A DNA stretch of 33,611 bases from Syntrophobacteraceae bacterium (GTDB lineage Bacteria > Desulfobacterota > Syntrophobacteria > Syntrophobacterales > Syntrophobacteraceae). The position numbers and the translations under genes are program-made. The DNA is taken from positions 1-33,611 of the forward strand of contig JADGQM010000008.1 of NCBI GenBank assembly GCA_017881795.1, written 5' to 3'. This document shows, in pieces, positions 1-33,611 of this stretch. Each line of letters begins with the position of its first letter. The first letter of the stretch is position 1. The notes beneath the pieces were generated by a model that had not been told where the DNA came from, searched no databases, and saw nothing but the letters and a program-made list of their open reading frames with translations.

Positions 1-100
1 CTGGCCTGCAAGACCACGCAGCGAGATGCTGCGGGATCGGCGAAGGAATTGGAGCAGTCCGCCAAGATAGCGCGGGCGCTTTGCGTCAATGATGTTTAAA
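1..100 (+). CDS. Alternative: C-terminal tail of a plus-strand gene (chemoreceptor-like?)
   Basis: The plus strand is open from the window start to a TAA at 98-100 and encodes a charged, helical tail with the heptad-like stretch SAKELEQSAKIARAL. Such tails are seen at the C-terminus of methyl-accepting chemotaxis proteins, but 32 residues are too few to assign. It conflicts with the minus-strand start over the same bases. Sequence to the left of the window would settle it. Confidence 0.2.
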
Positions 101-117
101 ACGTCGTTTGGAACCAT
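1..117 (-). CDS. Start of a minus-strand gene running off the window edge (unknown)
   Basis: The minus strand has an ATG at 117 preceded by AGGAG seven bases upstream, and the frame stays open for 39 codons to the window edge. It begins MVPNDVLNIIDAKRPRYLGG. It lies 19 bases downstream of the end of the same-strand gene at 137-616, so the two could be one transcription unit. I do not recognise the fragment. The same DNA read on the plus strand also gives a plausible protein tail, and both are unlikely to be genes. The good ribosome-binding site and the operon-like spacing favour this reading. Confidence 0.4.
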   Translation of the reverse strand, partial: MVPNDVLNIIDAKRPRYLGGLLQFLRRSRSISLRGLAGQ

Positions 118-136
118 GTAGTGTCTCCTTCGATTG

Positions 137-616
137 TCAACCTGCAGCTACTTCTCCGGGCTTTTTGGAAATCTTGCCAGTCATTGACTCTACCTCAATT
201 TCGATGACGCTGATGCGAGCAAGTGAAGTGTCGGGGATCTCAAAAGGATCGTCGGAATAGTGCCGGAAGATAACCGCCAGCCCCTTCATCTTTTCCTCAG
301 GATCTTCAATGAAACAAGCCCTGCCAAATCCAATAACGGATGCATAGCTCATGCTCCATTTGCAGGGGACATCCCCTTTGATGGGGTAGCAATCGGCTTC
401 TGTTTCAAAACAAACCCGGTTGTTTCTCTTTATAAGATCAATCTTCTTGCCCTCGGGAGCCGAGTGAAAATAAAGTTTCCCTTCATGGTACCCAAAAGTA
501 ACCGGCACCACATAGGGGTAGAAGTCGTCAAACAGGGCAATCCTTAGTATCGAGGCGCTCTCAATAATCGCTTCAATCTTCTGCGGATCAATCACCTCTT
601 TGTCTTTTCGTCTCAT
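137..616 (-). CDS. Pyridoxamine 5'-phosphate oxidase family (flavin split-barrel) protein
   Basis: This 159-residue protein has the features of the NimA-like branch of the PNPOx superfamily. It has an N-terminal helix, then a strand that reads PYVVPVTFGYHEGKLYFH, the GKKIDLIKRNNRVCFE segment where the flavin phosphate normally binds, and SYASVIGFGRACFI in the third barrel strand. Family members bind FMN or related cofactors as cytoplasmic homodimers and reduce small substrates, and some confer nitroimidazole resistance. The substrate here cannot be told. The length is normal for the family. The start at 616 has a GGAGG-like sequence (AGGTTCCC) weakly placed upstream. It could head a short minus-strand unit with the partial gene at 1-117. 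Confidence 0.8.
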   Translation of the reverse strand: MRRKDKEVIDPQKIEAIIESASILRIALFDDFYPYVVPVTFGYHEGKLYFHSAPEGKKIDLIKRNNRVCFETEADCYPIKGDVPCKWSMSYASVIGFGRACFIEDPEEKMKGLAVIFRHYSDDPFEIPDTSLARISVIEIEVESMTGKISKKPGEVAAG

Positions 617-900
617 TTAGGGAACCTCCATGAATGTGGGGTGGTGACTCCGAGAGCTGATGAATCGATCATCCCCAGAGATGTTTTGTAATCATACAGC
701 CTGGCCATTCAAATTCTATAACACATTGGCCGGACAAGGAATTGTGAATTAAGGGAGCACGCGGAAAAGGCGGTCATCCGGCATCTTTAATGGCGCAAGG
801 CGATGGCAAGCTTCGCCTGCTGGTCCTTTGAGGGTTATAATGATAAAAGAACAACCGCAATGTTCCTGATATTCACCGGAAGTTTGTAAGGAAAGGGGTC

Positions 901-2019
901 ATGGGGGTTCATTTCAGAACGTTTTCCAGCGTGGAGGCTATAGCCAGGAACGAATGGAACCAGCTGGCGGTCGCTGCCAGTCCGATGATGGAGTGGGAGT
1001 ATTTCTATGCTCTCGAAAAGTCCCGTTCGGTCTCTGACCAAAAAGGCTATTATCCTTGTCACCTGATGGTCTTTGACGACCATGAGCCCATCGCGCTGGC
1101 GCCTCTCTTCGAACGGGATCGAGCATGGGTGGAATTTGGTGATGGGGGGCTGCTCGAACTGCTGAGCGAGTTGACAGGCATTCCGTTCAGTCATGGACTC
1201 GTCGGTTCGATTCCTTACACCCCGGTGCCCGGTTACCAGTTCCTGCATGGCGCGACTGCCGACCCTGTCCGGACCTCCAGGCTGTTGCTGGATTATATCG
1301 ATTTCTATTGTGAGAGCCGGAATCTCTCAAGTTCACGCTTCTATTTCATTTCTCCCCTGGCGTCTCATCTGGACGCGCTTTTGCGCGAAAAAGGCTACCT
1401 TCGACTGACAACGGAATACTCTCTGTGGTTTAATCACCACTACGCCGGTTTTGAGGATTATCTCCGCTCGTTTAAGTCGAGCAGGAGGACCAAGATCAGA
1501 CGCGAATTGCGGGAAATTGGCGGCCAAGGAATCACGATCGAGATGGTCTCCGGGGAAGATGCCCCTTTTAGATACTACGAGCTGGTCTATGAGCTCTACC
1601 GGCGAACCTGGATCAAACACATGGGGCCCCGGATTCCACCCTTTCTCAATGAAACCTTCTTCCGGCTGCTGGCCCAGAATTTCATGCCCAGAAGCGCCTT
1701 CGCGGTAGCTTCCCAGAACAACCACCGTCTTGCCATGGCGCTCTTTTACCATAAGTCGGGTACGCTCTATGGGCGCTACTGGGGTTGCTTTCAAGAAATT
1801 CCCTTCCTGCATTTTGCCACCTGCTACTACCGGCCCATAGAATACGCCATCGAACAGGGAATCAGCCGGATGGATCCCGGCTTTGGCGGAGAACACAAGC
1901 TCCTTCGCGGCTATGAAATCGTCCCGGCACACCACTATATCAAATTCCATGGGGAGCGGCAGCGCCGGGTGGCCTACTCGATATTGAAGCAGATGAAGGT
2001 GCAAACCCTTATTGCCTGA
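901..2019 (+). CDS. FemAB-like / GNAT-superfamily acyltransferase (PF04339-type)
   Basis: The 372-residue protein matches the layout of the peptidoglycan-type FemAB_like family. An early segment with FYALEKSRSVSDQKGYYP is followed by a PIALAPLF strand and then GLVGSIPYTPVPGYQFL, the hallmark IPFTPV-like motif. The C-terminal half has a second GNAT fold with LAMALFYHKSGTLYGRYWG and ends with a conserved-looking PGFGGEHKLLRGYEIVPAHH segment. Members are thought to transfer amino-acyl or acyl groups, but substrates are unknown for this branch. AAGGAAAGGGG lies just before the ATG at 901. It stands alone, and the next gene is over 400 bases away. A second, more BioF2-like relative is encoded at 20368-21363. 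Confidence 0.8.
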   Translation: MGVHFRTFSSVEAIARNEWNQLAVAASPMMEWEYFYALEKSRSVSDQKGYYPCHLMVFDDHEPIALAPLFERDRAWVEFGDGGLLELLSELTGIPFSHGLVGSIPYTPVPGYQFLHGATADPVRTSRLLLDYIDFYCESRNLSSSRFYFISPLASHLDALLREKGYLRLTTEYSLWFNHHYAGFEDYLRSFKSSRRTKIRRELREIGGQGITIEMVSGEDAPFRYYELVYELYRRTWIKHMGPRIPPFLNETFFRLLAQNFMPRSAFAVASQNNHRLAMALFYHKSGTLYGRYWGCFQEIPFLHFATCYYRPIEYAIEQGISRMDPGFGGEHKLLRGYEIVPAHHYIKFHGERQRRVAYSILKQMKVQTLIA

Positions 2020-2087
2020 CGCGGTGTGACTCATAGATGTTACAGAAATCGGTGTCGCTCTGAGGAACCATCGTGCCAAAAACCAAA

Positions 2088-2124
2088 GAGAGAGCCAGGA
2101 AGGAGGGGGGGACCTGGCTCTCTC
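2088..2124 (+). promoter_or_regulatory. Perfect 12-bp hairpin followed by an AGGAGGAGG tract
   Basis: GAGAGAGCCAGG at 2088-2099 pairs perfectly with CCTGGCTCTCTC at 2113-2124 around a purine-rich 13-base loop. The hairpin is followed at once by AGGAGGAGGAAAG, a near-ideal ribosome-binding tract, yet no start codon with an open frame follows. There is no T-run directly after the stem, so it is not a classic intrinsic terminator. It may be a structured RNA leader, or a decayed one whose gene has been lost. Confidence 0.5.
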
Positions 2125-2142
2125 AGGAGGAGGAAAGTTTGT

Positions 2143-2184
2143 CTTTCCATTTGCATACTAACACATAAGTCAAGAAATGGAAAG
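2143..2184 (+). terminator. AT-rich hairpin, possible terminator
   Basis: CTTTCCATTT at 2143-2152 pairs with AAATGGAAAG at 2175-2184 (10 bp, 22-base loop). A T-rich stretch begins about 25 bases later at 2209. The distance to the T-run is longer than usual, so terminator function is only a suggestion. Confidence 0.3.
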
Positions 2185-2456
2185 AAATTTTAAATGGCAA
2201 GAGAAAACTTTTTATTTTTTTCTTCGCTTCTTCATTTTCGCAATATTCCTGGCAATTTCAAGATAAGTTCAAGACGCTTCCTATCATCATTTCCATAGGG
2301 CATCTCTCGTCACTCGCGTGAGGATTATTTTTGGTATCCAGCATCAGGATTTCAGAGTACAAAGATATAAGGAAATCCAGGTTTTTTGTTTTGACACAAA
2401 CGCCTCGGGACGATGGAGATGATGCATAAAGCATTCTTTCATTTGGGAACACGGTC

Positions 2457-2951
2457 ATGACAAAAGCAACCTTTAAGAACGAAATCCTTGACCGGAAGAG
2501 CAAAGGACAAGCTTGGCGCGTTGCCCTTTGGCTTCTCCTTTGTTTTGTTTCCATTTTTGCATCAAGGGCTTACGCAGCAACGACGGACGAGAAGCTGATC
2601 AGCAAGTTTGTGGGGAAAAACTGGGTCAATGGGCGGTCGTGGGAGAAACTTGACTACTCAGGTAAGCTGGGTTTTGTGTGCGGTTTGTTTGACGGGATTA
2701 CCCTGTTCTGGTCTGCTGCTGAAGCCGGAAGAAAGGGTGACCTGGAGTCCATCTACCATGGCTTGAGCGTCTCCTCAAGCCTCACCGTGGGGGATGTGGT
2801 AAAGGGCATTGATGAGTTTTATGGTGATGCGGCGAATGCCAAACTTCCTGCCATCTGCGCATACTTGTTCTTCGCTCACAAATCGCGGGGTGACTCAAGC
2901 GACTCCCTGGAAAGACGGCTTACCCTCTGGCGCAAAATGTTCAACCGCTAA
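2457..2951 (+). CDS. Secreted small protein of unknown function
   Basis: This 164-residue protein has a long charged N-region, a hydrophobic core (VALWLLLCFVSIFA) and a likely cleavage site after SRAYA near residue 40. The mature part is about 120 residues and contains WEKLDYSGKLGFVCGLFDGITL, a pattern seen in small periplasmic proteins of the Rap1a/Tai-like type in which a W..L....K..FV.G...G motif recurs. I cannot place it in a named family with confidence. Two cysteines, in the FVCGLFDG and AICAYLF segments, could form a disulfide. The ATG at 2457 follows GGGAACACGGTC. No neighbour suggests a pathway. Confidence 0.65.
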   Translation: MTKATFKNEILDRKSKGQAWRVALWLLLCFVSIFASRAYAATTDEKLISKFVGKNWVNGRSWEKLDYSGKLGFVCGLFDGITLFWSAAEAGRKGDLESIYHGLSVSSSLTVGDVVKGIDEFYGDAANAKLPAICAYLFFAHKSRGDSSDSLERRLTLWRKMFNR

Positions 2952-3021
2952 CGCCCGAGCGCTCGCCGCGGAAATCGCACTGAAGCAAGAACTTCTTCGA
3001 GTGATTAATGGGAACATCACC

Positions 3022-3090
3022 CTGTCAAGCCGGCGAAAGCCGGCAGCCGGACCGCTTTTCTGGATTCAGACGTGCATCGGAATGACAACC
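3022..3090. repeat. Dispersed intergenic repeat with GAAA-capped palindrome
   Basis: GCCGGC-GAAA-GCCGGC at 3029-3044 is a perfect hairpin with a GNRA tetraloop. It is followed by a CTGGATTCAGACGTGCATCGG segment and GAATGAC. I recognise this arrangement as a common dispersed intergenic repeat in proteobacterial genomes. Only one copy is in the window, so repetition itself is not shown here. Confidence 0.45.
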
Positions 3091-3133
3091 AGTAGATTTT
3101 GGGCATCGTTGTGACCCTGCCAGGTCACTGAGC

Positions 3134-3721
3134 TTAAGGGGAAGGCTTCACCTCATAGAGGCCTATGGCGTTCAAGGTGTAGGAGTTGAGCTCGTTTTCC
3201 GCTTTGCTCAGCGCTTCCACGGTCCCAAAGATAACTTCTGCCTGGGAGTGGTGGTTGGCCGCTAGTTCCACAAAAACGGCCTCCAGATACATCGCCTGGA
3301 GGGACGATAATCGCCCGATGAGACCAATACGGCGCGCTTCAGAAATACTGCACCGATCGACCAGCGAGCGGGATCGCAGGAAAAAGTCTTCCCCTGAATC
3401 CCCCCATTTTGCGGTCCATCCATCAAGCGCGTTCTGCAGATCGTAATCCACTGAAAAGTCGTCATCGATTTCTCCGCCGGAGGTTGTCACAGCAATGATG
3501 GTTTCCATGTCGCTCCAACCTGGGTGATCAGTGAGTGCTCTGATATCTTGAAGAAGCGTTTGAAGCTTTTCGTAGAACACGGTTGATGCCTCGCTCAGGC
3601 TATCCAGAGCGGCATTGGCTTCCCGGAGGCGGGCCTCTGCTCTTGGAGTGGGTTTTGGCAGTGTCGCACAGGCCGCTAGGCTTACCAGAATCAGAATACC
3701 AGCCATCAGGTTACGGAGCAT
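3134..3721 (-). CDS. Putative lipoprotein of unknown function
   Basis: The 195-residue product starts with a lipoprotein signal, MLRNLMAGILILVSLAACAT, with a good lipobox (LAAC, lipidated cysteine at residue 18) and no aspartate directly after it. The mature protein is largely helical and acidic, with heptad-like stretches early (AEARLREANAALDSLSEA) and late (EVIFGTVEALSKAENELNS), suggesting a coiled-coil or helical bundle in the periplasm. No known domain is recognised. It would depend on prolipoprotein processing, for which lspA is encoded further on at 15681-16265. It is a single-gene unit between plus-strand genes. Confidence 0.65.
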   Translation of the reverse strand: MLRNLMAGILILVSLAACATLPKPTPRAEARLREANAALDSLSEASTVFYEKLQTLLQDIRALTDHPGWSDMETIIAVTTSGGEIDDDFSVDYDLQNALDGWTAKWGDSGEDFFLRSRSLVDRCSISEARRIGLIGRLSSLQAMYLEAVFVELAANHHSQAEVIFGTVEALSKAENELNSYTLNAIGLYEVKPSP

Positions 3722-4152
3722 GAGTCGGGTGATCTCCTCACTTATCCAATTCGATTCGCCATCTTCGATATCGTCCGCAGGTTTATCGGATTATCAATCG
3801 AGGCCAATCTTCGCCGCATGTTTCTTTATCATGTTGGGCTTTGCTGTCAATGTTCTTTTGAGCAGAGCCGGCGCCACCAGCGAACATTTGAAATGCCCAT
3901 TAATTTTTTTGTGGGCAAGGAGTTATAGATGAAGAGAGATGGATAGCGCATCGTTCCCCTCGAATCGTTGTATAGAAAGGCTCTCCATAGCCCTTAACCG
4001 GATCATGCGGACCGCGCGGTCTGGAGTTCGCCGAGATCATGGTGTTGAGAGGTTTGGGATTGCGACAGTGGGGAGTCGTGGTTATTGAAGGGTGACTCGG
4101 CGGACCCAGGTGAAGCGCAGGATCAGCATTGACAATCTCTTAGGGAGTGGCG
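3722..4152. other. Intergenic region, no gene seen; contains a 12-bp palindrome
   Basis: This 431-base gap separates the divergent lipoprotein and rhomboid genes and must hold their promoters. The only clear structure is GACCGCGCGGTC at 4010-4021, a perfect 12-bp palindrome about 130 bases before the rhomboid start, which could be an operator. Open frames here have no coding character. Confidence 0.4.
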
Positions 4153-5007
4153 ATGGGAAACCAAGAGAGAAGTTCGATTTTGTGCCCTAACTGTAGAAGG
4201 CTCATCAGCATTGACGAGTCGCCCTGTCCTCAGTGTGGCCTGCGGAATCCCGGGTCCAGGTGGAGGAATAATTTCCTGACCAAAGGTTTCCGCGATGGTG
4301 ACCAGCTCATCAGGAATATCATCTACCTCAATGTTGCCATGTTCATCTTGTCGGTTGTTTTGAGCCCGTCCTCCACACGGTTTTCCATGAACCCGCTCGA
4401 TTTTCTTTCTCCTGGCGACAGGAGCCTGCTGCTCCTGGGAGCGACAGGACGCATCCCCATCGACAAATTTCATCGCTGGTGGACGCTCCTCTCGGCAAAT
4501 TATCTGCACGCCGGCATTCTCCACATCCTCTTCAACATGGTGGCATTCTATCAAATTGCCCCTCTCATTCTTCAGGAATATGGCGGATCCAGGATGATCT
4601 CAATCTTTACCCTCAGCGGCGTCGGTGGCTATGTGGCTTCCTACTTTGCCGGAGTGTCCTTTACCCTCGGCGCCTCTGCGGCCGTTTGCGGCCTCATCGG
4701 TGCGGCGCTCTACTACGGGAAAAGCAGAGGGGGATACTTCGGGCAAATGGTCTATCGACAGGTAAGCGGCTGGGTCCTCGGCATCTTCATCTTTGGTTTC
4801 CTCATTCCGGGTATCAACAACTGGGCCCATGGTGGTGGGTTGATTGGCGGCATTTTGACAGCGTCTCTCATGGGCTATAAGGAGCGAAGCCCTGAAAAGT
4901 TCTTAGATAAAGGTGTAGCCAGCATTTGTATCCTGGCCACTCTCGGGGCGCTTTTCTGGGGAGTCTGCTCATCTTTTCTAATCCTTGCGTACAGTTCGGT
5001 GCCATAA
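4153..5007 (+). CDS. Rhomboid-family intramembrane serine protease with N-terminal zinc ribbon
   Basis: The 284-residue protein begins with a zinc ribbon (C11, C14, C25, C28 in CPNC...CPQC), followed by about six membrane helices. The rhomboid signatures are present: WTLLSANYLHAGILHILFNM in loop 1/helix 2, the nucleophile S175 in TLGAS, and the partner H226 in NNWAHGGGLIGG. It should cut membrane proteins inside the inner membrane, with the ribbon in the cytoplasm. The catalytic serine is followed by AA rather than the usual G, a variation seen in some members. I chose ATG 4153 because GGGAG at 4143-4147 is spaced five bases from it; an in-frame GTG at 4147 overlaps that site. The substrate is unknown. 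Confidence 0.88.
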   Translation: MGNQERSSILCPNCRRLISIDESPCPQCGLRNPGSRWRNNFLTKGFRDGDQLIRNIIYLNVAMFILSVVLSPSSTRFSMNPLDFLSPGDRSLLLLGATGRIPIDKFHRWWTLLSANYLHAGILHILFNMVAFYQIAPLILQEYGGSRMISIFTLSGVGGYVASYFAGVSFTLGASAAVCGLIGAALYYGKSRGGYFGQMVYRQVSGWVLGIFIFGFLIPGINNWAHGGGLIGGILTASLMGYKERSPEKFLDKGVASICILATLGALFWGVCSSFLILAYSSVP

Positions 5008-5023
5008 CTTGCTCAGATTTGCA

Positions 5024-5616
5024 TCAGCCCTGGATAAGCCAGAGGTTCACCGCGGTCGCGCCAGCTTCATCTAAATCGGAGAACTTAATAATATAGGAAT
5101 GGTCATCCCGTCCCATGCTCACCACCTCACCGTCAATCAGGACGCCCTTCCCCAGCAATCCCGGGATTTCCACCTGGACCGACGCGAAAATCTCCAGAGA
5201 TAGCTTCGTTTCCAGTTCTGCGCCTGTAGACGACAATTGGACCAGTCGGCCCTCGTGAGGCGAAGGGTCGATTTGTTTTCCGAGTATTAAACGAATGCGA
5301 ACGGGTATGGGAGCGAAGAGCTCGTTGAGCCCAGAAAGCCGTGATGTCGGGTAACGATCGTTGAGAATCAAAACATGCGTACTGACCCTCGCCGCTCGAA
5401 GACGCCGCAAGAGCTCCACACCATCTGTCCCTGGAAGCATTAGGTCCAAAATCAAGATGCTGAAGGGCTGACTCCTGGCAAGCTCCAAACCCTTCAGGCC
5501 ATCTCTTGCCAGCTCCACCAGGAATCCAGCCTCCGTGAGGGCCCTGGGCGCACAAACCCAGCGATGGCCTCCTCGTCTTCCACAATCAAGATGCGGATTG
5601 ATTGGTTTTCTTCCAT
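5024..5616 (-). pseudogene. Frameshifted response regulator: receiver half fused to a PilZ-like domain
   Basis: From ATG 5616 the frame reads MEENQSIRILIVEDEEAIAGFV, a receiver start, then runs out of frame near 5540-5555. Reading resumes in another frame with ELARDGLKGLELARSQPFSILILDLMLPGTDG, so the phospho-acceptor Asp is present. Compared with the intact regulator at 10815-11522, two extra C residues within about 10 bases (CGCCCAGGGCCCTC against CGCCAGGGCCTC) cause the break. After VLIL the similarity fades: the beta-5 lysine and the winged helix are missing. A PilZ-like domain follows instead (RLVQLSSTGAELETKLSL, then IIKFSDLDEA). PilZ domains bind c-di-GMP. It is a degraded paralog, divergent from the hydrogenase operon. 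A sequencing error in C-runs cannot be excluded. Confidence 0.75.
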
Positions 5617-5755
5617 GGATTTGCTCTCTCGATCGAGGCGCAACTTGCGGCTGGCTCTTGCGAACATCAAGCCGTCATCTTGCCCCGCAAAGAAACTTAG
5701 AACGCCACCAAACCGTAGAGTCAATGGCAAAGAAAAAGCCTCTCTCCCCGGATTA

Positions 5756-5770
5756 AAAGATTAACAATTT
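5756..5770 (+). promoter_or_regulatory. Candidate operator upstream of the hydrogenase operon
   Basis: AAAGATTAACAAT at 5756-5768 is repeated exactly, on the other strand, at 10664-10676 upstream of the response regulator gene. It lies in the AT-rich divergent region between the decayed regulator and the hydrogenase small-subunit gene, 127 bases before that gene's start. A likely reader is the OmpR-type regulator encoded at 10815-11522; this is inference from position. Confidence 0.4.
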
Positions 5771-5894
5771 GTAACTTTTCTTGCGCTACCTCAAAAGGTT
5801 ATCTCACAACCGCATTCTAGACTTTGTTGATAACCATAATCCTATAGGAATTAAACGCTAATATTATTAACCAACAACCGGAAAGGAATATAAG

Positions 5895-6866
5895 GTGAAC
5901 GTATCGAGAAGACACTTCCTTAAGTATTGTTTGGGATCTGCGGCGACCTTGGGGCTAAGCTCCTCTCTGCTGGGCAATCTGGACAAAGTGCTGGCAACGG
6001 GCGGAGGTCCGCCGATCATCTGGCTCGCGGCTGCAAATTGCACCGGCTGTACTGTATCCTTGGCCAATCGCATCGCCATCGACCACCCGACAGATGCGGC
6101 CGATCTTCTCATCTCCAACGTAAACCTCGCTTACCATCCGAACCTTATGGGGGCCGCCGGGAGCCTGGCTGTGCAGAACGCCCTCAAAGTCGAGCAGTCG
6201 GGTACCTTTGTGCTGGCCGTGGAAGGCGGGATACCCACCGCGTTTGGAGGCCGGTGCTGCTATGTGTGGAGAGAGCAAGGAGTCGACATGACGGCCATGC
6301 AGGTGGTAACGCGCCTGGCTCCCAAGGCGGCGGCGGTGCTAAGCATCGGCACCTGCGCAAGCTTCGGCGGCATGTCCGGAGCTGCCCCCAACCCTACGGC
6401 CATCCAGAGCGTCCAGGCGCTCACCGGCGTCTCGACGATCAATATCCCGGGCTGCCCCGCCCATCCCGACTGGATCGTGGGAACCATTGCGAAGCTACTC
6501 GCAGGCACCACGGTGAGCAAGGATTCTTACGGTCGTCCGACGGATTTTTTTGGCTCGACCGTCCACAGCAACTGCCCGAGAAACGGGACTCCCTGGGCAA
6601 CCAACTTCGCGCAGGAGGGGCTTTGCCTCAGAGACAAAGGCTGCAAGGGGCCGAACACCTACAGCGACTGCCCGGGCCGCAAATGGAACGGGGGCGTCAA
6701 CTGGTGCGTCGGGGCAAACGCTCTTTGCATCGGTTGCACCGAGAGCGGATTTCCTGATCGCTTTTCGCCTTTCTTCACCTCTGCAGGGGCGGTTCCCCTT
6801 GGCCATACGGCTGGGCCTCAAACGGCATCATGCTCGGCTTGCCATACGCAATCGCAACTGCCTTAG
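5895..6866 (+). CDS. [NiFe] hydrogenase small subunit, Tat-exported, with C-terminal CxxCH
   Basis: The 323-residue protein carries the three Fe-S clusters that move electrons from the NiFe site. The Tat signal is SRRHFLK at residues 4-10. Proximal cluster ligands are C49, C52, C154 and C187; distal ligands are H224, C227, C244 and C250; medial ligands are C259, C278 and C281. C271 sits where most group-1 enzymes have proline (NWCV for NWPV), predicting a medial [4Fe-4S] cluster. The extra cysteines of oxygen-tolerant enzymes are absent (G51, G159). The usual C-terminal membrane helix is missing; the protein instead ends with ASCSACHTQSQLP, a CxxCH heme-attachment motif at 313-317. The GTG start at 5895 has AAGGA nine bases upstream. 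It is followed by the large subunit, a CxxCH protein and the maturation protease. Confidence 0.95.
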   Translation: MNVSRRHFLKYCLGSAATLGLSSSLLGNLDKVLATGGGPPIIWLAAANCTGCTVSLANRIAIDHPTDAADLLISNVNLAYHPNLMGAAGSLAVQNALKVEQSGTFVLAVEGGIPTAFGGRCCYVWREQGVDMTAMQVVTRLAPKAAAVLSIGTCASFGGMSGAAPNPTAIQSVQALTGVSTINIPGCPAHPDWIVGTIAKLLAGTTVSKDSYGRPTDFFGSTVHSNCPRNGTPWATNFAQEGLCLRDKGCKGPNTYSDCPGRKWNGGVNWCVGANALCIGCTESGFPDRFSPFFTSAGAVPLGHTAGPQTASCSACHTQSQLP

Positions 6867-6948
6867 GCGGCACAGCTGAAGGATGAAACCATCGCTTGGC
6901 TGAATCGTTGCCGAGCCGATCTCAGGATCAACAGGATTGGAGGCTATT

Positions 6949-8415
6949 ATGCCTAGTGTAATCACGGTTATGGATCCGGTCACACGGATTGAAGGACACA
7001 TGAAAGTAGAGGTGACCATTAATCAGGTCAACGGCGTTACACAAGTTGTCGATGCCAAGTGCACTGGGACCCTGTTCAGGGGCTTCGAGAAGATCTTGAC
7101 GGGAAGAGACCCAGAAGACGCAGTGTATATTACGGAAAGGATATGCGGAGTTTGCCCCGTTTCCCACGGCATGGCGGCCACTCTTGCGACTGAAGCTGCG
7201 GCAGGAATGACAGCTCCCACCAATGGAAGAATCATACGAAACCTCGTCCTTGGATCAAACTATATTCAGTCCCACCTCCTGCACTTCTATCTGCTGGCGG
7301 CAGTGGACTATGTCAAGGCTCCGAACTCTGCCCCCTGGACCCCGGCGTGGAACCCGACGGACGCTACAAACGGGCAGGGTCTGGATTTCCGCTCGGACCC
7401 GACGCTGGACGCCGTTGGGGGCCACATTCCCAAAGCTGTCGCGTTGCGTCGGACCGCCCATCAGATGGGGGCCATCTTCGGCGGGAAACTCCCCGCGCCG
7501 GCCAATTTCCTTGCAGGAGGATCCTCTTCGGTGCCGAACTCCTCCCGCATCAGTGCTTTCCGGTCGTATCTGGCAGTACTCCAGCAGTTCATCAACAACG
7601 TCTACATCCCCGACGTAGAGGCGGTGGCCAACATGTACTCCGACTACAAGCAGATTGGGGTTGGGAGCGGGAACCTGCTGTCTTACGGGGTCTTCGACCT
7701 CGATAACGCTGGAACCACGAAGCTCCTCTCTCGCGGGACTTACAGGAGTGGATCTGTTCGGACTCTTGATCTCAGCCGGATCACCGAACAAGTGGCTTAC
7801 TCATGGTACAGCGGCTCCACTGCCCGGCCCCCGGCGAGTGGTGTGACCACTCCGGTGGATCCCGACACAAAGACGAACGCCTACTCATGGCTGAAAGCTC
7901 CCCGGTATAACAATCTCCCCTACGAGGCGGGGCCGCTTGCGCGGATGAAAGTAAGCAACAAATACACTGGCGGGATTTCGGTTATGGACCGTCATCTGGC
8001 GCGCGCCTACGAGGCCAAAGTCGTAGCCGATGCGATGAGCGGATGGCTGACTCAGCTCCAGCAGAACCTGACCGGCAAGGTCTACAACACATACACCAGC
8101 CCCGCGAGCGGAAACGGCATAGGACTTACGGAAGCCCCTCGAGGCGCTCTGGGGCACTGGGTGAGTATCGCCAACGGCAATATCAGCAATTACCAGATCA
8201 TCACACCCACTTGCTGGAACGCTTCTCCCAAGGACGCCAACAATGTAAAAGGCCCCATGGAGCAAGCTCTGATAGGCACTCCCGTAGATGATTCGAACCG
8301 GCCGATCGAGGTGTTGCGGGTCATTCACTCCTTTGACCCGTGCCTTTCATGCGCTGTGCATGTGATGCGCCCCGAAGGAAAGCCCGTCGTGATTCGCGCG
8401 GGTGCCTGCAGGTAG
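6949..8415 (+). CDS. [NiFe] hydrogenase large (catalytic) subunit
   Basis: This 488-residue subunit holds the NiFe active site that splits or forms H2. The L1 motif RIEGHMKVEV is near the start. The four nickel ligands are C66 and C69 in ERICGVCPVSH, and C465 and C468 in DPCLSCAVH. After H471 there is a 17-residue tail (VMRPEGKPVVIRAGACR) that must be removed by the endoprotease encoded at 10004-10504. At 488 residues it is shorter than many group-1 large subunits. It has no signal of its own and should ride out through the Tat pathway with the small subunit. ATG 6949 has GGAGG seven bases upstream, so I prefer it to the in-frame TTG at 6937. hyp genes are not in the window. Confidence 0.96.
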   Translation: MPSVITVMDPVTRIEGHMKVEVTINQVNGVTQVVDAKCTGTLFRGFEKILTGRDPEDAVYITERICGVCPVSHGMAATLATEAAAGMTAPTNGRIIRNLVLGSNYIQSHLLHFYLLAAVDYVKAPNSAPWTPAWNPTDATNGQGLDFRSDPTLDAVGGHIPKAVALRRTAHQMGAIFGGKLPAPANFLAGGSSSVPNSSRISAFRSYLAVLQQFINNVYIPDVEAVANMYSDYKQIGVGSGNLLSYGVFDLDNAGTTKLLSRGTYRSGSVRTLDLSRITEQVAYSWYSGSTARPPASGVTTPVDPDTKTNAYSWLKAPRYNNLPYEAGPLARMKVSNKYTGGISVMDRHLARAYEAKVVADAMSGWLTQLQQNLTGKVYNTYTSPASGNGIGLTEAPRGALGHWVSIANGNISNYQIITPTCWNASPKDANNVKGPMEQALIGTPVDDSNRPIEVLRVIHSFDPCLSCAVHVMRPEGKPVVIRAGACR

Positions 8416-8598
8416 GCGCTGCCTCTCGGCCTTTTCCCGGCGAAGGGCTTGACGCCTTCTCAGCCGCGTGGGGCTCGATCTCTTCTCCTGTTCGGAGGAA
8501 AGATCGAAAGGGAAGGACTCAACCTATTCAGAGAACTGCGGGCAGGTTCAGCCTGTCTCATAAATGCTTCTATTCGGACGGTGTAATAAGGAGAAAAC

Positions 8599-9903
8599 AT
8601 GAAACGAATAAAATGGAGTCTGTTTCTGGCCATGCTAGTGTTCCTGGCTCTCATGCAGGCCTCATTCGCCTTGGCTTCCTCCGGAGATACGGGCTACTCG
8701 GGCATGAGTGGACAAAATTGTGGCGCGTGTCACAGTGGAGGAACCGTTCCAACGGTTACGATATCGGGTCCGACGACCGCAACTGCCGGTTCCGTAAACA
8801 GTTACACCTTCAAGATCACGGGAGGTCCGCTCGCAGCCGGGGCTTGCGATATAGCGGCCTCGGGAGGGTCATTGGGTGCGGGAACGGGTGACACACTGAA
8901 AAACAGTGAAATCTCGGGTGGGCCGACAGCCCCATCTGCCGGGGCGGTGTCTTTTCCGTTTACATGGACCGCTCCCGCCACTGCAGGCACTTACACGCTC
9001 TATGGTTGCGGCCTTTCCACTAATGGGAATGGAAGTAAATCCGGAGATGGTTCAACGGCTATGACGTTTACGGTTACGGTAGCGGGCGCCACTAATGTGA
9101 GTGTGCCAAACGTCGTGGGCGTGACCCAGGCAGCGGCAACCACAGCGATCACGAACGCAAAACTGGTACTCGGGACCGTGACGCAGCAGGCAAGCTCGAC
9201 GGTACCCGCCGGGTCGGTCATAAGCGAGAACCCGGCCGCCGGATCCAGCGTGGCGCAGAACAGCGCGGTAAATCTGACCGTATCCACGGGACGTCCAACG
9301 AACAGCCTTCCTCCCGTGGCGAACGCCGGGCTTGACCTGACGGTTCTTCCCGGCACTTTCAACGTACTGAGCGGGTCCTACTCCAGCGATCCCGACAACG
9401 GCATTGCCTCCTACCTCTGGACACAGACCGCGGGTCCGGCGGTGAAACTATCCGACCCCACGGCGATAGACCCGGTCTTCCAGGCCCCAACGAGTCCGAC
9501 GACGCTTACCTTCACCCTGACAGTGACTGATAATGGCGGGCTGCGGAGTAGCGACACTGTCTCAGTGGTGGTAATGCCTCCGGATGCTCCCCCGCAGCCT
9601 CCTCCAGCCAACCAGCCGCCTGTGGCCAATGCGGGATCCAACCGTACAGTTACGGCCGACTCCAGGGTAACACTCTCAGGGGCTGCGTCCACGGACCCCG
9701 ACGATGGCATCGCCGCCTACCAGTGGCAGCAGGTCTCGGGGACTTCGGTGACCCTGTCGGGAGCAAACACTGTCAACGCCTCCTTCGTCCCACCGGATGT
9801 GGGTTCCTCAGGTGCAACGCTCACTTTCAAGCTCACCGTTACTGATCGGGGGGGCCTGAGCTCCTCCGCAACCGTGAGGATCACCGTGCACGAAGATGAT
9901 TAA
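8599..9903 (+). CDS. Secreted CxxCH protein with PASTA and two PKD-type domains
   Basis: The 434-residue protein has a Sec signal peptide cleaved after about residue 26 (ASFALA). The mature start reads GYSGMSGQNCGACHSGG, with a CxxCH heme motif at 41-45, inside a beta-rich domain to about 160 that resembles the choice-of-anchor V / Reeler-like exported domains. A PASTA domain follows at about 167-231 (VPNVVGVTQAAATTAI). Two PKD-like immunoglobulin folds come next, at about 238-328 and 341-432, each starting PPVANAG. C83 and C137 may form a disulfide. It sits between the hydrogenase and its protease with a good AAGGAG site, so it is probably an electron-transfer or anchoring partner of the hydrogenase. 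No membrane anchor or lipobox is seen, and the heme may lack a methionine ligand. Confidence 0.85.
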   Translation: MKRIKWSLFLAMLVFLALMQASFALASSGDTGYSGMSGQNCGACHSGGTVPTVTISGPTTATAGSVNSYTFKITGGPLAAGACDIAASGGSLGAGTGDTLKNSEISGGPTAPSAGAVSFPFTWTAPATAGTYTLYGCGLSTNGNGSKSGDGSTAMTFTVTVAGATNVSVPNVVGVTQAAATTAITNAKLVLGTVTQQASSTVPAGSVISENPAAGSSVAQNSAVNLTVSTGRPTNSLPPVANAGLDLTVLPGTFNVLSGSYSSDPDNGIASYLWTQTAGPAVKLSDPTAIDPVFQAPTSPTTLTFTLTVTDNGGLRSSDTVSVVVMPPDAPPQPPPANQPPVANAGSNRTVTADSRVTLSGAASTDPDDGIAAYQWQQVSGTSVTLSGANTVNASFVPPDVGSSGATLTFKLTVTDRGGLSSSATVRITVHEDD

Positions 9904-9946
9904 GGGATGGGTGCCGGACTGGGCGTTTGTCCCGCAATCCTGAAAT

Positions 9947-9981
9947 GTGAACGGCCACACAGTCCGAATGTGGCCGTTCAC
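9947..9981 (+). promoter_or_regulatory. Perfect 13-bp hairpin before the hydrogenase protease gene
   Basis: GTGAACGGCCACA at 9947-9959 pairs perfectly with TGTGGCCGTTCAC at 9969-9981 around a nine-base loop, 22 bases before the protease start. No T-run follows. The next bases, CTCC, can pair with the GGGG of the protease ribosome-binding site at 9991-9994. It could lower readthrough or translation of the protease relative to the structural genes, or protect the upstream mRNA end. Confidence 0.55.
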
Positions 9982-10003
9982 CTCCTGAAAGGGGTCTTGC
10001 TTC

Positions 10004-10504
10004 TTGAAGAAAGTTCTGGTTCTCGGAATAGGAAACCTCCTGCTCTGTGATGAAGGCGTTGGCGTACATGCGGCCCAGGCCTTGATGCGCTCGGAGGTCC
10101 CGGAAGGGGTGACCGTCCTGGACATCGGAACGGCAATTATCGATGCGATGCCCGACCTCGAAGAGGCCGATTTCGTGATCGTAATCGACGCGGTAAAAGC
10201 CGACGGAGCCCCCGGGACGGTCTACCGCGTCCCCTTCGGCGACATGGTGCAAACCGAGTGCATCGCCTCGATGCACGGGTTCGACCTATCGCGGGTGCTC
10301 GCGCATGCCGGGCGGGAGGCCATGCCCGAAGTGCTGGTAATTGGAGTGGAACCGGGCGTGATCGACTGGTCGGTCGAGCTTTCTCCCGAAGTGCAAAAGG
10401 CCCTGCCGACTGTCCTCGATCAGGTTGGGAAGGAAATTGAGCTTTTCCAAAGCAGAACATGGCCGGGCAACTTGCCCGGAGAGCAGGACCACACCACCGC
10501 TTGA
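10004..10504 (+). CDS. Hydrogenase maturation endoprotease (HyaD/HybD family)
   Basis: The 166-residue protein cuts the C-terminal tail off the nickel-loaded large subunit, letting it fold shut and pair with the small subunit. It starts with the family motif LGIGNLLLCDEGVGVHAAQAL. The three nickel-sensing residues of HybD are matched by E17, D62 (VIDAVKAD) and H91 (SMHGFDL). The length is typical of the family. Translation seems to start at the TTG at 10004, with GAAAGGGG about nine bases upstream; no ATG fits better. It is the last gene of the hydrogenase operon, and its presence implies that the large subunit is processed. Acts in the cytoplasm before Tat export. Confidence 0.93.
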   Translation: MKKVLVLGIGNLLLCDEGVGVHAAQALMRSEVPEGVTVLDIGTAIIDAMPDLEEADFVIVIDAVKADGAPGTVYRVPFGDMVQTECIASMHGFDLSRVLAHAGREAMPEVLVIGVEPGVIDWSVELSPEVQKALPTVLDQVGKEIELFQSRTWPGNLPGEQDHTTA

Positions 10505-10520
10505 AAAGCGCTTCTTGTAC

Positions 10521-10560
10521 GCAGGCATCGGCTCCCGGAAACCTTGGAGTCGATGCCTGC
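10521..10560 (+). terminator. Strong hairpin after the hydrogenase operon
   Basis: GCAGGCATCG at 10521-10530 pairs with CGATGCCTGC at 10551-10560, and the stem extends inward by five more pairs (GCTCC with GGAGT). It begins 17 bases after the protease stop codon. There is no T-run directly after it, so it may act as an mRNA 3' stabiliser or a terminator of the non-canonical type. Confidence 0.5.
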
Positions 10561-10659
10561 AGATCATCTACGGCAGCGGCATTTCGTGTTTGGCGAATTT
10601 TTAAATACTATCTAGCCGTTTTGTCTCTCCTCTGTACGTAACAAAATAAAAGAAATTTT

Positions 10660-10676
10660 AAAGATTGTTAATCTTT
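10660..10676. promoter_or_regulatory. Palindromic candidate operator upstream of the two-component operon
   Basis: AAAGATT-GTT-AATCTTT is a perfect 7-bp inverted repeat 139 bases before the regulator start. Read on the minus strand it begins AAAGATTAACAAT, identical to 13 bases upstream of the hydrogenase operon at 5756-5768. Autoregulation plus hydrogenase control by the regulator encoded downstream is the simplest idea. Confidence 0.4.
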
Positions 10677-10814
10677 GCTCCAGGCAGGCGGCTCTTCCTG
10701 TGCGGTTGACTTAAGGATCGGGAAGGGTTCTAAAAGTCATGGTGGAGCAAGGGAATGGCAGGATCTTTGCCCACGTCGGTCTCAAGCTGGCCTTTGATCA
10801 CGAGAGCAACTCCG

Positions 10815-11522
10815 ATGTCAGGGAACCCATCAACCCGCATCTTGATTGTGGAGGACGAGGAACCCATCGCAGGTTTTATCCGCCAGGGCCTCATGGAGGC
10901 AGGATTCGTGGTGGATATTGCGGGTGATGGCCTTCGTGGCTTTGAGCTCGCAAAGAGCGAACCCTACAACATCTTGATTCTCGACATAATGCTTCCTGGA
11001 ATAGACGGTCTGGAACTATTGCGGCGTCTTCGATCGACGGGGATGAATACACACGTTTTGATTCTTAGCGCCAAGGGGAGTGTCAGTGACCGTGTCACCG
11101 GCCTTCAGTTAGGGGCAGATGATTATCTAACCAAGCCCTTCGCCTTTGCAGAGCTCCTTGCGCGGATCCAATCTCTGTTGCGTCGGGATCGTGGGGCTCA
11201 GGAACCTTTGAGCCTTGTCGTATCCGATCTCATCCTGGACCTTTTGAACCGTAAAGCATTTCGGGGTGGAGAAGAAATTGACCTACAGCCTCAAGAGTAT
11301 AGCCTCCTGAAATATCTTATGGTTAATCGTGGCCGGGTCGTTACGCGCACCCAGATTTTGCAACATGTCTGGGGCTATAACTTCCACCCTTCGACAAATC
11401 TTGTCGAGGTTCATGTGTGCCGATTGAGGGAGAAGATCGAACGCTCTGACAAGCCGAAACTGCTGAGGACGATCCGTGGTGCGGGTTACATGCTGAATGA
11501 CGATGTTCAAATATCTGAATAG
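10815..11522 (+). CDS. OmpR-family DNA-binding response regulator
   Basis: The 235-residue protein has a receiver domain (1-120) and a winged-helix DNA-binding domain (about 130-230). Receiver residues are E13/D14 in IVEDEE, the phospho-acceptor D57 in LILDIMLPG, S85 and K107 in TKPF. The output domain shows the OmpR pattern, with LTPQEYSLL-like LQPQEYSLLKYLMVNRGRVVTRTQIL and VEVHVCRLREKI. It overlaps the kinase gene by 26 bases, so the pair is co-translated. I chose ATG 10815, which places the receiver as in relatives; an ATG at 10755 with GGAG upstream is possible and adds 20 residues. A frameshifted paralog lies on the other side of the hydrogenase operon. Control of the hydrogenase is inferred from position and the shared 13-nt motif. 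Confidence 0.93.
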   Translation: MSGNPSTRILIVEDEEPIAGFIRQGLMEAGFVVDIAGDGLRGFELAKSEPYNILILDIMLPGIDGLELLRRLRSTGMNTHVLILSAKGSVSDRVTGLQLGADDYLTKPFAFAELLARIQSLLRRDRGAQEPLSLVVSDLILDLLNRKAFRGGEEIDLQPQEYSLLKYLMVNRGRVVTRTQILQHVWGYNFHPSTNLVEVHVCRLREKIERSDKPKLLRTIRGAGYMLNDDVQISE

Positions 11523-12897
11523 CCTATCGGGCCGCTTGATATTCTGGTACGCGGGGGTTTTCGCCCTCTGTTTTGTGGCCGTGTTTGTGGGTTTTTATCC
11601 CGCCATACACAGTGCCATACACCTCTGGACCGACAGGGAACTTAAAGCAGAAGCTAATGAGTTCAGGGAGGTCTACGCCAAATCGGGGGTATCAGGACTC
11701 ACTGAACTGCTGAGGCAAGAGGAGAGAGAAGAAAAGGGACGTCTTCTTGCCCGCATCATCGACGAGACGAATCGGATTATTTTCGAGATAGCCCCTGGGC
11801 AATTGGCCCAGGTGCACGTGGATGACAAGCTCATGGAGAAGGCCCGTTCGGGTCTGGAAGTCGGGGAAACGATCGATTTGCCGGACGCTTATGATATGTG
11901 TGTCCTCTACACACCCGTTCAAGACGACCTGATCGTTCAGATTGGATTGACCCTCCAGGAACATGAGCTATGGATGAAAAAACTCTCCGAGGGTGTCTTG
12001 ACAGCGGCGCTCGTGGCTCTCCTCTTGTCGGTAATTGCCGGCGGGTTTCTGGTGCGCCGAACGCTCTCTCCCCTTCAGAGGATGGCTCAGACCGCATCGG
12101 AAATTTCCGGCCGCTCTTTGGGACAGCGCATGCCTGTCTCAGGACGCGGCGATGAAGTGGACCAACTCGCTTTAGCCTTCAACAAAATGCTCGAGCGCAT
12201 TGACAGGCTCGTCCAGGGTCTTCGTCACGTGACGGACACTCTCGCGCATGATCTCAGAACGCCTATCACTGGAATCCGGGGCATCGCTGAAATAACCCTG
12301 CGCGTTCCACGTGAACCCGAGGCTTACAGAATGACACTCCATCGGATTATTGAACAGTTGGACCGGCTTTCCAGCCAATTCACCGCTATTCTGGATGTGT
12401 CCGAAGCTGAAGCCGGGGTTCTGGCGCTACAGTATGAAAAAGTCTCCTTAGACGATTTGGCGAGGGACGTGCTGGAGACCTTCCAACCCGTTGCTCTGGA
12501 CAAGGCAGTCCGGCTGGAAGGGGCGATCACCCCCGGGATGATCATAACAGGAGATAGAGGGCGCCTTTTTCAAGCCCTGGCCAACCTGCTGGACAATGCA
12601 CTTAAGTATACAGCCGCCGGATGCCGGGTTCGATTGTCAATCGAACCGGATCGCCGCGGCGCGGGGACGATAGTCTCTGTGGCTGATGGCGGGGTTGGAA
12701 TTGCAGAGGAAGACCTTCCCCACATCTTCGAACGCTATTATCGAGGGGACGAAAACCGTTCTGGTCCAGGGGCCGGCTTGGGATTACCTCTTGTGCAAGG
12801 GGTCGTCGAAGCTCACGGCGGGAAGGTGACAGTCGAGAGTGAGCTCGGGAAGGGCTCCACGTTCCGAGTGCTCCTCCCACGGGACATGAAGCCTTGA
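11497..12897 (+). CDS. Membrane sensor histidine kinase (HAMP, HisKA, HATPase)
   Basis: The 466-residue kinase has a first membrane helix at about 12-36, an extracytoplasmic sensor segment of about 125 residues, a second helix at about 165-185, and a HAMP region at about 185-240. The phosphorylation site is H251 in TLAHDLRTPITGIRG. The ATP-binding domain has the N-box NLLDNALKY, the G1 box VADGGVGIAEEDLPHIF and the G2 box GAGLGLPLV. The architecture is that of the CusS/heavy-metal-type kinases, but the sensor segment has no metal-binding cluster I can see. It is the cognate kinase of the overlapping regulator gene. The signal is unknown. An in-frame ATG at 11503 is an alternative start. Confidence 0.93.
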   Translation: MTMFKYLNSLSGRLIFWYAGVFALCFVAVFVGFYPAIHSAIHLWTDRELKAEANEFREVYAKSGVSGLTELLRQEEREEKGRLLARIIDETNRIIFEIAPGQLAQVHVDDKLMEKARSGLEVGETIDLPDAYDMCVLYTPVQDDLIVQIGLTLQEHELWMKKLSEGVLTAALVALLLSVIAGGFLVRRTLSPLQRMAQTASEISGRSLGQRMPVSGRGDEVDQLALAFNKMLERIDRLVQGLRHVTDTLAHDLRTPITGIRGIAEITLRVPREPEAYRMTLHRIIEQLDRLSSQFTAILDVSEAEAGVLALQYEKVSLDDLARDVLETFQPVALDKAVRLEGAITPGMIITGDRGRLFQALANLLDNALKYTAAGCRVRLSIEPDRRGAGTIVSVADGGVGIAEEDLPHIFERYYRGDENRSGPGAGLGLPLVQGVVEAHGGKVTVESELGKGSTFRVLLPRDMKP

Positions 12898-13074
12898 GGC
12901 CATCTGGGGCGTTGGGGGATGCACTCTCCTTTCAAGAACCAAAGAATCTTCCCACGGTCGCTAAGCGTCTTCTTGGACACGGTAGACACAGATAGAAGGT
13001 GACTGGCGTAAGGGGCCTCTGCCCACGAGATCCGTATTTAGGGGGAAAGGCGTTGGACGACAGGTGGCCGCACC

Positions 13075-13869
13075 TCAAATTACGCCCCTAAGCTTCAGCC
13101 ACGCCAGACCCAGATATTCGTACACGGCTCTGGTGGTTTTAGCCAGAGCACCCGGTTCGGGGAACACCGAATCCGGGCTAAAGGTGTCTGTATCTCGAAC
13201 CAGGTAATCAGTAGGAGCAGGGAGAGGGTGCATCCCATAACTTTCAAACAACCTCATCGAGCGGAACATGTGAGATGCTGACGTGACGAGGACAAAAGTA
13301 TCGTTCTGAACCAGAGGTCTTAGCAACCGCGCCTCATCCTCAGTATCTCTGGATTGGTCCTCCAAAATAATATCCTGGTGGGAAACCCCCATAGCTAGCG
13401 CGACATTGGACATGACTTCGGCGTCAGAGACCGAGCTATCTACTCGTCCCCCGGAGACAATGAGCTTGCTTCCAGGGTTCTGCCTGTAGAGCAGCACACC
13501 CTCTACCAGGCGGACCATGGTGGAATGATCAAGTTGGCTTGACAGAGGAATGTTGGGGTCTGCCGAGTGTCCTCCACCCAGGACTACGATCCATTTAACC
13601 GGCGTTTCATGGGATCGGACTTGAAGTTCGTCGGTTGCAGCAAGGCTAAATGGTCGATAGCTCCGCTCTAATCCTCTCAGAAAATCGTCTGAGAAACGAT
13701 CATAGCTGAGCAGGAGCAGCAGGACCGTCCCGACTGTGGTCACGATCCTCCCGCTCTTATGCTTCTTCGTGAACCAGAGCAGGAACAGTCCCACCAATAG
13801 GATCTCAAGGCAAAGCGGCAGCGGGAAAAACAAACGGGAAACGATTTTTTTAAGTATGAAAGCGTCCAT
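13075..13869 (-). CDS. elyC: ElyC-like envelope biogenesis factor (DUF218/YdcF family)
   Basis: The 264-residue protein closely follows E. coli ElyC in length and layout. It has two N-terminal membrane helices (LFFPLPLCLEILLVGLFLLWF and IVTTVGTVLLLLLSY), then a periplasmic DUF218 domain with WIVVLGGGHSADPN, GSKLIVSGGR, DTEDEA, FVLVTSASHMFRSM and PLPAPTDY. In E. coli ElyC affects peptidoglycan assembly and lipid-carrier use; its chemistry is not established. It is a lone minus-strand gene between two plus-strand blocks. About 170 bases separate its end from the kinase end (convergent). Confidence 0.88.
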   Translation of the reverse strand: MDAFILKKIVSRLFFPLPLCLEILLVGLFLLWFTKKHKSGRIVTTVGTVLLLLLSYDRFSDDFLRGLERSYRPFSLAATDELQVRSHETPVKWIVVLGGGHSADPNIPLSSQLDHSTMVRLVEGVLLYRQNPGSKLIVSGGRVDSSVSDAEVMSNVALAMGVSHQDIILEDQSRDTEDEARLLRPLVQNDTFVLVTSASHMFRSMRLFESYGMHPLPAPTDYLVRDTDTFSPDSVFPEPGALAKTTRAVYEYLGLAWLKLRGVI

Positions 13870-14061
13870 TTGCGGTGATTTGTCCCGTCTGGTAACGTAT
13901 CAAATCTGGTTTTTCCAGGAGTAGAAAGTTCCTGAAGATTCCCAATGCCCGGAGTCGTCTTCTTCAAACCGCCCTCTGGTATCCCCAGAGGAAGCAAACA
14001 AGGGCGACCCATTCTCCATAATGAACTTAGCGCCCTGTGGGCGAACTTTAATCAACAACTC

Positions 14062-14127
14062 ACCACGAAGAACACGAAGGAATGCTTTCGCAATAATCTC
14101 TGTGCTTTTCTTCGTGTTCTTCGTGGT
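14062..14127. repeat. CACGAAG-type inverted repeat (copy 1)
   Basis: ACCACGAAGAACACGAAG at 14062-14079 is matched exactly in reverse by 14110-14127, with a 30-base spacer. The arms are built of short CACGAAG units. A second, imperfect copy of the same design lies at 21517-21596. The arms would form an 18-bp stem in RNA. Confidence 0.75.
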
Positions 14128-14175
14128 CAAAATTATGCAAATTCCTATCCTATTAAATTATAGCATCAACTGTTG

Positions 14176-14320
14176 ATGGAAGGTGCGGTAAATTATCTCG
14201 AGAAATTGGAGCCGGACGAACCGGTTCATCGAGTTGCTTGAAAAGGACAAACGCAAACCACCATCGTTTGAGCTCAGAGACTACGGTACGGAGACTAACC
14301 CTGGCGAAGACCAGGCATAA
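14176..14320 (+). pseudogene. Possible short gene remnant
   Basis: An ATG at 14176 opens MEGAVNYLEKLEPDEPVHRVA before a stop. An overlapping frame then reads NRFIELLEKDKRKPPSFELR, followed by DYGTETNPGEDQA and a TAA at 14318. Both pieces look protein-like and could be one small gene broken by a frameshift near 14220. There is no family match I recognise, and the second frame has no proper start codon. Confidence 0.22.
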
Positions 14321-14480
14321 TGTGCTAAGTATCTATGGTCGAAATGGTCAATTGGCTTTCCGGTCGCCTGTCGTGATCAAGGAGGAGCCTCTAAGAGGCA
14401 ACTTCTTGAGGTTTTTGGTTTGCCTGGCCTTACCGAATCCAAAACTTGCAGGTGACATAGGGTAACCCGGGGAGGAGAAG

Positions 14481-14924
14481 ATGGCGCATTTGCTGAAGAC
14501 GTTTCCTGTGATCGTCGAGATAGCCATAGCATGGGGAGAGATGGACGCTCTCAAACATGTTAACAACGTTGTGTATTTCCGCTATTTTGAAAATGCCCGA
14601 GTTGCCTATTTTGATAAGATGAAGTTCTGGGATTTTATGGACCGAACTGGAATTGGACCTATCCTTGCCTCAACACAATGCACATTCAAGGCGCCTTTGA
14701 CGTTTCCTGACACGGTCCTGGTGGGAACAAGGACTTCAGAAATCAAAGCAGATCGCTTTGTTATGGAATATTGTGCAGTCAGCCAACGTCTCCAGAAAAT
14801 TGCAGCGGAGGGTGAAGCCGTTTTGGTGATATACAATTACCGGAAGAATGAGAAGACAACATTGCCTGAAGAGCTGAGAAGGTATATTTCGGATCTCGAG
14901 AGTTCCGTTACAGAAAGCGGATAG
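14481..14924 (+). CDS. Acyl-CoA thioesterase (4-hydroxybenzoyl-CoA thioesterase / YbgC family)
   Basis: The 147-residue hotdog-fold enzyme should hydrolyse acyl-CoA thioesters in the cytoplasm. The family motif is WGEMDALKHVNNVVYFRYFENAR at about 18-40, with D22 as the expected catalytic acid and H26/N28 next to it. Strands such as CTFKAPLTFPDTVLVG and FVMEYCAV follow the family order. The length is typical. GGAGGAGAAG precedes ATG 14481. It is followed 70 bases later by the S51-like gene and then lspA, and could be cotranscribed with them. The substrate cannot be told. Confidence 0.9.
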   Translation: MAHLLKTFPVIVEIAIAWGEMDALKHVNNVVYFRYFENARVAYFDKMKFWDFMDRTGIGPILASTQCTFKAPLTFPDTVLVGTRTSEIKADRFVMEYCAVSQRLQKIAAEGEAVLVIYNYRKNEKTTLPEELRRYISDLESSVTESG

Positions 14925-14994
14925 CTCAGGATGCTGAAATTCGGGTTTCGGCTGCCTGATTGTGAGCGGCGAGTCTAATAGGGATGATAGATTA

Positions 14995-15684
14995 ATGAGC
15001 GGCTATGTTCTTCTGGAGGGCGGAGCAGAGTTCGGCGGACGGATGGCGGACGCGGACAAGCAGGCCCTGGAGCTTGCCGGTGGTTTCGATGTTCAGGTGG
15101 CCATCATTCCTGCGGCAGCGGCTCCCGACAATAATCACGAGCATGCCGGGCAAACCGGTGTTTGCTGGTTCGAACAATTGGGCGCAAGACACGTACGACT
15201 TTTGCATCTTGTTGATCATGCCTCAGCCAACCAGGCTTTTATCGCTTCATCATTGGGAGATTCCCGCCTTATTTATCTTCTCGGTGGCTTTCCCCGTTAC
15301 CTTGCGCAAACTCTTGCCAATAGTATGAGCTGGCAGGCGATGCTGGAAGCTTATCACGCGGGAGCTGTCGTTGGGGGAAGCAGCGCCGGAGCAATGGTCT
15401 TAGGCCAACACTACTATGATCCGGGCACTGGAAGCATTAACGATGGCTTAAACCTGGTCCGCGAGGTTTGCGTTGTTCCTCATCATGACACCTTTGGCAG
15501 GGGTTGGCTGTCTCATCTGATGACTTCTCTGCCCGAAGATACGATCATCGGTATTGATGAAGAGACGGGAATGATTGATGACGGCCCGGATGGTAAATGG
15601 AGTGTTTACGGGAAAGGCTCAGTATCTCTTTATAGAAATAGGGAAATCAGTATTTATCATCGAGGAGAGCAATTCTTTCTGTGA
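14995..15684 (+). CDS. S51-family (cyanophycinase / peptidase E-like) protein
   Basis: The 229-residue protein has the class-I glutamine-amidotransferase-like fold of the S51 family. It starts with GYVLLEGGAEFGG, has LIYLLGGFPRYLAQTL in the middle, and carries the nucleophile elbow GGSSAGAM with S130 as the likely nucleophile. VVPHHDTFGRGWLS and GIDEETGMIDD match later conserved strands. Family members hydrolyse peptides with aspartyl or related links. The preferred start is ATG 14995; a GTG at 14962 lacks a ribosome-binding site. It ends in a GTGA overlap with lspA. The protein at 18996-20249 shares this domain, including the closing GE.F.L segment. Confidence 0.82.
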   Translation: MSGYVLLEGGAEFGGRMADADKQALELAGGFDVQVAIIPAAAAPDNNHEHAGQTGVCWFEQLGARHVRLLHLVDHASANQAFIASSLGDSRLIYLLGGFPRYLAQTLANSMSWQAMLEAYHAGAVVGGSSAGAMVLGQHYYDPGTGSINDGLNLVREVCVVPHHDTFGRGWLSHLMTSLPEDTIIGIDEETGMIDDGPDGKWSVYGKGSVSLYRNREISIYHRGEQFFL

Positions 15685-16265
15685 GTGACCTCTACGCAGC
15701 CGGTTTCTCTCGCCGGTCGGGCAGAAAGTGCATGGCACGGGTTATGACCACGCGGAAGCGGATTATCCTGGTTCTTTTCATCATCTTTTCGTGTATTGGC
15801 TGTGATCAGATCACCAAGGAGATTGCGCAGTCGCACTTGCCACGAATGAAAGTGTTGTCTTTTGCTGGTGACACGCTGAGGTTAGATTACACCGAGAACA
15901 GGGGCGCAGTCCTCAGTTTTGAATACTGCCTGCCTGAAGGGTGGCGCGGGTCCACTTTGACCGCCGCCGTCACCATGTTCTTGGGGTCGCTCATCTTCTT
16001 TCTGCTGTTTACTGCTTTTCTGCCGCATCCTTCGGTCATTGCGCTGTCACTCCTTTGCGGTGGCGGCCTCAGTAACCTGCTTGACCGCATCGCCTTTGGG
16101 GGCTATGTGGTCGATTTCCTGAGCATCGGCTGGGGCGGGTTTCGCAGCGCCATTTTCAATGTGGCGGATGCTGCCATCACCATGGGTACGGCGCTTTTTT
16201 TCATCAGCATCCTTTGGAGTCTTTGTTCGTCGCCTCCGCACCGGCCCATCCTGCGGCCGCGCTGA
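15681..16265 (+). CDS. lspA: Lipoprotein signal peptidase (signal peptidase II)
   Basis: The enzyme cuts the signal peptide from diacylated prolipoproteins in the inner membrane. The 194-residue reading has four hydrophobic helices starting near IILVLFIIFSCIG. The catalytic aspartates are D135 in SNLLDRIAFGGYVVDFL and D163 in FNVADAAI, spaced 28 residues, close to the 27 of E. coli LspA. DQITKEIA near the start matches the conserved DQxTK segment. GTG 15681 overlaps the stop of the preceding gene (GTGA), implying coupling. ATG 15732 or 15744 would give a more usual N-terminus, so the start is uncertain. The ICGC-like C40-C41 area in the first helix is not a lipobox in context. Its own likely clients in this window include the 3134-3721 lipoprotein. 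Confidence 0.92.
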   Translation: MSDLYAAGFSRRSGRKCMARVMTTRKRIILVLFIIFSCIGCDQITKEIAQSHLPRMKVLSFAGDTLRLDYTENRGAVLSFEYCLPEGWRGSTLTAAVTMFLGSLIFFLLFTAFLPHPSVIALSLLCGGGLSNLLDRIAFGGYVVDFLSIGWGGFRSAIFNVADAAITMGTALFFISILWSLCSSPPHRPILRPR

Positions 16266-16453
16266 TACTCGTCGATGATCAAGCAAGGGGCTGTCAACAA
16301 ACAGCTGGAACATTAGAATCAACAACTGGTCTTTGTTCACTCGGGGCGAAGTGCAGCTAGTGAAGATCTTTTGTTACGATCACGCCCGGTTCACATGCTG
16401 TTCCAACGACTCGGGTAAGATCAATATGCGACGTCATCCACGAGCGATAAGAA

Positions 16454-18877
16454 ATGACCGATAAAGAGAAAACAAAAGAGCAACTGCTTGAGGAATTGAA
16501 AGCTTTGGGGATGCAGGACGCTGCATTGGGTGAAACCAAGAAGCGACGCAGGCGTGTTCAAGGAGCCCTGGACGAGCCAATGAACTTTTTCCAGATCTTG
16601 GTTGATACGATTCCCAACCCCATCTTCTTCAAGAGTGTAGACGGGCTATACCTGGGATGTAACAAGGCCTTTGAGGCATTCCTGGGCTTGAAAAGGGACA
16701 ACGTGGTTGGGAAATCCGTTTATGAAATAGCCCCGAGAGAACTTGCCGACCATTACTCCAAAGCAGATTCGGAGTTATTCGCCGAGCCGGGAGTCCAGAT
16801 TTATGAATCCTCGGTTAAGGGTGCTGATGGCAAAATACGGGATGTCATCTTTCATAAGGCCACCTTTTCAAACGCGGATGGGACCCTGGCTGGGCTGGTG
16901 GGAGTCATTCTTGATATTACCGACCGAAAGAGAGTGGAGACTGACCTTCTCAAGAGCAAAGCACTGTTTGAGAATCTTGCCAGGATTTCACCGGTGGGGA
17001 TCTTTCGAACGGATATTGAAGGGCGCTGCATCTACGTAAATGAGCGCTGGTGTGAGATGGCTGGAATCTCATCGGAAAAAGCGCTTAATGACGGGTGGGT
17101 CAGGGCTATTCATCCTGAGGATCGGCAACGGGTCCGTGAAGCGTGGTACACCAGTGCCAAAAATGGTCGACCTTTTCGAGCAGAGTATAAGTTTCAGCGG
17201 CCGGACGGTCACACAACGTTTGTCCTCGGCCAATCCTCTGCCGAGGTGAACCAGGACGGAGTGGCCTCAGGTTATGTCGGGACGGTGACGGACATCACCC
17301 AGCAAAAAGAGGCGGAGGAAGCTCTGAGGCAAAGCCATCAGCGCTTCCGGACGATTTTCGATTCAGTTGGTGAAGCCATTTTCATCCACGATCCGGATAC
17401 CGGTAAAATCCTCGACGTAAATCGTAAAACGTGTGAGATGTACGGCTATTCCTCCGAGGAAATCCAGCAGTTTAGCATCGAAGACTTAAGTTCGAAGGAA
17501 CCGCCGTATACCCAACAGCATGCGCTGGAGCGACTGAAGAAGGCTGCCGAGGGAGAACCGCAGGTTTTTGAATGGAGAGCGAAGAGCAAAACCGGACGGC
17601 TATTTTGGAATGAAATAAGTATCAGGCGCGCAGCGATCGGCGACCGAGACCTGCTGCTGGTCACCGGGCGCGACATCACCGAACGCAAGCAGGCCGAGAA
17701 AGATCTGCGAGAAAGCGAAGGAAGATACCGGGAGCTCTTCAACACCGTGCCGGATGCGGTTCTCCTTTTTGATGCTGAGACCCGGCAGTTCATCGACGTG
17801 AACGACAGTGCTGTGTCGCTATATGGCTATACTCGTGATGAATTGCTCAGATTAAAGCAGGTAGACATTACCGCTGAACCCGAACTGTCGGATGCCTCCA
17901 TCAAGGAAACGCTGGCCGGCGAACGGGTCAAAGTGCCACTTCGCCATCACCGGAAAAAGGACGGCACGGTCTTTCCTGTCGAGATCTCCACCAGCACTTT
18001 CACCATGGCTGGCCGGAAAGTTCTTTGCGGTATCGTTCGGGATATCACCGAACGCAGGCGGGTGGAAGAGGAATTGGACAATTATCGTCGCCACTTGGAA
18101 GAGTTGGTGACCGAACGCACCAACGAACTGGCGACGGCAAATGCCCAGCTCACTCGGGAGATAGAGGAACGTAAACGGGCTGAGATATCGCTGCAGGAAG
18201 CCTCAAAAAAGTTGAAATTCTTCGCCTACTCGGTGGCTCACGATCTCAAGAGCCCGGCCATCGGGATCTATGGGCTTACCAGGCGACTGAGCAAGCAATC
18301 CAAAGAGGTACTTGATGAAAAGAGCAGGACCTATTGTAATCAGATCCTAAAAGCATCAGAACATATTGCATCCCTTGTTGAGAAAATCAATCTTTACATA
18401 GCGACGAAAGAAGCGCGCCTGTTGATTGAGAAAATAAACATCAAAGAAATTCTTCAGATGATCAAAGAGGAATTCGCGGCGCAGCTAACTATTCGTAAAA
18501 TAGAGTGGTCTGAACCTGAGATGGCGATAGATATAATAGCAGATCGCATGTCTATACTTAGAGTTTTTAGAAATATGTTGGACAACTCTTTAAAATATGG
18601 TGGAGAACAGCTGAGCAAGATCTGGATCGGATATGAAGAGTCGGGGGATTCGCATGTCTTCTCGGTGAGTGATAATGGAAAGGGACTGAGAGAGGAGGAT
18701 GCTGAGAGAATTTTCCAGCCGTTCGAGCGACCTGAAACATCCAGGGGAGTTGAGGGCTCGGGCCTGGGTCTCACTATCGTAAAGGAAATAGCCGAACAGC
18801 ATGGCGGGAAGGTATGGGTGAAGCCATTACCAAAAAAAGGGACTGCGTTCTATATTTCCATTTCAAAGGATCTCTGA
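16454..18877 (+). CDS. Soluble multi-PAS sensor histidine kinase
   Basis: The 807-residue kinase has no membrane helix and should be cytoplasmic. A charged start (1-40) leads to four PAS domains at about 44-155, 165-285, 295-410 and 425-540, three of them followed by DITxxK/R-type linkers (DITDRKRVE, DITERKQAE, DITERRRVE). A coiled coil (EELVTERTNELATANAQLTREIEERKRAE) joins them to the HisKA domain, with H596 in YSVAHDLKSPAIGIYG. The ATPase domain shows NMLDNSLKYGG, VSDNGKG and GSGLGLTIV. No response regulator is adjacent, so it is an orphan kinase. The PAS domains show no obvious heme or Fe-S ligands. An AT-richer stretch around 18350-18600 differs from the rest of the gene. Confidence 0.93.
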   Translation: MTDKEKTKEQLLEELKALGMQDAALGETKKRRRRVQGALDEPMNFFQILVDTIPNPIFFKSVDGLYLGCNKAFEAFLGLKRDNVVGKSVYEIAPRELADHYSKADSELFAEPGVQIYESSVKGADGKIRDVIFHKATFSNADGTLAGLVGVILDITDRKRVETDLLKSKALFENLARISPVGIFRTDIEGRCIYVNERWCEMAGISSEKALNDGWVRAIHPEDRQRVREAWYTSAKNGRPFRAEYKFQRPDGHTTFVLGQSSAEVNQDGVASGYVGTVTDITQQKEAEEALRQSHQRFRTIFDSVGEAIFIHDPDTGKILDVNRKTCEMYGYSSEEIQQFSIEDLSSKEPPYTQQHALERLKKAAEGEPQVFEWRAKSKTGRLFWNEISIRRAAIGDRDLLLVTGRDITERKQAEKDLRESEGRYRELFNTVPDAVLLFDAETRQFIDVNDSAVSLYGYTRDELLRLKQVDITAEPELSDASIKETLAGERVKVPLRHHRKKDGTVFPVEISTSTFTMAGRKVLCGIVRDITERRRVEEELDNYRRHLEELVTERTNELATANAQLTREIEERKRAEISLQEASKKLKFFAYSVAHDLKSPAIGIYGLTRRLSKQSKEVLDEKSRTYCNQILKASEHIASLVEKINLYIATKEARLLIEKINIKEILQMIKEEFAAQLTIRKIEWSEPEMAIDIIADRMSILRVFRNMLDNSLKYGGEQLSKIWIGYEESGDSHVFSVSDNGKGLREEDAERIFQPFERPETSRGVEGSGLGLTIVKEIAEQHGGKVWVKPLPKKGTAFYISISKDL

Positions 18878-18896
18878 CTATAATGGTAAATGTTTT

Positions 18897-18942
18897 CGCC
18901 GGGTTTATTCTCCTGAACCGGGGGGAGGAGATTCACCCGGCG
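18897..18942 (+). terminator. Two-part hairpin after the PAS kinase gene
   Basis: CGCCGGGT at 18897-18904 pairs with ACCCGGCG at 18935-18942, and TCTCCT at 18909-18914 pairs with AGGAGA at 18926-18931 inside it. It starts 20 bases after the kinase stop codon. No T-run follows, so it may act as a terminator-like or mRNA-end structure, or as a leader for the gene at 18996. Confidence 0.4.
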
Positions 18943-18995
18943 AGCGTAGTCCCCTGGAATAAGAATTGCTGTTGTGCACTGCGAAGGGTCATAAC

Positions 18996-20249
18996 ATGGC
19001 GTCACGGAAGGGCATCATTGCTCTCATGGGTTCCGGGGAACTGACCGCAACCATGGTTGAAGTTCATAAAGAGCTTTTGGCGCGGGTCCCTGCTCCTCCG
19101 CGAGCGGTTTTTCTCGACACACCAGCGGGCTTTCAGCTCAATGTAGACCAGTTATCACAGAAAGCCGTCGGATATTTTCGGGACCGTATTCAGCAACCCA
19201 TGGCCGTCGCCTCGTTCAAAGCGAAAGAGACGATCACGCCACACGAGGCTGAACAAGCCTTTCGCATCCTCCACGAAGCCAATTTTGTCCTGATTGGTCC
19301 TGGAAGTCCCACCTATGCTGTACGCAACTGGCAGCAGACTCTCATCCCGGAAATCCTTATAAAAGCGATCGAAAGAGGCGGGTGCCTGATCGCTGCCAGC
19401 GCTGCCGCCCTTACGGTGGGAAGCGCTTCCCTGCCGGTCTATGAGATCTATAAGGTGGGCGAAGACCTGCATTGGGTGGCCGGAGTGAACATCCTTGCCC
19501 ATTTTGGCTTCAACCTCGCGGTGATTCCCCATTGGAACAATGCCGAAGGGGGTACACACGATACGCGATTCTGTTACATGGGCGAATCGCGCTTTGAGAA
19601 GCTCGAGTCTCTTTTGCCGGAGAACGTTTCCATTTTTGGTCTGGATGAACATACTGCGTGTATCATGGACCTTGAAACCGGGGAAGCGATCATCAAGGGA
19701 ATCGGCCGGGCAACGTTGCGATGGCGAGGTTCTGAGATCACGTTCGAGAAGGGGGAGCGCTTTCCGCTGGATCTTCTGCGCGGAGAGGGGACCGAGAAGG
19801 CATGGAAGGTGATCACGGCGCAACCCCCTCCGGCGGAACTGCCCTCAGGGGCTGGGCAGGGGTCTTTTTGGGACAAAGTTCATGCGCTCGAAGCAGCCTT
19901 TCATGCCAGTCTCGATCAGCACGAGCCGAAGGCCATTACGAGCACCCTGCTGGAACTTGATCGAACGATCTGGCAGGCGCAACAGGATCTCGAGAGTGCG
20001 GAATTCATCTCCCAGGCCCGGGAAATATTGCGGGAGATGATCGTGCTTCTCGGTGTGGAGCTCGACTCCTCTCCGCGAGACGAAGCCACGAGCCTGGCCC
20101 CTCTCGTCTCAGAAATGCTCGAGTTGCGGGAAAGATTCCGCCAGGGGAAGAAGTGGCAGGAGGCAGATGCGATTCGTGAAAGCCTGCAACGCGTGAACCT
20201 GATCGTGGAGGACACACAGGAAGGTCCCCGCTGGCACCTGGAGCGCTGA
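18996..20249 (+). CDS. Fusion of an S51-like domain with a cysteinyl-tRNA synthetase C-terminal domain
   Basis: Residues 1 to about 265 of this 417-residue protein form an S51/amidotransferase-like domain: GIIALMGSGELTATM, VLIGPGSPTYAVR, an elbow LIAASAAALTVG with S135, VIPHWNN, and GLDEHTACIMDLETGE. From about 291 on it switches to the helical C-terminal region of cysteinyl-tRNA synthetase. The match ends with LVSEMLELRERFRQGKKWQEADAIRESL and VEDTQEGPRWH, which mirrors the standard CysRS ending (R..AK.F..AD.IRD.L...GI.LEDTP.GT.WR). The CysRS catalytic domain is absent. The elbow lacks the glycines of active S51 proteins (AASAA for GSSAG), so peptidase activity is doubtful. ATG 18996 has AAGGG upstream. 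Plus-strand neighbours are a GNAT-like enzyme, a glycosyltransferase and a deacetylase. Confidence 0.85.
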   Translation: MASRKGIIALMGSGELTATMVEVHKELLARVPAPPRAVFLDTPAGFQLNVDQLSQKAVGYFRDRIQQPMAVASFKAKETITPHEAEQAFRILHEANFVLIGPGSPTYAVRNWQQTLIPEILIKAIERGGCLIAASAAALTVGSASLPVYEIYKVGEDLHWVAGVNILAHFGFNLAVIPHWNNAEGGTHDTRFCYMGESRFEKLESLLPENVSIFGLDEHTACIMDLETGEAIIKGIGRATLRWRGSEITFEKGERFPLDLLRGEGTEKAWKVITAQPPPAELPSGAGQGSFWDKVHALEAAFHASLDQHEPKAITSTLLELDRTIWQAQQDLESAEFISQAREILREMIVLLGVELDSSPRDEATSLAPLVSEMLELRERFRQGKKWQEADAIRESLQRVNLIVEDTQEGPRWHLER

Positions 20250-20367
20250 GCGCAGGACAACGAACAGTTCGCGACACAACCGAAGCTGTACTTCAATTCC
20301 GGAAACAACATTGGATTACCACGGACGTGAGAAACAGGTCGGGACGGTACTCTGGGAGACGAGGCTG

Positions 20368-21363
20368 ATGCCATCCAAAGAGGCGTATACCGTCACCGTA
20401 GAGACTTTCGAGAGCATCACTTCCTATTGGCTCAACCCCGTAAGTTCTTTAAATTGGGACTGCCTTTTTGTCCTGCCCGCCTGGTTGAGAGTATGGTGGG
20501 ATTCATTCGGCGGTGGACTGACGCCATTTCTCTGCAGCGTCACGCACCGGAGCGGCGAGTTGATCGGGATTGCCCCGCTGGTGCTCCACGGGGACAGGAC
20601 GAGCTTCATGGGCAGTCCTGATGTCTGCGACTATCTCGATTTTATTGTGGCCCCGGGTAGAGAAACGGAGTTTTTGCGGGTGCTCATCGAGTACTTGAAG
20701 CAGCAAGGGGTCACGCACCTGGATTGGCAGCACGTGCGCCAGGATTCGACCGTGCTCACGGCCCTCACTCACATCGCAAAGAGTCTGGAATGCGAGTTTT
20801 CCTGCCGCCAGGAGGATGTTTCGCTGGAGCTGGATCTCCCGGCGACGTGGGAGGAATTCCTGTTGAGTTTGACGGGGAAAGAACGCCATGAGGTCCGACG
20901 CAAACTCAGGCGGTTGGATGAGGCCGCCAGCATCCAATTCCGCTTTCTCGAGGATACGCAAGAAATCTTGAGTGCGTTGGATGCTTTCCTCTTGCTTTTC
21001 AGAATGAGCCGGCCGGAAAAGGCTGCGTTTATGACCCCGCGCATGACTGCGTTTTTCCGAGCTCTCGCCGAAGCCATGGCTGAACTGAAAATCTTGAAGC
21101 TCTCCTTCCTGGATTTGGATGGGACGCCGGCAGCTGCGGCTCTGTGCTTTGATTATGGGTCCACTACATATCTTTACAACAGCGGGCATGAACCGCGCTT
21201 CCGGCCGCTCAGCGCAGGCTTGCTCGGCAAGGTGTTCAGCATTCGGGAGAGCATTCGAAGGGGCAGGAAGAAATACGATTTTTTGAAGGGGGCCGAAACT
21301 TACAAATATCGCCTGGGGGGAAGAGCCGTTCCCTTGTATCGTTGTCAGGTCGAATTACGGTGA
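20368..21363 (+). CDS. BioF2-like / FemAB-type GNAT acyltransferase
   Basis: The 331-residue protein follows the Acetyltransf_6 (BioF2-like) pattern. SLNWDCLFVLPAWLRVWWDSFG is the usual N-terminal helix, followed by ELIGIAPLVL, a DVCDYLDFIV strand, the long KERHEVRRKLRRLDE helix, and a C-terminal half with AAAALCFDYGSTTYLYNSGH and KKYDFLKGAETYKYRLGG. Members transfer acyl or aminoacyl groups in polysaccharide or cell-wall modification. ATG 20368 has GGGAG and GAGG upstream; a TTG at 20311 would extend it by 19 residues of poor coding character. It lies between the S51-CysRS fusion and the glycosyltransferase, suggesting a shared glycoconjugate pathway. Confidence 0.8.
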   Translation: MPSKEAYTVTVETFESITSYWLNPVSSLNWDCLFVLPAWLRVWWDSFGGGLTPFLCSVTHRSGELIGIAPLVLHGDRTSFMGSPDVCDYLDFIVAPGRETEFLRVLIEYLKQQGVTHLDWQHVRQDSTVLTALTHIAKSLECEFSCRQEDVSLELDLPATWEEFLLSLTGKERHEVRRKLRRLDEAASIQFRFLEDTQEILSALDAFLLLFRMSRPEKAAFMTPRMTAFFRALAEAMAELKILKLSFLDLDGTPAAAALCFDYGSTTYLYNSGHEPRFRPLSAGLLGKVFSIRESIRRGRKKYDFLKGAETYKYRLGGRAVPLYRCQVELR

Positions 21364-21516
21364 TCGATTGTTCATGGCGGACAACGCAGGGCTTGCGGAG
21401 CTCTCTGTTCCGTTTCCTCTGCGTTTTTGCGATGGATCTTTCTTGTTCCGGCCTTTGGCTGCGCTGTGTGCTCTGAGTTATTATTTGTTAATTTCTTTAC
21501 GGGAAAACAAGAATTC

Positions 21517-21596
21517 AACACGAAGATCACGAAGAACATACGAAGGCCACAAAAGGATCGGACTCTTTTGAAAAAATTCTTCGTGCTCTTCGTGTC
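21517..21596. repeat. CACGAAG-type inverted repeat (copy 2) in a 332-base gap
   Basis: AACACGAAGATCACGAAGAA at 21517-21536 pairs with 21577-21596 at 18 of 20 positions, and further CTTCGTGG units follow to about 21606. The design matches the copy at 14062-14127. The gap from 21364 to 21695 holds nothing else I can support. Confidence 0.7.
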
Positions 21597-21695
21597 CTTC
21601 GTGGTTAAAAGAAGCCTTTGGTTGCGGTGTCAAGGCCGCGCTATGATCTCTGTGGTTAGGTTCTCTTCTCAGCAGATTGGTAAAGGGGATTAATT

Positions 21696-22976
21696 TTGGA
21701 AGGACACCCGCTGACTATCGCAGTGCTCAGCATCCATTCCAGCCCTATCGGGAAATTGGGGACCAAGCATACCGGCGGGATGAGCGTTTACATCCGGGAG
21801 CTGGCACGGACGCTGGGAACACGCGGTCATCGGGTTGATATCTTTACCCGCCTTCAAGAATACGGTGGGCGGGCAATTGTCCAATTGTACGAAAATGTGC
21901 GGCTTATCCATCTGCGAGCCGGGAGTGATGGGCCCATGTCCGCCCTGGCTTTGTACCCCCACCTGGACGAGTTCTTCCACGAGGTGGAGCGATTCAGAGC
22001 GAGCGAGCGGACTCATTATGACCTCATCCATAGTCATTACTGGCTGTCCGGTCGGGTGGGCAACTGGTTGGAGAATCGCTGGAAGATCCCTCACATGGTC
22101 ATGTTTCACACCCTCGGGGCATTGAAGAATACTACCGTTCAAGAGGAGCAGGAGTCCGAGCTTCGCATCACTACGGAAAAGGACCTGGTGCAAAACTGTC
22201 AGCGCATCGTGGCTGCCACCGAAAGAGAAAAAGAGCATTTAGTGCGTTACTACGGAGCGCGCCGCGAGAAGATCGCTGTGGTGCCCTGTGGGGTGAACCT
22301 TGATCTCTTCGGCCCGATGGATAAACAGGCAGTGCGCAGGCAATTAGGATTTGCCGAGGGTGAGTCGATCGTGCTCTTTGTCGGCAGGCTGGTGCCGATA
22401 AAAGGAATAGATCGGCTGTTGAGGGCCATGACGCACCTCATGCTCCCCAAACCAATACGGCTGGTGATCATTGGGGGCGATGACCACCACACACCCGAAA
22501 TGCAAAACCTGGAGCACTTGTGCCTGGAGTTGGGTGTTCAGGATGCCGTAGTATTTTTGGGAAGGGTGGAACATGAAAAGCTGCCACCCTATTATTGCGC
22601 TGCCGACGTTGTGGTTCTGCCATCTCACTACGAGAGCTTCGGACTCGTGGCGCTCGAAGCTCTTGCCTCCGGAACGCCGGTCGTAGCAACCCCGGTTGGC
22701 GCCATGGAGACGATCCTCGTGGAAGGTGAAACGGGACAAGTCGTGGCCAATGGGGCGCCACAACTGCTCGCTGCGGGGATCGAGAAGTTCACTTCCACTA
22801 AGGGCGCTGGGACCCTGCCCGCCACTGCCATTCGCAGGTCGGTCCTAAGATTTGGTTGGGACAATGTGGCCACGGCAATAATTGACCAATACCTTGACCT
22901 GCTGCGACAACATCGCACCACAGGTTTTGCTGGTGATGCTGCCGCAGCCCTGTTCTCAGACAGCCCGCACGCTTGA
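21696..22976 (+). CDS. GT4-family glycosyltransferase (MshA/BshA-like)
   Basis: The 426-residue retaining glycosyltransferase has the GT-B fold. The N-terminal donor loop is KHTGGMSVYIRELARTLGTRGHRVDIFTR, close to the GGMNVYIRELA pattern of MshA (inositol-phosphate GlcNAc transferase) and sucrose-phosphate synthases. C-terminal signatures are LFVGRLVPIKGIDRLLRA and PSHYESFGLVALEALASGTPVVAT, with the EX7E motif (ESFGLVALE). The TTG start at 21696 has AAAGGGG eight bases upstream. A PIG-L deacetylase gene follows after about 145 bases. The MshA-MshB and BshA-BshB pairs have this same logic (add GlcNAc, then deacetylate), but sugar donor and acceptor cannot be read from sequence. Confidence 0.9.
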   Translation: MEGHPLTIAVLSIHSSPIGKLGTKHTGGMSVYIRELARTLGTRGHRVDIFTRLQEYGGRAIVQLYENVRLIHLRAGSDGPMSALALYPHLDEFFHEVERFRASERTHYDLIHSHYWLSGRVGNWLENRWKIPHMVMFHTLGALKNTTVQEEQESELRITTEKDLVQNCQRIVAATEREKEHLVRYYGARREKIAVVPCGVNLDLFGPMDKQAVRRQLGFAEGESIVLFVGRLVPIKGIDRLLRAMTHLMLPKPIRLVIIGGDDHHTPEMQNLEHLCLELGVQDAVVFLGRVEHEKLPPYYCAADVVVLPSHYESFGLVALEALASGTPVVATPVGAMETILVEGETGQVVANGAPQLLAAGIEKFTSTKGAGTLPATAIRRSVLRFGWDNVATAIIDQYLDLLRQHRTTGFAGDAAAALFSDSPHA

Positions 22977-23062
22977 TGGGTTATGCTCAATATGGCTGCA
23001 CGAAGACGACTTTTCACCGCGGAGAACACAGCGTAGCCAAAGGCCGCAACCAAAAAAAGTTT

Positions 23063-23090
23063 ACCGCAGAGACGCAGAGGCCGCAGAGAA
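23063..23090. repeat. CGCAGAG-type short repeat
   Basis: ACCGCAGAGACGCAGAGGCC and the following GCAGAG form a run of near-repeated CGCAGAG units, and a degenerate relative (ACCGCGGAGAACACAG) lies just before at 23017-23032. This is a common intergenic repeat type. It creates a false N-terminal extension of the deacetylase frame (AETQRPQRK). Confidence 0.6.
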
Positions 23091-23122
23091 AACAATACCT
23101 TAAATCCTTAAGGCGGAGGTTC

Positions 23123-23827
23123 ATGGTGACGAAGACAGTTGATGCTGATGTCATGGTGATATCACCTCATCCGGATGACGCCGAATTCGGTGTGGCGGGC
23201 ACGGTTGCACGGTGGACGAGGGAGGCGAAACGGGTCGTTTACGTGATTTGCACCAGTGGCGAAAAGGGTACCAGCGATCGCACCCTGAAACCTGAAAGAT
23301 TGGCTGAAATCCGCCAGTTGGAGCAACAGGCTGCCGCCAAAGTCCTGGGAGTAAGTGATGTCATCTTCCTCGGATACCCGGATCAAGGCCTGGAAGACAC
23401 TTCAGGTTTCCGCAAGCAGATTGTACGATTGATTCGCACCTATCGGCCAACCATTGTGGCGACGGCAGATCCCTACCGTCGCTATATCTGGCACCGTGAC
23501 CATCGCATCACCGGCGAGGTCGTCCTGGATGCGGTTTATCCCTTCGCGCGGGATCATCTGGCGTATCCTGATTTGCTGGATGAAGGATTGGAGCCTCACA
23601 AGGTGCAGGAACTGCTCTTCTGGGGCGCGGATGACGTCAACTATCGCTCCGATATCACGGACACCTTTAATCTCAAGCTTACAGCCCTGCTCTGTCATGA
23701 AAGCCAGGTCAAAGAATTCAGGACACATGACGTGGAAGGCTGGTTGTGGGAGCGTTGCGAGGCAATGGCTGAGGGCGAGAATTTCAAACTGGCTGAGGCT
23801 TTCCACCGGGTCGAAATCACTTGGTAA
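23123..23827 (+). CDS. PIG-L (LmbE-like) family zinc deacetylase
   Basis: The 234-residue enzyme should remove N-acetyl groups from an amino sugar using zinc. The metal site is clear: H16, D18 and D19 in SPHPDDAEFG and H127 in WHRDHRITG. Also typical are VVYVICTSGEKGT and GYPDQGLED. The length is normal for the family. ATG 23123 has GGCGGAGG just upstream; the open frame upstream is repeat sequence and should not be included. With the GT4 enzyme before it, it forms an add-GlcNAc-then-deacetylate pair, as in mycothiol (MshA/MshB) or bacillithiol (BshA/BshB) synthesis. A role in lipid or wall glycan trimming is equally possible. Confidence 0.9.
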   Translation: MVTKTVDADVMVISPHPDDAEFGVAGTVARWTREAKRVVYVICTSGEKGTSDRTLKPERLAEIRQLEQQAAAKVLGVSDVIFLGYPDQGLEDTSGFRKQIVRLIRTYRPTIVATADPYRRYIWHRDHRITGEVVLDAVYPFARDHLAYPDLLDEGLEPHKVQELLFWGADDVNYRSDITDTFNLKLTALLCHESQVKEFRTHDVEGWLWERCEAMAEGENFKLAEAFHRVEITW

Positions 23828-24021
23828 TTTTCATCCTGGAGCGACGCCCACAAAGCATCAAAATCGCCGCTATCTATCGAGGTGGCCACTTTGCTGGTCA
23901 CCGACCCTTATGGCTCCAATGGGTCACCCCAACAGGAGCCTGACGGCACAGTGAGTGACATTCCGATATTATTCTGTCTCCTGTCTCCTGCCTTCTATCT
24001 TTCCCCGTCTCACATCGGCCA

Positions 24022-24660
24022 CTACATATCCCACAGCACGTCTCCGCAAAGGTCCGGGGCGTGCGGCCGCGCCGAAAAAACACGGAATGCCTGCTTTTCC
24101 TTCCCGACGATGGTTGCTTCTCCGTGGCCGGGGTAGACCAGCGTCTCATCGGGCAGGTTAAAAATCTTTCGGGTAATCACTTCAATGATCTGCCGAAAGT
24201 CCTCGGGTGAGCGGGTATGACCCGGGCCTCCTGGAAACAGCGTATCACCCGCGATGAGGAAACGACCGATCAGAAAACACAGGCTGCCCGGCGTGTGTCC
24301 TGGCGTGTGCAGTACTTGGAGCTGCAGCGCTCCAAAAGAGACGACATCCCCATCCTGCAGCACCCTGTCGAGCGGCAAAGGCACAACTGGCGCATCTGCT
24401 GCATGAGCGGCCACCGGAACATTGAGAGAGGACTTGAGCTCGCCCAACCCATCGACATGATCCAGATGGCCGTGGGTGATCAGGATATACCGGGGATGGT
24501 GTCCCTTCAGCCTGGCCAGAATCTTCTCGGCTTCACCCGGGGCGTCAATCACGACGCAATCGCCAGTCTTCCGGCAGGTTAAGAGGTAAGTATTGGTTCC
24601 ATACTGACCCAATTCCAGTCGCTCAATTTCGATAATGCTGTTCTTTTCAACGGTTGTCAT
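24022..24660 (-). CDS. MBL-fold metallo-hydrolase (glyoxalase II-like)
   Basis: The 212-residue enzyme has the full metal-binding set of the metallo-beta-lactamase fold: H63, H65, D67 and H68 in THGHLDHVDG, H122 in HTPGHTPGS, D139 in AGDTLFPGG and H179 in YPGHGE. It resembles the short glyoxalase II-like hydrolases that lack the long C-terminal substrate domain, so a thioester substrate is likely but not proven. It should be cytoplasmic. It is convergent with the deacetylase gene and lies 80 bases downstream of the corrinoid activator, on the same strand. Confidence 0.88.
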   Translation of the reverse strand: MTTVEKNSIIEIERLELGQYGTNTYLLTCRKTGDCVVIDAPGEAEKILARLKGHHPRYILITHGHLDHVDGLGELKSSLNVPVAAHAADAPVVPLPLDRVLQDGDVVSFGALQLQVLHTPGHTPGSLCFLIGRFLIAGDTLFPGGPGHTRSPEDFRQIIEVITRKIFNLPDETLVYPGHGEATIVGKEKQAFRVFSARPHAPDLCGDVLWDM

Positions 24661-24740
24661 CTTTGCCTCGTGTTGCCTGACCCTGGCGCTTGCCAGGCGC
24701 TCAGGGTTGCCGTGTGAGAAGTCATGGCAGAAAATAGAAG

Positions 24741-26678
24741 TCAGAAATCAGGCATAAGCCGTGCTTTCAGTTTCGGGAAAAGGTTAAGATCTGTATGGGG
24801 TAAGAAAAGGGCCGCCACATAGTGACTCATATATGAGGGCGTCTCCGAAAGTTCGAAGTTCGTCATTTTTCTCATTGCTTTTACGACATCTTTTCTAATT
24901 TGATTAGTGAGGCAACATATTCTTGCGCCCATTAATGATCCATTTCCAATGTATGTAATTTTTTCCGGGTCGATTTCAGGCAACAACCCGATGGTCATTG
25001 CCTTGTCGATATCTATATGGCTTCCGAATCCTCCGGAAAGAATGATCCGATCAAGATTGGAGATGCTCAATCCGACCTCATCAAGCAGGGTTTGACAACC
25101 GCTATAGATGGCGCCCTTAGCGCGAATGAGATTGACGATGTCAATTTCAGTCAATACGATGTCTCTGTCGATCTGTGTTTCATTCTTCCAGGCTAACACA
25201 TATTCGTAGACACCGTCTGTTTCACGAATCCGATTTGACTTCAAGTCGTGACTAAATTTTCCACGACTATTGACAATGCCCAATTCAAATAGATTAGCTA
25301 CGATGTTAAACAACCCCGAACCGCAAATCCCTTTAGGCCTCACATTGCCGATAGTTATATTCATTGGTTCAAGGGTATATGGGTCTATTGAAAAATATTC
25401 AATAGCGCCTTGTTCAGCCCGCATGCCGAATTGAATCCCGCCGCCTTCAAAAGCAGGTCCAGCCGAGCAGGCAGCACAGGCGAGCCACTCCTTGTTGCCG
25501 ATAACGATCTCAGCGTTGGTGCCGATATCTATATATAGAGTTAAAAGATCCGACAGGTAAATGCCCGATCCCATTACACCGGCAATAATGTCACCCCCCA
25601 CAAAACTGGAAATATTGGGATAGACCAACGCCGTCGTATGATCGGCCAGGTCTATGCCTAAATCAACCGATCGGATTAGCGGATAAAGTGTTGATGCGGG
25701 TACATAGGGCGAACGTCTGATGTAGCGTGGATCTATCTTTAGTAGAATTTGGGTCATGGTGGTATTACCGGCTAAAGTAATGGTAGAGACTTCGTCGCGG
25801 TTAACACCCGATTCCTTGATGATTCTGTCGATAATCTTATTTATGGTTTGCGTGACAACTTCATGGAGTTGGTTCAATCCGCCCGGCTTTTCTGCAAACA
25901 TGATCCTGGTGATGATGTCCTCACCATAACTGATCTGACCGTTAAAATCGCCGTACTCGGCCAGAATATCCCCCGTAATGAGATTGATCAGTTGGCCATA
26001 GATGGTTGTTGTACCGATATCGATGGCTATGGCAAAGTTTCTGGCGGTGGTGTCTCCGGGTTGAATATTGATGATTTGAGTCCTTCCGCTATCCACAACT
26101 GGTCTTGCCAACGTTGCCGTAACCTTAAAGTTGGCTTTTCTGAAGATCTCAGGAAGCTTTCTAATAACCGGAAGGGAAACCACTAACCGATGTTCATCAT
26201 AATTGAGCTTTAAAAAACTGATCAGACGGCTGGTGTCAGCAAGATTATCTCGTGCGGAAGGCTCGGGGAGGTCCAGGTATCGTTTTTCAACCGGGGGGAT
26301 AAAGAGGCCTCTTTCCTTTAAATCCTCGAGATTAAGTTGCTGGACTCGCGCGGTCCGTCTAGTGGCACTGAATTTATTCAGTATGCTTGCGTCCACTTCC
26401 GATTCCACGGGAACGCGCACGATCAAATCACTCTTTATTCGGGAAAGACAAGCCAACCGATAGTTGTTTTCAAGATCCTCTTTGCTCAGTTGTTCTGAGA
26501 TCCCCTCTTCAACCTTACCACTTTCAATAATTACGCGGCATTTCCCACATTGCCCTTCACCTCCGCATGAAGCATTCACATGAACCCCCGCTTCCATAGC
26601 AGCCTCGATAAGACTTCCGCCATCGGGAGCACTGATTTCTCGGTTGTGCGGCAGGAACATCACTTTATGCGTAATCAT
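24741..26678 (-). CDS. Corrinoid activation protein (RACE; 2Fe-2S ferredoxin plus ASKHA domain)
   Basis: The 645-residue protein has an N-terminal plant-type [2Fe-2S] domain with C38, C44, C47 and C77 (ASCGGEGQCGKC, then RLACLSR), a linker domain, and a C-terminal ASKHA ATPase (DUF4445) from about 210. ASKHA motifs include AIDIGTTTIYGQL, TLAGNTTMTQ, YIDIGTNAEI and CSAGPAFEGGG. RACE proteins use ATP to drive reduction of inactive Co(II) corrinoid to Co(I) in methyltransferases. No methyltransferase or corrinoid protein gene is in the window, so its client is elsewhere. AAGGAGG precedes ATG 26678. It looks more AT-rich than the hydrogenase block. Confidence 0.9.
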   Translation of the reverse strand: MITHKVMFLPHNREISAPDGGSLIEAAMEAGVHVNASCGGEGQCGKCRVIIESGKVEEGISEQLSKEDLENNYRLACLSRIKSDLIVRVPVESEVDASILNKFSATRRTARVQQLNLEDLKERGLFIPPVEKRYLDLPEPSARDNLADTSRLISFLKLNYDEHRLVVSLPVIRKLPEIFRKANFKVTATLARPVVDSGRTQIINIQPGDTTARNFAIAIDIGTTTIYGQLINLITGDILAEYGDFNGQISYGEDIITRIMFAEKPGGLNQLHEVVTQTINKIIDRIIKESGVNRDEVSTITLAGNTTMTQILLKIDPRYIRRSPYVPASTLYPLIRSVDLGIDLADHTTALVYPNISSFVGGDIIAGVMGSGIYLSDLLTLYIDIGTNAEIVIGNKEWLACAACSAGPAFEGGGIQFGMRAEQGAIEYFSIDPYTLEPMNITIGNVRPKGICGSGLFNIVANLFELGIVNSRGKFSHDLKSNRIRETDGVYEYVLAWKNETQIDRDIVLTEIDIVNLIRAKGAIYSGCQTLLDEVGLSISNLDRIILSGGFGSHIDIDKAMTIGLLPEIDPEKITYIGNGSLMGARICCLTNQIRKDVVKAMRKMTNFELSETPSYMSHYVAALFLPHTDLNLFPKLKARLMPDF

Positions 26679-26826
26679 TTCGACCTCCTTATTCTCCTGT
26701 TAGCATTTTGCCGTCAAGAGCTGCAAGAGTACAGCGAGAGCTGGAGGATGAGCGTTCACTGATAAACGAAGTACGATGTGGAGATGCAAGGTTCCTGTCA
26801 AGAAAGAGACTGGGTGTCAAGTTGGA

Positions 26827-27285
26827 TCACTTACCTCTGACGACTGCTTCACCCGCTATTCGCCTGTCCACCGACCATTTCCCACCTCCGGAAATGAGGA
26901 GTGAACCAGCTATGGCAATCGCCAGTAAATGATATTCAAAGCCTTCTCCCGCCTGCTTTCCAAACCAATTCATGAAGAAGCCGTTAGGCCAATGGACTAA
27001 AACGATGGCCCCGATCATGTTGCACATAATCCCGAAGGCTCCCAAACGGGTCAGGCATCCCAGGATCAACCCCAGGCTTCCGAGAGATTCCGCCATGATC
27101 ACAAAAAAAGTGAGGACCGGCGGGATGTGCAGATGTTGAGCAAACGTGTCTATGGTTCCAAGAAAGCCATAGCCTCCGAACCACCCGAGCAGTTTCTGGG
27201 CTCCGTGTGGCAGCATCACCGCTCCGAGCATCACTCTGAGTATCAGGTTTGGCCATGAATCATTCGTCATGAAAAACCAATTCAT
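26827..27285 (-). CDS. DoxX-family membrane protein
   Basis: The 152-residue protein has four membrane helices and DoxX family motifs: LILRVMLGAVMLPHGAQKLLGWFGG at the start, then FFVIMAESLGSLGLILGCLTRLGA and HWPNGFFMNWFGKQAGEGFEYHLLAIAIAGSLLISGGGKWSVDRR. DoxX proteins are small inner-membrane proteins, some linked to thiosulfate or redox chemistry; the exact role is unknown. AGGGGGA lies six bases before ATG 27285. It is divergent from the VapBC module, and the intervening 279 bases hold two palindromes. Confidence 0.88.
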   Translation of the reverse strand: MNWFFMTNDSWPNLILRVMLGAVMLPHGAQKLLGWFGGYGFLGTIDTFAQHLHIPPVLTFFVIMAESLGSLGLILGCLTRLGAFGIMCNMIGAIVLVHWPNGFFMNWFGKQAGEGFEYHLLAIAIAGSLLISGGGKWSVDRRIAGEAVVRGK

Positions 27286-27409
27286 GAAATCCCCCTAAGA
27301 TCGAGATCAGTCGCGTTAACCTGTCGTTGACCCAAGCTTCGCCTTTTCGGCCGCTCTATGGTGTGGAGGCGTCCACAGAAAAAAATCCTAAACTGCTCAC
27401 TTCTCAATT

Positions 27410-27429
27410 ATGCTTTATCAATAAAGCAT
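27410..27429. promoter_or_regulatory. Palindrome in the DoxX-vapB intergenic region
   Basis: ATGCTTTAT-CA-ATAAAGCAT is a perfect 9-bp inverted repeat with a two-base centre, roughly midway between the divergent DoxX and vapB starts. The geometry fits a dimeric regulator site. Which regulator binds is unknown. Confidence 0.4.
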
Positions 27430-27455
27430 TCTAGCACAGCTTGACCACCAACTGA

Positions 27456-27467
27456 AACAACGTTGTT
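27456..27467. promoter_or_regulatory. Second palindrome upstream of vapB
   Basis: AACAACGTTGTT is a perfect 12-bp palindrome 98 bases before the vapB start. AbrB-type antitoxins usually repress their own operon through palindromic sites, so this is a candidate autoregulatory operator. Confidence 0.35.
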
Positions 27468-27564
27468 GAGTCACCGCACAGTAACAAAAAGCATTTACGA
27501 ACGCTGATGGATTGAGTTAAACTTCCCAGTGAAATGTAAAACTCTAGTATGGAGGTAAAACATT

Positions 27565-27813
27565 ATGCCAGTGGTAAAAACATCGTCCAAGGGGCAGATC
27601 GTGATCCCTAAAGAGATCCGCGATAAACTGGGAATTAACCCAGGGAGAAGAGTTTTGTTGAGGGTGGTAGGCGAGCATGCGGAAATTATCCCGATCCTTG
27701 AGGAACCGGTCAAGGCCTTGAGAGGGATGCTCCGGGCTGACACGTCGCTTGCCGCAGAGCTCTTGGAGGAGAGAAAGAAGGATGACGTTATCGATGAAAA
27801 GCGTCGTATTTGA
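27565..27813 (+). CDS. vapB: AbrB/SpoVT-fold antitoxin (VapB-like)
   Basis: The 82-residue protein starts with the swapped-hairpin AbrB domain: VKTSSKGQIVIPKEIRDKLGINPGRRVLLRVVGEHAEIIPI. The C-terminal 35 residues (LRADTSLAAELLEERKKDDVIDE) are charged and helical and should wrap and neutralise the toxin. The AbrB part normally binds the operon's own promoter. GGAGG lies about 10 bases before ATG 27565. It overlaps the PIN toxin gene by 32 bases. Confidence 0.92.
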   Translation: MPVVKTSSKGQIVIPKEIRDKLGINPGRRVLLRVVGEHAEIIPILEEPVKALRGMLRADTSLAAELLEERKKDDVIDEKRRI

Positions 27814-28192
27814 TTCCCACGCGATCTTGAGGTTTGCCCAGGACGAAGCGGGGGCCGACAAGGTCGAAGAGCTTCTCAAAGCGTCGGAAGACGGAAGAAT
27901 TCGGGCCTTCATCAACGAGATCAATCTGGGGGAGGTCTATTACATCACCATCAGAAAACTGGGCGCCGAATCGGCCATGCGCTTCCTGGAACAATTCACC
28001 ACCTTGGCCATCGAGCGGGTTCCTGCCTCCTGGGAAATCATTGAATCGGCCTCCCAAATAAAGGCTGACTATGCCGTTTCCTACGCCGATTGCTTGGCGA
28101 CAGCAACCGCACTCAAATACAACGCCGTGATCGTCACTGGCGATCCAGAGTTCAAAAAGATCGAACACAAGGTCGAAATCGACTGGATATGA
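27782..28192 (+). CDS. vapC: PIN-domain ribonuclease toxin (VapC-like)
   Basis: The 136-residue protein is a PIN-domain RNase. Acidic magnesium-binding residues appear in order: D11 in VVFDSHAIL, E in INEINLGEVYY, D in VSYADCLATATA and D in VTGDPEFK. VapC toxins cut tRNA or rRNA and stop translation until bound by VapB. ATG 27782 has GGAGGAGAG eight bases upstream, inside the antitoxin gene; ATG 27794 (MKSVVFD) is an alternative. The module lies between minus-strand genes. Confidence 0.92.
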   Translation: MTLSMKSVVFDSHAILRFAQDEAGADKVEELLKASEDGRIRAFINEINLGEVYYITIRKLGAESAMRFLEQFTTLAIERVPASWEIIESASQIKADYAVSYADCLATATALKYNAVIVTGDPEFKKIEHKVEIDWI

Positions 28193-28331
28193 TCCAAGAC
28201 CTTCATGGTCGATGGGAGCGACTGTTAGGGAGCGGATTGCATGCGCCCACAAACGATAGGGGATTCCATGTGTCTTTCAGCAGTCGTTGAAAATCGGATA
28301 TGAATGGTTACTTTCCATTGGTAGGCAACCA

Positions 28332-28475
28332 ATGTTGAGCAAGGAGGCTCCAAGGAAGCAAGGGCGTGCATATGGAGTCGTAAAGCATGGTTTGTGGTTT
28401 CGTGATGGCGGCGGTTTTTCCGCTGAGTCTACACTTTCCGTGCAAGAAGTTCAGGAGCAACTAAATCTACATTAG
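28332..28475 (+). CDS. Possible 47-residue small protein
   Basis: A short frame from ATG 28332 encodes MLSKEAPRKQGRAYGVVKHG and then LWFRDGGGFSAESTLSVQEVQEQLNLH. The composition is balanced and protein-like, but the ribosome-binding site is weak and I recognise no family. It sits 84 bases before the next small gene at 28560 on the same strand. Confidence 0.25.
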   Translation: MLSKEAPRKQGRAYGVVKHGLWFRDGGGFSAESTLSVQEVQEQLNLH

Positions 28476-28500
28476 TGATAAGCGAGAACCGACCATAGAT

Positions 28501-28545
28501 CGCCCTCCTTCCCAACCTGTGGGAAGGCATTGAAACAGAAGGGCG
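28501..28545 (+). promoter_or_regulatory. Structured leader before a small unknown gene
   Basis: CCTTCCC at 28507-28513 pairs with GGGAAGG at 28521-28527, and CGCCCT at 28501-28506 pairs with AGGGCG at 28540-28545, leaving a 12-base bulge on one side. It ends two bases before the GGAGG site of the gene at 28560. It could be a cis-acting leader that controls translation. Confidence 0.4.
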
Positions 28546-28559
28546 AGCGGAGGTGAGAT

Positions 28560-28880
28560 ATGGAACGTTTTGAGAGAGCCAAAGAGATTGTCGAGGGCAA
28601 GGCGAAGGACCTTTGCTATAAGACGCTCACTCTCGATCAGGTGAGCAAATCCGAGAGATGGCACCCGGTTGGAAAAAGAGGCGAAACGATGTGGGCCTAC
28701 GGTGAGCGGGTGCTTGCATTTGAAGATGGAACGCTGGCATTCAAGGAAAGCGGAGCTGAGCTGTTGGGTGCCTTAGATAAAGTTGATGAGATTGAGAAAT
28801 GGATCAATCTCCTGGATAGATTTCATGAGCGTTGGGAATGTGGACCAACCCCTGACTTTTCCATTTTTCATGTCGCCTGA
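28560..28880 (+). CDS. Hypothetical protein, 106 residues
   Basis: A good ribosome-binding site (GGAGGTGAG) precedes ATG 28560. The protein is soluble and mixed alpha/beta, rich in charged residues (SERWHPVGKRGETMWAYGERVLAFEDGTLAFKESG), and ends with a helix (LLGALDKVDEIEKWINLLDRFHERWE). The C-terminal WECGPTPDFSIF is distinctive, but I do not recognise a family. It is convergent with the minus-strand gene at 29122-29373. A structured leader precedes it. Confidence 0.65.
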   Translation: MERFERAKEIVEGKAKDLCYKTLTLDQVSKSERWHPVGKRGETMWAYGERVLAFEDGTLAFKESGAELLGALDKVDEIEKWINLLDRFHERWECGPTPDFSIFHVA

Positions 28881-28892
28881 AATTTCGCCAGG

Positions 28893-28929
28893 AAAAAAAA
28901 GCTGCCGTGGCTCTGGTGGGCCACGGCAG
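28893..28929 (-). terminator. Intrinsic terminator for the minus strand
   Basis: CTGCCGTGGC at 28902-28911 pairs with GCCACGGCAG at 28920-28929, and on the minus strand the stem is followed by eight U (28893-28900). This is a classic intrinsic terminator for a transcript arriving from 29122-29373. It also sits 21 bases after the stop of the convergent gene at 28560-28880. Confidence 0.8.
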
Positions 28930-28959
28930 GACGAAACAGCAGCGTGGACGAGGCTACGC

Positions 28960-29109
28960 TAGTGTCCGTCCATCCGGAACGTCTCATATCCGAGTTCATC
29001 CTGTAGGGGAGGGGTTCATCCCCTCCCGAAACGTGTCGGAATTATTGCTGCTGCCGGGCAGGCATAAAGCCCGCCTCTACTCGATGGGTGAGCTACCGGA
29101 TGGACACTA
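28960..29109. mobile_element. Candidate 150-bp MITE with TA ends
   Basis: The left end TAGTGTCCGTCCATCCGGA at 28960-28978 and the right end ACCGGATGGACACTA at 29095-29109 are inverted repeats, apart from an extra GTCC in the left arm. TA flanks each end, as in Tc1/mariner-type target duplications. Inside, GGGAGGGG at 29007-29014 pairs with 29020-29027, and a GGGCAGGC...GCCCGCC hairpin follows. There is no coding capacity. It lies between the end of the gene at 29122 and its terminator. Without it the terminator would be about 43 bases after the stop. Confidence 0.55.
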
Positions 29110-29121
29110 CACTAACCGGAA

Positions 29122-29373
29122 TTAGCTCAGCTCGAAATTCTTAACAAACTGGCCGATTTGAACTCCCAGGTAAATGCACTGAACCCCGTCAAGGCAGGCT
29201 TCTGCATCCTTCCTCTCGAGATGAGTGGTCAATTCATGCTTGCCCTTGGAAAGATGCACGATCCACGCGTCTTTCTTGTCATCGAAACACACGGATAGCG
29301 CGAGGTCGTGTTTCTTGATTTCCGGGTACATTTCGCGCAGTTTGGTATCCAATAATTTCGGATCGATGCTCAT
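29122..29373 (-). CDS. Hypothetical protein, 83 residues
   Basis: ATG 29373 has AAAGGAG seven bases upstream, so I start there rather than at an upstream in-frame ATG. The product MSIDPKLLDTKLREMYPEIK continues with HDLALSVCFDDKKDAWIVHLSKGKHELTTHLERKDAEACLDGVQCIYLGVQIGQFVKNF. The pattern of strands (DAWIVHLSKG, ELTTHLERKDAEACLDG) suggests a small alpha/beta domain like those with a charged strand pair and a final helix. I recognise no named family. The gene ends 193 bases before its likely terminator, with a candidate MITE in between. Confidence 0.7.
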   Translation of the reverse strand: MSIDPKLLDTKLREMYPEIKKHDLALSVCFDDKKDAWIVHLSKGKHELTTHLERKDAEACLDGVQCIYLGVQIGQFVKNFELS

Positions 29374-29575
29374 GCTTTCTCCTTTCGTGTTAAACCAAGT
29401 CTTGTTTGTGCTCATCATTGAGCAAGGCTTGCGCCAACAATATTAGGCCTTCAAAACTGTCTCTCACCCTCCTCCTATGCTCAAGATGGCAATCTCCGCA
29501 CTTGCAGGGATAAGATGCCTCACATGGTCTTGTTCCTCTCCTTCCGCTTTCCTCGCTCCCAGGCGCATGCGTCCC

Positions 29576-29770
29576 TCATTCTTCCCACGCAATACATTCC
29601 TCGGGGCAGGCGGTAATGGCGTCTTCAATGCAATCTTCGTCCCCTCCCTCGGGAAGGACCACGTGTGCTGCCTCACCCCCCTCGTCCATTTCAAAGACTT
29701 CCGGGCAAAGCTCTGCGCAGCTGCCACACCCGGTGCAACAAGCTTCATCAAGAACGACCGATCTTCCCAT
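29576..29770 (-). CDS. Ferredoxin, single [4Fe-4S] cluster type
   Basis: The 64-residue protein has CTGCGSCAELCPEVF near the start (C12, C15, C18, C22) and CPEECIAW near the end. This is the layout of single-cluster ferredoxins such as D. africanus ferredoxin I: three ligands in CxxCxxC plus a distant C-P cysteine, with the other two cysteines able to form a disulfide. It should carry electrons in the cytoplasm. ATG 29770 has AAAGGAG eight bases upstream. A cupin gene lies 28 bases upstream on the same strand, so the two form a probable operon. Upstream ATG 29815 would add a poor N-terminus. Confidence 0.92.
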   Translation of the reverse strand: MGRSVVLDEACCTGCGSCAELCPEVFEMDEGGEAAHVVLPEGGDEDCIEDAITACPEECIAWEE

Positions 29771-29798
29771 GTTTTTCTCCTTTGATTGATTGTTCCCG

Positions 29799-30116
29799 CT
29801 AGATTGGCGGGGCAATCGTCACTAAGAGGCGGAGGTCGGTTTTCGCCTTTAGCCCGTGGGGCTCGCTGATATCTGAAATGAGCACATCACCCGTTTTTGC
29901 CGGAAGTGAAACCCCATCCCTGCCCAGGAACTCTCCTTCACCCTCGATGACCACCAAGCTTACCTGCCCCTCTATGTCATGAGAGTGCACGGGCAATTCC
30001 TGCCCCGCTTTGAAGTTAAAGTTGAGGATTTTAAAATAAGGCGAATCGTGAATTAAAAGCCTCTTGAACGTGTTCTCACTGAAATCGTTCGCTTCATAGA
30101 AGTTGATCTTTTCCAT
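29799..30116 (-). CDS. Cupin-domain protein
   Basis: The 105-residue protein is a single small cupin barrel. The two metal-binding motifs are visible: PVHSHDIEGQVSLVVIEGEGEF (H, H and E) and PAKTGDVLISDISEPHGL with the last histidine. Metal binding is likely, but the function is open; small cupins range from isomerases to sensory or protective proteins. It is 28 bases upstream of the ferredoxin gene in the same direction and starts at ATG 30116. The neighbouring qNOR gene ends 210 bases before it. Confidence 0.85.
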   Translation of the reverse strand: MEKINFYEANDFSENTFKRLLIHDSPYFKILNFNFKAGQELPVHSHDIEGQVSLVVIEGEGEFLGRDGVSLPAKTGDVLISDISEPHGLKAKTDLRLLVTIAPPI

Positions 30117-30326
30117 TTAGCATTCCTTCCTTCTGCTTCGTTGGCCATACAATCTTTGCCGTGCTGACGGGCAACCGCTATCTTCGCTGTGTTAAAGCTA
30201 AGCAACGTTGGGGACAAAGCAAATTATCCAACACTCCTTGCAAAGTGTTTCGTCCGAAAGGGCCGGCATTGGACTCAAATTCAGCCACGAGGTTGCTGGA
30301 AAACGGTTGCGGCGCAGGGTGCTCCC

Positions 30327-32600
30327 TCATGCCTTCGTCCTCACTCGCCGGTAGGCCAGGCCGGTCGCGATCACCATAGGTACAACCCCGAAGGCGATGA
30401 ATACGACGTCGCCCGGCATGCGCATCCATTCGATAAGACGTACGAAGTCCTGGTTCAAATAGTCAAGACTTCGCGCATGCCAGTAGCCATTGTTCAGAAC
30501 ATCCCAGAGCTGAAATACGCCGCCCGGGAAAAGGCTCAAAAGAACCATAAGGGCAAGGCCTATGTTGAGACCCCAGAAGGAAATCCTGATGAACTTTTCA
30601 GGTTTTACCCATTGTTCTTCAGTTAACACTTGCCTCAGTCCAAGGACCAGCAAAGCCATGGCCAGCATCCCAAAGGCCCCCATGAACGCTGCATGGCCGT
30701 GGTTTGGGGTGAGCATGGTGCCGATCTCAAAATAGCTGACTGCGGGCAAATTAATGAGGAACCCGAAGACGGCGGCGCCGATAAAATTCCAGAAGCCAAC
30801 CGCCATGAGAAAATAAAACGCCCATTTGTGGGGAATGATAATCCCTCTGTCGCAGGTGTCGCATTTGGTTCCGGTCAGTTTGATGAAGTCCCACGCATCG
30901 AGGGTGAGCAGGGTCAAGGGCACGACTTCCATTGCCGAAAACATGGCGGCAAGGGCCATGGTCATGGCAGATTGGCCGGTCCAATACCAGTGGTGGGCCG
31001 TGCCCACAATCCCGCTGCCGAGAAACAGAATGGCATCGAGATAGATCACCCGCACGGCCGTCTTCCGGGAAACCATCCCCAGTTGGAAGAAAATTACCGC
31101 AACCAGAACGGTTACGAAAAGTTCAAAGAATCCTTCGACCCAGAGGTGGATGATCCAGAAACGCCACATGTCCACCACCGCGTAATTGGACTTGCTCCCA
31201 AAGAAGAAAGCGGGCAAATAAAAGAATGGAATGGCCATGGCGCCGAGCAGGAAAAGCGTGACAATCTCCCGGCGTTCGGGGTCTTTCCTTGCGGGAGCGA
31301 CGGCGCGATATAAAAGAAAAAGCCAAAAAGTCAGCCCGATAGCCAGCAAGACCTGCCAGGCACGTCCCAGGTCGAGATACTCCCAGCCCTGATGTCCAAA
31401 CCAGAACCACAGATCGCCCAAGTAACGGCGAATTCCGAGTAGTTCTCCCACCAGGCTTCCGCCAACAACCAGCACCAGGGCCCAGAACAGAGCATGGACT
31501 CCTTTCGCCTGTCCTCTGGGCTCCCGGCCGCCAAGGGAGGGGGCGAGCAGTAATCCTCCGGCGACGTAGGCGGTCGCGATCCAGAAAATAGCCAGTTGCA
31601 GATGCCAGGTCCGAAGGATGTTGCTGGGGAAATACCGGGATAAATCGATGCCGTAGAAGCTGCCGGGGTCGGCGCGAAAGTGCGCGGTGGCGCCGCCGAC
31701 GAGCACCTGGGCCAGGAACAGCAGGACGACAATGAAGAAGTACTTAACGGTTGCCTTCTGGCTTTCGGTGGCGATCCCAGGCAACATATGCGGGTGAATG
31801 TGCTCGGAGTGGCCTTTCCAACCCAGGTAATCGAATCTGCCGAAGAGGAACAGAACGAGGGCGGTTGCCACCAGCAGGGAAATGATGCTGAGGGCGCTCC
31901 AGAGTAGCGCATCGCTGGTGAGGGTGTTACCAACCATGGGATCATAGGGGAAATTGTTGGTGTATGAGTACGGCAGATTAGGTCGATTCGCAACGGATGC
32001 CCATGCGGTCCAGGCGAAATAGGCGGTAAGGTTTTTGAGCTCCTCCGGGTGTTCGATGTATTTCACCGGAAGCCCACCACTGGTTGTTGGCCCGGAAAAG
32101 TAGGCGGTCCATTTTCCAGTTTGCTTCTGATAAGAGAGAACCTCCGGTTCGGTGAAAATCAGCGTATCGGTTTTGGGCTCCCAGCGATTTTGCTTGAGCA
32201 GCTTCTGCACTCCGGCCTGCACGACGTCGCGTTCGCTCTCGATGAGTTCGGCGAAGCTCCGTTTGTATAAGTCTTTCGCCATCATTTCCCGGGTGTCGAG
32301 GGCGAGAGTATGCAGGTATTCTGCCGAGAAATCCGGTCCGAGGTAGGCACCATGGCCCCAGATGGTGCCGTTTTCCATCAGCGCGTATTTCAGAAACACT
32401 TCCTGGCCAGCGAGAATGTCCTTGCCGGTGAAGACCATCTCGCCATTGGAGTCGACTACCCCTCCCGGTATGGGCGGTGCGCTCCTGTAGGCCATGGCAG
32501 ACATAAAGATCAAGATCGCCATGCCCACGACAAACGTCCAGATGACTCCTTGGCGCCACCTTGGCGACAGTTCCTCGATGGGTTTTTCCAAACTTTCCAT
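30327..32600 (-). CDS. norZ: Quinol-dependent nitric oxide reductase (qNOR type)
   Basis: The 757-residue protein reduces NO to N2O in the inner membrane with electrons from quinol. A helix at 19-40 leads to an extracytoplasmic domain (about 42-225) that replaces the cytochrome c subunit, then about 12 further helices. FeB ligands H485, E489, H536 and H537 fall in HLWVEGFFELF and GTAHHWYWTG with the exact spacing of G. stearothermophilus qNOR. Heme ligands are H333 (TWHLQLAIFW) and H634/H636 (PNHGHAAFM). The residues that diverge in proposed NO dismutases are intact. A loop at 578-585 holds C580-x-x-C583. ATG 32600 has AAAGGATGGAG upstream; an earlier in-frame start at 32723 is less likely. 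It probably detoxifies NO. Confidence 0.95.
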   Translation of the reverse strand: MESLEKPIEELSPRWRQGVIWTFVVGMAILIFMSAMAYRSAPPIPGGVVDSNGEMVFTGKDILAGQEVFLKYALMENGTIWGHGAYLGPDFSAEYLHTLALDTREMMAKDLYKRSFAELIESERDVVQAGVQKLLKQNRWEPKTDTLIFTEPEVLSYQKQTGKWTAYFSGPTTSGGLPVKYIEHPEELKNLTAYFAWTAWASVANRPNLPYSYTNNFPYDPMVGNTLTSDALLWSALSIISLLVATALVLFLFGRFDYLGWKGHSEHIHPHMLPGIATESQKATVKYFFIVVLLFLAQVLVGGATAHFRADPGSFYGIDLSRYFPSNILRTWHLQLAIFWIATAYVAGGLLLAPSLGGREPRGQAKGVHALFWALVLVVGGSLVGELLGIRRYLGDLWFWFGHQGWEYLDLGRAWQVLLAIGLTFWLFLLYRAVAPARKDPERREIVTLFLLGAMAIPFFYLPAFFFGSKSNYAVVDMWRFWIIHLWVEGFFELFVTVLVAVIFFQLGMVSRKTAVRVIYLDAILFLGSGIVGTAHHWYWTGQSAMTMALAAMFSAMEVVPLTLLTLDAWDFIKLTGTKCDTCDRGIIIPHKWAFYFLMAVGFWNFIGAAVFGFLINLPAVSYFEIGTMLTPNHGHAAFMGAFGMLAMALLVLGLRQVLTEEQWVKPEKFIRISFWGLNIGLALMVLLSLFPGGVFQLWDVLNNGYWHARSLDYLNQDFVRLIEWMRMPGDVVFIAFGVVPMVIATGLAYRRVRTKA

Positions 32601-33173
32601 GCTTCTCCATCCTTTCTTTCGAAACGAGCGCTCGATGAATTGTCCTGAGAATTCCATGAGCTTTCGACCACACAGGGAAGTTGTGATTGAGCCTTTGACC
32701 GGCCCGATTACCCGTTTGATCATTTCAAAGTCGAGTCACCGGCTAATGTCGCAGAATCTACAACGCATTCGGAAGTGGGCAACGAGGAACGGTGAACTTT
32801 GCACTGGCAAATCACTGCAGAAATATACTTTACGCGGCCATAAATTGCGATTATGTCATTCCAAACGACTGTGAGGAATCTGAAGATTTCTCCCTCCGGC
32901 CGGAAAGACACGCAGCTCAATCAGAAGCCGTGCAAGGTATAAATCATTTTTTGCACCTTCAATATACGAGAAAAAACGATTTCTTCAAGGGTTTGAATGT
33001 CTTTTTGCCATGTGTTTGACGTGAATAAGAAGCGGGGGATATTGGACTGACTTGAAAACCGATCCTTGCAAGGCATCATGATTTTTCGGTCCCGAGCACA
33101 TTTCCGGAAATCTTTTGACTTGCCTGGCCCTCTAAGATATTTTTCTTAAATTTAGATCATCTGGAGAAAAGAG
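32601..33173. other. Divergent intergenic region between norZ and alaC
   Basis: These 573 bases must hold promoters for both genes. A repeat-like segment at 32855-32893 is listed separately. TTGATCATTTCAA at 32716-32728 is close to an FNR-type box, but the half-sites are one base too near each other. I see no gene or RNA gene here. Confidence 0.4.
32855..32893. repeat. GTCATTCC...GAGGAATC dispersed repeat
   Basis: GTCATTCCAAACGACTGTGA followed by GGAATCTGAAGATTTCTCC is a common intergenic repeat type in proteobacterial genomes. The reverse reading gives the familiar false peptide PEGEIFRF. Only one copy is present in the window. Confidence 0.4.
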
Positions 33174-33611
33174 ATGGATTTCAACATTGCCCGAAGCAGC
33201 CGGATGCATCGGCTGCCACCTTATGTTTTTGCGCAAGTGAACGCCTTAAAGATGGAGCGGCGGCGAGCGGGAGAAGACATCATCGACCTCGGCATGGGCA
33301 ACCCTGACCTGACTACGCCGAAACACATCATCGACAAACTGGTCGAGGCTGTGCAAAAGTCTCACAATCATCGCTACTCTGCGTCCCGCGGGATAACCAA
33401 GCTCCGCCATGCGATCGCCGCTTGGTACAAGCGGCGTTATGACGTTGACATCGATCCGGAAACCGAAGCGGTGGTTACCATCGGCGCCAAGGAGGGATTG
33501 TCTCACCTGGTCCTGGTTTTGGTCAGCCCCGGGGATGTGGTTTTTGCTCCCAATCCGACCTATCCCATCCATCCCTATTCGGCGATCATTGCCGGTGGTG
33601 ATGTGCGGTCC
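33174..33611 (+). CDS. alaC: AlaC-like aminotransferase, N-terminal part (runs off the window)
   Basis: This class I/II PLP-dependent aminotransferase is cut by the window end after 146 codons. It begins [20 protein letters not shown], then has [60 protein letters not shown] and [10 protein letters not shown]. These segments match E. coli AlaC almost segment for segment. AlaC makes alanine from pyruvate and glutamate. The PLP lysine lies beyond the window. GGAG lies nine bases before ATG 33174. No partner gene is visible. Confidence 0.9.

Follow-up and report, generated by a model that had tools for sequence, protein, structure and literature searches.

In group 1 hydrogenases, the small subunit (SSU) has its C-terminus close to the distal cluster, at the site of contact with cytochrome b in membrane-bound forms, and the membrane-bound enzymes of this group carry a C-terminal extension at the electron exit towards heme. 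In E. coli Hyd-1 (4gd3), this extension is a transmembrane helix that contacts cytochrome b. The periplasmic [NiFeSe] hydrogenases HysAB of Desulfovibrio and Desulfomicrobium (2wpn, 1cc1) are exported through Tat, have no membrane helix and depend on a separate tetraheme cytochrome c3. FohAB, the MIC hydrogenase of methanogens, is a Tat-exported [NiFe] enzyme whose SSU ends in a group-specific hydrophilic tail; N-glycosylation sequons in the FohB tail have been proposed to set localisation, and no CxxCH was reported (PMC12667266).

The hydrogenase described here is encoded by an operon (Table 1) in the window, by which we mean the whole stretch of 33,611 nucleotides of Syntrophobacteraceae DNA that was analysed. 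It shares with HysAB the full-length SSU fold, Tat export, the absence of a membrane helix and the medial-cluster cysteine, but it has a cysteine (DPCLSC) instead of selenocysteine and a putative heme tail of 28 residues. As in Hyd-1, the SSU continues past its core, probably at the electron exit towards heme; in contrast to the Hyd-1 helix, the tail is hydrophilic with a c-type heme motif of its own, and the operon is without cytochrome b. Homology combined with established knowledge would place the tail at the position of the anchor helix in membrane-bound hydrogenases, close to the contact with cytochrome b. Among the precedents found for an SSU tail specific to one group, FohAB comes closest, although it is archaeal. 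No description of a heme-bearing hydrogenase SSU tail was found in the searchable papers, which were open-access only and amount to weak evidence of absence.

Operon layout and enzyme class

The SSU has 323 residues and a GTG start, and its last residues are ...GHTAGPQTASCSACHTQSQLP. It scored 217.5 bits against the TIGR00391 cut-off of 179.5. Among solved structures it comes closest to the periplasmic NiFeSe HysB of Desulfovibrio vulgaris (2wpn, E 1.6e-66), with query residues 2-295 covering essentially all of HysB, and Foldseek concurred. Residues R5, R6 and F8 of the Tat motif are invariant in an alignment of 37 sequences, and the Cys and His residues of the cluster-binding regions are conserved. 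Since Cys271 aligns with a Cys of HysB, a medial [4Fe-4S] cluster is favoured. The C-terminal end of the large subunit (LSU) reads DPCLSCAVHVMRPEGKPVVIRAGACR; this subunit contains the Ni-binding CxxC motifs RICGVC and DPCLSCAVH|V, with a C-terminus of the protease-cleaved type and the protease gene in the same operon.

Table 1. Features of the hydrogenase operon in window coordinates
Feature	Position	Strand	Basis
Operon gene order: SSU, LSU, third exported protein, maturation protease		+ (all)	
Hydrogenase small subunit (SSU), HysB-like with putative heme tail	5895..6866	+	TIGR00391, PF01058, PF14720; best PDB match 2wpn
Tat signal peptide region, motif SRRHFLK (end approximate)	5895..5999	+	sequence
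C-terminal tail, residues 296-323, past the end of HysB	6780..6863	+	2wpn alignment stops at residue 295
His304, candidate distal heme ligand	6804..6806	+	upstream His in 19/19 tail units
CSACH, heme c motif, residues 313-317	6831..6845	+	sequence; kept in tailed clade
Hydrogenase large subunit (LSU)	about 6949..8415; alternative start 6937	+	PF00374 416 bits; NF033181 572.7 bits, just below its cut-off of 600
Third gene: exported one-heme-motif protein, choice-of-anchor V + PASTA + two PKD domains	8599..9903	+	NF041895 115.3 bits (cut-off 42); PF03793; PF22352/PF18911
CGACH motif of third protein	8719..8733	+	sequence (NCGACH)
13-bp hairpin between third gene and protease gene	9947..9981	+	RNA fold of 9895-10010, z = -3.4; no clear T run after it
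Hydrogenase maturation protease (HycI/HyaD type)	10004..10504	+	TIGR00072 127.8 bits (cut-off 47.45), PF01750

Full-length SSU homology, the Tat signal and the LSU motifs are those of a group 1 periplasmic [NiFe] hydrogenase of the HysAB-like type; HydDB subgroups (1a, 1b and so on) rest on the phylogeny of the catalytic subunit (PMC5037454). The enzyme does not belong with the [NiFeSe] hydrogenases, as it reads DPC rather than DPU and so has no selenocysteine ligand, and it missed the cut-offs of NF045518 and NF045520 (506.6 of 780 and 275.5 of 470 bits). Nor is it of the membrane-bound HyaABC type, given its hydrophilic SSU tail and the absence of cytochrome b from the operon. The first-pass annotation had described an SSU without a C-terminal membrane helix and with CSACH near its end, a third gene for a secreted protein with CGACH, and no cytochrome b gene. 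The first two descriptions hold in the sequence, the third protein having a Sec-type signal peptide ahead of its motif, and a scan of eight proteins in and around the operon found no cytochrome b. We consider it probable that the enzyme is a soluble, Tat-exported [NiFe] hydrogenase of the HysAB type with a one-heme mini-cytochrome as a flexible SSU tail.

The operon is flanked by two response-regulator genes (5024-5674, minus strand; 10755-11522, plus strand), whose products are 58.7% identical over the aligned part. The divergent one is composed of a receiver and a PilZ domain, and the other forms a pair with a CusS-like histidine kinase (11497-12897).

The C-terminal tail and its distribution

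The 28-residue tail ends in SAGAVPLGHTAGPQTASCSACHTQSQLP. By composition alone, the probability of a CxxCH is about 1e-3 in a tail of this length and about 2e-4 anywhere in the Cys- and His-poor third protein, in agreement with the first-pass view that two such motifs are unlikely to be chance. Conservation in the clade is the stronger argument, and a chance motif is rejected on this conservation together with the multiplication of the units. Sixty SSU relatives were searched, and a pattern search of genome contigs yielded 80 named loci; nearly all relatives are metagenome-assembled genomes (MAGs) and none is characterised. In a tree built from the SSU core and the LSU with the tail columns omitted, 38 proteins form one clade (100/100), separate from HysAB-like outgroups. 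Whether the tail is kept in a clade had been asked at the outset; it is, in 14 of the 38 members, close homologues included.

Among the 60 relatives, all SSUs at 65-75% identity to the window protein are tailed, with one CxxCH in L031 and L032, two in L033 and four in L034, whereas the tail is absent from the 57%-identical L036 and from every SSU below 47% identity. L031 is a second heme-tailed hydrogenase in the window genome itself. Further tailed SSUs were found in Pelobacter sp. UBA6812 (L047), Geobacter sp. GAC1 (L048), a Desulfuromonadales MAG (L049), a MAG labelled Acidobacteriaceae (L053/L158) and G510 (L149), and a second tailed subclade comprises L064, L068, L071 and L082. Ten tailed members fall in one subclade and four in the other, with 19 CxxCH units in all and one to four in each tail, scattered over Syntrophobacteraceae, Desulfuromonadales and other, mostly uncultured, bacteria. 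The clade is sparse at E below 1e-78 (4/56 genomes of the window's class, 10/395 of the phylum). Desulfoferrobacter suflitae, the one member found that is in culture, has no tail. Tailed rows are strongly clustered in the tree (4 changes, against 12.3 in shuffles), and the state changes on supported branches number at least three, which implies either more than one gain of the tail or repeated losses. One member first counted as untailed (L156) was excluded from the tailed/untailed ratio because its SSU frame at 3636-4658 (minus strand) continues into the LSU C-terminus, by internal deletion or an assembly join. A viral or mobile origin was rejected, with no relatives found among viral contigs.

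Several loci of the clade have particular arrangements. The order is LSU, protease, two-heme lipoprotein, SSU in L069 (5622-8912), and the LSU precedes the SSU in L049 (2648-5751). On the L031 contig, a cytochrome b561-type gene (PF01292, 211-849) lies on the opposite strand, convergent with the hydrogenase, and an NtrC-type regulator gene diverges from it; a tRNA-Cys called by ARAGORN at 3020-3095 (plus strand), antisense within the SSU gene, is probably a false positive.

The tails of relatives hold 1, 2 or 4 CxxCH. As in c-type cytochromes, the CxxCH is conserved in orthologues and so is a candidate for the second axial ligand, a His placed 7-12 residues ahead of the motif in every unit, while much of the remaining tail is variable. 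The pattern is mostly GH(P/D)..CxxCHG in one subclade and PHGG..CxxCH in another. The four-unit tail of L034 is a tandem repeat of LPxGHPxxxGQSCTSCHG-like units, and its match to the doubled CXXCH of PF09699 is weak (E 0.0075, below the cut-off). CxxCH takes heme c in exported proteins if a maturation system is present, and cytochrome c assembly proteins are encoded in the window genome. AF2 left the tail unstructured in both a one-unit and a four-unit protein, with pLDDT below 50 for most of the window tail; such a prediction is expected without heme and is uninformative on heme binding.

A different chemistry has been weighed for the motif, namely that the tail CxxCH is a site for Zn or another metal, a redox thiol or a localisation tag. 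CxxCH by itself is no proof of heme, the tail is short (28 residues) and predicted to be disordered, and other clade members have charged or Ig-like tails without heme, which may serve localisation; Ig-like C-terminal extensions of more than 100 residues occur in L050, L051, L052, L058 and L073, with Big_6 in L073 and choice-of-anchor D in L051. Tandem multiplication with a constant upstream His is, however, the mark of small c-type cytochromes, and export, the heme assembly genes and the weak doubled-CXXCH match of the four-unit tail also speak for heme. We therefore regard a non-heme site as very unlikely.

The third gene and heme genes beside related hydrogenases

The third protein resembles choice-of-anchor V proteins (NF041895) in exceeding their cut-off and in carrying CxxCH at the typical N-terminal position of the family, but it differs from them in its added PASTA and PKD domains, the absence of a C-terminal anchor and its location in a hydrogenase operon. 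An N-terminal CxxCH is present in 38/45 choice-of-anchor V hits, and some of the remainder read CxxxCH. In L189, a choice-of-anchor V relative is found in the same protein as two further CxxCH, and that region, on reading rather than profile search, resembles PKD plus a diheme peroxidase. The family occurs in only 11/385 genomes of the phylum, and its sole member found in the window genome is the one inside this operon, where it separates the LSU from the protease, genes that adjoin in relatives.

The first-pass annotation had proposed this protein as the partner of the SSU tail. Its position between LSU and protease and its family-conserved CxxCH are in favour of that proposal, but the pairing is not general. 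A choice-of-anchor V protein was present in 0/13 other heme-tailed operons and was not found in the other tailed genomes searched, and none of the 13 has any adjacent exported-type heme gene. The family occurs in 2/25 genomes with this hydrogenase clade and is hydrogenase-adjacent only here, and a conserved partnership was rejected. Therefore, the third gene is an addition specific to this operon and not the standard partner of the clade.

Of the untailed clade members, 7/23 have an exported-type CxxCH gene beside the hydrogenase on the same strand; the corresponding figures are 2.4% for random anchors and 4/54 for outgroup loci (Fisher P 0.014), as scored by a simple filter (motif plus hydrophobic stretch) on small numbers and MAG assemblies. 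The adjacent product is an 8- to 10-heme cytochrome in L062, L074 and L151, a small two-heme protein in L066 and L069, and in L150 and L070 a protein that combines one or two heme motifs with extra domains; a one-heme gene about 2.9 kb upstream in L061 was not scored as adjacent. The difference between tailed (1/14) and untailed members is not significant (Fisher P 0.12), and a trade-off between fused and separate heme is suggestive only. An Ig-like repeat in the L051 SSU shares 57-58% identity with the repeat in the free-standing heme protein of L150, on another branch, which points to module exchange between SSU tails and partners. The best reading is that the exit module is interchangeable across the clade, consisting of one to four fused heme units, separate exported heme proteins, Ig-like extensions or nothing. 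More tentatively, and at somewhat less than even likelihood, the clade may have evolved swappable and expandable exits (tails of one to four hemes or dedicated exported heme proteins, some with Ig-like or PKD domains) that would link H2 turnover to electron donors or acceptors on the cell surface or past it, with neither quinone nor membrane cytochrome b involved.

Electron route and meaning

How the tail might work can be outlined as follows. The FeS core would fold together with the LSU in the cytoplasm and then be exported by Tat, and after export the cytochrome c maturation system would attach heme covalently to CSACH in the unfolded tail, with His304 as the likely second heme ligand. Electrons would leave the distal [4Fe-4S] cluster for the tail heme, in this presumed direction, and continue to the heme of an acceptor, either in the co-encoded secreted choice-of-anchor V protein, which would then presumably touch the SSU in the same putative location, or in a periplasmic multiheme cytochrome.

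The two candidates for the next carrier, tetraheme cytochromes c3 and the third protein, are equally plausible. Speaking against the co-encoded protein are its absence from the other tailed operons examined and the strong hairpin that parts its gene from the protease gene, and four PF02085 cytochrome c3 hits lie elsewhere in the window genome. The tail heme might accordingly do no more than dock or relay to the usual periplasmic pool, with cytochrome c3 as acceptor and the third protein serving adhesion or anchoring rather than electron transfer. Those four hits, the PASTA/PKD domains typical of surface proteins, and the Desulfovibrio precedent, where Tp1-c3 is considered the probable main partner of the periplasmic hydrogenases (PMC4215793), are consistent with this account, to which we give a real chance, short of even. 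It sits less easily with the insertion of the third gene between otherwise neighbouring genes, with CxxCH as the conserved mark of that protein's domain, and with the exported-type heme proteins that adjoin the hydrogenase in several untailed relatives. Another account, compatible with the one-heme-tail reading that we prefer, has the enzyme work on the surface of the cell or outside it, as the extracellular MIC hydrogenase does, with the tail heme and the third protein connecting it to solid or cell-external donors or acceptors. The similarity of the third protein to modular surface proteins, the repeat that, in relatives, Ig-like SSU tails have in common with a heme partner bearing Ig domains, and the proposed role of SSU C-terminal variation in the location of FohB (PMC12667266) fit such a placement. 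Yet neither a secretion system nor an anchor was identified that would serve the complex, Tat by itself delivers to the periplasm and the third protein ends without an anchor, and we consider a surface location rather unlikely.

On the preferred reading of a one-heme mini-cytochrome tail, the tail points to a small built-in wire by which the enzyme would hand its electrons on. It raises a question of maturation, in that a Tat substrate is exported folded with its FeS clusters yet would acquire c-type heme outside. A natural hydrogenase-cytochrome fusion with countable heme units (1, 2 or 4) would offer a test of the handover from a distal FeS cluster to a heme wire, and a fused heme tail would be a natural design for hydrogenase-electrode wiring. 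H2-linked extracellular electron exchange in uncultured bacteria is thereby made testable, and the tail may serve as a sequence marker for such exchange.
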